The position numbers and the translations under genes were made by a program. A stretch of DNA of 64,000 nt from Malassezia japonica. Its lineage: Eukaryota; Basidiomycota; Malasseziomycetes; Malasseziales; Malasseziaceae. The notes under the pieces were generated by a model. It worked only from the letters and a program-made list of their open reading frames with translations. It did not search any database and was not told the origin of the DNA. The stretch spans positions 992,001 through 1,056,000 of the forward strand of contig NC_083371.1 of the NCBI RefSeq assembly GCF_029542785.1. The letters run 5' to 3'. This document shows, piece after piece, positions 1 through 64,000 of this stretch. Position 1 is the stretch's first letter. Each line of letters opens with the position of its first letter.

Positions 1-30
1 CAGACATGGTGGGTCGGTGCACGGGACGAC

Positions 31-55
31 CACGTGGTGTGTTACTTTTCACGTG
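31..55. promoter_or_regulatory. Two CACGTG boxes upstream of the first gene
   Basis: CACGTG occurs at 31-36 and 50-55, 29 bp or more upstream of ATG 84. The hexamer is the classic bHLH E-box (Cbf1/Pho4/USF type). The same hexamer recurs in many short promoters of this window, which is why I list it as a candidate site. Confidence 0.45.
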
Positions 56-83
56 GCGATCCCAACACGCTCGGCGCGCGGCC

Positions 84-653
84 ATGTCGGAATGGTTCGA
101 CCTGCTGAATTTTGGCACGCCCGTAGACCGGTGCGAGGACGCGACACCGCGTAGACACCGGAGCGCGTCTCCGTCGCCTCGGGGGCGCGTGGCATGGCGC
201 GACACGCAGCAAAGCTCGTCGCCCCACGGCGTACCGGACATGCGGCCAGACACGCCGAGCGCAAAAGGCCACGACGAGGGGCCTGCCCCCGATCTGTTTG
301 CGCAGGAGAATGCGCCGCTGCAGGTGAGTCCAAGCACTGTGCGTACCGTGCGTGCGCGGCGCCAGGCGCGACGCGCGCAGGCGCACACGCCGTACGCCTA
401 CCCCATGTACACATTCGCACCCGCCACCAAGTCTGCGGCGCCTGAGCGGCGAAAGGCGGCGCCGCCCAAGTCGCCACGGCCATCGACACCACGCATGGCG
501 CGTGTGCATAGCGAGCCTGTGGCCATTTCGCCGTATCAGCCCAAGGATACCCAAGACAAGCCCGACTCGGACGATAGCTTTACGCGTCTGGTCGGCGACG
601 ACGATTTCGACGCCGCTGCTGTAGAGGAGCTAGCGCGCCGCGAAGGCTGGTAG
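84..653 (+). CDS. Uncharacterised 189-aa protein
   Basis: I do not recognise this protein. The reading frame is open from ATG 84 to TAG 651-653 without an intron. An in-frame ATG at 6 exists, but it lies upstream of two CACGTG boxes that look like promoter, so I chose 84. The protein is rich in Pro, Ser, Arg and Ala and looks mostly disordered. It has an aromatic patch PYAYPMYTF near residue 110 and an acidic C-terminus (DDDFDAAAVEELARREGW). No signal peptide, membrane segment or catalytic motif is visible. Its stop codon directly abuts the stop codon of the convergent GPI10 gene. It could be a lineage-specific regulatory or scaffold protein, but no function can be assigned. Confidence 0.6.
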   Translation: MSEWFDLLNFGTPVDRCEDATPRRHRSASPSPRGRVAWRDTQQSSSPHGVPDMRPDTPSAKGHDEGPAPDLFAQENAPLQVSPSTVRTVRARRQARRAQAHTPYAYPMYTFAPATKSAAPERRKAAPPKSPRPSTPRMARVHSEPVAISPYQPKDTQDKPDSDDSFTRLVGDDDFDAAAVEELARREGW

Positions 654-2471
654 CTATATACCTGGAACGACTGTATGATTTTTGAAGAAACGCGTGCGCT
701 CGTCCTCAAACTGGAGCACGACAATGTCTCCACGGCGGTTCCAGTCCGGGTGCGAGAGCGCGTTCCAAATCCGCCGTGTCTCGACGTAGCCGCGGCGGCG
801 CAAAAAGGCGCCGACCGTGTCGCCACCGTCACTTTCACGCATGTCGAGGAGCGACGTGTACAGGACGAGGTGCGACGGCCACGTATGCCGCCAGCCCAGG
901 TCGCTCTGTACATGCTGGGACACGGCGTCGGTCGCGTTAGTAGGCCGCGGCTTGTGAAAGTGGTACTGCCGCATAGGAGGAAACTGGGTATCGACGCGCG
1001 CAGGGAAGCGGTCGCGGAGGTAGCGGACGGGATCCGCAAAGAAAAAGTCGGACTGGTCCCAGTACGTGGCGGGGTCCTTGTTGCGTGGCGGGGGACACGC
1101 GAGGAACCACGCGCGCCCCACGTCGCCGCTCATCAGTTCACTGTCCATGTCGGTCATCTCGAGGACACGTGCGTGCATGTGGCTCTGCCACGGCGTAGAG
1201 TGGCACGGCATGAGGAAGCCAAACGTTGTGCGGTGCGTCGCAATAGCGTGCACGTATTGCACGACCTCGATCTGCCCTTTGGCGTGAAAGGCCGCGAGAT
1301 AGAGCGTCACCGGGACCTGGGCGAGGAGAAGGAAGCGCAGCGCCCGTGGAAATGCACGCCACGCGGTGCCCCATCCGCCGCTAGGAGGCGCGATCGCGCT
1401 CGCAGCAAACAGGTGAAAAATGGGCAGCAGCGGCTGCAAGAAGCGCGCCTCTTTGTGGCTCAGCAGCGAATAGGCGCCGACGGTCCACGCACAGAGGCCC
1501 CCGAGCGTGGCCATCGCGCTGGAGCTCGGCTGGTACAGCGCGTTGCTCCAACCCTTTTGCGCCCACGGCATCGCGACAGTGAGGATCAACGGCAGCCCTT
1601 GGGATAAGTACCAGTGCCACGGATGCGCGCCGTAAAAGACAGACAAAGATTGCACGACGTTTTCGTAGAAAAAGTTCCACACCGTCACGACACGCTCGCC
1701 ATAGTACCACGAGTCGAGCGCAATGCCTGCACACAATACTAGCGACCTGGGTCAGCAAGGTAACGTACCCCACGCACGCCGCGTGCGCAACGAGCGCTGC
1801 TGTGCGCTTTGGGCCGCCCCACTGCGCTGCGTCCCGCAGCGCCTTTCCCCCAAGGAAAGCCCAGAGCAAGAGGCTTGTCGGACGCAGGAGCACGGCGGCG
1901 AATGCCGCAAATACGCCTACGTCAAACACGAGCAGGCTCCCGTGTGCAGCTGCCGCTGGCGTCAAGGGCCAGTACAGCAGCGCGATGCTGCACAGCGCCG
2001 CCTCGGTCGAGTTCGAAAAAGGGCGCGTGTACGTGTACGTTCCGTACATGGAAAGCAGGTGCACTATCGCCTGTGTGAGCCACGCTACCTACCCAAGCGT
2101 ACGCGAGCCCCTCTCCGCCGAGTCGCCGCGCGAGGCGAAAAAACGCAACGTCGCCTGCCGTCGTAATCGCTGCCTGCCACAGTGCCGGTGCCGTGGACTG
2201 CATTAGCCAACACACCTACCATCAAGTACGCGCTGCTATCGAGCCCCGTCTCTTTCAGCACCGCGTACAGCGGCACAAAGAGCGCAGGGTGCACGACGCT
2301 ACGGATCGGCGCCTCGCCGCGCCACTCCCATGTCTGGTACCCGTACCCAAACACGATCCTGTGTGCGATTTCAAGCGTCTGCCAGTACTCGTCCGGCTGA
2401 AAAAACGTGCGGCTGGTCGCGAGCGCGCCCAGCGCATGTGCCGCGCCCAGCGCGACCCCCCACGAGAGCAT
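654..2471 (-). CDS. GPI10: GPI mannosyltransferase III (GPI10/PIG-B family)
   Basis: The predicted ER-membrane enzyme adds the third mannose of the GPI-anchor core from dolichol-phosphate mannose (GT22 family). Exons on the minus strand are 2471-2220, 2197-2093, 2070-1769 and 1746-654, giving 583 aa; the three introns are each exactly 22 nt. Family marks are the N-terminal TFFQPDEYWQ motif with the catalytic-type acidic pair, then YQTWEWRGEAPIRS. Further on come the ALDSWYYGE...NFFYENVVQS block, HPWHWYLSQGLP, and SHKEARFLQPLLPIFHLF. Hydrophobic segments occur throughout, as expected for a polytopic mannosyltransferase. The start ATG lies 89 bp from the divergent PBS2 start, and its TAG stop (654-656) touches the stop of the gene on its left. 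Confidence 0.93.
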
Positions 2472-2560
2472 GGCCGGAGGTGCCCGTGCGCACGAGTTGC
2501 TGACTAAGCAAATGAACTGCGTGTGCGTCGGGCCTGGCCGCTTGCCTCCGACTGAGCGTG

Positions 2561-4395
2561 ATGGAGGACGGGGCGCGTCTCGCTGAGCTTGCGGCGAAGA
2601 AGCTGCAAGTGAACCCCACAGACGCCGAGGATGTCCCAGAGATTGAGAGAGACTCGGAGAACACGAGTGCGGAGCGCACGGGCGATGTGCCTGCGCTGCA
2701 TGCGTCGGTCCCCGATGCGGCGTTTGCACCGAGCGCGGCCGGCGTCGGTGCGTCGAGCGGTGCGCGGCTGACGATGCCTATGCCGCGTGCGCCTGCCACA
2801 GTAGAGGGTGTGACGCCCGGGGGCCTGAGCGCAGCCCCCCCCCAGCCGCCGAACCGCTCGCCGGTCAAGGGCGGGTCGGCGCAGGGCGGCTTTGCTGGTG
2901 CGAACGAGCGGACAAAGCAGCTCGCAAACACCAAGTATCCCCCCGGTCTCCAAGCGAAGCTCGCAGCGGTACGTCTTTCCCACTAATCCAGAATGCGCGA
3001 CGTTCCGCGCATGCGCCGCCCCCCAGCGGCAAGGTAGAGGGGGGTGTGTTGAATGCCGGGCAGAAACTCGATGCCTCGCTGCTGAACCGCACGCCGCGGC
3101 CCGGAGCTGCCGGTGCGATACCTGTGCGGCCTGGCGCCGTGCCCGCGCGACCTGCGCGCCCCGGATTGCGCCTGAGCGACATGGGTATTAATCTGAGTGC
3201 GAGCGGGACGTGTGCCTCGGCGCAAAAGCCTGGCCTGTCTGCCGGCCGCCCCAAGATGAGTCTCGGCAAGCTGCCTGGTGCGGCGCCTGCGCAGAGCATG
3301 GATACACCCTTTGCCAACTTTAGCAAGATTGTGGACCCCTCGGGCCGTCTCAATTTCGACGGAAAAGCGGTGCTGCACGCGTCCGGCGTCGAGTTCCGGA
3401 ACGGCACCTCGTTCAGCATCAACATGCAGGAGTTGGAGCTGCAGGAGCAGCTTGGATTCGGAAATTATGGTACGGTGAACAAGGTGCGGCACACGCGCAC
3501 CAAAGTGGATATGGCCATGAAGGAGATCCGCCTTGAGCTCGACCAGGCGAAGCTCAATGCCATCATTATGGAACTGGATATTCTCCACCGTGCCATTGCG
3601 CCGCAGATTGTCGAGTTCTACGGCGCGTTCTTTGTGGAGAGCTGTGTATACTACTGCATGGAGTACATGGACGTGGGCAGTCTGGAGAAGCTGTGTGCCG
3701 GCCGCAACTGTGCCGTCCCCGAGTCGGTGCTGGCACGCATTGCCTCGTCCACGGTCAAGGGACTGAGTTTTTTGAAAGACGAGCTCCAGATCATCCACCG
3801 CGACATCAAGCCGACGAATATTCTGATCAACTCCAAAGGCGAGGTGAAGCTGTGCGATTTTGGCGTCTCGGGCCAGCTCGAAAAGAGTCTCGCCAAGACG
3901 AATATCGGCTGCCAGAGCTACATGGCACCTGAGCGCATCAAGGGCGACGGGCGCAACAGCCGCACGACCTACACCACTGCCTCGGATGTATGGTCGCTCG
4001 GCCTGACGCTCGTCGAGGTCGCGATGGGCGTGTATCCCTATCCCCCTGAAACCTTTACCAATGTCTTTGCGCAGCTGCAGGCAATCGTTGACGGCGATAC
4101 ACCCACGCTGCCGTACCCGAGCAAGGAACCGATCACGGTCACCTCGCCGGCCGGCGTACGCTCCGACCTGGAGCTAGGCGAGTGCACCTACGGCGACGAT
4201 TCGCGCGACTTTATTGCGCAGTGCCTCCGCAAAATACCCGAGCAGCGCCCGAGCTACGCGGAGCTGCTCGAGCACCCGTTCCTGCAGCAGGACGAGGCGC
4301 GGAAGGACGAAGTGGACATGCGTGAATGGGTCACCGCCGCACTCGAGAAGCAGATCGAGCGCCGTGCTGCGCTAGAGAAAGTACATACGCCTTAG
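2561..4395 (+). CDS. PBS2: MAP kinase kinase Pbs2 (HOG osmostress pathway)
   Basis: This is the dual-specificity kinase expected to activate the Hog1 MAPK in osmotic and general stress. Exons 2561-2968 and 2992-4395 encode 603 aa, with one 23-nt intron. The first about 285 residues are Pro/Ala-rich and disordered, as in other Pbs2 proteins. The kinase domain follows. Its glycine loop is LGFGNYGTV near residue 290, the VMKEI-type lysine is present as MAMKEI, the catalytic loop HRDIKPTN sits near residue 405, and the activation segment is DFGVSGQLEKSLAKTNIGCQ. The segment after DFG, including SYMAPERI, is characteristic of Pbs2 rather than Ste7 or Mkk1. The gene converges on ATG13 with only 9 bp between stop codons. 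Confidence 0.93.
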
Positions 4396-4404
4396 TGCAT
4401 TTAT

Positions 4405-6250
4405 TTACATATATTTTCCACCGCGCGCATCGTACAGCGGCACGTCGCTCGCCTCAAAGGCCAGGTCAAGCGGGCCCGTGTCCTGGTCGAGATGCGTATC
4501 CATCGGTGGGCGTGACTGGATGCGGATCGGGCGGGGGAGCGTGCGGGGGGGCTCGGGGCGCCCGCCGAACGCCTCGTCCATCGCATTGAGCTTCACCGAC
4601 GCGGCCAGCTTCGCCAGCACGTCGTCAATGTCGCCTTTTTCGGCCGGCGCTCCAAGGGAACTGCGCGGGGTGAGGGGCATCGAGGAGGGCGACCGGCCCA
4701 GCGACCGCCGCTCGGGCAGCTCGTGCAGCGCGGGCGGCGCATCGAGCATCTGGACCAGCTCCATCAAATCGTCGTTGGCAGCCGGCGCGCGGGGCTTGGT
4801 CAGGGCAAACGCGGCATTGTGGCTCGGCGCGGTGTGCGTAAAGAGCCGCGACGCCCCGGGACTCGCGCTGAGCTGCGAGCGGGGGAGCGAGCCGACACTC
4901 TCGCGCGCGGCGCCGCGCTCCATCATGCGCCGGTGCTCGAGGCGCTGCGACCAGCTGCGCGCCGAGCCGGGCGTGTCGTCGCCCGCGCCGCCGAGCGAGC
5001 GCGAGTACTCGCGCTGGCGGTAGGACGGCTGCCGCGCGTACCGCTGGATGCGCTGCGGCTGCGCGGCGCCGGACGCGCCTTCGCTGATGCCTTGCAGCGA
5101 GCTCGAGGGCGAGGCCTCGGCACGCCGCCGCATGTACAGATCAAAGCCGCCTTGGGGCGGCGTGCGCAGCGACCACAGCGAGCTCGGCGACATGCCGAGC
5201 TGCGCGCGTGGCGCCGTGTAGGTCTGAAAGAGCGAGCGGAGCCCTTCGGGCGACGCCTGCTCGGTCGAGATCGAGAGGCGCCGGCGAAGCGGCTGGTTCT
5301 GCGGACTGGTGCCTTCTTTCGCCGACCACATGCAGCGCATGAGCGGCGACGGAGAGCCGATGGCCGACTCACTTGGGATGCGCAGCGACGCACGCGCCTC
5401 GCCACGCTGCCGCGACGGCGCGGCAAACGCAGGCTCCGTCACGCGGGACGGACTCGTGCCGAGCGTGCGCGAGCGTGCGCGGGTCGACGCGCTCGGCGGC
5501 GTGGGCAGCGTTACGTCCTTGCACGCCGCGGCGTTCCCCCGCGTCTCGACGCGCAGCTCGCTGCAGGCTTTGTAGTGCACATGGCAGGCCAGCGTGCCGT
5601 TCGGCGTGGCGACGCCTTCGAGCGCCCACGACTTGGCCTCGCCGAGGTCATCGAGGGACGCGTTCGAGTGGACGGCGATCTCAATGTTCAGGCAGTCGAC
5701 CTCGCCCTTTTGGATCTTGCGGCACAAGGCGTACGCAGGCAGCGCGCGCGCCAGTGCGTACAGTGCGCGAAAGTGCACAATCGCCCGCTTGTACACGGCG
5801 GGGAGGCGCACGTCGTGGCGGTCGGGTCTGGTGAGCATCAATACGTACTGCATCGCGATCGTCCAGCGCTCGAGGAGGATCGGCGGCGTGGCGCCGCCGC
5901 CCAGTTCCACGGTGCGTGTGCCTGCGGCGCCAGGCGCGCAGCCAACGACGACCTGGTCGGGCGCGAGGCGCGACGTGTGCAGGCGGACGTCTACGACCAT
6001 CGGTATCGGCGCCTCGCTCATCATGCGCCACGGCCGCAGCGACTCGCGATAGGGGTCGATATCCGCCATGCTGAGCGAGAACTACGTCAGCCACAACACC
6101 TACCCATTTGTTGCTCCGCGCGGCGCTTGACGACGTGGCCGTGCGGCTCTCTGCCGCGACCGCCACCGTCTTAGCATAAAAGTGGTAGAGCACCGTATTG
6201 AGCTTGGACGCGTGCCCGCCCTCCGCCGCGCTCCCTCGCATCACCGCCAT
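4405..6250 (-). CDS. ATG13: Autophagy initiation protein Atg13
   Basis: Atg13 is the regulatory HORMA-domain subunit of the Atg1 kinase complex and a TORC1 target. Exons 6250-6104 and 6081-4405 give 607 aa with one 22-nt intron. The N-terminus SKLNTVLYHFYAKTV, then NKWFSLSMADIDPYRESLRPW across the splice junction, is the conserved start of the HORMA domain. PMVVDVRLHTSRL, ILLERWTI and VYKRAIVHFRALYALARALP follow. The rest (residues about 260-607) is Ser/Pro/Arg-rich and disordered, the region where Atg1, Atg17 and TORC1 contacts normally lie. The start is uncertain: ATG 6250 is chosen, 6241 is possible, and 6343 would overlap the divergent PEX16. Confidence 0.88.
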
Positions 6251-6301
6251 GGGACCGTGCGCCAGGAGCGATAGCGCCACCGCCACGCATTCCCCACACG
6301 T

Positions 6302-6307
6302 CACGTG
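6302..6307. promoter_or_regulatory. CACGTG box between ATG13 and PEX16
   Basis: CACGTG lies 11 bp before the PEX16 ATG and about 50 bp upstream of the ATG13 start, inside a 68-bp divergent intergenic region. It is a candidate bHLH site shared by the two genes; position is the only evidence. Confidence 0.4.
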
Positions 6308-6318
6308 TTTCTTCCACC

Positions 6319-7611
6319 ATGGCGCGGCGGGTGTGGCAGGCATACGAGGCGTTCCTGCTGTCGAACGCGTCGCAGATCACGGCGGTTGAGTCGTCGCTGC
6401 GCAGCATCACCTATATTCTCCCGGGTCGCTTTAAGGATGCAGAGCTGTACGTACCAAAACTGACGCAGTGCGGGCGAAGCGAGTACGTTTTCTTTGCTGA
6501 CCCAGTCTATGCCGGCGTGCACCTGCTCGGCATGTACCACGACTCGATCCTGTTCAAGATCATCTACTCGCGCCGCCCTGAGCGGGCGAATGCGGCGGTG
6601 AAGCGTGCGCGCGACGAGCTGGTCGGCGAGCTGCCGAAACTCTCGCTCCACGCGCGCTACACCAACTTTTGGCGCACGGCGAGCCCGACGTACCGCCGCG
6701 CGGCGGTCCTGCTGCTCATCGTCGAGTCGACGCAGCTGCTCATCGAGATGGTCGCGCGCCGCAAGGTCAAGGACCACGCTTGGGACGTCGTCGTGGCCAT
6801 CGAGACGCTCAAGGCGCTGCTGCGCTTTGCCCTCGTGCGGGCCTCGCAGACCCGCCCGGTGATTGCGCCGCCGCTGCCGCAGCGCGACCTGGACCCGGCA
6901 CTGCTCGAGCGCCGGCGCGGCGCGCTCGGCGCGACGTGGGTCGGCGAGCGCACCGGCGTCGTGCACCGCTCCATCGCGACGCTCGTGCCGCAAGGCCAGG
7001 GACAGGACTCGGACGTGTACGAGTACCTGCTCTCGCACACGCTCACCGAGCAGGACGTGTCGCCCGCCGCGCAGCTCGTGCGCCCGCTCCAGGCGACGGC
7101 CGGGCGCGTGGCCGAGTCGCTGTGGATCCTGCGCCCGCTCCTGTACGTGCTTGCGCTGCGCCGCTGGGGCAAGCGTGATGCCAAGCCGTTTGTCTTCTCG
7201 CTGTGCCTCGAGATCCTCGCGCGCTCGATGCGCCAGCGCTCGTTCTACACGCACGCCAAGGATGCCGAGGCACTGCCGGTGCCTCCGATGTCCTCGGTGT
7301 CGCTCATGCTGTCGATGCTCGGCATTGAAAACTCGTTCCTCGACTGGATCGCAGGCACGCTCTCGCGCCGCGACCCGCGCCGCGCACTCGCAAAGCCGAT
7401 CAGCACGGTTGAGGGCGACGAATGGAGCGCGCGCGACCGCAGCTTCTGGTGGTACCTGCTCCGGGGGCCGGTGTGGTACAACTACACGCGCCCCAAGATC
7501 GAGGGCCTGGTGCGCAGGACCGAAAACCGCCGCATTATCGGCATGGTCGGAAACATCGCGCGCGACTACCTGCCGCTCGTCGACGACTACTATTATTATA
7601 CAGCCGTATAG
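6319..7611 (+). CDS. PEX16: Peroxisomal membrane biogenesis protein Pex16
   Basis: Pex16 is a peroxisomal/ER membrane protein that recruits Pex3 and is needed for insertion of peroxisomal membrane proteins. The frame is open across the whole span, but two introns are clear: 6447-6468 (22 nt) and 6483-6505 (23 nt). They add up to 45 nt, so retaining both leaves the frame open. Removing them joins AEL-AGEA-IYAGVHLLGMYHD, restoring the conserved LGLYHD-type motif. Exons are 6319-6446, 6469-6482 (only 14 nt) and 6506-7611, giving 415 aa. Family marks are SLRSITYILPGRF near the N-terminus, the ESTQLLIEMVARRK hydrophobic segment, SLWILRPLLYVL and SFWWYLLRGPVWYNYTRPKI near the C-terminus. Confidence 0.9.
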   Translation: MARRVWQAYEAFLLSNASQITAVESSLRSITYILPGRFKDAELYVPKLTQCGRSEYVFFADPVYAGVHLLGMYHDSILFKIIYSRRPERANAAVKRARDELVGELPKLSLHARYTNFWRTASPTYRRAAVLLLIVESTQLLIEMVARRKVKDHAWDVVVAIETLKALLRFALVRASQTRPVIAPPLPQRDLDPALLERRRGALGATWVGERTGVVHRSIATLVPQGQGQDSDVYEYLLSHTLTEQDVSPAAQLVRPLQATAGRVAESLWILRPLLYVLALRRWGKRDAKPFVFSLCLEILARSMRQRSFYTHAKDAEALPVPPMSSVSLMLSMLGIENSFLDWIAGTLSRRDPRRALAKPISTVEGDEWSARDRSFWWYLLRGPVWYNYTRPKIEGLVRRTENRRIIGMVGNIARDYLPLVDDYYYYTAV

Positions 7612-7666
7612 ACGCCGATGCCCCACATGCCAAAAATCAGGCCACCCGATCATCGGGTGTACCACG

Positions 7667-9971
7667 ATGAACGTGCACAACGAACCGCCGCCGCTGGGCA
7701 CGACCGACCTGGGCCGCTGGCGCCTGCGTGTCTCGGATGGAGGCAGGCATGTGTGGCACTACCTCGAGACGCAGGAGGAGGCGGATCAGTGGCCGCAGAC
7801 CATCGAGGACAAGTACTGGCTCGGCCTCGACGTGGTACGTGACGCGACTCACGCAGAATCTGCCGGACCTGCCGCACGCCAAGAGCGCGCAGGAGGCGGC
7901 CGAGAACGGTATCGCTTTCTACAGGCACCTGCAGTCGAGCGACGGCCACTTTGCGGGCGAGTACGGCGGGCCAATGTTCCTGCTGCCCGGCCTGATCATC
8001 GGCATGTACGTGACCAAGACGCCGATTCCTGCGCCGTGGCGCATCGAGATTGCGCGGTACTTGTGGAATAGGCAGGACCCCGACGATGGGGGCTGGGGCA
8101 TGTACGTTGCTTTGCTCACGCAGCCACATTGAGGGACACTCGACTGTATTCGGCACCGCGCTGAACTACACGGTGCTGCGCCTGGTCGGCGTCGACGCGG
8201 ACCACCCCATGATGGTGCGCGCACGCAGCAAGCTGTACCAGCTCGGCGGTGCGACGGCCATTCCCAGCTGGGGCAAGCTGTGGCTCGCGATCCTCAACGT
8301 CTACGACTGGGACGGCCTGAACCCCATCCCCCCGGAGCTCTGGCTCTTGCCCGACTTTGTGCCGATCCACCCGTGGCGCTGGTGGATCCACACGCGCATG
8401 GTGTACCTGCCGATGGGCTTCTTGTACGGCAAGCGCTTCAAGGCCGACATGGATCCACTGATTGCGTCGCTGCGGGAGGAGCTCTACCCCCAGCCCTACG
8501 ACGAGATCTACTGGCCGGACCAGCGCAACAACGTCGCAGAGGCGGACCTGTACTCGCCGCACACGCGCGTCGTCGACGCACTCTTCCAGGTGCTCGGCGT
8601 GTACGAAAAGTACCACATGCCGTGGGTCCGCAACAAGGGTATCCAGCTCGCCTACCAGCTGATCGTCAAGGAGGACGAGAACACGGGGCACCAGTGCCTC
8701 GGGCCGGTGAACAAGATGCTCAACTATATCAGCCGCTGGGTCGTCGAGGGGAGCGACAGCGAGGCGATGCGCCTGCACCGCGAAAAGCTCAAGGACTTTG
8801 CGTGGATGAGCGGCGAGGGGCTCATGATGACCGGCACGAACGGCTCGCAGCTCTGGGACACGTCGTTCATCGGGCAGGCGCTCGTTGACTCGGGCCTCGT
8901 GACGCGCCCAGAGAACAAGGCGCTTGCGTCGCACATCCTCGCGTGGCTCGACGCGTGCCAGATCCGCGAGAATCCGCGCCACTACCGCAGCGCGTACCGC
9001 TTCGCGACCAAGGGGGCGTGGCCGTTCAGCACGCGCGAGCAGGGCTACACGGTGAGCGACTGCACCGCCGAGGGCCTCAAAGGTGTGCTGATGCTCCAGG
9101 AAAGCAACGCGTACGTACATACACTGACCCAGTGGCCTCGGGCACCCCGTGAACAAGCAGCGCCTGCACGACACGGTCGACCTCTTGCTCACGATGCAGA
9201 ACCCGGGCGGAGGCTACGCGAGCTACGAGACGATCAACGGGCCAAGCATCACCGAGTGGCTCAATCCGGCCGAGGTCTTTGGCCGCATCATGGTCGAGTA
9301 CGCGTATCCGGAGTGCACGACGTCGGTCGTGACGGGCCTGCGCCTCTTTCAGAAGTACGACTCGTACCGCAGCGCCGATATTGAGTACGTTTTGCCGCTA
9401 ACGCAGCGCAACGGTCAAGGCCGCCGTCGAGTACATCCTGCACGCCCAGCGCAACGACGGGTCGTGGTACGGCTCGTGGGCGATCTGCTTTACCTACGCG
9501 GCCATGTTTGCTCTCGAGAGCCTGCGCCACGCGGGCATGACGTGCGAAAACAGCGAGCCAGTGCGCCGCGCATGCGCATTCCTCATCAGCAAGCAACAGG
9601 CGGACGGCGGCTGGGGCGAGAGCTACAAGGTAGGTCGACCCACTCACCCAGTCCTGCGAACTCGGCACGTACACCCAGGCACCCAAGTCCCAGGTCGTGC
9701 AGACGGCCTGGGCGATCATCGCCCTGCTCCACGCCAACTACCCCGACCAGGCCCCGATCAAGCGCGCAGTGCAGCTGATCATCGACCGCCAGCAGCCCAA
9801 CGGCTCGTGGAAGCAGGAGCAGATCGAGGGCATTTTCAACCAGTACGTTGTTCTTCTGACCCAGCAACTGTACGCTACCGCACTCACACAGGCGCCATCT
9901 CTTACCCGAACTACAAGTTCAGCTTTACAATCTGGGCCCTCGGCAAGGCCGCCCGCGAACTCGACTGGTAG
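7667..9971 (+). CDS. ERG7: Lanosterol synthase (oxidosqualene cyclase) Erg7
   Basis: Erg7 cyclises 2,3-oxidosqualene to lanosterol, the first ring-forming step of ergosterol synthesis, at lipid droplets/ER. Eight exons: 7667-7834, 7857-8101, 8124-9110, 9133-9384, 9407-9629, 9652-9842, 9865-9869 and 9892-9971; total 716 aa. All seven introns are exactly 22 nt. The seventh exon is only 5 nt (CAACT), and it is required to read [16 protein letters not shown], the conserved C-terminal block. The catalytic DCTAE motif lies at about residue 450, where Asp protonates the epoxide. QW-type repeats such as [15 protein letters not shown] and NDGSWYGSW are visible. The start ATG 7667 precedes the conserved GRWRLRV. 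The next gene starts only 18 bp after the stop. Confidence 0.95.
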
Positions 9972-9978
9972 ACCGTAG

Positions 9979-9984
9979 CACGTG
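9979..9984. promoter_or_regulatory. CACGTG box in the 18-bp ERG7-MTQ1 gap
   Basis: The whole gap between the ERG7 stop (9971) and the next ATG (9990) is 18 bp, and CACGTG fills its middle, 5 bp before the ATG. Either it acts at DNA level in an extremely compact promoter, or the real transcription start of the downstream gene is inside ERG7. Confidence 0.4.
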
Positions 9985-9989
9985 CCACC

Positions 9990-10986
9990 ATGCTTGGCGT
10001 GCCGAGCCGCCGCGCGACGGCGCTCGTGCGGCGATTGGGGTGTACGCGCACGACACATGGCCTTGCAGAGGCTGCGCGGCAGCTCGCCAATGCACGGCTC
10101 GCACAGGCGCCATCCGAGCTCCCGGCCGAAGTGCACCACGAAGCGAGGCAGTATGCACGCTGGCTGCACGACGAAGCGTGCGCACGGCATACCGCGCCGC
10201 ACGATATCCGTACCGCGCTGCAGGACATGGTCCGGCGCGTCGCACACGGCGAGCCACTCGCCTATGTCATCGGTACGTCGTCGCGCATCTTACATAGGCC
10301 ACCAGCCATTCGGTCCTCTGTCGATTGCCGTCCGCGCGCCGATCTTGATACCCCGCGCAGAGACAGAAGAGTGGGCGATGCGCCTCGCGGAGCGCGTAGC
10401 GCCCCAGCTCGCGCAGAATGGCGCGCGCTTCCGTGTGCTAGACCTGTGCACGGGCTCTGGATGTATCGCCTTGCTGCTGGCGCATACTTGGGCCGGCGCC
10501 CAGCGGCCCTTGCGCATTACAGCCGTCGACTGCGATGCGTGTGCAGTGACACTTGCCAAGGAAAATGCGGCATGCAACCGCCTAGACGTGGACGTCGTGC
10601 AGGCAGATATGCTCGACGATGCGGCGTGTTCAGCGCTAGGGACGTTTGACGTCGTCGTGTGCAATCCGCCGTACATACGCGGAGATGAGTGGCTGATGCT
10701 CCCCTCGTCTGTGCGCGACTACGAGGCGCGTGGCGCATTAGTAGGCCATGCTGCCGACGACGGCCTCGCATATTACCGCCGGCTCGCCGACCTCGCGCGC
10801 GCCGGCCTCGTCCAGCGCCCCGGCGGCGTGCTTGCGATGGAAGTCGGTGCAGGCCAGGCTGACGATGTCGTGCGTCTATTTCGTGACTATGGCGAGTGCG
10901 AGGTGTGGGACGACTGCTTCGGCCACCGCCGCGTCGTCCTCGTGTCCTTCTGCGCACGGCCGTCCTCCACGCATCACGTGCCGTAA
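9990..10986 (+). CDS. MTQ1: Release-factor glutamine N5-methyltransferase (HemK/Mtq1 type)
   Basis: This predicted SAM-dependent enzyme methylates the Gln of the GGQ motif of a peptide-release factor; the Mtq1 subgroup acts on the mitochondrial factor. Exons 9990-10272 and 10298-10986 give 323 aa with one 25-nt intron. Splicing restores YVIGHQPFGPLSI, followed by the family motif ILIPRAETEEW. The SAM-binding VLDLCTGSGCIALLLA and the catalytic NPPYI (in VVCNPPYIRGDEW) are intact. GGVLAMEVGAGQ and the GHRRVVLV end also match HemK. The N-terminal helical domain is Ala/Arg-rich. A mitochondrial assignment is inferred from the family (a cytosolic Mtq2 lacks this N-terminal domain), not from an obvious presequence. 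Confidence 0.88.
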
Positions 10987-11051
10987 ACGGCACGGCGCTC
11001 GTTGCTCCTTGGCCTGGGTCGTGACGCGGTCGGAGTGTGTGTCTATCCATA

Positions 11052-11340
11052 ATGGTATGTCGCCCATCTTATACGTGTAGTCTGCGCTCTTCAACTTCCA
11101 GTCGCTGCTCCTCGTGATCCTGCTGACGATCTGCACCTGCACATACGTGCGTGCGACCGCGCCGGTATTGATCGACCGCAACAAGAAAGGGTAGGTAGCA
11201 CGATGTGCGCTAATACAGCTTCCTGGGCGTCTTTTTCAAGGCCGCACGGATAGGTACGTGCATTGACTGACGCAGGCGAGCGCCTCTCTCCTTATTGTTC
11301 CATTGCATGCCTCATCATGGCGCTCTATGTCATTACCTAG
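11052..11340 (+). CDS. KSH1: Kish/TMEM167 homologue Ksh1 (70 aa, four exons)
   Basis: Ksh1 is a small, very conserved secretory-pathway membrane protein of the Golgi/ER. The gene is hidden by its introns. The exons are 11052-11054 (the ATG alone), 11081-11190, 11219-11253 and 11276-11340. The spliced protein starts [20 protein letters not shown], has [20 protein letters not shown], and ends in a second hydrophobic segment ([13 protein letters not shown]). This matches the kish layout of two membrane helices around a conserved loop. Introns are 26, 28 and 22 nt. An intron directly after the initiator ATG makes the first coding exon 3 nt long, which is the least certain part of the model. Confidence 0.9.
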
Positions 11341-11504
11341 TGATGTGAGCAGCGGTGCAGAAGCTGTGCAATGCTGCATACTGCATGCTGCTTGTTCCCT
11401 GTAACGCCGCATGCCGGCAGCATTACTCGCTACTTCCTCGTAGCCGCCTCTTGTATAGTACCGAGCCGGTCTGCCCTTGTGGAGGTGACGCGTCCCTTCC
11501 CACA

Positions 11505-12331
11505 ATGTCGCAGGACTCGAAGCTGCACCGTGCGTGCCTGGACGGTAGGTGGTTTCGTCTGATGCAGGCAATCTCGGCCTTGTGAAACAGTACCTTGCCG
11601 AGGATTCGAGCGAGGCGCATCTTAATGAGCGCGATGCCGACGGACGCACGCCGCTGCACTGGGCGGCCTCCGGCAATGACAAGCTGGACATTGTCAAGGC
11701 GCTTTTCGCCGCCGGCCCTGTGCACGTCGACGAGCGCGATGGCAGCAGCTGGACGCCCCTGATGATTGCGTCGTCGGCCGGCGCGGACCGTATCGTCGAT
11801 TTCCTGCTGGAGCAGTACGTGCCTGAGCTGACGCAGTGGCGCCGATCCCAGTGCGAGCAATGTGCGCAAGCTGACCGCGCTGCATTATGCGAGCAGCAAG
11901 AACCACCCCGCGATCGTGCGTGCGCTCCTCGAGGCGGGCGCAGATGTGAATGCGCAGGACGGCGCGCTGCAGCGCCCTATGTACGTCGCCGTGCTAACCC
12001 AGCCACCGTGCGGCGAGTGCCGGCCACGATGCCGTGATCCGTGCGCTGCTCAACCCCCCCGCGCGCGGCGACGGGTCAGCGGCCGCCAAGACGCGTGTCA
12101 AGTACGTTGCGAAACTGACGCAGCCCCGCGGACCGTCTCGGAAATACGCCGCTGCACCTCGCGGTCGAGTCCGGCCACTCGCAGACGGCCGCGATCCTGA
12201 TCGGCGAGGGCGGCTGCGACCGCAACCGCCCCAATGCCGACGGTATCATTGCCGAGCAGATGGAAGGCGTCGGTGGCCTGGAGCAGAAGCGTCTGCGCGA
12301 CTTTTTGGTCAACTCTTTTGGTGCACCGTAG
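11505..12331 (+). CDS. NAS6: Ankyrin-repeat proteasome assembly chaperone (Nas6/gankyrin-like)
   Basis: Nas6/PSMD10 binds the Rpt3 ATPase during assembly of the 19S regulatory particle. Five exons (11505-11544, 11568-11814, 11837-11980, 12003-12101, 12124-12331) encode 245 aa with introns of 23, 22, 22 and 22 nt. The product is a stack of ankyrin repeats: DGRTPLHWAASGNDKLDIVKAL, then SWTPLMIASSAGADRIVDFLLEHGAD. KLTALHYASSKNHPAIVRALLEAGADVNAQD and NTPLHLAVESGHSQTAAILIGEGG follow. Size and repeat number fit Nas6, but short ankyrin proteins are easily confused, so the exact orthology is inferred. The stop is 16 bp from the convergent TAF11 stop. Confidence 0.8.
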
Positions 12332-12347
12332 TGAGTATATAGGGTAT

Positions 12348-12995
12348 CTAAAACATGCGGCGGCGACGTCCGAGTCCCGCGGCGCCGCTCGAGGAGCCCG
12401 GCGGGTAGTGCCCCGGGCGCTCCTGGGTGAGCTTGTAGCGGCGGTACGCCTCGTAGAGGTGGACAGGTTTGATCGCCCCCGTGTCTTTTCGCTCTTCCTG
12501 GACTTTGCGCGCTGTGTGAGCAAAAAAAAAGAGAAAATACGTACCCTGCTCGACCATTTCGCCGACAAACACCTTGCCCACACCGCTCGCAGCCATGACA
12601 AAGTGCTGGTTGACCGACTGCGAGAGGACGTGGTTGATCAGTTTGCGGACGCTGGCCTTGTTCAGTGTGCCCCTGCGCGAGGCCATGTGGCGCTCGAGCT
12701 GGTCCTCGTCCATGACCTGTGACAAAAGGCCCATGTTGCGCTGCTGTGCCGCATAGATCATCTGCTGCCGGCTGAACTCGTCCTCGGCGAGCGAGTCGCC
12801 CTCGGCGCCGTCCGACTCGGCGTCTTCGTCGTCATTTTCCATCGGTTCTTCGCGAGCATAGGTCTCGCCGTCGCCCGCGGGTCGCGACTCACTGCGCCGC
12901 GACACACTACGCCGCAGCTCTTGACTCGCCTGTCGCCCCTGCGGCGTCTCGCGCGTCTCGACGCGCCGCAGCGGCTCGGGCGTTTCCAGCGGCAT
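12348..12995 (-). CDS. TAF11: TFIID subunit Taf11
   Basis: Taf11 is a histone-fold TFIID subunit that pairs with Taf13 in RNA polymerase II initiation. Exons 12995-12545 and 12511-12348 give 204 aa. The single intron is 33 nt, the longest found here, contains a run of nine T, and is a multiple of three, so it can be read through. The C-terminal half carries the TAFII28-type histone fold: [43 protein letters not shown] across the junction, then [16 protein letters not shown]. The N-terminal half is acidic and disordered. A giant frame continuing upstream in antisense to SPE3-LYS9 is not part of the gene. Confidence 0.88.
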
Positions 12996-13007
12996 GGTGG
13001 AGAGTGT

Positions 13008-13013
13008 CACGTG
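13008..13013. promoter_or_regulatory. CACGTG box between TAF11 and SPE3-LYS9
   Basis: CACGTG lies 12 bp upstream of the TAF11 ATG and 54 bp upstream of the SPE3-LYS9 ATG, in a 72-bp divergent intergenic region. It is a candidate shared bHLH site. Confidence 0.4.
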
Positions 13014-13067
13014 TCGTCCCGCTGGGGCGAATTGGGCGAATTTGGGCGGCCACCTTCTGACTCCACG

Positions 13068-15380
13068 ATGAGCGGTTCTGAAGTTCTGACGCACCCGAGC
13101 ATCCGTGACGGCTGGTTCCACGAGATCAGCCCCCAGTGGCCTGGCCAGGCGATGAGCCTGCAGGTTCGCCGCATCCTGCACGCTGAGCAGAGCAAGTACC
13201 AGGACGTGCTCGTGTTCGAGTCCGAGACCTACGGCAATGTGCTCGTGCTCGACGGCGCGATCCAGTGCACGGAGCGCGACGAGTTTTCGTACCAGGAGAT
13301 GATTGCGCACCTTCCGATCAACTCGCACCCCGACCCCAAGCGTGTGCTGATCATTGGCGGTGGTGACGGTGGTGTGCTCCGCGAGGTCGTCAAGCACGAC
13401 AGCGTGCAGGAGGCCATCCTCTGTGACATTGACGAGGCGGTGCCCCGTGTCTCGACCAAGTACCTCCCCAAGATGGCCGAGGGCCTTACGCACCCCAAGT
13501 CGACCGTGATCATCGGCGACGGCTTTGCCTTCCTCAAGGACCCCAAGAACCAGGGCGCGTTTGACGTGATCATCACCGACTCGTCGGACCCCGACGGCCC
13601 GGCCGAGGTGCTCTTCCAGCAGCCCTACTTTGAGCTGCTCAAGGGCGCGCTCAAGCCCGGCGGACACATCTCGACCCAGGCCGAGAGCATGTGGGTCCAC
13701 CTCGAGCTCATCGGCAAGCTCTCCAAGTCGACCAAGCAGCTCTTCCCGGTTGCCGACTACGCCTTCACCACGATTCCCACCTACCCCTGTGGCCAGATCG
13801 GCTTTGTGGTCTGCTCGCTCGACGCGAACCGCAACGTGCGTGAGCCGCTGCGCACCGTGCCCAACTGCAGCTACTACAACAACCAGGTGCACCGTGCGGC
13901 GTTTGTGCTGCCCGAGTTTACGCGCCGCGTGATTGAGGACGGCGCCGCGGCGCCTGGCCCGGTGGTTGCCACCGGCGACGGCTCCACTCAGGCCAAGCGC
14001 GACCCCAAGAAGGTGCTCCTGCTCGGCTCGGGCTACGTCGCGCGCCCTGCGCTCGAGTACCTGCTCCGTGTCCCCGAGTACAGCGTGACGGTGGGCTCGC
14101 AGCGCAACGCCGCCTCGCTCTTCCCCGAGCACCCCCGCGTGCAGACTATCTCGGTGAACGTCAACGACAAGGCTGCGCTCGGCGAGGCGATCAAGGGCCA
14201 CGACCTGGTGATCTCGCTCATCCCCTACATCTACCACGCGGATGTGATCAAGGCCGCGTGCGAGCACAAGGTCGACGTGCTCACCACCTCGTACATCTCG
14301 GACGCCATCCGCCAGCTTGAGTCCGAGATCAAGGCCGCGGGCATCACCGTCTTTAACGAGATCGGTCTCGACCCCGGTCTGGACCACCTGTACGCGGTCA
14401 AGGCGATCAAGGAGATCCACGACGCCGGCGGCAAGGTCAAGTCCTTCCTGTCCTACTGCGGTGGTCTCCCCGCGCCCGAGGCGGCGACCAACCCCCTGGG
14501 CTACAAGTTCTCGTGGTCGTCCCGCGGTGTGCTCCTTGCGCTGCGCAACACGGCCAAGTTCTACCAGGCCCCCTCGCAGGAGGCGCAGGTGGTCAGCGGC
14601 CTGGAGCTCATGAAGAGCGCCAAGCCCTACTACATCATGCCTGCCTTTGCGTTTGTCGCCTACCCCAACCGCGACTCGACGCCCTTCCGCGAGTTTTACA
14701 ACATCCCCGAGGCCGAGACGCTGATCCGCGGCACGCTGCGCTACCAGGGCTTCCCCGAGTTTGTCCTGGCGCTCGTCCGCCTTGGCTTCCTGGACGAGGA
14801 GGCGAAGGACTGGCTCGTCGACGGTCTCACCTGGGCGCAGCTCACTGCCAAGCTCGTCGGCGCCTCGGCCACCGACGAGAAGACGCTCGTGGACGGCGTG
14901 CGTGCCACGTGCACCTTTGACGACGCGGAGCACGAGCTGCGTGTCCTGCAAGGCTTCCGCTGGCTCGGTCTCTTTGACAACAGCACCAAGGCGACCGTGC
15001 ACGGCACCCCCGCGCAGCTCAAGGAGAACAAGGGCGGCAACCTGCTCGACACGCTCTGCAAGAACCTCGAGCAGAAGTGTGCCTACGAGCCCGGTGAGCG
15101 CGACATGGTCATGCTCCAGCACCGCTTTGGTATCGAGACCAAGGACGGCGAGGAGAAGACGCTCACCTCGACGCTCCTCGACTACGGTGTGCCGAACGGC
15201 ACGACCTCGATGGCGAAGCTGGTCGGTATGCCGTGCGGTGTGGCCGCGCGCCTCCTGCTCGAGGGCAACCCTGCGCTGAAGCAGGCTGGCATTCTCGCCC
15301 CCTACACCTTTGAGATCGCGGAGCCCATCCGCCAGGGTCTGCTCGCCGAAGGCATTGCCCTCGAGGAGCGCTATGTGTAA
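13068..15380 (+). CDS. SPE3-LYS9: Bifunctional spermidine synthase-saccharopine dehydrogenase
   Basis: One intronless gene of 770 aa fuses two enzymes. Residues about 1-290 are spermidine synthase, which transfers aminopropyl from decarboxylated SAM to putrescine. It shows [20 protein letters not shown], the nucleotide-binding [14 protein letters not shown] (about residues 95-108), and the catalytic [12 protein letters not shown] region. Residues about 315-770 are saccharopine dehydrogenase (glutamate-forming), the penultimate step of the aminoadipate lysine pathway, starting with the Rossmann motif [12 protein letters not shown] and including [15 protein letters not shown] and [10 protein letters not shown]. 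This chimera is known in basidiomycetes and is strong taxonomic evidence. The SDSP-type acidic residues look intact in both halves. Confidence 0.95.
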
Positions 15381-15393
15381 GGACGCCATAGAC

Positions 15394-15399
15394 CACGTG
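15394..15399. promoter_or_regulatory. CACGTG box upstream of beta-tubulin
   Basis: CACGTG lies in the 121-bp gap between SPE3-LYS9 and the canonical beta-tubulin ATG at 15502. It also precedes the alternative in-frame ATG at 15436. Candidate bHLH site by position only. Confidence 0.35.
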
Positions 15400-15501
15400 A
15401 CTCGACACGAACACAACACGCGTGGCGCGTTTTGAATGGAGGCGTGTACGGCCGGAATCCGCGTCGCGGCGGGCGCCGCTCGTCTCTTTTCGCAGAAAAC
15501 G

Positions 15502-16857
15502 ATGCGGGAGATTGTGCATCTGCAGACTGGCCAGTGTGGCAATCAAGTGGGCTCCAAGTTCTGGGAGGTGCTCTCGGAGGAGCACGGCATCGATGGCGAT
15601 GGCAACTATGTCGGTAACTCGCCGCTGCAGCTCGAGCGCATCAACGTGTACTATAACGAGGCGGCGGAAAACAAGTACGTGCCTCGCGCGGTGCTCGTCG
15701 ATCTCGAGCCCGGCACCATGGACTCGATCCGCTCGAGCAACATTGGTGGCCTTTTCCGCCCCGACAACTTTGTCTTTGGCCAGAGCGGTGCGGGCAACAA
15801 CTGGGCCAAGGGCCACTACACCGAGGGTGCCGAGCTCGTGGACTCGGTCATGGACGTCGTCCGCAAGGAGGCCGAGAACTGTGACATGCTCCAGGGCTTC
15901 CAGATCACCCACTCGCTGGGTGGTGGTACGGGTGCGGGTATGGGCACGCTGCTCATCTCCAAGATCCGCGAAGAGTTCCCCGACCGGATGATGGCGACCT
16001 TCTCGGTGATGCCCTCGCCCAAGGTCTCGGACACGGTCGTGGAGCCGTACAACGCTACGCTCTCCGTGCACCAGCTCGTGGAGAACAGCGACGAGACCTT
16101 CTGTATCGACAACGAAGCGCTCTACGATATCTGCTTCCGCACGCTGAAGCTCAAGTCGCCGACGTACGACGATCTGAACCAGCTCGTTTCGCTGGTCATG
16201 TCGGGTGTTACGACCTGCCTGCGCTTCCCGGGTCAGCTCAACTCGGACCTGCGCAAGCTCGCCGTGAACATGGTGCCCTTCCCGCGCCTGCACTTCTTCA
16301 TGGTCGGCTTTGCGCCGCTCACGGCCAAGGGCTCGCAGCAGTACCGCGCGGTTTCCGTGTCGGAGCTTACTTCGCAGATGTTTGACGCAAAGAACATGAT
16401 GGCCGCCTCGGACCCGCGCCAGGGCCGCTACCTGACGGTGGCCGCCTACTTCCGCGGCAAGCTCTCGATGAAGGAGGTCGAGGACCAGATGCAGGCCGTG
16501 CAGACCAAGAACTCGTCCTATTTTGTGGAGTGGATCCCGAACAATGTGCAGACCGCGCACTGCGACATTGCGCCGCGCGACCTAAAGATGTCGGTCACCT
16601 TTATCGGCAACAACACCGCGATCCAGGACCTGTTCAAGCGTGTCTCGGTGCAGTTCCAGGCCATGTTCCGGCGCAAGGCCTTCTTGCACTGGTACACTGG
16701 CGAGGGTATGGACGAGATGGAGTTTACCGAGGCCGAGTCGAACCTCGCAGACCTCATCAGCGAATACCAGCAGTACCAGGACGCGACCGTGGACGACGAC
16801 TACGAGGAGATCGACGGCTACGAGGGCGAAGAGCAGTACGAGGAGGAGGAGATGTAG
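15502..16857 (+). CDS. TUB2: Beta-tubulin
   Basis: Microtubule subunit, 451 aa, intronless, which is unusual because most fungal beta-tubulin genes have several introns. The protein begins with the invariant [15 protein letters not shown]. The GTP-binding GGGTGAG loop is at residues 140-146, RMMATFSV and [16 protein letters not shown] follow, and the tail is the usual acidic one ([11 protein letters not shown]). Residues His6, Phe167, Glu198 and Phe200 have the ordinary fungal identities. An in-frame ATG at 15436 could add 22 residues before MREI. I chose 15502 because MREI is the universal N-terminus. Confidence 0.97.
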
Positions 16858-17117
16858 TTACCGGTACCGGCCTATTGTTCCATTAGTATTTGTGCGCGTC
16901 GCGCCGTGCCGCAGGGGCCGCGCCGCGTTTCGCCTGTCGCACCCTCCTCGGCGCGCCGCCCGTCTGTGCGCCGGCCGGATCCGTGGGGTACCGGGCGAGA
17001 TTTTTGTAAATATGTCCGGCGCGTGCCGCCAGCTGGGGAACGGTGTAGTCAGCGGCCGTGCATCCGCCGGGCTGCCTCCCACCGAGTCGGTCGTGCATTG
17101 GGCGTGGTAGAGCAAAG

Positions 17118-20085
17118 ATGTTCAAGGGCTCCAAAGCGTCTCAGTATGCACACGAGCTTCACAGCGCACGGCTCAAGGGGGCGTCCGCTGGTAAGGATGC
17201 GCACGGCGACTTTCTAGAGCTCGTGCGCAAGCTGGTCAAGGCCAGTCCTTCGCATGCGGGTACGTGCTCCTCCGACTGACGCAGCCACCGCACAGATCGC
17301 GCAGGATGAGCACGAGGTGCACACGAGCATCGCAAGTTATCTCGAGGAGCAGGGCTTCCGCGACGGCGCGCACGCCAACGACACGCCCGATCGCATCGCT
17401 TTCCCCCCGGTCATGGAAGAGGGCCGGGAGCTCACGGAGCGTGTGCGCGGCGCCGTCCAGCGCCTCGCGCAGGCCGAGCAGCAGTCGGAGCTTGCGATCG
17501 TCGACGCGACCGCCGCCGTCGCCGTGCGTGCGTACGGCATGTTCATGCTCGGCCTCGACGACGAGGCCGCGGCGCTGGTGCGCATGTCGCGCGTGCTCGA
17601 CTCGGACCCCCTCGCGGCCGCGGCTGCGGGCCGCACCGTGCAGGAGGAGCACCACGCCGCGCTCGTGATCCTCGCCGCGACGATCAACGGCATTGCGCAC
17701 GAGCGCATGGCGCTCCAGGGCGACTTTGAGCACGCCAACGCTGCCTTGCAGTCGTACGCGCGCGCCCGGACCGTGCACGAGCAGCTGCGTGGCAGCGCGA
17801 CGACGCGCGCGGCGCGCACTGCGCCGTTTGTCGACGAGGCCGAACGCTGGGCCGAGACGGCGCTGTACCGCTCGACGCTTCTCACGCTGCGCCTGCACGG
17901 CAAGCAGCAAGGCCTCGCGTCGCTCAAGGCGTACCAGGCGAAGGAGGCACGCTGGCCCTCGACATTTCGCATGCCGCAGCGCAACGTGCTGCGGAATCTA
18001 CAGACGACACTCCTGAACGAGTCGCGCACGGCCAACGGCACGGCCGCGATGCCGAACGGCGCGAGCGCCGCGCGGGTACGCACCGCGTCGACGCGCCGCG
18101 TGCACGCTGCGCTCCCGACCAGCGCGCCGTCGACCGCCTGGTCGAGCGAGTTTGTGGCGATCAAGCGCACGGCGACGCGCACGCTCGAGCAGACAACGTC
18201 CTTCCCCCGTGCGGACGAGTCGAACGAGAACGCGGAGAAACTCGCCGAACAGCTCGTGCTGAGCTGGCGCCTGGACGGCGCGAAAGGCGAGACGAGTGCC
18301 GACGAGGTCGTGGACCTCTTGTATGGCCTCACGCGCATCACCTTTCGCTCGCAGACCATCCTCCGCCTGCTCGTACAGATGCTCGTCACGGCCGAGGCGT
18401 ACGAAGAGACGACGGCGATTGCCGACAAGTACATGCTCATTGTGGAAAGCACCTGGCAGGCGACGGGCGTGCCGGAAGGCGGCCACGAGATGCGGGGCGG
18501 CCGCGGGGTCGACAGCGTGGCCGAATACCTCGACACGATGCTCCTTGCGTCGCACGTCGAGCTCGTCTACCTAAACGACACGCACGCGTCGTACACGCGC
18601 GCCGAACGCCTGCTGCGCCTTACCGGCCTCTTGCAGACCGGCGAGCAGGAGGGCTTTTCGGCGGTGCAGGCGTCGCTCCCGACGGTGCACGTCGACAATG
18701 CGCAGTCCGCGCGCATCCTGCGTGCGGCCGGCACGGCGGCGTTTGCGCTTGCGCGCGACGCGCCTCCGTCACAGCGGCCCGCACGGCAGTCGGCGGCGAT
18801 CGCGCAGCTCGCTGACGCCGTCCGCCTCGACGGCCAGGCGGCCGAGTCGCACTATGCGCTTGCCGCGGCCTACGCACAGGCCCAGGGCCTCGCTGCGGCG
18901 CTCGCCTCGGCGCGCCACGCGCTTGAGCTCGAGCCGGCGAGCCTGGACGCCTGGCACCTGATTGTCCTGCTCCTCTCTGCGCAGAAAGACTATAGCGGCG
19001 CCTTGCACCTCGCCGAAGAGGCGCTTGCGCAGGCCGAGTCGGACGAGGCAGCCGACGCGCATATACCCGCTGCCGGCGCGCCGTCTGCACTCACGCACCT
19101 CGCCTCGTACGACTACCCGCCGACGGCGCGCGAGCGCGCTCTGAGCTACCTCCGCCTGCTCATCACGCACAACGTCCTGACCGAGCTTACCGAGGGCGTG
19201 CAGTCGGCGCTCGACGGGCAGCGTGAGCTCTTTGAGACGTTCCAGACGCGCCTCGCCTCGGTGCCGCTCGCGGGCCAGCGCCGCGACGTGCCGCTCGCGC
19301 CCGCGCCGCACTTTGAGGCGCAGGCGCCGCGCGTGCTCACCGCGACGCCGGCCGAGGCGCGCAAGGCGTACCGCGACCGCGTCGAGCGCGGCCTGCTCCA
19401 ATCGCTCTGGCTCGTGTCCGCCGCCTCGTTTCGCCGCGCGGGCGATCTCGATCAGGCGCGCGACGCGATCCAGGAGGCCGAGGGCCTCAACTCGCTGCAC
19501 GCCGACCTCTGGGTCCAGCTCGCGCTGTGGTGCCTCGACGCGCAGAAGCCGGGCGCAGCGGTGACCTGCCTGTACAAGGCGCTCGCGTGCGAGACAGACC
19601 ATGTGCCTGCGTCGCTGCACCTCGCGCGCCTGCTCCTCCAGCCGGACGCGCTGCACCTGCGTGCGTCGCACGCCGAAACCATTGCCGCGGTCGGCACAGC
19701 GCAGCACGGCGCCGAGCTCCTCACGCGGCAGTCGCTCATTGACGAGGGCATGCGCGCCGACCACGAGGCCGAAGCGCGCGTGAGTAGTAGCCTCTCGCTC
19801 GGTGCCCGCACTGCGCAGGGCGACGTCCAGAACACGTCGGTCGCGCCCGCGTTTGCATGGAAGTACGACGCGAACCTCGCGCCGCTGAGCGTCGCCGAGG
19901 GACTGCTGCGTACTGCGACGCTGTACCGCGCGCACGACGTGCCTGAAGCATGGCACCTGCTTGCACAACTCGCCCAGCACACCAACCGCCCGACAGCGCT
20001 CCAGCGCAAGCACCTCGAGCGCGCCCTCGCGCTCGAGCGCCTCCGCCCCCTCCGTCCGTACGCCGCCGCTTTGGCGCTGCCGTAG
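17118..20085 (+). CDS. YPP1: TPR-repeat protein, probable Ypp1/TTC7 (PI4-kinase complex)
   Basis: Ypp1 (TTC7 in animals) scaffolds the plasma-membrane phosphatidylinositol 4-kinase Stt4 with Efr3. Exons 17118-17259 and 17285-20085 give 980 aa with one 25-nt intron. The protein is helical and Ala/Leu-rich. TPR-like pairs are clear in the C-terminal third (SHYALAAAYAQAQGLAAALA, LWVQLALWCLDAQKPGAAVT, VPASLHLARLLL). The end VAEGLLRTATLYRAHDVPEAWHLLAQLAQ resembles the YPP1 C-terminus. No membrane segment or signal is seen. The family call rests on that C-terminal pattern and overall length, so another TPR scaffold cannot be excluded. Confidence 0.68.
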
Positions 20086-20099
20086 ATCACCTAAGCCTC

Positions 20100-20105
20100 C
20101 ACGTG
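20100..20105. promoter_or_regulatory. CACGTG box upstream of SNF1
   Basis: CACGTG sits 32 bp before the SNF1 ATG, in the 52-bp gap after the YPP1-like gene. Candidate bHLH site by position. Confidence 0.4.
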
Positions 20106-20137
20106 GCATCGCGCCCCCCAACGTGCCCGCCACGACG

Positions 20138-22649
<2,512 letters not shown>

Positions 22650-22712
22650 AACGCCAACGGGATTCTAATCACGTAAGCAAAACGCGGGGCAATCTTGGCG
22701 GACAAACGCCCG

Positions 22713-23975
22713 ATGAACGGTACGCCCTTGGCAGCCCACAACGATGCGTACGTTCGGGAAGGGGATCTGACCACAGCTTCGGAAAACGAACCTCTTCTTC
22801 CTCAGGGCCCTGCGCCCCAGGCCACGCATGTCACGTCGCCGTCCTACCGTGACTCGTTCTGGTGGCTGCTGACTTCGTCCAAGATCAATGTGTTGCTCAT
22901 TTTTGTGCCGCTCGGTTTCCTTGCCGAGGCGCTCCACTGGGGTCCGCTCTCCGTGTTCCTGCTCAACTTCTTTGCGATCGTGCCGCTTGCCAAGCTGCTC
23001 GGTGACGCGACCGAGCAGGTCAGCATCCGCCTCGGCCCCACGCTCGGTGGTCTGCTGAACGCGACCTTTGGCAATGCCGTCGAGCTGATCGTCGCAATCG
23101 TGGCGCTGATGCAGGGACAGCTGCGCATTGTGCAGATGTCTCTCATCGGCTCGATCCTCTCCAACCTGCTCCTCGTGCTCGGAATGAGCTTCGTCGCGGG
23201 TGGTCTCTATAAGAACGAGAACCGCTTTGCGCAGACCCCTGCGCAGGCCTCGGGCTCCATAATGACTTTGGGCTGCTTCACGATGGTGATCCCTGCTGCG
23301 TACTGGGCCTCGGTCCAGGAGCAGCTCTCGGGTGTTGCTGTCGAGGCGTCGAAGCACAAGGAGGCTGTCGTTGGCCAGAGCGGTCTGCTCTTCATCTCGC
23401 GCGGCACGTCGATCCTGCTGCTCGGTATCTACATCGGCTACCTGTACTTCCAGCTCAAGTCGCACGCCTACCTCTACGAGGACATCGAGGAGGAGGAGCA
23501 CGAGGAGGAGAGGATGTCACCCCGCGCTGCCATTGCTGCTTTGCTCCTTGTGACTGTCATCACCTCGTTCAATGCCGACTACCTCGTCTCGGCGATTGAC
23601 GACGTGGCGAACGAGTACAAGATCTCCAAGGTGTTTATCGGTATTGTGCTGCTTCCCATTGTCGGCAACGCCGCCGAGCACGTCACCTCGATCTGGATGG
23701 CTGCCAAGGACAAGATGGAAATTGCACTCGGCGTCGCGGTCGGTTCCTCGATCCAGATCTGCCTTGGCCTCGTGCCCGCGCTTGTGATTGTCGGCTGGCT
23801 CGTCGGCCAGCCGCTCTCGCTCTACTTCCACAACTTTGAGACGATCACCCTGGTCGCCTCGGTGCTGCTTGTTTCGAGCCTGATCCAGGACGGAAAGAGC
23901 AACTACCTCGAGGGCGCCATGCTTGTCGCGCTTTACCTGGTCGTCGCCATGTCGTTCTGGGTTCAACCTTCGTAA
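22713..23975 (+). CDS. VCX1: Vacuolar Ca2+/H+ exchanger (Vcx1/CAX type)
   Basis: The predicted CaCA-family antiporter moves Ca2+ into the vacuole against protons. The frame is intronless, 420 aa from ATG 22713; upstream in-frame codons are only TTG/GTG. Two homologous halves carry the CAX signature: GGLLNATFGNAVELIVAIVAL in the first and VGNAAEHVTSIWMAAKDKME in the second. An acidic stretch (DIEEEEHEEERM) separates them. About eleven hydrophobic segments are visible. The N-terminal about 55 residues are hydrophilic and precede SPSYRDSFWWLLTSSKINVLL. The gene converges on the epsin gene, with 42 bp between stops. Confidence 0.93.
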   Translation: MNGTPLAAHNDAYVREGDLTTASENEPLLPQGPAPQATHVTSPSYRDSFWWLLTSSKINVLLIFVPLGFLAEALHWGPLSVFLLNFFAIVPLAKLLGDATEQVSIRLGPTLGGLLNATFGNAVELIVAIVALMQGQLRIVQMSLIGSILSNLLLVLGMSFVAGGLYKNENRFAQTPAQASGSIMTLGCFTMVIPAAYWASVQEQLSGVAVEASKHKEAVVGQSGLLFISRGTSILLLGIYIGYLYFQLKSHAYLYEDIEEEEHEEERMSPRAAIAALLLVTVITSFNADYLVSAIDDVANEYKISKVFIGIVLLPIVGNAAEHVTSIWMAAKDKMEIALGVAVGSSIQICLGLVPALVIVGWLVGQPLSLYFHNFETITLVASVLLVSSLIQDGKSNYLEGAMLVALYLVVAMSFWVQPS

Positions 23976-24017
23976 AATTTATCAACATAGAAGATCCACT
24001 AGTCCTATTTCCATTCC

Positions 24018-25382
24018 TCACTGCGAAAAGGGGTTCGAGGAGGTGTACTGAGACTGCAGTGGCGAAGAATGGCCAAACGCCGCGCCGCCCAACGACGCCG
24101 CCTGGCCGGTGCGCTGCTCCTGGATCTTTTGGTTCCAGGACGCAACGTTGGGCCCGAGACGCATGTCGCCCGTGTTACCAAAGGTATCGACACCGTCGCC
24201 AGACGCCAGCAAGCGGTCCAGCTCGGGGTGCGCATTGCTGATCTTGACCTTGGGCGGGCCACTCGGCTTGGGCTTCGGCGGCTCGACCTCGGAAGGCCCA
24301 TCGAGGGAAATCAGGGTATCCGTCTTGTCGTCCTCCTCGATCTCTTGCGCAGGCTCGGGCTCCGGCGCCGCAGCAGACGCGTTGGGGTTCAGCCAGGGGT
24401 TGTTCGACCCAAAGCTCGTCGGCTGCGGCATGAGCGGCTGCTGCTGCTGCTGGGTCATCATGTATTGGTACTGTTGCGCAGCATTCTGCAGCGCGAGTTG
24501 CCGCTGGTACTCTTGCTGCTGGAGGTATTGCTGTTGCATCATTTCCTGCTGCTGCATCTGTGCCTGGAAGAAGGGGTTGAATCCGGTAGGCTGATACTGC
24601 ATATAGGGGTTGAACGACGTGTACTGCGGCTGCAGGTTGGCGTATGCATTAGGGTCGTCTTCACCATCCAGGCTGATTAGATTGTCCTTGTTCTTGTTCT
24701 TCTCTTCCTCTTCCTTCGAGAGACGCAGCGCGCGCTCGTAGTCGTCGTCGTTCTTTGATGAAGCACGCTTGCGGCGCTCTTCTTCCTCCGCCATGCGCTT
24801 AGACTCCTCGAGTGCCTGCTGGAGCTCACGGTCTTCTCGCGACATGCGGTCGTTCTCTTCTTGCCGCCGGCGGCGGCCCGCGTCATCGCTAAAGTCGGTC
24901 GGGTCTGTCTTGACCCGGTTCATGTTGGAACGTGCGCGGCGCTGGCTCTTCATGCGACTCTCGTCCAAGAGCAGGCTCGTAATCTCTTTGGCCTTTTGCC
25001 GAACATTTACACCCTGGTCGACACCGCCATCGTCCATGTACTGGAACTCTTTTAGTGTCTTGACAATGTAAATATTGTCGTGGAAGTACATCCAGACATT
25101 CTCGCTTCCTGCATGAAGGAGATAATCCAGCACCGACAACGCTTTGAACACATGGCGCCAATTTTTGCCTTTGTCGTTCAAGCGCTTGTCCAAAATCTCC
25201 ATCATCTCGATGAAGTCGGTGTGGTTGTGGCTCAGCTGCGCGAGCTCGTTCATCTGTGTGCCGCTCGGGCCCCACGGATCATTGGAAGTGGCATCACGCG
25301 TCTTAATCTGCGTGTCCGTGTATCCTTTTATGTAGTTTTTGCCTACACGCACGGCAGACTTGGACAAATTCTGCAGAGACAT
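24018..25382 (-). CDS. ENT1: Epsin (ENTH-domain endocytic adaptor)
   Basis: Epsins bind PtdIns(4,5)P2, ubiquitinated cargo and clathrin during endocytosis. The intronless frame from ATG 25382 encodes 454 aa. The ENTH domain covers about residues 10-150, with YTDTQIKTRDATSNDPWGPSG, HVFKALSVLDYLLHAGSENV and NVRQKAKEITSLLLDE. Two ubiquitin-interacting motifs follow: EDRELQQALEESKRMAEEE and DYERALRLSKEEEEK. LISLDG repeats resemble clathrin boxes. A Gln-rich stretch is encoded near 24420-24580. The protein ends SSNPFSQ, an NPF motif for EH-domain partners. Ent1 and Ent2 cannot be told apart from sequence alone, so the symbol is generic. Confidence 0.93.
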   Translation of the reverse strand: MSLQNLSKSAVRVGKNYIKGYTDTQIKTRDATSNDPWGPSGTQMNELAQLSHNHTDFIEMMEILDKRLNDKGKNWRHVFKALSVLDYLLHAGSENVWMYFHDNIYIVKTLKEFQYMDDGGVDQGVNVRQKAKEITSLLLDESRMKSQRRARSNMNRVKTDPTDFSDDAGRRRRQEENDRMSREDRELQQALEESKRMAEEEERRKRASSKNDDDYERALRLSKEEEEKNKNKDNLISLDGEDDPNAYANLQPQYTSFNPYMQYQPTGFNPFFQAQMQQQEMMQQQYLQQQEYQRQLALQNAAQQYQYMMTQQQQQPLMPQPTSFGSNNPWLNPNASAAAPEPEPAQEIEEDDKTDTLISLDGPSEVEPPKPKPSGPPKVKISNAHPELDRLLASGDGVDTFGNTGDMRLGPNVASWNQKIQEQRTGQAASLGGAAFGHSSPLQSQYTSSNPFSQ

Positions 25383-25465
25383 TCGGTACACGTCCCTCGC
25401 TCACTGGCGCGCTATCGCAGGTGGAGAGTCCCTAGCGCCCACCGCCACCCGCACTCCCGATCTAT

Positions 25466-25471
25466 CACGTG
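25466..25471. promoter_or_regulatory. CACGTG box upstream of epsin
   Basis: CACGTG lies 84 bp upstream of the epsin ATG, in the 165-bp gap between the ammonium-transporter stop and epsin. Candidate bHLH site by position. Confidence 0.35.
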
Positions 25472-25547
25472 CACACGCGGGGAAATGCAACAATGCCATG
25501 ACTTCCCTATCCAGACTATACAAATACACCGGGAAATCGTACCTAAA

Positions 25548-27038
25548 TTATGCGACCGAGTTAGGGATCGTAGCCGTAGTCGGAAGGGGAAGTGGGTCTT
25601 TAGCCGACGAAGTGGTGTCGACGCTAGGTGCCCAAGGGCCCGTCTGGCTCTCCTGCTTCGTCGTCTCGTCCAGGTTGAGGGGCTGGTGGGCCTCCATGTG
25701 GTTAAAGTGGGGCATCACATAGGCCTCCTCGCCGACCTGCGAAATGTCCGTACCAACCACCTCGTCCTTCTCCGAGCAGCGCAGGTGGCAGCCGGGGATG
25801 TGGTCAATAGCGAAAAGGAGAATAAAGGTCACCACGAACGACCAGCCGAAGCCGGCGCACGAGTCTGCGAGCTGGTAGCCGAGCTGTACAAAGTGGCGGT
25901 TGATCCAGCCCGAGCCGTCCGTAGGATCGCTTCCGTCGAAGCTCGAGACGCGGCCGTCGGCAAACAGACCTGTGAGGAAGTTGCCCACAAAGCCACCCAC
26001 CGCGTGGGCAGCAAAGATATCGAGTGCGTCATCGTACCCGATCAGGTTTTTGAGCTGCGTAGCAAAGTTGCATGCCGTGCCGCCGAGCACGCCAAACACC
26101 AGCGCCGAGGGCGTGCCGACGTAACCAGATGCAGGTGTGATCGCCACGAGACCGGAAATGGCACCGGAACAGAAACCAACGGCGGACCACTTGCCCTCGA
26201 GACGGTAATCCCAGAGCATCCAGGTCAGGCCACCGACCGAGGCAGCAATGTGCGTAACCATCATCGCCTGCGCAGCACGCAGGTTGGCGCCGATACCAGA
26301 GCCACCGTTGAAGCCGAACCAGCCGAACCAGAGCAGCACGGTGCCAATCACGACGTAGGTCACATTGTGGGGGCGGTAGGCGAGCTGCTCCGTGCCGTAT
26401 CCGCGGCGGCGGCCCAGGTAGAGCGAGATCACAAGCGCGGCGGTACCCGAGCTAATGTGTACCGGAGTGCCACCCGCATAGTCGAGGCCGCCCATTACGT
26501 TCGACCAGCCGTGGTCCACGTTCCATGTCCAGCAGGCAATCGGGCTGTAGACAATTGTCGCCCAGCAGAAAGCAAAGATGAGCATTGGACCAAAGCGGCC
26601 ACGGTCAGCAAAAGCACCGCACGCAATGACCAGCGTGATACACGCAAACATCATCTGGTACACGCAGTATACAAGCTGCGGCAGGTTAGAACCACCGGTG
26701 CTGACGTCCATGTCCACGTTCATCAGACCAAAGTGCTTCAGATCGCCAATGAATGCGTTTGCGCCCTGGCTAAAGGCCAGCGAAAAGCCCCAGAAGAACC
26801 ACTCAAAGGACACCACGGCCATGACTGCCATCGACATAAAGATCATTGTGAGCGCATTCTTGCGGCGCAAGAGACCCGCGTAAAAGAAACCAAGTCCGGG
26901 GATCATGATAAATACCAAACAAGTGGACATGAGCATCCAGGCAATGTTGCCAAGGTTGTAAACAACCTCGCCACCCAAATCATCGAGCCGCGTGGGCGTT
27001 ACGATATTGTTCTCCGGTGTATAGCTCGAGTTCACCAT
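25548..27038 (-). CDS. MEP2: Ammonium transporter (Mep/Amt/Rh family)
   Basis: The predicted plasma-membrane ammonium permease has 496 aa and no intron. About eleven membrane segments are visible. The substrate-pathway His pair is present: GGTPVHISSGTAALV and LDIFAAHAVGGFVGNFLTGLFA. MIPGLGFFYAGLLRRKNAL near residue 47 and WLWFGWFGFNGGSG-type sequence (VLLWFGWFGFNGGSGIGANL) are also diagnostic. The C-terminal tail is Ser/Thr-rich. The Mep2 subtype is inferred, since basidiomycetes carry more than one Mep. Three GATA cores lie in the 231-bp divergent promoter shared with PUS7, which fits nitrogen control. Confidence 0.93.
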   Translation of the reverse strand: MVNSSYTPENNIVTPTRLDDLGGEVVYNLGNIAWMLMSTCLVFIMIPGLGFFYAGLLRRKNALTMIFMSMAVMAVVSFEWFFWGFSLAFSQGANAFIGDLKHFGLMNVDMDVSTGGSNLPQLVYCVYQMMFACITLVIACGAFADRGRFGPMLIFAFCWATIVYSPIACWTWNVDHGWSNVMGGLDYAGGTPVHISSGTAALVISLYLGRRRGYGTEQLAYRPHNVTYVVIGTVLLWFGWFGFNGGSGIGANLRAAQAMMVTHIAASVGGLTWMLWDYRLEGKWSAVGFCSGAISGLVAITPASGYVGTPSALVFGVLGGTACNFATQLKNLIGYDDALDIFAAHAVGGFVGNFLTGLFADGRVSSFDGSDPTDGSGWINRHFVQLGYQLADSCAGFGWSFVVTFILLFAIDHIPGCHLRCSEKDEVVGTDISQVGEEAYVMPHFNHMEAHQPLNLDETTKQESQTGPWAPSVDTTSSAKDPLPLPTTATIPNSVA

Positions 27039-27116
27039 AGCGTAGGAGGGTGGAAGGAAAACGAATGACTCAGTAAGCTGAACCTTAAATTAGACTGCGC
27101 GTATCCGGCGCCATTC

Positions 27117-27201
27117 GATAACGCAGCCTCAATCTGCACGCGGCTACGGCTTGGCAGCCATGCCACCACGTTTTTGCAGCAGATAAGGCAGGCAAAGATA
27201 A
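27117..27201. promoter_or_regulatory. Three GATA-factor cores upstream of the ammonium transporter
   Basis: GATAA/GATAAG cores occur at 27117-27121, 27182-27187 and 27197-27201, 79 to 163 bp upstream of the transporter ATG (27038). GATA-type factors of the Gln3/Nil1/AreA class control ammonium permeases in other fungi. The clustering next to this gene makes nitrogen regulation likely. A CACGTG box follows at 27216-27221, nearer PUS7. Confidence 0.5.
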
Positions 27202-27269
27202 CGACCTGCAGCTACCACGTGGTTGGGCGAAAATTGGTAGGCCGTATCGCTTGCTTTTTGCCATTGGCG

Positions 27270-29258
27270 ATGCAGGAGCGCGAAGAAAGTGCGCCGCCCC
27301 CCGCGAAGCGGGCACGCATCCATGACGCGGCTCAGCCAGGAGATTCGGAGCGCTTGTCGGAACAAGATGCGGGGATGAGTCAATTTGCGCACGGAGACTG
27401 GCCCCCAGTGCATGGCATTATCAAACAGCGCTATTCCGACTTTTTGGTCCACGAAATTGGGGTCGATGGCCAGGTAGTCCAGATAACGTCGCTTACCCCG
27501 CCTGAGCCGCCCAAGAAGGCTGAAGAGAAGCCGGCGGAGAAGGAGGGGGAGCATGACTGGAGCCAGCTGCAGCCATGGTTCGCCGATCATCTCGAAGCCC
27601 TCCAGGCCATGGCCGCGGGCCAGCACCAAGAGCCACTCACCAGCACGCCGCTGCCTGATAAGGCAGACCGTACGCGTGTCCACCAGCTTATCCGCACGCT
27701 CGGCCAGGGTGCTCTTGCGTCTGAGGCCGCGGATATCGACGGCGTCGCGGCAATCCGCGTCAAGCCCATGCCGGCCGCTGGGCGGGGGCGCAGCCAGCAC
27801 GATCCCACCTCGGAAGCCCACAGCGCGCCGCCGTACATCCACTTTACCTTACAAAAGACGAACCGCGATAGCCAGGAAGCACTCCAGTGGCTGGCACGTT
27901 TCCTGCACCTGGATCGGCACCGCGGTGCGAACCAGTTGAGCGTCGCGGGAACGAAGGATAAGCGCGCAGTGACGGTCCAGCGTGTCGCCTTGCAGCGTGG
28001 CAAAAAGACGCTCGAGGAGGTGTGGCGCATGGTGAACCACATCGGCCAACCCGTGTCGAGTACGCCCGGCACCAAGGCGCGTCGTACGGTCGAGATGGCG
28101 ATCACGACGCGCGCCGAGCGTGGCCTGCGTATTGCGCACCTTGGCTACGAGAAGTATGCATTCCAGCTCGGTATGCTTTCCGGCAATCAATTTACCATTA
28201 CGCTGCGGAACATTGCCTGGGCGGGCTCTGTGCCGGATGCATCGCGCGCGGCGCTCTGTGTCGCACTCGAGGAGCGTGTAAAGGCGATCCAGGCCGGAGG
28301 ATTTATCAACTACTTTGGTATGCAGCGTTTTGGCACTGGTGCTGTGTCGACGCATGCCATCGGCATTGCCGTGTTGCGTGGCGACTTTTCCGAAGCGCTT
28401 CGGTTGATTCTCGCTCCGAACGACCGCGACTCGTTGGACGACCGTGACGAGAGCACTGCGCCGCCACATGTCATTGCGACGCGCGCCGCAAAGAAGGCGT
28501 ACGTCGCGGGCGACTACGAAGAAGCCTACCGCCTCTTCCCCAAGACCTGTGTCGCAGAGCGCGCTGTGCTCGACAAGATGCGTAAGCAGTACTGGCACGA
28601 GAGTGATGCACTCGGCGCGTTCCAGAATATACCCCGTTCGCTGCGTCTGATGTACGTGCACGCCTACCAATCCTATCTTTGGAATGCGCTCGTGTCGGAG
28701 CGGGTGCGCCGCTTTGGTGCGCTGCAGGCCGTGCCCGGCGACCTGGCCACGAAAGAAACCTCGCTGGATGCCAATACCAAGTGCACGACGCTCGGTGAGG
28801 ATGCCGCATCGCACAATATCGAGGATGTGGTGATGCCGATGCCCGGCAGCGATGTGCACCTCCCCGAGTCCGGCTGGTTGGCAGAGATGTACAAAGAGAT
28901 GCTTGCCAAGGACGGCCTCACGCCGCTGTCGCTCGCCACGGCCCGGCAGCCCGAGTACCGCCTCAAAGGATCGTACCGGCGCATGGTGCAAAAGCCCAAG
29001 ACGCTGCAGTGTGAGCTCATTCCGTACGAGGACGCCGACGCGCCGCTGTGCGAGACCGACGAGGAGCGCTTGCTGCCAGAGGTGCATCTGCCGCCCCGCG
29101 CGCCGCAGGATGCGCCCTTCCTTGCGCTCAAGCTCCAGTTTCAGCTGCCTCCGTCGTCCTATGCCACAGTGCTTCTCCGCGAGCTGCTACGCATGGACAC
29201 GAGCGCACATGCACAAAAAGAGCTTACCAAGAACTCTACGGACCAAAAGACTGATTAG
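27270..29258 (+). CDS. PUS7: Pseudouridine synthase Pus7 (TruD family)
   Basis: Pus7 isomerises uridine in tRNAs, U2 snRNA, 5S rRNA and mRNAs. The intronless frame from ATG 27270 gives 662 aa; earlier in-frame starts are TTG only. TruD marks are the N-terminal IKQRYSDFLVHEIGVDGQVV, and the catalytic SVAGTKDKRAVTVQRV with Asp230. The long block GGFINYFGMQRFGTGAVSTHAIG and RSLRLMYVHAYQSYLWNALVSERV follow. The size fits fungal Pus7. The C-terminus is short and charged. The TAG stop (29256-29258) overlaps by 2 nt the TAA stop of the convergent Rab gene. Confidence 0.95.
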   Translation: MQEREESAPPPAKRARIHDAAQPGDSERLSEQDAGMSQFAHGDWPPVHGIIKQRYSDFLVHEIGVDGQVVQITSLTPPEPPKKAEEKPAEKEGEHDWSQLQPWFADHLEALQAMAAGQHQEPLTSTPLPDKADRTRVHQLIRTLGQGALASEAADIDGVAAIRVKPMPAAGRGRSQHDPTSEAHSAPPYIHFTLQKTNRDSQEALQWLARFLHLDRHRGANQLSVAGTKDKRAVTVQRVALQRGKKTLEEVWRMVNHIGQPVSSTPGTKARRTVEMAITTRAERGLRIAHLGYEKYAFQLGMLSGNQFTITLRNIAWAGSVPDASRAALCVALEERVKAIQAGGFINYFGMQRFGTGAVSTHAIGIAVLRGDFSEALRLILAPNDRDSLDDRDESTAPPHVIATRAAKKAYVAGDYEEAYRLFPKTCVAERAVLDKMRKQYWHESDALGAFQNIPRSLRLMYVHAYQSYLWNALVSERVRRFGALQAVPGDLATKETSLDANTKCTTLGEDAASHNIEDVVMPMPGSDVHLPESGWLAEMYKEMLAKDGLTPLSLATARQPEYRLKGSYRRMVQKPKTLQCELIPYEDADAPLCETDEERLLPEVHLPPRAPQDAPFLALKLQFQLPPSSYATVLLRELLRMDTSAHAQKELTKNSTDQKTD

Positions 29259-29952
29259 CACCCACACTTTTCTTGGGCCGTAGCGAGATAGTTGGACGCA
29301 TCGGACAACGAGATGCTTCCCGGCGCATTGGGCACGCCACCCGGGATGCGGTCGCCTGGCCGGCGCACGCCTGGCGCGACGTCCTGCCACAGTGCAGGCG
29401 TCGAGGCGATGCGCTGCACGAGGTCCTGAAAGGCCTTTTCCACATGCACATTCTCCTTGGCGCTGCACTCGACAAACAAGCAGCGGTGCTCCTCGGCCCA
29501 CTGCGCGCCCTGCTCCTTTGAAATGACGCGGCGCGCATCCTGGTCGGTCTTGTTGCCGACGAGGAGCATGACGGGCGACTGGTCGCCGGTAAACATCTCG
29601 AGCTCCTTGGCCCAGGAGGGGAGCGCGTCGAACGACTCTTGCGACGTGACATCGTACACGATAATCACGCCTTGGGCACCGCGGTAGTAGCTGCTTGTCA
29701 ACGTGCGGTAGCGCTCCTGGCCCGCGGTATCCCAGATCGAGAGCTTGAACCATTTCCCCTGGACATAAATGCTCTTCATCTTGTAGTCGACACCGATGGT
29801 CGCCGCCTCGTCGTCGTCGAGGAACTCGTCGTCGGTGTACCGCCGGACCAGCGCCGACTTTCCTACACCCGAAGACTGTCTTAGCATACACGACCTACCC
29901 CGATAAGCAGGATCTTGAGCGTAGGCAGCTCTGCCGACGTCGCCGGCTCCAT
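29255..29952 (-). CDS. RAB18: Rab18-like small GTPase
   Basis: A Ras-superfamily GTPase of 224 aa. Exons 29952-29899 and 29875-29255 are separated by a 23-nt intron inside the P-loop. Splicing gives LKILLIGSSGVGKSALV. DTAGQERYRTLTSSYYRGAQGVIIVYDVT, LLVGNKTDQ and ECSAKENVHVEKAFQDLV are the G3-G5 regions. Switch and interswitch sequence is closest to Rab18, which works at the ER and lipid droplets. The protein ends in CGC, a double-cysteine geranylgeranylation motif. The first about 12 residues are acidic. Its start is only 55 bp from the divergent EMC8-like gene, and its stop overlaps the PUS7 stop. Confidence 0.88.
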
Positions 29953-30007
29953 GGTGATCGGCAGGCCGTGCGCGTGTGGAATTATGCATCGGCGCTTCGC
30001 TCTCGCC

Positions 30008-30642
30008 ATGGCCCCCGAAGTGAAGCACGTGGAAGTGAGCGAGGCTGCGTACCGCAAGCTCGTCTTGCACGCGGCCAAGTACGCGTCGTCGACGGTCGTC
30101 GGCATCCTTGTCGGCAAGCATGCGCCGACCGTTGCTGTGCACGACATTATTCCGCTGACGCACCACTGGACGCAGCTCAGCCCGATGACCGAGGCGGGGT
30201 TGGCCATGGTACGTGAACACACTGACGCAGATCAACGCGCATCTCCAAGGCAAGGATGACCAGGTGGTCGGTGTGTACGAGGTGCCCGAGAGTCTGCACG
30301 CCAAGGAGCCGGCGAGCACCACGAGTGTGCTTGCGCGCAAGGTCGCCGACGCGACCGGCAAGCCCGCGCTCCTGCTCTTTGTACGTCTATTGACTAACGC
30401 AGGCGGATGGAAAGAAGCTCCTCGACGAAAAGCCCACCGCGCTCACTGCCTCGGTCGAGCAGGCCGCCGGCAAGAGCAAAGCACTGAACGAACAGGCGGT
30501 CAGCGTGCACGGATACAAGCAGCTGGTCGCCACGCTCGAGAAGGAAGTCTACGAGGGACGCTGGAAGGACCTCGCAGACTGGGATGACCATGTAGAGAAC
30601 ACGCGCCTCGACTGGCTCACCAACGCCCAGGTGGTTCCGTAG
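30008..30642 (+). CDS. EMC8: ER membrane protein complex subunit 8/9-like
   Basis: EMC8/9 is a soluble MPN-fold subunit of the ER membrane protein insertase. Exons 30008-30208, 30231-30380 and 30403-30642 give 196 aa with two 22-nt introns. The start [33 protein letters not shown] is the conserved N-terminus of the family (UPF0172), and [26 protein letters not shown] with [19 protein letters not shown] follows. The catalytic JAMM His/Asp set of active MPN enzymes is not apparent, as is normal for EMC8. An in-frame ATG at 29984 would add eight residues (MHRRFALA). I prefer 30008. Confidence 0.87.
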
Positions 30643-30668
30643 CGACGATCCTTACCTCCACTTCCGAG

Positions 30669-32262
30669 ATGTTCCTCACGCCGGTCTGGGGCATGGCCGC
30701 GACGCGCGCCGCGTTTGCGCAGCCGATGCGACTTGCAGTCGTGGGGTCGGGACCGAGTGGTTTCTATACCGCGTCGCGTGTCCTGCAGTCCTTTGATGTG
30801 GCGCACGGCACGGGTCAGGACGGCGTCGAAGTGCACATGTTCGAGCGGCTCCCGACGCCGTTTGGGCTCGTGCGCTACGGTGTTGCGCCGGACCATCCCG
30901 AGGTCAAGGTAGGTGCTTGGGCTTATACAGAATGTCGAGAACAAGTTTGCTGAAGTCGCAAGCGACGCGCGCTTCCGCTTCTTTGGAAACGTATGCGTCA
31001 CCGCCAGCAATGACACGCCGCCGCCGCCTTCGTCGCTGGCGGTGAACGTGCCGATTACGGAACTTGCGCCGTACTATACGCACGTCCTCTTTGCATACGG
31101 TGCAAACGAGGCGCGGCCCCTCGGTGTGCCCGGAAGTGGCCGCAGGGAGCTGCGGAATGTCTACCCCGCGCTCGATTTCGTCGAGTGGTACAATGGCCAC
31201 CCTGATGCGCACGATCCCGCGATGGAGGACGCATACAGCCTGAACCGTGTCGACGGCAGCAAGATCCACCGCGCGGCGATCGTCGGCGCCGGCAATGTCG
31301 CGCTGGACGTTGCGCGCGTGCTGCTGCGCCAATGCCCGTCTGTGCCCGCCGGCGAATCACTCGCCAAGACGGACGTGCCGCAGCCGGTGCTCGATCATCT
31401 CGCGTCGTGGCAGATTGAAGAGGTGAATCTGTACGTGCGCCGCGGCGCGCCGCACTTGGCCTTTACCAACAAGGAGCTACGGGAGATGCTGGGGCTGCCG
31501 CACGTCGCCTTCCGTCCGCTTCCCGCTGATCTGTTGGATACCGGCCTGGAGCAGGTGAACAAGCTCGCCGAGGCCGGCCAGAAGCGCGCCATGACGCGCC
31601 TCCTCGGCCAGCTCAAAAAAGGCAGCAAGCTGGCCTATAACGAGTCGCAGTACCCCCGCTGGGGCCTGCACCTCTTGCGCTCGCCTGCGGCGCTGCACGG
31701 CGACGGGGCGACCCCTCCGGCGCTCGCGTCGGTGGATTGGAACGTGACACAAATCAGCGAGCACGGCCGCGCAGTCACCCAAGGCGAGACGGTACGCAGC
31801 GACGAGGACCTACTCATCTCCTCGGTCGGCTACCGCTCCGAGCCTCTGCGTGGCGAGACCGACTCGGCGATGCAGGTGCCGTTCGACGAGACGCGGTGTG
31901 TCATTCCCAATATCCGGAACCGCGTCGTGGACGAAGAAGGGCAGCCGATTCCCGGCATGTTTGTCTCGGGATGGCTCGCCACCGGCCCCGTCGGTGTGAT
32001 TGTCTCTACGATGTTCGACGCGTTTGGAGTCGCGGACGAGATGGTGAAAGAGTGGCGTGCGTCGTCCATCCCTACGCTCTGTGGCGCTGCCGGCCACGCC
32101 GAGGCGCTGCGCGACACGCCCGAGGCGTTGCAAGGCCAGCGCACCGTCTCCTTCGACCAATGGCGTGTGATCGATGAGGCGGAGCGGCAGCGTGGCGAGG
32201 CGCTGGGCAAGACGCGCGAAAAGTTTTTGACCGTCGCCGACATGCTCAAGGTAGTGGAGTAG
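30669..32262 (+). CDS. ARH1: Mitochondrial NADPH:ferredoxin (adrenodoxin) reductase
   Basis: Arh1 passes electrons from NADPH to mitochondrial ferredoxin for iron-sulfur cluster and haem A synthesis. Exons 30669-30908 and 30931-32262 give 523 aa with one 22-nt intron. A short basic, Ala-rich leader precedes the FAD-binding [41 protein letters not shown], the second dinucleotide motif [19 protein letters not shown], and [21 protein letters not shown] near the C-terminus are all diagnostic of FDXR. The protein length is normal for the family. The gene converges on SF3A2 with 8 bp between the stop codons. Confidence 0.94.
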
Positions 32263-32270
32263 GGTATATA

Positions 32271-33019
32271 CTACTGGCGGAACAAGATCTGCACCGTGTA
32301 CAGCTTGTTTTCGGGGTCCCAGAAGCTCCAAGTGCCGGGCTCATTGTGCTGCTGGGGCGCAGGCATCGCATCGACGACCAGCGTCTCGGCGCGATCCACT
32401 TCGCGGCTCTGCACCTTGAACGCAATGGTCTCGTACGGCTCTGCCGCGATAACCACGTACTGGAACGCGCGATTCGGCGGCTCCTGGCGCTGCTCAAACG
32501 AGCTCATGAGGCGGTACAGAGGCAGGACGCCCTCCTTGATCTCGGGAAAGCTTACCTGGAACAAGAGGCCGAAGCGGCCGCCGGCCGGATGCGTTCCCGC
32601 CTCGGTCGCCACCTCGACGTACGGCTCGCGGATCTTGGTGATCTTGTAGCCTGGGCGCCCGATCTTCACAAACGATTTTTTCGGCACCTCGTTCTTTGGC
32701 GCCATCAGCACATGGCTCGGCTCCGCGTCCTCGGCGTCCTTTGCTGCGCGGCGCGCAAGGTTCGTCTGGTGCTTCTTTCCTTGTGTATGCGAGAGGTAGG
32801 AACCGTCGTTCGCGTGCACGGTCAGGCACAGGCGGCACTCGATGTTGCCCGACGAATTCCGCAAGACGTACGGATCCTTGGTAATATCGATCGATTCCAG
32901 CGCGAGCTTGCGCAGACGCTCGCGCCGGTCGAGCGCCGCCTGGCTCGCATCGGCGATACCCGCGCCTTTGTTGCCTGCGCGGTTTTGATAGTCTAGGTCA
33001 GCGCAGTGTACGTACCCAT
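32271..33019 (-). CDS. SF3A2: Splicing factor 3A subunit 2 (Prp11/SF3a66)
   Basis: This U2 snRNP component binds the branch region in the early spliceosome. Exons are 33019-33016 (ATGG only) and 32992-32271, 241 aa; the intron is 23 nt. Splicing gives MDYQNRAGNKGAGIADASQ, the universal N-terminus, which validates the 4-nt first coding exon. RKLALESIDITKDPYVLRNS precedes the matrin-type C2H2 zinc finger ECRLCLTVHANDGSYLSHTQ. The C-terminal domain (GRPGYKITKIREPYVEVATE, FGLLFQVSFPEI) is intact and, as usual in fungi, lacks the Pro-rich tail of animals. It is of interest in a genome whose introns place the branch site almost on the acceptor. Confidence 0.95.
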
Positions 33020-33042
33020 CGTCGCCGTGAGGAAGCGCGGCG

Positions 33043-33060
33043 TGATCACGTGATCACGTG
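33043..33060. promoter_or_regulatory. Tandem CACGTG/TGATCA element between SF3A2 and the septin gene
   Basis: The 8-bp unit TGATCACG is repeated head to tail, creating two CACGTG boxes (33047-33052 and 33055-33060) that are 8 bp apart. It lies 24 bp upstream of the SF3A2 ATG and 224 bp upstream of the septin ATG. The arrangement would suit two adjacent bHLH dimers on nearly the same helical face. Confidence 0.5.
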
Positions 33061-33283
33061 TTGGTCATGGTCCGGATGGCGAGCACCGCTGAGGCCACGG
33101 GGGAGATCGCCGAGGGTCCATGGCATCCTTATGGCCCTCCTACATCCCCTCTCGAAGCATCCTCCCTTGTGCCGCGCGCTCCCTTTCGCCTCCGACACCA
33201 TTTCACTCTCGGCCGAAGTGCACGGCGCGGCGGGCAGCGCGCTGGGCAGTCGGCGCGGGGATTGTTTGGATTACCCTTCCACC

Positions 33284-34556
33284 ATGTCGGCGGCCGACGG
33301 GATGACGACAATGACGACGACGACGACGGAGCCTATCGGTATGTACCTCACGCATGCATTCTAACCCTAGGCATTTCAAATCTGCCGAACCAGGTACGGA
33401 AATACACACTACTAACCTAGCGTCACAAGCTGGCGTCCAAGACGGGTGCCAACTTTACGCTGATGGTCGTCGGCGAGAGCGGTACCGGCAAGACGACGTG
33501 TACGTGCACCTTCTAACACAGTGATCAACACGCTCTTCCGTACCGAGCTTGCGCCGGCGCAGGACTACACGCAGCGCTACAGCAAGCAGCTGTCCAAGTC
33601 GGTGGACATTGACATCATCAAGGCAGAGCTGGAGGAGAAGCAGTTCCGTGTGAATCTCACCGTGATTGACACGCCCGGCTTTGGCGACTACGTCAACAAC
33701 CGCGACTGCTGGTCGCCGCTGGTCGACTTCCTCGACGACCAGTACGAGACGTACATGCGCCAGGAGCAGCAGCCGCAGCGCAAGAGCATCGCAGACATGC
33801 GTGTGCACGCCTGCCTGTACTTCATTGCACCGACTGGCCACTCGCTCAAGCCGCTGGATATCGAGGTGATGAAGCGCCTCTCTCAGCGTGTGAACCTCAT
33901 CCCGGTCATTGCCAAGGCGGACACGATGGTGCCTCGCGACCTTGCCATCTTCAAGGAGCGTGTGCGCGAGGTGATCCGTGTGCAAAACATCCAGGTGTTT
34001 GCTCCCCCGGTCGACTCAATCGACGAGGCGAGCGCGGAGCACGCGCGTGCGCTCATGGCCAGCATGCCGTTCAGCATGATCGGCAGCAATAAGGACGTGC
34101 GTACGCTCGACGGCCGCGTCGTCCGTGGCCGTGAGTACCTCTGGGGTGTTGCTGAGGTCGAGAACGAGAACCACTGCGACTTTAAGAAGCTGCGCTCGCT
34201 CCTGATCCGCACGCACATGCTCGACCTGATCACCAGCACCGAGGAGCTGCACTACGAAAACTACCGCCAGAGCCAGATGGAGACGCGCAAGTTTGGTGAG
34301 GGCAAGGTGAAGAAGCTCGACAACCCCCGCTTCAAGGAGGAGGAGGAGGCCCTCCGGCGCAAGTTTACCGAGCAGGTCAAGCTGGAGGAGGGCCGTTTCC
34401 GCCAGTGGGAGCAGCACCTCATCGCCGAGCGCGACCGCCTCAACAAGGACCTGGAAACCGCACACAGCTCCATCAAGCAGCTCGAGGCGGAAATGTACGT
34501 ACCACAACTCACCCAGCGAATCCCTGCAGTCGTCCGCTCGTGGACCGAGGAGGTAG
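33284..34556 (+). CDS. Septin (Cdc12/Cdc3-like class)
   Basis: Septins are filament-forming GTPases of the bud neck and cell cortex. Five exons (33284-33338, 33371-33393, 33421-33499, 33522-34494, 34517-34556) encode 389 aa with introns of 32, 27, 22 and 22 nt. The N-terminus is a short Thr-rich stretch, then [41 protein letters not shown], with the P-loop completed by splicing. G3 is DTPGFGD and G4 is AKAD. The septin-unique element (YLWGVAEVENENHCDFKKLRSLLIRTHMLDLI) is present, and a C-terminal coiled coil follows. The P-loop reads GESGTGKTT where GESGLGKTT is usual. The exact class is not certain. Confidence 0.9.
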
Positions 34557-34578
34557 TCTGTCCGTAGATCCTGTCATG

Positions 34579-35763
34579 CTACTGTGTATCTGTGTCTAGG
34601 TCGTCGTTATCGAGTTCTTGGGCGAGCTGCGACTGGCGGAGAAGCAGGTCGTCCTCCAGCTCAAGCTCCAGCGCCATACTTGCCGCCTCGGCGTCGTTCA
34701 TCTCGCTGTCCCAGGGCGCATCGTCGGGCGTCGTGGCCGTCGGATCGGTCTCTTTCGGCTCGGGTTTCACCCCAGAGCGAGGACGGGGCGTGGGACGGGC
34801 GGCGGGCGGCGTCGTCGAGGCAGGCGCAGGTACGGGGCGCGGCACAGGTGGCTCGGACGCCGTCGGAGCATCGGCAGGGGGCGCGGCGGCGCTCTCTGGC
34901 GCACCACTTGCGGCTGCGCCACGAAGGCCTTCGGGCTTGCCACGCCCGCCGGCCATCTTGGCACGCGCCGCGGCCGCGAGTCGCAGCCGTGCCTGCTTCG
35001 CCTCCTCCATGCGCTGCTGGTTCGACTCGTCGCTCGTGCGCTTTGTTCCAGCACGCGCCGAGGTGCGCGACGCGCTCGCGGGGGTATCCTTGTGCCGGTG
35101 GAGCTCGGAGGCGTCAAACGGAGCCTGGGTGAGTCATAGCACGTACCGTAGGCACGGGCATTTTGAGCACTTCGCGCGAGTACTGGCGGTCGTACAAACA
35201 GTTGCCGAGTAGACGCCCAAATGTCTTGAGCCCACGCTTGATCGAGTCGGTGATCGCCTCCTTTTTGCACTTTTCCAGCGCGGCGTGCTTGCCACGTACG
35301 CCCTCCGTGTGGCCGTACCCCACGTCCTCGTGGTACGTGCCGTCGCGGAGTGTGATGCGCACGATTGCGCTCACGCCGCAGTTGCAGCGCCCCGACTCGG
35401 GGTGCACATCGAGCTAGGTGAGCGGTGCGACGTACGTAGTCAATGTCCAGGCTCGTGACGCTTGTCGACCATCCGTTGAAGCCGAATACCTCGTTCGCGA
35501 GGTCTACGACCTTCCATCCCTCAATGTACGTCAATTTTGGCCCTGCATCAGCCATCGCACGTACCGCCACCCGGCCCTGGGCGCTGCGAGAGGTACTCGG
35601 GCCCAAGGCGCTGGTTGAGCTTGCACTGGAGTGTCGCGAGACGCGTCGCACTCCATATGGGCAATCCCGTTTCCGGGTCGTGTTCGTCATCAAACGCTGA
35701 TCCTCCGACACCGACAGGGAAAGCGTCACCGCTCGTACGCGCGCCAAACGCGTTCGCATCCAT
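34579..35763 (-). CDS. RAD52: DNA repair/recombination protein Rad52
   Basis: Rad52 anneals single strands and loads Rad51 during homologous recombination. Exons 35763-35565, 35542-35436, 35413-35147 and 35124-34579 give 372 aa; all three introns are 22 nt. Splicing reconstructs the ring domain: [72 protein letters not shown], and LEKCKKEAITDSIKRGLKTFGRLLGNCLYD. The C-terminal half is disordered, Pro/Ala-rich and ends acidic, where Rad51 and RPA contacts would lie. The promoter is tiny: only 43 bp separate its ATG from the SEC22 stop, and that gap contains CACGTG (35801-35806). Confidence 0.94.
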
Positions 35764-35800
35764 CGCGTCGTACCAAGAGACGCGTCGTGTTGGACTATGT

Positions 35801-35806
35801 CACGTG
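35801..35806. promoter_or_regulatory. CACGTG box upstream of RAD52
   Basis: The box lies 37 bp upstream of the RAD52 ATG and ends next to the SEC22 stop codon (35807-35809). It is the most obvious element in a 43-bp gap. Candidate bHLH site. Confidence 0.4.
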
Positions 35807-36576
35807 CTACCAAAACCGAATGTACACGATGAACAGGAAGAGGACCGCGATAGCGCCGATGCTGGGTGAGCGTAGAGACGTACGGCGCGTACTTGCGGAC
35901 CATAGCATCCACATTAATCTTGCGTGCAGCACGGCGGTACTTGAGCGATTCGTCACGCAGCGACGACGACATCGACGACATTTCTGCTGTGAGTCACGGC
36001 ACGTACGGTCCAGGCTATCGCCACGCCAAAGTAGATCCTCCATGTTCTTGGTCATGATTTTTTGCACGTCGTGCAGGTCCTCGTTCAGGCGATCGAGATT
36101 GGACCCCGTCGCGGTCTCGGCAGTCCGGGTATCGGCGTAGAGGCGTTTGGTGCGCTGCATAAAGGTGTCTGTGTGAGCCACACGACCTACCAAATCCCAC
36201 AAATGCATACGGACGCAGGTTGCGCTGCTGGACCTGCGAGCCGTAGCTCGTGTCGAACTCTTTCGCAAGCTCGTCCAAGTAGCTAAACGCAAGCTTGCGG
36301 GGGTACGAGCGGTCGGTAATCGTAAGGTACACCACCGAGCGAGGGTCTCCAGGTGGGGGCTGCACGAGATAGCTGCGTCAGGCGAGGCACTTACTGCAGG
36401 GCCATCGGGCCGCTCTCGATCGTGCAGCGCGTTTCCGACTGCGGCGTGAGTTTCCGGAAAATGGTCTTGGCCTGCTGCTTGTACTGCGTCAAGTCGACGC
36501 CACCCTGGTCATCGTCGACGCTCTGCGCAAGAGGAAGCGCGTCAAACACGCGCACGATCTGCGTCGAGCGCACCAT
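35807..36576 (-). CDS. SEC22: ER-Golgi v-SNARE Sec22
   Basis: Sec22 is an R-SNARE for ER-Golgi transport. Five exons (36576-36395, 36372-36191, 36168-36007, 35983-35884, 35861-35807) encode 226 aa; introns are 22, 22, 23 and 22 nt. The N-terminal longin domain ends with [21 protein letters not shown] across a junction. The R-SNARE helix is [29 protein letters not shown], with the zero-layer Arg. The [21 protein letters not shown] linker leads into the C-terminal anchor [17 protein letters not shown]. Intron 3 ends CTCACAGCAG, a tandem acceptor: using the second AG gives LDQMSS, the first LDPEMSS. I chose the second because of the branch-to-acceptor spacing seen elsewhere. Confidence 0.93.
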
Positions 36577-36600
36577 AGCGGAGGGGCAACCGGTTAAGGC

Positions 36601-36606
36601 CACGTG
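36601..36606. promoter_or_regulatory. CACGTG box between SEC22 and the WHI2-like gene
   Basis: CACGTG lies 24 bp upstream of the SEC22 ATG and 33 bp upstream of the WHI2-like ATG in a 63-bp divergent region. Candidate shared bHLH site. Confidence 0.4.
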
Positions 36607-36639
36607 GCACCCCCCCGGCGCGGCGTGGCAGCTGCGACC

Positions 36640-37910
36640 ATGGACGCGCCGCTGCAGCATCCCACGGACGGCATTGCGCCGTTCGCACGTCTGGTTTTGG
36701 ATCTGCGTGGTGTATGCTTTGTGATTGAGCGTGAGACGCTGATGAGCCTCCCTGAGTCGATCCTGCTATGTCTCTTCCCCAACGGTCTCGTGCTGGCCGA
36801 CCATAACCCCGACGAGACGGGCGACAGCACGTTGCAGGACGAGCATGTGTACCAGGTGGACGTACGTGCTGTAGCTGACCCAGTTTGACGCCAACTGTCT
36901 CCAATATGTCCTTTCTTTTTTCCGACGTGCGCAGGAATACTTTTACGGCACGGATAATGTGCCTGGTATTTACCAGGGCCTCGGCCTCAGCTCGAACTAC
37001 ATGGACTTTGCGGACCCGGTGCAAGGTGGCATGAATGGATTCGGGCATCCGTTCCATCTCCCTCTGTTTCACAAGCAGGCAGTGATTGTGCTGCGTGAGG
37101 AGCTCGAGTACTTTACCATTGCCCCCAAGTCTATGGCGGCGACGGCCATCGCGCGGCCGCCGGTCGGCAACGAGCCCCCGGATGCCTCGGAGGAGTTTAC
37201 AAAATTGAAGGACGCTTGCGGCGACGTACTCTTGCAGCGCCGCCAGATCTTTACTGCTTTGCAGCGCAACATCAACAAGGAGAACAACATCGCCGAGCAG
37301 CACTTGATTGACATGCTTTGCATGAGCGGATTCGAACAAAATGACCTGTGGGGCTACCGTGCGCGCGAGCCGAACCGCTGCGGCATTACCAGCACCGCGC
37401 TGGTCCTACTGAAAACCGGTGTCACGCACCCCGGTGAGCTCCGCGAGGGGCGCTCGGCACACCACCCTGTCCCGCGCAAGCCCATCGGTGTGGAGCGTGC
37501 AGGTGTGGATATCGAGGCAGGCCTGGAGCCTTTGGATCCCAACACCCCCGAAGAGCAGCTGGGCGAATGGGTGGACGATGCGCAGGGTGGTTCGCTGCGT
37601 GTGAACCAACACCAGCTGAACACGACACAAAAGTTGCTCCTCTTTTGGCGCAAGCCGGCGGTACGTACTGAAAACTGACAGCAGCGCAAGTGCTGGTGGG
37701 ACGGCATTGACCTCGTGGTGCCTATGGGAAATTCTGCCCCTTCCAACCCCCGTGCGGTGCGGAACCCCGCGACGCTCGGTACGCTCTCTCCGCAGGAACG
37801 CACCTTGCTGGATCAAGGCAAGGGTCTCCTGGTACGCGTGTGGGTGCGTCGCGTCTGGACGCTGGAAGTCAGCTTGGTACGTGTTCCTACATGCTAATGG
37901 CTAGATTTGA
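36640..37910 (+). CDS. WHI2: Whi2-like BTB/KCTD-type stress regulator
   Basis: Whi2 works with Psr phosphatases in stress signalling and TORC1 restraint. Exons 36640-36861, 36884-37660, 37685-37876 and 37905-37910 encode 398 aa; introns are 22, 24 and 28 nt. The BTB-like start [37 protein letters not shown] is the Whi2 signature. Splicing gives [18 protein letters not shown], the expected next strand and helix. The protein ends [14 protein letters not shown], and the last coding exon supplies only Ile and the stop. Intron 2 ends CTGACAGCAG, a tandem acceptor; the distal AG is assumed. Function is inferred from family likeness. Confidence 0.8.
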
Positions 37911-38415
37911 GCTGCGGCTATGACGTCGCTAACTAGATACCACTTGTAGCATTACCATCCCTATGCATTGTGACAAGCTCCTCACGGTTTTTGTTCGCAA
38001 TATTTCGTCAAATTGCAGGTCACTGCCACCCCGTGGCATTATGTGGAGAATTATGCGTTATCCCGGGCCGCTGCAGGCGCTAGAGAAGGCGGATACGCAT
38101 GACCCTCCACATGGGTACTAGTGTGGTGATTGGCCCGCTGCAATGCCTACCGAGGGATTGTCTCGGCTGTGGAGAACTGTGCAGCCAACGGGCTAGATTT
38201 CGCAAGGGTCGGCGCTGTTTATTCGCTCTCTTGGCCGCTGTAATTATAGTACCGGCGAAAAGGCTGCGGAATGATGTTGTAGTTTGAACCATTCATCTGC
38301 CGTTCCGCTTACGCTAGAGCAGTCAAGAGGCTCTGGGCGCCCCTCCCACCCCACTCTCTCTTTGTTACTACCCAGTCACCGGCAGCTGTCAAGTCGGTGA
38401 CAGGGCTTTTGTACA
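37911..38415. other. 505-bp intergenic region, longest in the window
   Basis: No gene is evident on either strand. The segment is less GC-rich than coding DNA and holds short inverted repeats, TGCCAC-CCC-GTGGCA at 38024-38038 and GTCACCG/CGGTGAC at 38375-38381/38395-38401. The second lies 14 bp upstream of the next ATG. It is most likely the promoter and 5' leader of the 38416 gene; a short non-coding RNA cannot be excluded. Confidence 0.45.
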
Positions 38416-39318
38416 ATGCAACGGTCGATGATCTTCCAATCCTCGCATCCCGGTTCCACCCTGGCGCCTGGAGCGGGCGCCGCAGACCCGACGTGCCCGA
38501 ACAGGAGCATGTCCGCTTCGGGCCCCGCAATGTTGCCGCACAGCGACCTTTCTCCGACTTGTCCCCGGTTCGCACCCGTACAAATGGTTCGTGGATATTC
38601 GCTTCCTGTGGCTACCCAGGATACATTTAATCAACAACAAAGGATGCGCGCCGCTTCTAATTCGCACGTTGAAAAGGACCTCTTGTTTAATATGACGCCC
38701 CCCCCATCGTCGTTGCCCTCACCAGGAGGATATCAAGGTCAAGACCGTTCGTTGCACCTGCCCACGTCGGAGCTCATGACGAGCAGCTCGTCGTGGGACC
38801 GTATCTTCAACACCACCGACGAGGATTCACCTCAAGAGCGGGCACCAGCAGCGGAACAGTCGTTCACTGCCGAGCAGAATGAGTTTCCGGCGCTGGCCGA
38901 GCTACTGGCCAAGCGGCGGCGTCTCTCTTGGAATGCGCCTGCGCGTGACTCAACACCCCCTCCCACACGCCAATGCTTCACCCCCTCTCCCCACGACCGC
39001 CCTTGCGAGAGCGGCTCGCCCATCCTACGCACCAGCCCTGCGCCGATTCACCCGGGACACGATCGGGAAGATTCGTCGCGCAATGCTACCCGCTCTGAAA
39101 TGAGTATGCACTCGACGAGCACGGCGAGCGAGTCGTCCGGCACACACAGCATAGACCTGCTTACGCCGTGCGACTCGCCAATCCCTGGGGCGCAAAAGCT
39201 GGGCCAAGTGTCGCCTTTGTTTGGCTCGATACTTCCCGGCCGCAAAATCCCAGTCCAGTCTTTGCCCGGGTCCGTCGACGGTATGATGACTGATTATACG
39301 TTTCACGATCTTCAATAA
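38416..39318 (+). CDS. Uncharacterised Ser/Pro-rich 300-aa protein
   Basis: I do not recognise this protein. The frame is open and intronless from ATG 38416 to TAA 39316-39318; other in-frame ATGs at 38428 and later could serve. The composition is Ser, Pro and Thr-rich with almost no hydrophobic runs, so it is probably disordered. Visible features are a basic patch LAKRRRLSW near residue 175, many SP/TP dipeptides that could be kinase sites, and a C-terminus TDYTFHDLQ. The unusually long 505-bp upstream region suggests stronger or more complex regulation than its neighbours. A nuclear regulator would fit the composition, but this is only inference. Confidence 0.6.
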   Translation: MQRSMIFQSSHPGSTLAPGAGAADPTCPNRSMSASGPAMLPHSDLSPTCPRFAPVQMVRGYSLPVATQDTFNQQQRMRAASNSHVEKDLLFNMTPPPSSLPSPGGYQGQDRSLHLPTSELMTSSSSWDRIFNTTDEDSPQERAPAAEQSFTAEQNEFPALAELLAKRRRLSWNAPARDSTPPPTRQCFTPSPHDRPCESGSPILRTSPAPIHPGHDREDSSRNATRSEMSMHSTSTASESSGTHSIDLLTPCDSPIPGAQKLGQVSPLFGSILPGRKIPVQSLPGSVDGMMTDYTFHDLQ

Positions 39319-39420
39319 TGCACACTGCGCGTTGTCGCCAGCCGGATACGAGCTGGCACCTGCCTTGCATATACGACCACAGTAGGTACAGATAGTCACC
39401 TAAATCGCATGGGTAATCAT

Positions 39421-40029
39421 CTATTTCATATGTGCGCGCACGATTTCCTCGGCCATCTCACGCACGGCCTGTTCACTGCGGTCGTCGGTCGCACTTTCCG
39501 CGTCGAGCTGCTTGCCGACGCCAAGGGGATAGCGGCTGGGGGTCAGAAGAGTCACGTACCGAAGAATCGACACCTTGGAAGCGACGCCGGGCATTTCGTG
39601 CATACGCAAGAAATGCAGCCAGCGGTCGATTGTCGCATCCGTAGCGTCAAACACCTTGATGCTCCGGCGGTGCGTCCTGCGCCAGAAGTTCTCCTGGGAC
39701 TTTTTATGCACAAACGGGCCCCGCGGCACCGTCCACAAGGACGTGCGGATCGGGAGCTGAGCAATACCGCCCGTAGGGATCTGGAGCGCCTGCGCACTGC
39801 GCAGCGCGAAGTCAGCAAAGAAGTCCAGATCGAACGTCTGCTGCTTGTACGACTTCAGCTGGAGTGTCGCAACGTGCACGCCATGTGTCGGCTTCAGCGG
39901 CTGCACGGCCGGAATGAGGTTGGTGGTATCCACCTTTTCCGCCACTTCAGCCGCCTTGGGCGCCTCCGTACTATACAGGCGCAGCATCCGCTGCATCGCG
40001 CCCGGCACACGCGCCGCTCGCTGCCACAT
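39421..40029 (-). CDS. RSM10: Mitochondrial ribosomal protein uS10m (Rsm10)
   Basis: Small-subunit mitoribosome protein of 194 aa. Exons 40029-39560 and 39535-39421 are separated by a 24-nt intron, a multiple of three with no stop, so the unspliced frame is also open. Splicing joins VSILRRYPLGVGKQL and removes an eight-residue insert. The N-terminus is a basic presequence (MWQRAARVPGAMQRMLRLYS). The S10 core shows HVATLQLKSYKQQTFDLDFFADFAL, PTGGIAQLPIRTSLWTVPRGPFVHKKSQENFWRRTHRR and IKVFDATDATIDRWLHFL. The last about 30 residues are acidic. Confidence 0.92.
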   Translation of the reverse strand: MWQRAARVPGAMQRMLRLYSTEAPKAAEVAEKVDTTNLIPAVQPLKPTHGVHVATLQLKSYKQQTFDLDFFADFALRSAQALQIPTGGIAQLPIRTSLWTVPRGPFVHKKSQENFWRRTHRRSIKVFDATDATIDRWLHFLRMHEMPGVASKVSILRYVTLLTPSRYPLGVGKQLDAESATDDRSEQAVREMAEEIVRAHMK

Positions 40030-40071
40030 CGCGAAAAGAGACGAGGTTCGGATGTTTAGTCATCGGGGTAT

Positions 40072-43036
40072 CTATGTACAGGCTTCCCTCGCGAGGCGCG
40101 CCGCGCGGCGGCTCTCGTACGCGTCGCGGACTGCGGCGCGGATGACTTGGATTCCATAGCTTCCCTCTTCCACGTTGGCCATAGCCGTACGCAGAAGTGC
40201 ACGCACTTGGTCCGCCGTCCAGATCAAATTATACGACGTGCTGTAATGCGCCGTCGTCGGATCAAACCCGGGCTGCACGGCATTCGGGAAGAGGGGGCAG
40301 TAGATCATGTGGACGTCGGGGTCGCGCCCGTCGGTGCCTCCGTTACGCATGCGCCATCCATCGAAGCGCTGCGCGCTCTTTGGCTCGTACTCGGCACGGA
40401 TCCGCTCCGCTTCTTCTTGCACGGCCGTCGAGACATCGGGCGAGGGCGAGTGGCCATTCGCCACGGCCTCCTCGTGTGCTTCGTTGTCGGCGGTCGCCTT
40501 GTTCGCGGCTTCGAGATCAGCTTGCGTCGAGGAGTGCATCTTGATCTCGAGCCCACAGTCGCCCGCAAACTCGTGCAGGCGCTCGACCGCCGCACCAGTC
40601 TTGACGTCCGACGAAGAGTCGAACGAGATGATGACGTCGGCGTGGCGCTCATCGCGCGCAAGGACATGGTTCGGCAGGTTGTTCGACAGGCCACTGTCCA
40701 TCAGGCGCAGGCGCTTCGAGTGCTCCCACGACCACGCGTGGCGCGCAGGAGACTCATCACTCGACTCGGCGCCGCCAGCGACGTGCGGTGGCTGCATTGG
40801 CGCCATGAACGTCTCGGGGTCAAAGTCGGACATGGACGAGGTGATCGAGGCATCGCTGCGCCGACGCTGCAGACGCAACGGATTCTCAATCGTAATGTCG
40901 GGCAGCTTGGGCATGTGTGGCATCTGCACTTGAGGGAGCTTGGAGAAGAATGCGTTCATGTACGAGTCGTTGGCGGGATCGGGCGCATCAACAAACTGCT
41001 CGGATACGTCAGGAACGCCGCCATCGACTCCTTTTTCGGGCGCAGGCTGCGCGAGCGTCGCAGGCACAGGCGCTGTGACGGGATCCGCAAGCATTTGGTT
41101 CGTAGCGTCCCTTGGCATGAAGAGCGCAGGCGCAGGCTTGGGCGTCTTTTCGCCCGTCTGCTCGACGGGGATCTCGCCCGCAGCCGTCAGGCGGTTGTCG
41201 ACATACGGCTCGTCCACCACGCTCGTCGGGCGGCGCAACGCCGGGATTTCGGCCGGCGACGGCCCCTCTTTCATGAGCGGCTCCTGCGCTTCGGGCGGAA
41301 TGGGCACCACGCGGTCGTCCATGCCGTGGCCATAGAAGGGGTTCGGCTCATCGGCCGCGCGAATCGGGTTGCCCCAGCGCTTCTCCCAGCGCTTCATCTT
41401 GACAAACTCGTTAACCCAGCTAAGCATGGACGACATGACCGTGCCTTGGGGAATCGAGGCAAGCATCGTCGAGATGTATGCGGTCATGGGCCCCGCAGGC
41501 GCACCCGTGCACTGGCCCACGACCATCGATAGCATAATCTCTGGCTGGCGCTGCGTCGACTCGCCATTCTCAAAGCGGCGGCCGTAGCTCCACGTAGGAA
41601 TCCACGCGCCGACATTACGCGAGCCAAGCTCCAGGGGCGAGATCTCGTACCAGTCGTATCCGCCACCGACCGGCGTCTGATGCTCGTACGCCTCTGGCTG
41701 CGTCGTTTCGTTGGAGACAGCAGCCGGATGCGGCTCCGGCGGCGCGCTGCCGGCCGGCACCGAGGGATCGCCCCTGGGCTTCTTTGGGCGTGGGCGCCAT
41801 ACGCGGCGCACGCCGGTTAGGATCGGGAGGGGCGCCTTGGCGTCGTTCAGCGACGCACGCTCCCACACCTTGGACCACTGGAAGGACTTTCGGCTGAGTC
41901 CCTCGCTCGGCTCGTAGTCGACGCCGGGCGGCGCGCTTGCGTCGAGTGTCGCGGCGCGCTGGGGCTGGGGGCCGTTGTAGGAAAAGTCGGTCCCAAAAAG
42001 CGAGAGAGGCCGGGGAAGGAACTGGTACGAGAGGACCAGGGTTGCGTAAAAGTCCATGATGCGGCACGAAATGCTGCGGTTCTGCGACTTGCGCAGCAGC
42101 GGGCCGAGCAGGTAATAGACACCGCAGCGCGAGCGGGCGATACGGTCCATGGCCTGCACGCTCATGGGGTGTGCCTGCTCGTGCGCCATTGCAAGCAGAT
42201 GGGCAATGAGCACATCGGTCGAGCAGGATGCGATCGTGTAGTAGGCCGCGAGGGTCCAGCAGCTGCCACTCACGCCCGACGCCCACGTCGTGCACTGCCA
42301 CAAGCCCGTGTTTTCCGCCTCTTTGATAAAGCCGGCGTAGGAATACATTGCGCGGTAGCCGCCGCCCGAGCCGCCAATGGCAATGAGCGGTACGTCGTCG
42401 GGGTGGACGTACGTGTCTTCTGGCAGCTGCAAAAACTTGGCGAGCGAATTGTCGCCTTCGGAGGACATGAGGTGGCGGCGCTTGGCGATGAATGCCTCTT
42501 CTTCCGGGTGCAAATCGGGCGAACAGCTGCGTAAGAAGGTCGACGTACCGGACTTTGGCGTCCCAGTCCAGCTCGGGAAAGGTCTCTGTGTCGAACTTAT
42601 CCTGCTCCATCTGCGCACCGAGTTGCGACAGATCGTGCCAACGCCAGCGCCAACGCTGCAGCCACGGGATGGAGGCGAGGCGGACAGGCGGAGGAAGATT
42701 CAGCGGAAACTGCGGCGGCGGGAAGAGGAACGGAAAGCGCCGCTCTTGCCACCACGGAACCGGCGCCCCATCTTGAGCATTCTCCTGCACAATATCCGAC
42801 TCACTATTGCGTGCTCCGTCGCCACGACGCGTCGCATTCGTGAGCATGGCTTGCATCCGGCCCCACGAAGTCGCGCCGTGGCCGCCTTCTGTTGACTCGT
42901 ACCAGACCCACTGGCCACCCGACTTCAGGCGCGAAGACACGGGGCGCGCAGCAAAAAGAGTAACTAACGTGCATATCAAATAGCACTTCAAGTATAGGTA
43001 CGCTGGCGACGAACGGATCCTGTGCAGCACCGTCAT
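40072..43036 (-). CDS. Membrane-anchored cytosolic phospholipase A2-like protein (PLAc domain)
   Basis: A large lipase-family protein of 980 aa; exons 43036-42549 and 42526-40072, one 22-nt intron. The N-terminus has a single hydrophobic segment (YLYLKCYLICTLVTLFAA), probably a signal anchor. The PLAc domain shows LIAIGGSGGGYRAMYSYAGFI and the nucleophile elbow GVSGSCW (Ser near residue 248). The partner Asp is in RLMDSGLSNNLPNHVL near residue 770. A long, low-complexity insertion of several hundred residues separates the two catalytic parts. It should hydrolyse acyl esters of phospholipids or lysophospholipids; substrate and topology are inferred. The upstream in-frame ATG 43120 was not used because it would overlap the neighbouring gene. 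Confidence 0.85.
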
Positions 43037-43062
43037 GGTGGCCCCCACGCAAAGGCGAACGA

Positions 43063-43068
43063 CACGTG
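43063..43068. promoter_or_regulatory. CACGTG box upstream of the phospholipase gene
   Basis: CACGTG lies 26 bp upstream of ATG 43036 in the 56-bp gap to the stop of the next minus-strand gene. Its position supports 43036 over 43120 as the start. Candidate bHLH site. Confidence 0.4.
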
Positions 43069-43092
43069 CCCGTTTGGCGCGTGGGTGGAGGC

Positions 43093-44621
43093 TTATAAAC
43101 CCAACGCACCATGATGCCAAGGCAAGTCCTCCTCCTCTTCCTCCACACGCGTCTGTGCGTCGACGTCGGCGAGGAGCGTACGCAGACGCGCGCTGGTTGC
43201 GTGGTAGAGCTCCATAGACATGCCAATAACCGGGACGTGTGAGCTAACCGCCTTGGTCTTGGAACTGCCTGCGTCGCTCGATGCATAGGGGGGGATCGTC
43301 GACGAAGGCGCCGGCTCAAACGGCGCGGGCTCCACCTCCTCCTCGCCAAAGAGCTCGGCGACGAGCGCGTCTTTTCCGATGAGCTCTTGCAGGTGGGTAG
43401 GGTGCGATGATTCTTTTACGGTAGAGGCCTGCATGGCCACGGCAATTTCCTCGTCCGTGGGCTCGTCCACGGCCTTCGCATCGGAGGAGGCCAGCTGCGC
43501 GAGCTTCGCGCCATAGATGCGCTCGAGCTCGGCATTCGCCGACTGGATCGTGCCCGCGTCGAGGCCCATGAGCACCGTGTGCTGCGCGGCGCGCACGTCC
43601 TCGTTCGCCCGCTCGATCTGCGCGCCGATCTCGGTCTGGCGCAAGCGCATCTCTTTTTCGCGCGCAAACGACGTGCGGATTTCGTGCACGACAAACATGC
43701 GGCACTGCTGGCACTGGACATAGGATGTCTCGAGACTGGTATAGAGGTCTTTTTCGTCCACAGGTTTGGACTTGGCGCGGCCTGGTAGCGACGACAGATC
43801 GATCAGCTCAAACGTCGGCGGACGGTGCACCATGGGCTGCCGCAGACGCGACTGCGCCATCTTGGCGAAAAAGTCGCCCGCGCATGTCTTGGTATTCATG
43901 AGAAAAGGAATGATTTGGCGGGTCACGGTCAGCGTTCCCCCCGAAAAGAGGCGCAGGTGGTGCTTCTTGTTTTGTGGCACGCCAATGTCGATGCACTTTT
44001 GGAGCGCCTCGCGCAGGAACTTGAGGCACTGCTCAATGTTCCACTGGGCCGTCTTGAGCGTCTGGCGCGCGCGCTTCTCACGCGCAATCTCCGCTGGAAT
44101 GAGCTTGTCGAGACCCGCCTGGACCTGCGCTTCCCAGCGCAGCGCCGTTAGCACGGGAAAGAGCGTGCATGTATCGTCGTCAAAAAGAGAGTCGCCCAGC
44201 AAGCGAATTTGCTCACGGAGTGTGTCATACGTGAGGCGCGCGCGGACGAGGTCGGCGCGCTCACGCTCGAGCTGCGCGTGGCGTGATTTGTGCCCTTCCA
44301 GCTTGTCGGCCGCCTGCTTGGCGTCAGCCGCCGATTTTTCCCAAGCCGCATACACCTCCTGCGCACGCCGCGAGCGCCCGGATCCGCGGGGCGCAAGGCG
44401 CGTGAGCGGCGACCGCCGCATGCGCGTCCACGCTTTCTTCTTTTGTTCCCTGCGTCAGTCGCGCGACGTACTCGGCCTGCTGGGTGCGGCGCTGCACAGC
44501 AGTCGAGCTCTGTATCCTTCCGGACTCGCCCCATAGCTCGCGCTTCGTCCATTCCTGGCGCTCGGGGACATTTCCAAGATCCGCCAACGCCACTGCATAA
44601 GCCAGGTCACGTACCAAACAT
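43093..44621 (-). CDS. Uncharacterised coiled-coil protein, 494 aa
   Basis: I do not recognise the family. Exons are 44621-44615 (7 nt, ATGTTTG), 44592-44472 and 44449-43093; both introns are 22 nt. The spliced start is MFVALADLGNVPERQEWTKRE. Long helices with heptad character run through residues about 35-170 (AEEQKKKAW, KQAADKLEGHKSRHAQLERE). A more globular middle holds RLFSGGTLTVTRQIIPFLMN, a CQQC pair, and a second helical stretch. The C-terminus is acidic (VEEEEEDLPWHH). The CQQC motif might bind metal, but there is only one visible pair. No targeting signal or membrane segment is seen. A cytoskeletal or vesicle scaffold is possible. Confidence 0.7.
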
Positions 44622-44826
44622 GCGCGCGTACTGGGTTAGGCTCAAAACGTACCTCTTTCCCCTCCTCTTTGAGCCGCTCTACAACATGTGGCGGCGCATT
44701 CCATCCATCCTCGCGCGCAAGCACGCTCGAGGGGTCCGCAGCCGCGGACGCTGCACGGATGCTTGGCACGCTCCGCCCAGGGTGCATGGCGGGGAAATGT
44801 GGAGGCGACCCTTTGCTCCCAGCGGT
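44622..44826. promoter_or_regulatory. Divergent promoter of the coiled-coil gene and SPT3
   Basis: A 205-bp gap separates the two start codons. It contains no CACGTG and no recognised element. Pyrimidine-rich patches near 44650-44670 could be core promoter. Confidence 0.4.
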
Positions 44827-45932
44827 ATGGAAGGCGACGCCGGCGAATCCAATGCGCGCGCGTCCGCCGCCGATGCGATCGACGGCGGCACTGGCTACCG
44901 ATACCAGCAAGAGATTGCGCAGATGGTACGTGCCCCGTCTCACACAGATGTTTGTCTCGACGGAAATCGAGAACCCCGACCCACAGGTCACCCGGCTGAT
45001 TGAGGATATCGTGCGCAACCAGGTTGTGGAAATGGTAGGTAAACGTGCTAACGCAGATCATTCAATCGCGTCTGTTGGCACTGCGCCGTGCATCGAAGCA
45101 CCTCACACCCGAGGACCTCATCTTTCTCATCCGCTACGACCGTGCCAAGGTGAATAGGCTGCGCACCTATCTCAGCTGGAAGGATGTGCGCAAGAACGCC
45201 AAAGACAGCGGCGGCGACGGCCCCGGCGGCGCGTCAGGCGGTGCGGACGCCGGCGAAGGCCTCGAGGACACCGCAGACGACGGACCGCTGCGGGTCAACA
45301 AGCGCAAGATGAAGCTGCCGTGGGAACTCTCGGCAATGTTCTTCGAATACCCCCGGGTCTCTCTGCCGGGTAATGCAGAGGACGTGGAAGAAGAGGACGA
45401 GGACACGATTGAGACGAACGAGGATAGTCTGCGCCGCCTCAAGGCGGCCGATGAAACGACGCGCCGCATGACGCGCGAAGAGTACGTCTTTTACTCCGAG
45501 TGCCGGCAGGCGTCCTTTACCTTTCGCAAAGCAAAACGGTTCCGCGAGTTTATCAACGCGGGCTTCTACTTGGACGTCAAGCCGAGTGACGACACAATTG
45601 ATATCCTCGGTTTCCTGGCCTTTGAGGTGGTGCACGAGCTCTGCACCTCAGCTGTGCGCATCAAGCGCGAATGGGAGGAGCGCGCACGCAATGTACAGGC
45701 CCGCGGCGAGCGGCCATTCGAAAGCAAGGACGCAGCAGACGACGCGCCAGAAGATACCGAGGCGGCGTGCACGCTCTTTAGCCTACCGCCCAGGGCCGAG
45801 CCGCCGCTCGAGGCATGGCACATTCGCGAGGCATTTGCGCAGCTGCAGCGCGACCGCCGCCTGCTCGAGACGGGGCGGAGAACGGCGGGGCCTACGGGTG
45901 GTCTGCGCCGCACGCAAGTCTTTGTTATTTAG
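44827..45932 (+). CDS. SPT3: SAGA subunit Spt3
   Basis: Spt3 is the histone-fold SAGA subunit that contacts TBP. Exons 44827-44925, 44948-45034 and 45057-45932 give 353 aa with two 22-nt introns. Splicing yields YRYQQEIAQMMFVSTEIENP, then RLIEDIVRNQVVEMIIQSRLLAL, the N-terminal histone fold. HLTPEDLIFLIRYDRAKVNRLRTYLSWKDVRKNAKD is diagnostic of Spt3. KLPWELSAMFFE follows, and the second fold is FREFINAGFYLDVKPSDDTIDILGFLAFEVVHEL. A low-complexity Gly-rich insert (about residues 120-140) separates them. The TAG stop (45930-45932) overlaps the TAA stop of the convergent FHA gene by 2 nt. Confidence 0.94.
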
Positions 45933-46985
45933 TTATCTAGCGCTTTGTATCTATGTTTGGACTTTTCGCGCGCCTGGTCTTGGTAGCCCATAGCGCTCGT
46001 GGCGCTGTGCTCGGCAGTGTCGGCCATGCGCGTGCTTCCCAGGCCCGCACGCTGATGGCTCACGGCGGGCGTAATAGGGGCTTGCGTGGGAATATGGTCC
46101 GCACCGTCGGCCATCTTGGCCAGCAGCTGGTAGCCGACATTGGAGGCGTCCAGCGCCTTGGGTGGAGCGGCAGGAGGCGGCATATCCGGGCGGGGCACGT
46201 CGCGCTTCACGTCGGGCAGGCCGGGGTACCGTTCGCGGCGCAGCGAGGCGCGGTCGCGGTACGCAGGGCCGCCCACCGCCGAAATGCTCTTGGACTCGTC
46301 CGAGAGGGGGAGCGGCTTGAGGTAGACCTCCTTGAGGGCTTTGAGGTGCCGCTTGGTATCGAATTCCGCCTTTTGCTTGGCACTCTTGGCGGGTGGCGCA
46401 TTTTTCTGCACCCCGCAAGGCTTGTTTCGTTCGCCGGCCAGCGGTGCGAGCGAAATTTCATTCGCACCATCCGGCGAGAGCTGGCATGCGGGGCAGCTTC
46501 CCCACGCTGTGCCGTGCATGTGCACTTCAAACGCATTGCTCTGTACGCCGAACCGGATCACATCGAGGTGCTGCAAGGTAAACGGCCGGCTCGCGTGCTT
46601 GGCAGGCGACAGGCGCACAAACGCGTCGTTTGGAATCCTGGCGAGGCTATTCGGATGCATAGGTTTCGGCGACTCTTTTTTCGGGCGGTAGACAAACGTT
46701 CCATGCGTCGACCCTGTATCGGTCACCGAGAACGACGGCGGGAGATCCGGCTCCCGCTTCCGCACAATGGCAAAAATGCTCGCATGGTGCTTGCTCACCT
46801 CCATCGACGGCAGGCGGAGCCTTGGGGTATAGGTGCGGTCGCGGCCCTGCGTCAGCCGTGCGACGTACGATCGAGATTCCATCACGACGCCCATCCACGA
46901 GTGCGACGCGCTTTGCGCTCGGCAAGACATCCGACGCTAGCTTCACCAGCCGAATCTGTGCGTCCGCAGCTGGTGGTTCGTGCAT
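45929..46985 (-). CDS. FHA-domain protein with a degenerate G-patch (AGGF1-like)
   Basis: A 344-aa protein; exons 46985-46869 and 46846-45929, one 22-nt intron that splits the FHA domain. Spliced sequence LVDGRRDGISIGRDRTYTPRLRLPSMEVSKHHASIFAI gives the phosphothreonine-binding GR and SKHHA motifs. DTGSTHGTFV and HLDVIRFG complete the fold. Further on, PAYRDRASLRRERYPGLP resembles the linker of AGGF1-type proteins. NVGYQLLAKM and QRAGLGS are the two ends of a G-patch, but the central GW..G.GLG core is absent. A nuclear RNA or DNA-damage role is plausible by family; substrate partners are unknown. Confidence 0.78.
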
Positions 46986-47073
46986 GAGGATCGGCCGGCC
47001 ACACGCGCCACGCGCCGGTCGCGTGGTGACTTTGGCTCATATACGCTACCACTGCCTGTACTATACAACAACA

Positions 47074-47183
47074 GGCAAGGTGCCGGAGCGGTTAACGGGT
47101 ACGCCTCGAATTACAATTCGACACCGATTACGGTGGTAAGCGTATGGGCTATGCCCGCACAGGTTCGAGTCCTGTTCTTGTCG
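47074..47183 (+). tRNA. tRNA-Ser (anticodon CGA) with a 28-nt intron
   Basis: A type II tRNA folds cleanly. The acceptor stem is GGCAAGG (47074-47080) with TCTTGTC (47176-47182). The discriminator is G at 47183, as in serine tRNAs. The anticodon stem is TACGC (47100-47104) with GCGTA (47140-47144). The loop CTCGAA carries anticodon CGA at 47107-47109. The intron is 47111-47138, one base after the anticodon, and contains TTCGA, which can pair with the anticodon loop. The long variable arm has a GGGC/GCCC stem. The T arm is ACAGG-TTCGAGT-CCTGT (B box). A T-rich tract at 47185-47195 should terminate RNA polymerase III. It decodes UCG. Confidence 0.95.
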
Positions 47184-47184
47184 C

Positions 47185-47195
47185 ATTTCTTTTTT
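47185..47195 (+). terminator. RNA polymerase III terminator of tRNA-Ser
   Basis: A T-rich run (ATTTCTTTTTT) begins two bases after the mature tRNA end, with an uninterrupted block of six T. This is the usual polymerase III stop signal. Confidence 0.7.
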
Positions 47196-47284
47196 GCCGC
47201 GTTTCCTTAGAGTGGCACAATTGCAATTATTTGTATGTTGCGCGAAGAACCCTCGCCAGGGCCTTGGCTTTTTTTTGGTAGGAA

Positions 47285-49807
47285 ATGACCATGCGTGCAG
47301 TGCGTGGACTGCGCCCAGCAATGGCACAGCGTATGCCGGCCGTGCGGCCGCAGGTGGCGGGCGCGATGCGTGCAGCGTCCCTGCTCGCCGCCGCGCCGCG
47401 CCGCGCGGTACGCGTTCCGATGGCAAGCGCCGCCTCGGCACTCAACCTCCGCACCCTCGCGACCGAGGCCGACAGTGCTACCGGCAATGCCGCGCCGGTC
47501 GTGACCGAGGCAGACATTGCGCGCTTGCTCTGCCAGCGCAATGTCGGTATTAGCGCGCACATTGACAGCGGCAAGACGACGCTCACCGAGCGTGTGTTGT
47601 ACTACACCGGTCGTATCAAGGACATTCACGAAGTACGTGGCCGCGACGAGGTCGGTGCCAAGATGGACAGCATGGACCTCGAGCGTGAGAAGGGTATCAC
47701 GATTCAGAGCGCTGCTACCTACTGTAACTGGAAGGCTACGCCGCCGACCGAGCGCAGCAACATGACCGGCGACGCCGCCGACGTCAGCGAGATGACGAGC
47801 AAGAAGGAGGACTTCCACATCAACATCATCGACACGCCCGGCCACGTTGACTTTACCATTGAGGTTGAGCGTGCACTGCGTGTGTTGGACGGTGCTGTGC
47901 TCGTGCTGTGTGCCGTGTCGGGCGTGCAGTCGCAGACCATCACGGTCGACCGCCAGATGCGCCGCTACAACGTGCCCCGCCTGAGCTTCATCAACAAGAT
48001 GGACCGTGCTGGCGCGAACCCCTGGCGCGTGGTCGAGCAGATCCGCACCAAGCTGCGCATGCCCGCCGCTGCCGTCCAGGTCCCGATCGGCTCCGAGGAC
48101 AACCTCGACGGTCTCGTGGACCTTGTCCGCTGGAAGGCCGTGTACAACGAGGGGACCAAGGGCAACGTCGTGCGCGAGACGGACGACATCCCCGCCGAGG
48201 TGCTCGAGCTGGCACAGGCCAAGCGCCAAGAGCTCATTGAGCAGCTCTCGGACGTCGACGACGAGATGGCCGAGATCTTTATTGAGGAGCGTGAGCCGAC
48301 GATCGAAGAGCTCGCCGCCGCCATGCGCCGCGCGACCATCGCGTGCCGCTTCTCGCCGGTGTTCCTCGGTACGGCCATCAAGAACAAGGGTGTGCAGGCG
48401 CTGCTGGACGGTATGTGTGCCTATCTCCCCAACCCCATGGAGGTTCCGGCGATTGCCAACGACACGCAGCGTGCCAAGCAGATCGCCGCGCAGGCCACCG
48501 AGGAGGGCCAGACCAGCGACGCGGTCGTCGCCTCGGCGCAGACCGGCTCGGAGGTGGCGCTGGTCCCTGCGAGCGAGGCGCCGTTGGTCGGTCTCGCATT
48601 CAAGCTGGAGGAGAGCCGCTTCGGCCAGCTGACTTACATGCGTGTCTACCAGGGCCAGCTGCGCCGTGGTGGTATCATCTACAACTCGCGCACCGGCAAG
48701 AAGGTCAAGGTCCCGCGTCTCGTCCGCATGCACTCGAACGACATGGAGGACGTCGCGGAGATCGGCCCGGGTGAGATTTGCGCCATGTTCGGTGTGGAAT
48801 GCTCGTCGGGCGACACGTTCACTGACGGTAGCACCTCGCTGTCCATGTCGGCCATGTTTGTGCCCGAGCCGGTTATCTCCTTGTCGCTCGCGCCCGAGGG
48901 CAAGGACGGCAGCCAGAACTTCTCGCGCGCGCTGAACCGCTTCCAGAAGGAGGACCCGACGTTCCGCGTGCACGTCGACAGCGAGTCGGGCGAGACGATC
49001 ATCTCGGGTATGGGTGAGCTCCACCTGGAGATCTACGTCGAGCGTATGCGCCGCGAGTACAACGTGCCATGCACTACGGGCAAGCCGCGTGTCGCGTTCC
49101 GCGAGACGATCGCGCAGCCCGCCAAGTTCAACTACACCCACAAGAAGCAGACGGGTGGTGCAGGTCAGTTTGGTCGTGTGATTGGCTACATTGAGCCGAT
49201 GCGCGTCGACGAGGACACCGGCAAGGACACAGCGTTCGAGAACAGCGTCGTGGGTGGCAACATTCCCTCGGGCTACATTCCCGCCTGTGAGAAAGGCTTC
49301 AACGACGCCCTGGAGAAGGGCGCGCTCGCGGGCTACCCGGTGTGCGGTGTGCGCTTCGTGCTCGAGGACGGTGCGGCACACAGCGTCGACTCTTCGGAGC
49401 TTGCTTTCCGTATTGCGACCGTGGCTGCTTTCCGCGAGGCGTTCAAGAACGCACAGCCGGTGATCCTCGAGCCGAAGATGACCGTCGAGGTCGTGGCTCC
49501 GGTCGAGTTCCAGGGCGCGGTGATCGGCGCCTTGAACCAGCGCAAGGGTACCATTGAGGACACCGAAGTACGCGAGGACGAGTTTACGATCACCGCGGAG
49601 GTGTCTCTGAACGATATGTTTGGCTACTCGAGTCAGCGTACGTACATCCCGACTAACAGCAGTGCGCGGCCTGACGCAGGGCAAGGGCGAGTTCTCGATG
49701 GAGTACAAGAAGCACGAGCCGGTGATGCCGAACGTGCAGGCGGATATGCAGGCCGGTACGTTACATTGACTAACATAGCCTACCGCAAGAGCCAGGAGAA
49801 GAAGTAG
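47285..49807 (+). CDS. MEF1: Mitochondrial elongation factor G (Mef1)
   Basis: Mef1 is the mitochondrial translocase GTPase, 824 aa. Exons are 47285-49637, 49663-49755 and 49779-49807; introns are 25 and 23 nt. A basic, Ala/Arg-rich presequence of about 60 residues precedes [24 protein letters not shown]. The GTPase G3 is DTPGHVDF and G4 is [16 protein letters not shown] and [13 protein letters not shown] mark domains III-IV. Splicing the 3' end restores [22 protein letters not shown] and [15 protein letters not shown]. The first intron ends CTAACAGCAG; only the distal AG gives the conserved SSQLRG, so the proximal AG is skipped. Confidence 0.95.
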
Positions 49808-49888
49808 TGGATAGTTCTAACTATTCTGTTGCAAATAAATAGTGATGGGTGAGTGGTATCGGGGCAAATGAGTGGAATCGCGGCGCGC

Positions 49889-51269
49889 TCAAAGCGCGGG
49901 TTTTGCGGTGTCGCTTGCTTTGCTGTACCTTACCGCGACAAGGCGGTCGGCCAGCGAGGGACGCAACTGGAAGTATGCATTGTACCAAGGGTCACTTAGC
50001 AGCGGGACATTGAATGTACAATGCAGCTTGACTAGCGCGTGTACATAATGGTTGAGTTGCCAAGAGCCAGCGCGAGCGGCCACATTCGTGTCACTCTTGC
50101 CGTCGCCTTTGTAACTTTTCATTTCCTCCAAGACCGAGTTTTCGCATCGTTTCGCAAAGTCGCTGGGTAAGAACATACACGTACGAATCGCCCGAGAGGC
50201 TCGCTTTTTGTTCACAAAGATTGGCAAAAAAGTTGACCAAGACGAAAAGCGGGCGGAGAATTAGCATGACAAGAACAGCATTCACGGCTTGAAGGTGCGT
50301 GCCCGAAAGCCTTGCTTTTCCGAGAGACGCAAGACCAAATGCGCGGGGAATGTCTTTTTTTCCGACCTCCATAAAAGGAGACACAATGATAAGGAGCATA
50401 CCAAAGAAGAGGACATAGAGCAAAATTGTTTCAACAATGACAATGATAAACTTTGGACGACGCTCGAATTGCTTGATAGCTTCTTCTTCTTTGGGTGTCA
50501 GTTTCGCAACCTCTGGAATGGTTTCATCGACGACATCAAAAGGAAGTGGGAAAGGCGTGATAATTGGGAACGATGTCTTTTCAATGTCCAGTGCGCCGGC
50601 CGTGTGGATACGACCCAAATTTGACTCAAGTAGCCAGCCTGGGTCGAAATGCTTAAGATAACTTTGGAAAAGAGTCGAGATGATGGAGCCAAAAAAGAAT
50701 GCGACAATGAGAAAATCAGGGATAATCATACCAGGGAGATGCTTTTCATGTAACGTGCCCGTAACGATCAGGCACGCGCCAGCCAGGAGAGTAGGAAAGT
50801 CGAAGACATAAGATAAAAAGGGCTTTGGCTTGGGTGTCCCACTTTCCCGTGATAGTTCTTTCTCGCTCAGATAAAAGGGAATCCTCATTGGTACACATCC
50901 CAAAGCAAGAATAGAGAGCCATATTACGATTTGCCTCATGCCCGGGGAATCTTGGTTGGCTAGAGTTTGGCTCCATTCCCAGGTAACAGCCAACGCATCA
51001 AAGTAGAGGATCATGAATACAAATATCATGCGTACAGTCGCACATACAGTGCGCGTCTTGTACGTAGCCTCGAATCGCTTGGCGCTCGTCTTGTACTGTT
51101 CGGCGGTGACAGACGATTGGAGAACAGGAGGTATGGGCGCCGACTGCGCAACTCGAAGTTCTCTCCTAAGCAAAGTCATTTCGGTAGCCCATTCCACAAA
51201 AGTAGAACCGGCCACAAACCAGACCCAGTACGCCGCCGAGTCTTTTCGGGGATCCCACACTAATGGCAT
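49889..51269 (-). CDS. Ste24-derived membrane protein lacking the protease motif (copy A)
   Basis: A 452-aa multi-pass membrane protein, exons 51269-50185 and 50162-49889, one 22-nt intron. It aligns end to end with Ste24: WVWFVAGSTFVEWATEMTLLRREL matches the first helix, and ILYFDALAVTWEWSQTLA the second. Further, LTPKEEEAIK matches the residues before the zinc motif, RAFGLA is shared, and the C-terminal ALVKLH...LLSDPWYNAYFQLRPSLADRLVAV is clearly Ste24. Where STE24 has HELGH, copy A has FERRP-like sequence, and the third zinc ligand Glu is replaced by Ser (ASLSGD). The intron is at the same site and phase as intron 2 of STE24. Its DNA is AT-richer than its neighbours. It is most similar to copy B. 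Confidence 0.85.
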
Positions 51270-51334
51270 GATCTTGGCACGTAGTTAATGAGAATGTGGA
51301 GAGTGTTCGTTTCATGACTAATGCGCTTCCAGCC

Positions 51335-51347
51335 AGCGCACGGACCA
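51335..51347 (-). promoter_or_regulatory. 13-bp sequence shared by promoters of copies A and B
   Basis: AGCGCACGGACCA is 66 bp upstream of the copy A ATG; the identical 13-mer is at 52892-52904, 62 bp upstream of the copy B ATG. The first ten bases (AGCGCACGGA) also occur at 56097-56106, 16 bp upstream of STE24. This could be a co-regulatory element or simply retained duplicated sequence. Confidence 0.4.
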
Positions 51348-51533
51348 TACTGATTGTCTTGTATCAAGTTTCAAGAACGCATTACTGTTACGTAAAGAGC
51401 TTGATGGCGAGTTATCATTAGTTTGCCTGACTCTTCAAGGTATGTGGCATTATTAAGGTTGTCTCCGCCTACCTTGACATGTAGTACGATCGGGTAATCG
51501 AGCATGGAATAGCTTCCTAGAGAAAGGGGTCTT

Positions 51534-52830
51534 CTAGAGAGGGGTCTTGGCGTCTAGAGCCATCTCATTGCGGTACCCTAGTGCGACAAGTCGGTCGTAC
51601 AATGACGGCCGCAGCTGAAAGTACGCATTGTACCAAGGATCACTCAGCAGCGGAACATTGAGTGTGCAATGCAGTTTGACCAAGGCTTGAACATAGTGGT
51701 GCAGCTGCGAAGGGCCCGCGTTCAGTGTCGCTTCCATGTCTTGATTGCCACTGTTACTTTCTTCATCCTTGCCTTGCTTAGGTGGTTCACAGCACCTGGC
51801 AAACCCGCTGTGTGAGAATATGCACTTACGAATCACCTGACAAATCCGCCTTTTGCTCACAATATTTGCCAAGGAAGTAGACCGAGACCAAGACAGGGTG
51901 AAAGAATAGCAAGTCAAGTATAGCACTCGTAGCTAGAATGTGCAAAAAGATGAGAAGTGCGACGATGCAAATGAGAAGTAGCAAGGCAATTTCTGCAAAA
52001 GTAATAGATTTTTTTGGGCGAAATGTGCGTTGTTTAATGACTGTCTCCTCTTCTTCGGACGTCAGTTTCGCAATCTTTGGGATGGTTCCGTCGCCAGTAT
52101 CGAAAGGAAGGGGAAAGGGTGTGGTGATAGGGAAAGAAGACTTTTCAACGTCCAATGCACCTGCTGCATGTACGCGGAGGAGGTTAGATTTGAGCATCCA
52201 CTTTGAATCCAAATTTTTGCGATAACTCTCATTGAAGTTTGATAACACAAAAGAAGTAATGCCCCCAATAAAAGAAGCAGATACATTTATATCAGGAAGG
52301 AGTGTTCCGGGAAGAATTCTAGCACTCCCCAAACAGAACGCAGCAAGGACAGTGGGGAAGTCGAAAATGTAAGAGAGGAAGCCCTTTGGGCTGGGTGTTC
52401 TCCTTTTCTGCGATAGTTTTTGTTCACTCAGGTAAAGGGGAATCCTCATTGGTACACATCCCAATGCAAGAATAGACAGCCACACTACAATTCGTCTGAT
52501 CCCAGGGGTATCTTGGTTGGCGAGCATTTGGCTCCACTCCCAGGTAACAGCCAAAGCATCAAAGTAAAGAACCATGAAAACGAATATCATACGAGTAGTC
52601 GCACAGACCGTACGTGTCCTGTACGTCGCCTCGAATCGCTCCGCGCTTGTCTTGTACTGTTCGGGCGTTACAACCGATTGGAGAAGAGGAGGTACCGGTG
52701 CCGACTGGACGACGTGGAGTTGCCGCCTGAGCAAGATCATTTCCGTCGCCCATTCTAGAAATGCAGACCCGGCAATGAACCACACCCAGTACGCGGCGGA
52801 ATCCTGTCGTGGATCCCACTGCAAGGGCAT
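51534..52830 (-). CDS. Ste24-derived membrane protein lacking the protease motif (copy B)
   Basis: A 424-aa multi-pass protein, exons 52830-51830 and 51807-51534; the intron is 22 nt with a GTAAGT donor. It is the closest relative of copy A, starting MPLQWDPRQDSAAYWVWF against MPLVWDPRKDSAAYWVWF. Its second exon is 274 nt, the same length as that of copy A. The equivalent of the HEXXH site reads KQRTFRP, and the third ligand position is Asp (ADLSGD). The intron falls at the STE24 intron 2 position, phase 2. The Ste24 C-terminal signature LLSDPWYNAYFQLRPSLYDRLVAL is kept. The frame is intact, so it is not an evident pseudogene. In-frame ATG 52941 is possible but less likely, by alignment with copy A. 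Confidence 0.85.
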
Positions 52831-52891
52831 GATCTTGGTACGATCGACTCGGAATAAAAGTTCATGAATTACTAAATGGGCCGGTCGGTTG

Positions 52892-52904
52892 AGCGCACGG
52901 ACCA
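52892..52904 (-). promoter_or_regulatory. 13-bp promoter sequence of copy B, identical to that of copy A
   Basis: AGCGCACGGACCA, identical to 51335-51347 and at nearly the same distance from the start codon. See the entry for the copy A site. Confidence 0.4.
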
Positions 52905-52962
52905 ATGGGGATCGGCTCTGGCCGATGCAATCTGTATACAAGTCCTAATTCACATATTATAG

Positions 52963-54378
52963 TTAGGGCAAAAGCATAATTGACGGAACGGCGATATCGC
53001 TGTCCGACTCATCAAGGTAGGGCGTATCGACCTTGTCGTCTAAGCCCAGCTCCATGTCAACGGGTCCGAGCACGGCGAGGCGGTCGGCCAAGGCAGGGCG
53101 TTTCTGGTAGTAAGCGTTGTACAATGGATCGCTGAACAGCGGGACATTGCAAACAAGATATAATTTGACCAATGCTTGAACAAAGTGGCGCTTTTGCGCT
53201 CCACTGATCGCCGCTGCGTCGCCCGAATCGTAATCGATCCAGTCAGTGACCGGTTGGTCTTCTTCTTCGTTTGCCTCGAGCGTGCGAGCAAAGTCACTGG
53301 GTAAGCATAATGAAGATACGTACGCGTCCTTTTTAATTTCCAGCTTTTGGAAAACAACGTGCCGGGTCAAAATAGAAAAAATGCGCACAGGGCGAAGGAG
53401 CAGCAGCCCAAGGAAAATGCCGACCAGGACAGGCGGGTGCTCGATTACCCCATCTGCCCCTTCCTCGGCCGTGCCAAATCCGAATGCGCGGAAAAGCGTC
53501 GGGTCTTGATATACCAGCCAGAGATACCCAGTAATCCCGAAGGAATAGCCCATAAAGGTACACGAACTCACGAGGCCTTTCCAACGCGATTGCGTGTCGT
53601 GTTTGCGTACTGCCTTTGCTTCGGCAGAAGAGAGCTGTGCGAGAGTTTCCATATCCTCTGCAGGAATGCGCAACGGCAAATCGAGGTCATCCAAGTCCGT
53701 AGCGGCAGAAGCATGGAGGCGGCGTTTCGTATGCGACGCAAACCAGTCATGAGGGAACCCAGAGCCGAACGTGTAGTACACTCCAGTAAAAAATATAGCA
53801 ACAGACCCCGCTCCTGTACTGTCTTCAATAGACAGATCGTTCTGAAGAGATTCGCTCGAGTAGGCAAGGAGTGTGAGCCAACCGATGGCAAGCATGGTCT
53901 TGATATCAAAGATATAATTGACAAACGGCTTGGGCTTCTCCACCATGCCCTTTTGATACAGAAGCATCAGATTGAAATAGGCCACGAACTTCGGGAGAGC
54001 GCAAATAAGCGTCAGTAAAGCGACCCACGCCACGCTTTGAAAAAGTTGAGCGTTCGGAGCATTTCCTTCAACAAAGGCTCCGGCCCGGTTCCACAGCGCA
54101 CTGAGGCCGCCATCGAGCACAAAAAAGAAAACAAAGGCTGTGCGGAACGCAGCGTATATAAACCGCGTCGCATGCGTGATGCGGAAGCGTTCCGCGCTCG
54201 TAATAAAAGCCTCGGGCGCAATGTCACGTAGAACCGTGGGCACGCCCTTGGCCCTCGACAGTTTGAGTTGGCGATTGAGCAGAGTCGTCTCCATCAAGAA
54301 CTCGAGCGCCGTAATCACGGCTACGAGCCATGTCCAGAGCACAGCCGGGTCCTCTCGAGGATCCCACCGCAGGCCCAT
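52963..54378 (-). CDS. Ste24-derived membrane protein lacking the protease motif (copy C)
   Basis: A 462-aa multi-pass protein, exons 54378-53324 and 53296-52963. The 27-nt intron is a multiple of three, so the frame is open even unspliced, and it sits at the STE24 intron 2 position and phase. Copy C is the nearest neighbour of STE24 and the most Ste24-like: it keeps LFRAFGFGTAEEG, VTDWIDYDSGD against VVDWVDRLSN, FVQALVKLYL and the SDPLYNAYYQKRPALADRLAVL tail. The zinc site reads HDTQS in place of HELGH (first residue His260), and the third ligand Glu is still present (LEIKKDA). The start ATG 54378 aligns with copies A and B; 54429 would add 17 residues. CACGTG lies 26 bp upstream. Confidence 0.85.
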   Translation of the reverse strand: MGLRWDPREDPAVLWTWLVAVITALEFLMETTLLNRQLKLSRAKGVPTVLRDIAPEAFITSAERFRITHATRFIYAAFRTAFVFFFVLDGGLSALWNRAGAFVEGNAPNAQLFQSVAWVALLTLICALPKFVAYFNLMLLYQKGMVEKPKPFVNYIFDIKTMLAIGWLTLLAYSSESLQNDLSIEDSTGAGSVAIFFTGVYYTFGSGFPHDWFASHTKRRLHASAATDLDDLDLPLRIPAEDMETLAQLSSAEAKAVRKHDTQSRWKGLVSSCTFMGYSFGITGYLWLVYQDPTLFRAFGFGTAEEGADGVIEHPPVLVGIFLGLLLLRPVRIFSILTRHVVFQKLEIKKDAYVSSLCLPSDFARTLEANEEEDQPVTDWIDYDSGDAAAISGAQKRHFVQALVKLYLVCNVPLFSDPLYNAYYQKRPALADRLAVLGPVDMELGLDDKVDTPYLDESDSDIAVPSIMLLP

Positions 54379-54403
54379 GGTGTGGTTCGTCGCAAGCATT
54401 CGC

Positions 54404-54409
54404 CACGTG
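54404..54409. promoter_or_regulatory. CACGTG box upstream of copy C
   Basis: CACGTG lies 25 bp upstream of ATG 54378, in the 76-bp gap between copy C and the STE24 stop codon. Candidate bHLH site by position. Confidence 0.35.
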
Positions 54410-54454
54410 CAAGTCCAGAGTTCACTCATTTCGGCGATGACATAAGCTACGTGC

Positions 54455-56081
54455 CTATTGCGTCTTCTTGGAGTCCGCGAGGCGGTTCAGCGCCACGAGG
54501 CGTTCGGTAAGTGTGGGGTGAGAATAGTGGTAGGCACTGTAGAGCGGGTCATGGTGCATCGTCGAGAGACTGTGTGAAACAAGACACGTACTTTTGGATG
54601 TGCAACTTGACGAGCGCGCGGCCCAGCAGCTCAGTGTAGGGCTCCTGGTCCTCCGGCAAGGCCTCGCCAACCTTGTCGGTCGGCAGGCGGTGCACCGGCA
54701 CGTTGCTCAGGCGGTCGACCCAGTCGACGACCGTCGCGCTCGGCTCGCCCGCCTCGTCTGCCGTCGCGCCCGACTCAATCAGGCGCTGCGCCTCGCGCTC
54801 GGCCGCCGTCTTCGGCGCACGTGGCAGCTCCGCAGCAAAGCTAGGTCAGAGAGCGCAACGTACCGATCCGCGGCGTACTCCATGCGGCGTACGATCGCAT
54901 TGATGCCGAACTTGAGCAGGGCGTCCGTAGGGTTAAGCACGAGCTGGAAGAGCTCGAGGCCGACAATCACAGGGAGGTAGGGCTCGACGGCGATCGCGCC
55001 CGGCGAGGCTTTCGTCGCAAAGCCAAACGCACGGAAGAGCGACGCGTTGTGGATGAACAACGTAAAGAGCGAGAGCATCAGCACGAGGTTCAGCTGCGAG
55101 ACGATCAGCAGTTTGGTCGGGTCCGAGTGCGCCCAGTGGCCGAGCTCGTGGGCGAGCACCGCCTCGATCTCGGCCGGCGTCGACTTTTCGATGAGCGTGT
55201 CGTAGATGACTGGGTCAGATGCAAAACGTACCGATGTGCTTGCTGCCGCCCGGGACCACACCGTAAAAGTAGGCGTTCGAGTGGCTGCTGCGCTTGCTGC
55301 CGTCGATCACGTACAGGTGCTTGAGCGGGAAGTTGAGCGCACTCGCAAGCGCCACGACGCGGTCGCGCAGCGCGCTCTCCGGCAGCGGCGTGAGCTTGTT
55401 AAAGAGCGGCTGGATGACCAGGGGGTAGAGCACGGTGCCAAAAAGGATGATCAGCGTAAAGAGCAGCACGGTGTACAAGACAAAGTAGTCGCCCGCCCAG
55501 CGGATCACCCACACCGCGAGCGCGATGAGCGGCGTTCCGATCACGATGCCCATCGCCCACTCCTTCAGCGTGTCCGAGACGTAGGTGCTAAAGGTGAGCT
55601 TGTTGAAGCCATGGCGCTCTTCGATGACAAAGTGGCGGTAGATGCTCAGCGGCACGGCGATCACCTCGTGCATCGCCGTGTTCACCACGACCCACATCGC
55701 CGACTTGGCCAGCTCATTGTCCGGCGCGCCCACCAACGCAAGCAGGTCGCCCGCCCAGACCCACGCGAGCGCGTAAAAGTCAAAGTACACCGCAGCGAGG
55801 TTGTAAGCATGCGCAAACGCGTCCGACACGAGCGACAGGCGCGCCTTGTCCTTGCCGTACGCCTGGCTCTTGACAAACGTGTCCATCGACACGTGGGGCA
55901 CGAGTGCCTTGGGCGGCGTCGTCTTGTCGTACAGCCGCAGCTGACGCAGGGACACAAAAGTCTCGAAGAGGTAGACGGCCCATAGCAGCGTGATCACGAG
56001 CTGCTTCCACGGGATCCCATCCGAATCGAGATAGGCAGTGCCCGATTTCAGCTCGCTCACAGCCTGGTCGAGCCACGTCAT
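54455..56081 (-). CDS. STE24: CaaX prenyl protease Ste24 (M48 zinc metalloprotease)
   Basis: Ste24 cleaves the -aaX end and the N-terminal extension of prenylated proteins such as a-factor, in the ER membrane. Exons are 56081-55232, 55209-54864, 54840-54592 and 54569-54455, giving 519 aa; introns are 22, 23 and 22 nt. The zinc motif AHELGHWAHSD has His304, Glu305 and His308; the third ligand is Glu394 in RRMEYAADRFA. SSHSNAYFYGVVPGGSKHIVIYDTL, upstream of the motif, is complete. Seven or more hydrophobic segments and the C-terminal HHDPLYSAYHYSHPTLTERLVAL are as expected. It is the apparent parent of the three downstream copies and is intact. Only 49 bp separate it from the ligase stop. Confidence 0.95.
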
Positions 56082-56130
56082 TGTTGTAGTGGAGAGAGCG
56101 CACGGATGGAATTTCGAAAATAGCCCGATT

Positions 56131-58375
56131 CTACCAAAATCCGTCATCGTCGTCACGGCCCCGATCTTTTTTACTCGCGACGGCCTGGGCGCGGTACATG
56201 TCGGCGATCTGCTCCGGGCTCGTGGACTCTTCCGGGGTCTTGTCGTCGCGGATGCCTGGGTGAGTCTGGCGACGTACGGATGAAGCGGGGGAAGCGCAGC
56301 GAGATGCCGCGCGCGTCAATCATGCCTTTCGCCGCGCTGTACACCGGGCTCAGCGACAGGTCGGCGGTGAGGACCTCCCAGACGACCTTGGCTTCGAAAA
56401 AGACGTCGGGCTTGGCGTCGCCAACGTCATAGTAGCCTTTCTTGGCCGGAATTTCAAGCGCTTTGAGCGTGCTGTGGTGCGACTCGAGATCGGCCTCGGA
56501 GAAGCCGGTGCCGATCTTGCAGATACTCTGGTAGGTCTCTTGGTCCTCGTCGTCTGTGTCAGTAGAGCGACGTACAGCAAGCCAGGAGGAAGGCGCCATA
56601 GACATTGGTGCGCTTGCCCTTGCCGTAGTACCCTCCAATCACGGTCAGGTCGAGACTGTCGCCGGTGCCGGACACTGGGTGAGCATGACGACGTACAGTA
56701 ATCCTTTTTCAGCTTGAGCCAGTTGATCGAGCGGCGGCTCGGCTCGTACGTCGCATCCGCGCCATTGAGCATTTTGACCATGAGTCCTTCGCACCCGCTC
56801 GCCACACTCTCGTCCAGAAACGTCTGGATCTCCTCGGTGGTGTGGCAGTCGCGGTGCGTCGCGATATCAAACTCGTCCTGCACTGCGGCAAAGTGCTCGA
56901 GCAGCCGTGCGCGGCGCTCCGCGAGCTCGAGGTGCAGCAGCGGCTCGCCGTTCAGATAGAGCAGGTCGAACGCAAAGATCTTGACAAAGACCTTGATATC
57001 CTCGGCCTTGACGTCCTTGCGCTTCCTGCGGCTCAGCTCCTGGAACGGCAGGAGGCGCCCTTCCGTCGCGTCGCTGCGCTCGGCCTGGGCGACGTGTAGC
57101 GGCTGCCATGCCACCGCCTCGGCGTCGAGCACAAAGTTGGTCACCGAGTCGCGCAGGCAGCGCGGAATCTGCACGACCAGGTCGGGGTATTTCATGCTCA
57201 TGTCCTCCGAGTTGCGCGAAAAGACGCGCACTTCGAGCTTGCCGCTCGGCGTGCGGAAGCCGTGGACCTGCGCGCGCTCGCCATCGTACTTGTACTCGCA
57301 CGTAAAGGTCTTGTCCTCGAAACGGTCGAGCACCTCGCCAATCTCTTTCGTGGGCTTCGCCAGCATGGGCTTGAGCGGGATGCCGGGCGTGAGCTTGACG
57401 CGCTCACGCAGCCCGTCGATGCCGTGCTCGAGGACCGCAGGCACCACAATATCGTACGATGGGAGCTCGCTAAAGACGGCCTTGACGACATTGGTGCCGT
57501 GCTCGAGGTGCGCGGCGAGGTCCTCTTTTTCCATCTCGGCGGCCTGCTCGCCGAGCGAGGCAAGCATCACGGCGTGCGCAACGGCGACCAGCACCGTTTT
57601 TTCTGCGAGGCCAATACGCAGCTTGCCTTCGAGACTGCGGATCAGGTACTTGCTCTCGTCGCCCGTGCACGACGCAAGCAGGCGCTTGATAATGCCGAGC
57701 TTCTTGTCCTGCGACTTGGCGCCGGCCGCGCGTGCAATCTCTTTGAGCTGCTTAAAGACGGCCGGGACGGTGAGCGTCTGCGCCTGGAACATGGTCGGCT
57801 GGTGCTTGCGCGAGGCGAGGGCGACCAGGCCCAGATCGCCTTTTGCCTCGAGGTCTTTTTTGATGCGTGCAATTTCGCGCCCGGTGCTCTGTGCGATGGC
57901 CTTGACGAGGAGGCCCTCGCCGATGCCGAGCTCCAGCCCTTCATAGTCAGGGCACAGGCGGTTGATGCACAGGTAGACGGCATACAGCAGATTCTCGCTC
58001 GCCGCCGCGACACTATCTTGGCGGCAGTGCGTAATGACCTGCACAAAGAGGTCTGTGACGTATTGCAGAATCTCGAGACGCTTTGTCGTCGCCTCGACTT
58101 TGGAAAAAGTATCGACGAGCGTCGCATACTTGATCGGCGTGCCCTGCTTCCAGCCCGGCTTGGCCGACGGGCGCAGCGACGCGCTCTGGATGAGGTCGGC
58201 AGTCTTTTCGGCCGCGACGGTCTCCTCCTGCTCCTCCCGCTCCTGCTCCTGCTCCTGCTCCTTCTCCTTCTCCTCCTGCTCCTTCTCTACACGTGCGCGC
58301 TTCTGCGCAGGCTCCGGCGCAAAGAGCGATCTGGGTCAGCCAGCACACCTACTCCAACGTCCTTTGCTTCGCCAT
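56131..58375 (-). CDS. CDC9: ATP-dependent DNA ligase I (Cdc9)
   Basis: The replicative ligase that seals Okazaki fragments. Exons are 58375-58353, 58330-56697, 56674-56576, 56553-56278 and 56255-56131, giving 718 aa; all four introns are 22 nt. The N-terminus [13 protein letters not shown] contains a PCNA-interaction (PIP) box, split by the first intron. A Glu/Lys/Gln-rich helix follows. The adenylated lysine is in [14 protein letters not shown] (Lys355). [22 protein letters not shown] sequence and EGLMVKML complete the nucleotidyltransferase motifs. Splicing the 3' end gives [51 protein letters not shown], and [20 protein letters not shown], all typical of the OB-fold end. Confidence 0.96.
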
Positions 58376-58414
58376 AAGGAACGCGTCGCGGCGCGTCGCG
58401 CAACACTTTATAGC

Positions 58415-58420
58415 CACGTG
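58415..58420. promoter_or_regulatory. CACGTG box between CDC9 and SMC2
   Basis: The box is 39 bp upstream of the ligase ATG and 43 bp upstream of the SMC2 ATG, almost centred in an 88-bp divergent promoter. It could co-regulate two S-phase/mitotic chromosome genes. Candidate bHLH site. Confidence 0.45.
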
Positions 58421-58463
58421 ATCCGTTCGCATAAACACTTGGCCGGAGCGACCGTGCGGGGCG

Positions 58464-61400
58464 ATGCGGATCGAGGAGCTGATTCTCGATGGCTTCAAGA
58501 GGTACGTGGCGCGACTAACGCAGCTACCCCGTCCGGACGCATGTCCGTGGCTTTGACCCGAGTTTCAACGCGATCACAGGCCTAAATGGCAGTGGCAAGA
58601 GCAATATTCTCGATGCAATCTGCTTCGTGCTTGGCCTGACGAACCTGAGCTCGGTACGTGGCGCGGCTAACGCAGGTGCGCGCGTCGAATATCCAGGACC
58701 TGATCTACAAGCGCGGCCAGGCGGGCGTGACCAAGGCCTCGGTCACGATCGTCTTTGACAATACCGACCGCGAGCGCTCGCCAGTGTCGTTTGAGAACTA
58801 CACGACAATCACCGTCACGCGCCAGATCGCGATGGGCGGCGTGTCCAAGTACCTGATCAATGGACACAAGGCGACGCAGCAGGCCGTCCAAAACATGTTC
58901 CAGAGCGTGCAGCTGAACATTAACAATCCCAACTTTTTGATCATGCAGGGCAAGATTACCAAGGTACTCAACATGAAGCCCGCCGAGATCCTCTCGATGA
59001 TCGAGGAGGCGGCGGGCACGCGCATGTTTGAGGAGCGCAAAGAACGCGCGTTCCGTACCATGGCCAAAAAGGACCAAAAGGTGCGCGAAATCACCGCGCT
59101 TCTCCAGGAGGAAATCACACCGAAACTCGACCGACTCCGTGAAGAAAAGCGCGCGTTCCTCGAATACCAGAAAGCCTCGACGGAGCTCGAGCGGCTCACC
59201 CGCCTCGACAAGGCACACGAGTGGCATACGCTCCGCGGAAAACTCGCGCAGCGCACCAACGACGGCGCGGGCTCCGCCAAGGCCAAGCTTGCGGAGCACG
59301 TCGCGAACATCGCCGCATTCACGCGCCAGCTCGCTGCGATCGACGAGGAGCTCGCTGCGCTCCGCTCAAAGCGGGACGCAGAGCTCGAGGCAAGCGGGCA
59401 GCAGGACTCGCTGCTCGAAAAGGCCAAGAACCTCGCGCACGAGCTCGTCGAGGCCACGACTCAGGCCGAGTTCCGCCGCGCGGCACACGCCGAAGAGGCC
59501 GCGCGCGTCGAGACGGAGCGTGCGGCCCAGACTGCCGCCCAGGAGGCGCTGACGAACGAGCAGGCGTCGTTCGACACGCTGCGCGCCTCGTTCGACGAAA
59601 ACAAGTCGGCGCACGACGCCGCGGCCAAGCGCGCGGCCGAGACGGATGCGCTGCTCCAGTCGCTGCTCACGGGTATCGCCTCGGACACGGACGGAGCGCA
59701 CGGCGGTTTCCAGGGCCAGCTCGCCCGCTCGCGCTCGCGCGAGGCCGACGCGCGCTCCGAAATCCAGCAGGCCAAGGTCCGCATGGACCATCTCCAGCGT
59801 GAGCTGCGCAAAAAAGAGCCGCTTGCGCAGCAAGAGACCGGAGAGAGTGCCGGCCTCGTCGCCGGGCTCGAGTCGGCGCAGCGCGAAGCTCGCAAAGCGC
59901 ACGACGGCGTCGAGCGCCTCGGTTGGGACCAGCACAAGTACGACGGCCTCGCTGCCGAGCGTACCGAGCTGGAAGGACGCGTGGCGCACCTACGCGCCGA
60001 GCGCGACTCGCTCCAGGGCCGCCTCCCGTCGGCGCTGCAGTTTACGTACGTGGACCCCAGCGCCAACTTTGACCGGTCCAAGGTCCGTGGCCTGGTCGCG
60101 AGCCTCGTCACGCTCGACAAGGCGCACCGCGCGTATGCGCCTGCGCTCGAGGCGGCCGCCGGCTCGCGGCTGTACAATGTCGTGGTCGACGACGACAAGA
60201 CCGGCTCGCAGCTCCTGACGCATGGCCAGCTCAAGAAGCGCGTCACGCTCATTCCCCTGCGCCAGATCCAGCCGAGCATCGCCGACGGGCGGCGCGTCGA
60301 CGCGGCGAAGCGCCTTGCGCCGAACAAGGTCGAGCTGGCGCTGGAGCTCGTCGGATGCGACAGCGAGGTGCGTGCCGCGCTCGAGTACGTCTTTGGCCAG
60401 ACGCTCGTGTGCAAAGATGCCGAGACGGCGCGCCGTGTGACGTTTGACGCGGCTGTGCAGATGAAGAGCGTCACGGTCGACGGCGACACGTACGATCCCG
60501 CCGGCCGCCTCGCAGGCGGCAGCCGCACCGGCGGCGGCCAGAGCGTGCTGCTGCGCATGCAGGAGCTCGCCCACTGCGAGCGTGCGCTGCGCGAGGCGCA
60601 GGACGCGCTGCGTGCGAACGACCGCGAGTGGAGCGCGCTGCAAGAAGCGCGGCGCGCCTATAGCCAGGCCTCGGAAAAGGCCGAGCTTGCGCAGCACCGC
60701 GCGCGCCTCCTCCAGACGCAGGTCGACCAGAGCCGTGCGACGGTGCTGCAGGAAGAGGTGCAGGCGTGCCGTGCGGCGCTGGCCGAGCTTGAGGCCAGCA
60801 TGGATGCGGCGCGCGCGCGCCAAGACGAGGCTGCGTCGGATGCGAAGCGTCTCGAGCGCGAAATTCAAGAGCTGCATGCCGACAAAGGCGGCAAGGTCGA
60901 GCGTGTGCGTGCGGAAGCCAAGGAGCTCAAGGCCGAGCTCGCCAAGCACGCCGCGGCGCTCAAGCCGCAGCAAAGCAAGCTGCGTGCCGCCGAGCTCGCC
61001 CTTGGGCAGCACGAGATGGACCGTGACGCGGCCGCCGAGCGCCTCGCCGCTGCGCAAGAGGCTGCTGCACAGGCCGCGGCGGATCTCGAGGCGGGCGAGG
61101 CGCATGTCGCCTCGCTCCAGGCGGCGGTCGACCAGAGCGAGGCGGAGCTCGCCGAGTCGCGTGCGGCCCTCCGCGCCTTCCAAGACGAGCTCACGGAGCT
61201 CGAGAATGCGTCGGCGACCAAGCGTCAGGCGGTTTCCGATGCCGAGATCGCGCAGCAGCAGCTGGCGCACGAAGTCGAGCGCGTGGAGCAAGAGTGCCGT
61301 GCGCTGGAGCGTTCGGTCGCCGCGCTGGAAGAGGAGCACCCGTGGATTGCGTCCGAGCACACGCTCTTTGGCCAGGCCGGCAGCGCGTACGAGTTTGAGA

Positions 61401-62128
61401 AGCACGACATGGGCTCTGTGCGCCGTCTCTGTGCGCAGCTCGCCGAGCAGCAGTCTGGCCTGCGGCGGCGCGTCAACCCCCGCGTGATGAACATGATCGA
61501 CAATGTCGAGAAGAAGGAAGGGAGTCTGCAGCACATGCTCACCACCGTCCTGGGCGACAAGAGCAAGATTGAGCAGACGATCCACGAGCTGGACCGCTAC
61601 AAGAAGGATGCGCTGCAGTCGACCTTTACGCAGGTCAACCGCGACTTTGGCGACATCTTTGCCGAGCTGCTTCCCGGAAACTATGCGAAGCTACAGCCCC
61701 CCGAGGACGCCGAGATCACGCAAGGCCTCGAGGTGCGTGTGCGCCTCGGCGCGACCTGGAAGCAGAGTCTCACTGAGCTGAGCGGCGGCCAGCGCTCGCT
61801 GATCGCGCTCAGTCTTATTATGTCTTTGCTGCAGTTCAAGCCTGCGCCGATGTACATTCTCGACGAGATCGATGCTGCGCTCGATCTGTCGCATACCCAG
61901 CACATTGGCCATCTGTTCCGCACGCGTTTCAAGGGCTCGCAGTTTATTGTGGTCTCGCTCAAAGAAGGTCTATTCAACAACGCGAATGTGTTGTTCCGTG
62001 CGCGTTTCCGCGACGGTACCTCGCTTGTGGATCGCATCACCCAAAAAAGCGCGTCCGAGGCCGACAAGGAGAATACCGGCCGCCCACGTATCGTGTCGGG
62101 CAAGCGCGCCCCCCGTCCGGCCGCCTGA
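58464..62128 (+). CDS. SMC2: Condensin ATPase subunit Smc2
   Basis: Smc2 pairs with Smc4 in condensin to compact chromosomes. Exons are 58464-58501, 58524-58653 and 58676-62128, giving 1206 aa; both introns are 22 nt and differ at one base. The spliced N-terminus [20 protein letters not shown] leads to the Walker [43 protein letters not shown] is the Smc2-specific block. Two long coiled-coil arms flank the hinge (about residues 520-680, with [15 protein letters not shown]). The C-terminus has the signature [15 protein letters not shown] and Walker [13 protein letters not shown]. Size is normal for the family. The gene is divergent from CDC9. Confidence 0.96.
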
Positions 62129-62334
62129 GCGCCGCCAGCACACCTCTGACCGTGATCGGCGGCCCCCGCCGGGCGATCTGCACCTTTCCCCAACGGCTGC
62201 CGTCACTGGCGCTTGCCCTGCACTTTGCTGCACGCGTGCGCATCGAGTGGGATATTTCTGCAATTTATAGTTGCCTCGGTAGGGCCCTGCGCCAGAAGCC
62301 TTCTGCCGGGCAGGCTTGTGCCCCATTGACGACG

Positions 62335-63674
62335 ATGTTTTCCCCAGTCTTTTGTGACGCCTTGCCGCTGGCGGCCGCTGCGTCGACAGACCCGAAGCAT
62401 GGAGCGGCGAAGATTGATGTTCAGGTACGTTGGCTCGACTGATGCAGGTGTACACGCCGAGTCATCCGACCGGTGCCCTGTTGAAAAAGCTCCAGGAGCT
62501 GGATGCTATTTCCAAGCAGAACGGCGTGGTTTCCTACGGGAAGCGCAACGTGGGTGGTGGCGAAGTGACCTGCCACCAGGTCACGATCCTCGACACGGGC
62601 AAAGTGACGGCTGTCAAGGATCTTGGCACCGCCTCCAAGCTCCCGTCTGAGGTGAGCACGGCTCGCTCGACGCTACGCAACATTGGCGAGTCTGCGTACA
62701 ACTTTTTGCTCGGCGGTGTGGCCGGCTCGGTGGGTGCGACACTCGTGTACCCGATTGACCTTGTCAAGACGCGTATGCAGAACCAGCGCTCGAACGTCGT
62801 GGGCGAGGCGCTGATGTACAAAAACAGCCTGGACTGCGCCAAGAAGGTGCTGCAAAAAGAGGGCTTCCTTGGCTTCTACTCGGGTCTCTTGCCGCAGCTG
62901 CTGGGTGTCGCGCCGGAGAAGGCCATCAAGCTCACGATGAACGACTTGGTGCGCAACCTCTCCCAGGACGACCAGGGCCAAGTGCCCATTGTTGCCGAGG
63001 TCATGGCGGGTGGTATTGCCGGTGGTTCGCAGGTGGTCTTTACGAACCCTCTCGAAATCGTCAAGATCCGTCTACAGGTGCAGGGCGAGATGAGCAAGGA
63101 CCCCTCGCAGGTGAAGAACGGCGCGATCCAGATCATCCGCCGCCTGGGTCTCTTTGGTCTGTACAAGGGTGCGACGGCGTGCTTGCTGCGTGACATTCCC
63201 TTTAGCGCAATCTACTTCCCGCTGTACGCGCATCTCAAGTCGGACATGTTTGGCCAGACGGACCCCAGCAAGAAGCTCACCTTTGGCCAGCTGATCTCGG
63301 CCGCGTCGATCGCCGGTATCCCTGCCGCATTCCTCACGACGCCCGCCGATGTGATCAAGACGCGTCTCCAGGTCGAGGCGCGCAAAGGCCAGACGACGTA
63401 CAAGGGCATTGGCGACTGCTTCGTCCAGATTCTCCAAAAGGAGGGCCCCGCGGCCTTGTTCAAGGGTTCGCTCGCACGTGTGCTGCGCTCGTCGCCGCAG
63501 TTTGGTGCGACGCTGGTTACGTACGAGTACCTCAAGAAGCTGCTTCCTCATCCCTTTGGCCCTACCTCGAACGCGGCCCGCCTGCCGGACGTGGTGAACG
63601 AGCAAGAGTTTAGGGAGGTGCAGGATGCCCTGAAGCTCGTCTCGAGCATCCACTACCTGTCGCGCACGGCGTAG
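62335..63674 (+). CDS. AGC1: Mitochondrial carrier, aspartate/glutamate (Agc1/aralar) type, short N-terminus
   Basis: An inner-membrane solute carrier of 438 aa; exons 62335-62424 and 62448-63674, one 23-nt intron. Three carrier repeats have the signature [18 protein letters not shown] and PADVIKTRL. The sequence between them ([53 protein letters not shown]) and the tail [22 protein letters not shown] are of the aspartate/glutamate carrier type. Aralar-like proteins normally have a long EF-hand domain in front; here only about 110 residues precede the first repeat, and no EF-hand is visible. Whether it exchanges aspartate for glutamate or carries glutamate alone cannot be told from sequence. 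Confidence 0.83.
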
Positions 63675-63786
63675 ACAGGCGAGGCGCTTGCGGCTCTTCT
63701 GTACATTAGCGTGCTCATAGCGATGCAGCAACGCATTTCCCTCGTGCATGGTATTTTCGGTATCTACGCTATGTTGGCAGCAGCGC

Positions 63787-63792
63787 TTAGAA

Positions 63793-63834
<42 letters not shown>

Positions 63835-64000
63835 CGGCGGGGCAGCAGGCTTCTCCTCGGGGGCCTCCACGACGCAGCACTCGGACGTGGTCAGGAGCGA
63901 GGCAACGCCGGAAGCGTCCTGGAGCGCAGTGCGCACCACCTTGAGCGGGTCGAGCACACCGGCCTGGACAAGGTCCTTGTACTCGCCGACGCTCGCGTCG
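63787..64000 (-). CDS. HSP60: Mitochondrial chaperonin Hsp60, C-terminal end (partial)
   Basis: The gene runs off the right edge; only the last 70 codons are in the window, read on the minus strand from 63999 to the TAA at 63787-63789. The segment reads [20 protein letters not shown], then [20 protein letters not shown], and ends in the Gly-Gly-Met repeat tail (four GGM units, then GF). This is the flexible C-terminal tail that lines the folding chamber in group I chaperonins. No intron is seen in this part. Regulation and the N-terminus lie outside the window. Confidence 0.96.

Follow-up and report, generated by a model that had tools for sequence, protein, structure and literature searches.

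The window analysed here, a 64,000-nucleotide stretch of DNA from the skin yeast Malassezia japonica, carries an intact STE24 gene (519 aa; 54455..56081, minus strand) and, adjoining it head to tail on the same strand, three further genes, referred to below as copies A (452 aa, 49889..51269), B (424 aa, 51534..52830) and C (462 aa, 52963..54378). STE24, which matches PF16491 with an E-value of 4e-54, retains both HELGH (codons at 55136..55150, minus strand) and EYAAD, ends in SKKTQ and is interrupted by three introns (55231-55210, 54863-54841 and 54591-54570). Each of the three copies contains a single intron, of 22 nt in A (50184-50163) and B (51829-51808) and of 27 nt in C (53323-53297). The claim of a preliminary description that frames and splice sites are intact was borne out, with 4/4 frames open and 6/6 introns bounded by GT-AG. 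The intron of A, B and C corresponds in position and phase to intron 2 of STE24, and the copies have neither of the remaining STE24 introns; at the matching place this shared intron is read through in the database protein P0003 and in P0008, a relative of STE24. An in-frame ATG upstream of copy C, at 54399, would allow for 7 more residues. Annotation of the copies is poor: the NCBI model of copy C, MJAP1_001675 (273 aa), is spliced differently, every part of it matching copy C exactly but 189 of the 462 residues being left out, and protein database searches returned no named M. japonica protein for copy A or B.

Genome searches with copy A, PF16491 and P0003 found only these four genes, and on the strength of the last of these searches P0003 was rejected as an additional M. 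japonica copy. A second PF01435 match, located on contig C1, is not accompanied by a PF16491 match. No non-coding RNA was detected between 46500 and 58500 at gathering scores. Sequence comparison revealed a 9-bp element, TCCGTGCGC, common to the upstream regions of A (51336..51344), B (52893..52901) and STE24 (56098..56106), in all three cases on the minus strand, as well as a 12-mer, GGTCCGTGCGCT, common to A and B; the latter was rejected as a genome-wide motif (14 sites as compared to 10 for the reversed control). Linkage of the cluster to the pheromone receptor was likewise rejected, the STE3 matches lying elsewhere, on contig C3.

As judged by profile comparison, A, B and C are Ste24 homologues beyond chance. 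A profile of the three sequences aligned by hhalign with 26 chosen Ste24s over 403 columns (98.8%, E-value 8e-17), and a search of the PDB with the A–C profile returned Ste24p (4il3) as the best match with an E-value of 7e-7, although no stretch of this match is significant on its own (best 0.073); the next match scored 0.28. Resemblance to Ste24 along the whole length, as originally proposed, is therefore supported by profiles, whereas plain BLAST against STE24 (E-values of 1e-9 for C, 9e-4 for A and 4e-4 for B) is confined, in the case of A and B, to the last 46-49 residues. PF16491 (M48_N) is matched above the cut-off by copies A (2e-7) and B (7e-7), each covering about half of the profile, and below the cut-off by copy C (0.0018). 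Peptidase_M48 (PF01435) is absent from all three even at a maximum E-value of 10; STE24 scores 8e-38. Hydropathy analysis identified six strong segments in A, B and STE24 and four in C, and a structure model of copy A built from six sequences was too poor to use (mean pLDDT 42.6). In the tree, A–C stand apart from 19 Ste24s with 100/100 support; the duplication cannot be dated in this way because the branch connecting the two groups is extremely long (2.88 and 5.08 on either side of the drawing root).

Crystal structures place cleavage by Ste24 within a large membrane chamber. At the positions equivalent to STE24 H304, E305, H308 and E394, copy A has F, E, a gap and S, copy B has Q, R, a gap and D, and copy C has H, D, S or a gap, and E; the earlier motif readings, including that of the third ligand (Ser in A, Asp in B, Glu in C), proved correct in 3/3 MAFFT modes. 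The zinc site is best preserved in copy C, where the first His and the third-ligand Glu, and no other ligand, remain. The proposal that HELGH had been replaced stands in part: while the motif is gone from A–C, this is not a simple replacement, since the D170-E297 stretch, 127 residues long in STE24, is reduced to 104 in A, 103 in B and 95 in C, making the core before HELGH shorter by 23-32 residues, with the exact place of the shortening varying with the aligner. HExxH together with SNA[YF]F is present in 107/107 complete Ste24 matches and in 0/3 copies, and the substrate-side motifs SNAYF, HGFNK and QPLFN are mostly lost; the D398 and R505 positions are preserved. We read A, B and C, which lack the Ste24 catalytic motifs, as Ste24 paralogues that are catalytically dead and form a single family. 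They have also lost the C-terminal dilysine (0/3), which is found in 76/107 complete Ste24 matches, the other 31 likewise being without it, and in M. japonica STE24. This loss suggests that the site of action of A–C may lie, in part at least, beyond the ER, a possibility that we place slightly below even odds.

The codon test of A against B yielded an omega of 0.24 (2dlnL of 110 against an omega of 1), and this signature of purifying selection agrees, for A and B, with the initial view of pseudoenzymes rather than decaying pseudogenes. In the pairs that include C, an omega of 1 was rejected as well (2dlnL of 42-61), but the values are not used since synonymous change is saturated and the A/C estimate is degenerate; selection on copy C is instead supported by an open relative at 64% identity and by a near-identical protein. 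In neutral simulations of copy A, 1/4000 sequences was stop-free. The near-identical proteins differ at 3/362 residues for A (P0005, first exon), 6/334 for B (P0002, first exon) and 1/462 for C. Protein databases also contain open relatives of the copies, such as P0006 in the case of A, although open frames among database proteins are partly a product of how such proteins get predicted; among the seven related proteins found, no conservation in other named Malassezia species was seen. As judged by alignment with P0003, constraint in copy C has left the old core and now lies at the two ends: identity amounts to 127/160 for residues 1-160, 44/118 for 161-280, 69/120 for 281-400 and 55/62 for 401-462. 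The comparison of A with P0006 shows the opposite pattern, the middle (151/160) being more conserved than the N-terminal part (135/160), and the copies therefore need not have one common role. GC content forms a trough (0.47-0.52), and GC3 of the copies is 0.52-0.60 as compared to 0.87 in STE24, which may reflect weak expression.

That A–C are dead Ste24 paralogues maintained by selection is, in our view, very likely. As the cutting site was lost and yet selection seems to keep the copies, a new non-cutting membrane job is probable, and the odds favour a role other than regulation of STE24. Our main reading, with a probability of roughly 0.6, is that A–C are neofunctionalised, non-proteolytic membrane proteins, possibly located outside the ER. 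STE24 would have duplicated in tandem, and we infer that the common ancestor of A–C lost the protease core first, that the C type and the A/B type split next, and that A separated from B later. What is kept of the C-terminal domain and of the membrane half would then form a binding scaffold with new ends that does no cutting. More tentatively, and with rather less confidence, the stripped membrane scaffold of the protease could have been re-used as a non-proteolytic family in another compartment, be it the Golgi, the plasma membrane or the vacuole, and A/B would then differ from C in role.

A–C could alternatively be pseudoprotease regulators: bound to STE24 or to its prenylated substrates, they would tune CAAX processing and, with it, the maturation of pheromone. 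iRhoms, pseudoproteases that regulate rhomboid pathways, are the model. Descent from STE24 and proximity to it, the well-preserved N-terminal membrane half of C and the upstream element shared by A, B and STE24 would all fit such a role, but an iRhom-like mode of action via the catalytic cleft is weakened by the substrate-side motifs being mostly gone along with the zinc ligands; furthermore, dilysine loss would separate the copies from ER-resident STE24, and STE3 is on a different contig. Regulation is, by our estimate, unlikely. Mycoviruses occur in Malassezia, and A–C might conceivably be catalysis-independent guard proteins, comparable to ZMPSTE24 in viral restriction, that diverge under conflict with, for instance, such viruses. 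While PMC9601121 describes restriction of several viruses by ZMPSTE24 without catalytic activity, and the family is tandem, very diverged and so far known from few sources, selection on A/B is purifying on average and not positive, which makes this distinctly improbable. Decaying pseudogenes that are open by chance would account for the GC trough, the low GC3 and the lost catalytic motifs, but are opposed by the open frames, the codon test for A and B, the neutral simulation for A, the few differences in the near-identical proteins and the open relatives, and are highly improbable.

A–C can be compared with several known systems. With Ste24 / ZMPSTE24, the M48 CAAX prenyl protease, they share ~400 homologous columns, a common intron position, part of the M48_N membrane domain and the D398 and R505 positions; unlike it, they lack HExxH, SNAYF, a PF01435 match and the dilysine tail, and have a shorter core. 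Natural copies of the membrane part without the scissors could reveal what the Ste24 scaffold does alone, a question that the antiviral action of ZMPSTE24, being independent of catalysis, raises as well (PMC9601121). iRhoms and other pseudoproteases resemble A–C in being dead paralogues of a membrane protease, but iRhoms belong to a different protein family. In the portions available, the open-licence literature on Malassezia and Ste24 gave a match concerning Candida only, and the genus-wide Malassezia paper PMC4634964 contained no mention of M48 or tandem, its CAAX mentions referring to Rce1-type proteases. A further parallel comes from PMC3362292, which describes the Drosophila Ste24 paralogues CG9000, CG9001, CG9002, CG7573 and CG30461, with active-site changes in CG7573 and a stop before HEXXH in CG30461, so dead Ste24 paralogues are not new with A–C. 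In both cases the additional Ste24 copies are in tandem and fast-evolving, and some are dead; however, three tandem copies retain HEXXH in Drosophila, whereas in Malassezia, a fungus, 3/3 extra copies are dead and the core is shortened.

The three Ste24-like copies A, B and C lie beside STE24 on the minus strand, and the order of transcription is STE24 (56081-54455, 519 aa), C (54378-52963, 462 aa), B (52830-51534, 424 aa) and A (51269-49889, 452 aa). As judged by reading of the sequence, the cluster is flanked by a plus-strand EF-G-like gene ending near 49807 and by a DNA-ligase-like gene. The window belongs to contig C2 of a nine-contig, 8.43 Mb genome; the accessible part of an earlier report agrees, giving 62.35% GC and nine predicted chromosomes for M. 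japonica (PMC7025860). The window's strongest GC trough (50001-54000; 0.47-0.52 per kb, as compared to 0.56-0.72 in every other kb) coincides with A-C. The six minus-strand introns – 50184-50163 in A, 51829-51808 in B, 53323-53297 in C, and 55231-55210, 54863-54841 and 54591-54570 in STE24 – are only 22-27 nt long and run from gtacgt or gtaagt to ag. This length is probably normal for the genus, since very short Malassezia introns are mentioned in the portion of a review available to us (PMC7426719) and the minimum was set at 20 in the M. restricta annotation, as excerpted (PMC6473144). The NCBI M. japonica protein MJAP1_001675 (P0004) consists throughout of exact pieces of C (residues 1-102, 131-191 and 353-462), which assigns the window to this species; its model is spliced differently from ours, with the same last acceptor.

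PF16491 (Pfam M48_N) matches A and B above the cut-off (E 2e-7 and 7e-7) and C below it (E 0.0018), in each case over about half of the profile, while PF01435 (Peptidase_M48) matches STE24 only among the four proteins. All other Pfam families fell below their cut-offs against A-C, the best being DUF4153 in A (E 0.0074). A combined A+B+C profile retrieved Ste24p (4il3) with an E of 7e-7, the best single stretch scoring 0.073 and none being significant alone; the next match was at 0.28. Under threshold, the STE24 search matched 7998 proteins, and the best 120 were taken further; profile-profile comparison of A-C with 26 Ste24s chosen from these gave 98.8% (E 8e-17, 403 columns). BLAST connects C to STE24 at 1e-9, and A and B at 9e-4 and 4e-4 through C-terminal residues only. 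A, B and C each have a single intron, at the place and in the phase of STE24 intron 2, which follows the Asp of EYAAD. In P0008, a database relative of STE24, each of the three STE24 intron sites is occupied by a read-through insert. Structure prediction yielded one model, of poor quality.

Among the best 120 of 7998 STE24 matches, mostly basidiomycete by the names given, many being unnamed, 107 have a complete C-terminus by pattern. HExxH and SNA[YF]F are each found in 107/107 of these and in 0/3 of A, B and C. The preliminary description had read the HELGH zinc motif as replaced in all three copies and the third-ligand Glu as kept in C only, and its readings came out the same in three MAFFT modes; the residues retained are a Glu at E305 in A, and a His at H304 with a Glu at E394 in C (STE24 numbering). 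The D170-E297 stretch is shortened from 127 residues in STE24 to 104 in A, 103 in B, 95 in C and 93 in P0003, a relative of C, the site of the missing residues varying with the aligner. Of 108 near-invariant columns (identical in at least 26/27 Ste24s), A keeps 35, B 33, C 33 and P0003 34.

Comparison of A with B gave dN 0.256 and dS 1.45 (NG86), and codon ML gave an omega of 0.241 with dS 1.15 (2dlnL 110 against omega 1), with segment values of 0.155, 0.275 and 0.231; pairs with C are saturated by both methods. When A was left to evolve neutrally in simulations with four settings, 1/4000 runs stayed free of stops. That A and B are dead Ste24 paralogues kept by selection is well supported, and the same is likely for C.

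Searches with A-C at E 1e-3 and E 1, each scoring about 8000 candidates, returned four proteins apiece, one common to both and seven in all; the search requires common five-residue words, so distant relatives could escape and absence elsewhere does not follow. P0004 is the sole species-assigned protein among the seven. P0005 differs from A at 3 of 362 residues (first exon only; a fourth listed difference is an end artefact), P0002 from B at 6 of 334 (first exon only), and P0001 from C at 1 of 462; these are probably strain alleles. P0016 differs from STE24 at 3 of about 283, two more listed differences falling in its read-through tail. P0006 and P0003, possibly from different species, are 88.2% identical to A (363 residues, first exon) and 64.1% to C (460 residues), and P0007 is 72.1% identical to B over 219 aligned residues, with about 30 of its residues absent from B. 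Open frames of database proteins are partly so by construction. Read straight through the intron, P0006 and A are colinear by eye for about 60 codons, and intron length and second-exon start are therefore conserved. A 24-row tree (A, B, C, P0003, P0006, STE24 and 18 other Ste24s; P0001, P0002, P0004, P0005 and P0007 left out) separates A-C and relatives from Ste24s at 100/100, on a branch too long for the placement of A-C to be read; a single clade presupposes a root outside them.

Named Ste24s in the database come from M. psittaci, M. obtusa, M. pachydermatis, M. equina, M. cuniculi and Malassezia sp. CBS 17886. Among the best 120 of 7998 matches none is a named M. japonica Ste24, and P0016 comes closest (99% in the first exon); NCBI may have mis-modelled the gene, or its entry may have been lost to clustering. 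M. obtusa MOBT1_000132 (P0011) joins Ste24 domains to two further Pfam domains, which we take to be DNA ligase; two genes may thus have been fused in this model, and STE24 and the ligase gene may be conserved neighbours. The second M48-family gene of the genome (C1:77644-78150), perhaps OMA1-like, has no M48_N match.

Proteins with a dilysine tail are retrieved to the ER. STE24 ends in such a pattern (SKKTQ), and the last residues are AKPAL in A, AKTPL in B and IMLLP in C; the 107 complete Ste24s from the best 120 of 7998 carry KKXX in 71, KXKXX in 5 and neither in 31. From these tails we infer that A-C may leave the ER. C and P0003 are better conserved at both ends (127/160 at 1-160, 55/62 at 401-462) than between (44/118 at 161-280, 69/120 at 281-400); A and P0006 agree more at 201-360 (151/160) than at 1-160 (135/160). 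Constraint has therefore shifted differently in the two types. The tail of C (residues ~427-462, window ~53073-52966), an acidic stretch followed by SIMLLP, is near-identical in P0003, the proteins being 64% identical overall, and is possibly a sorting or binding motif. TCCGTGCGC occurs at six sites in the window against 2.5 expected (at least six in 5/100 shuffles), three of them upstream of A, B and STE24, which weakly suggests transcription; a longer 12-mer common to the A and B upstream regions showed no genome-wide enrichment.

As dead paralogues, A-C would act as a scaffold in a membrane, without proteolysis, and may do so outside the ER; they may also regulate STE24. An all-dead Ste24 array in a fungus was not found in the literature searchable here. 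As far as the accessible text of PMC3362292 goes, HEXXH is intact in three tandem Drosophila Ste24 paralogues; of two other copies, a distant one is altered at the active site and the second stops short of HEXXH. Dead Ste24 paralogues as such are therefore not new; tandem copies keep the motif in Drosophila, whereas in the M. japonica array A, B and C are all dead.
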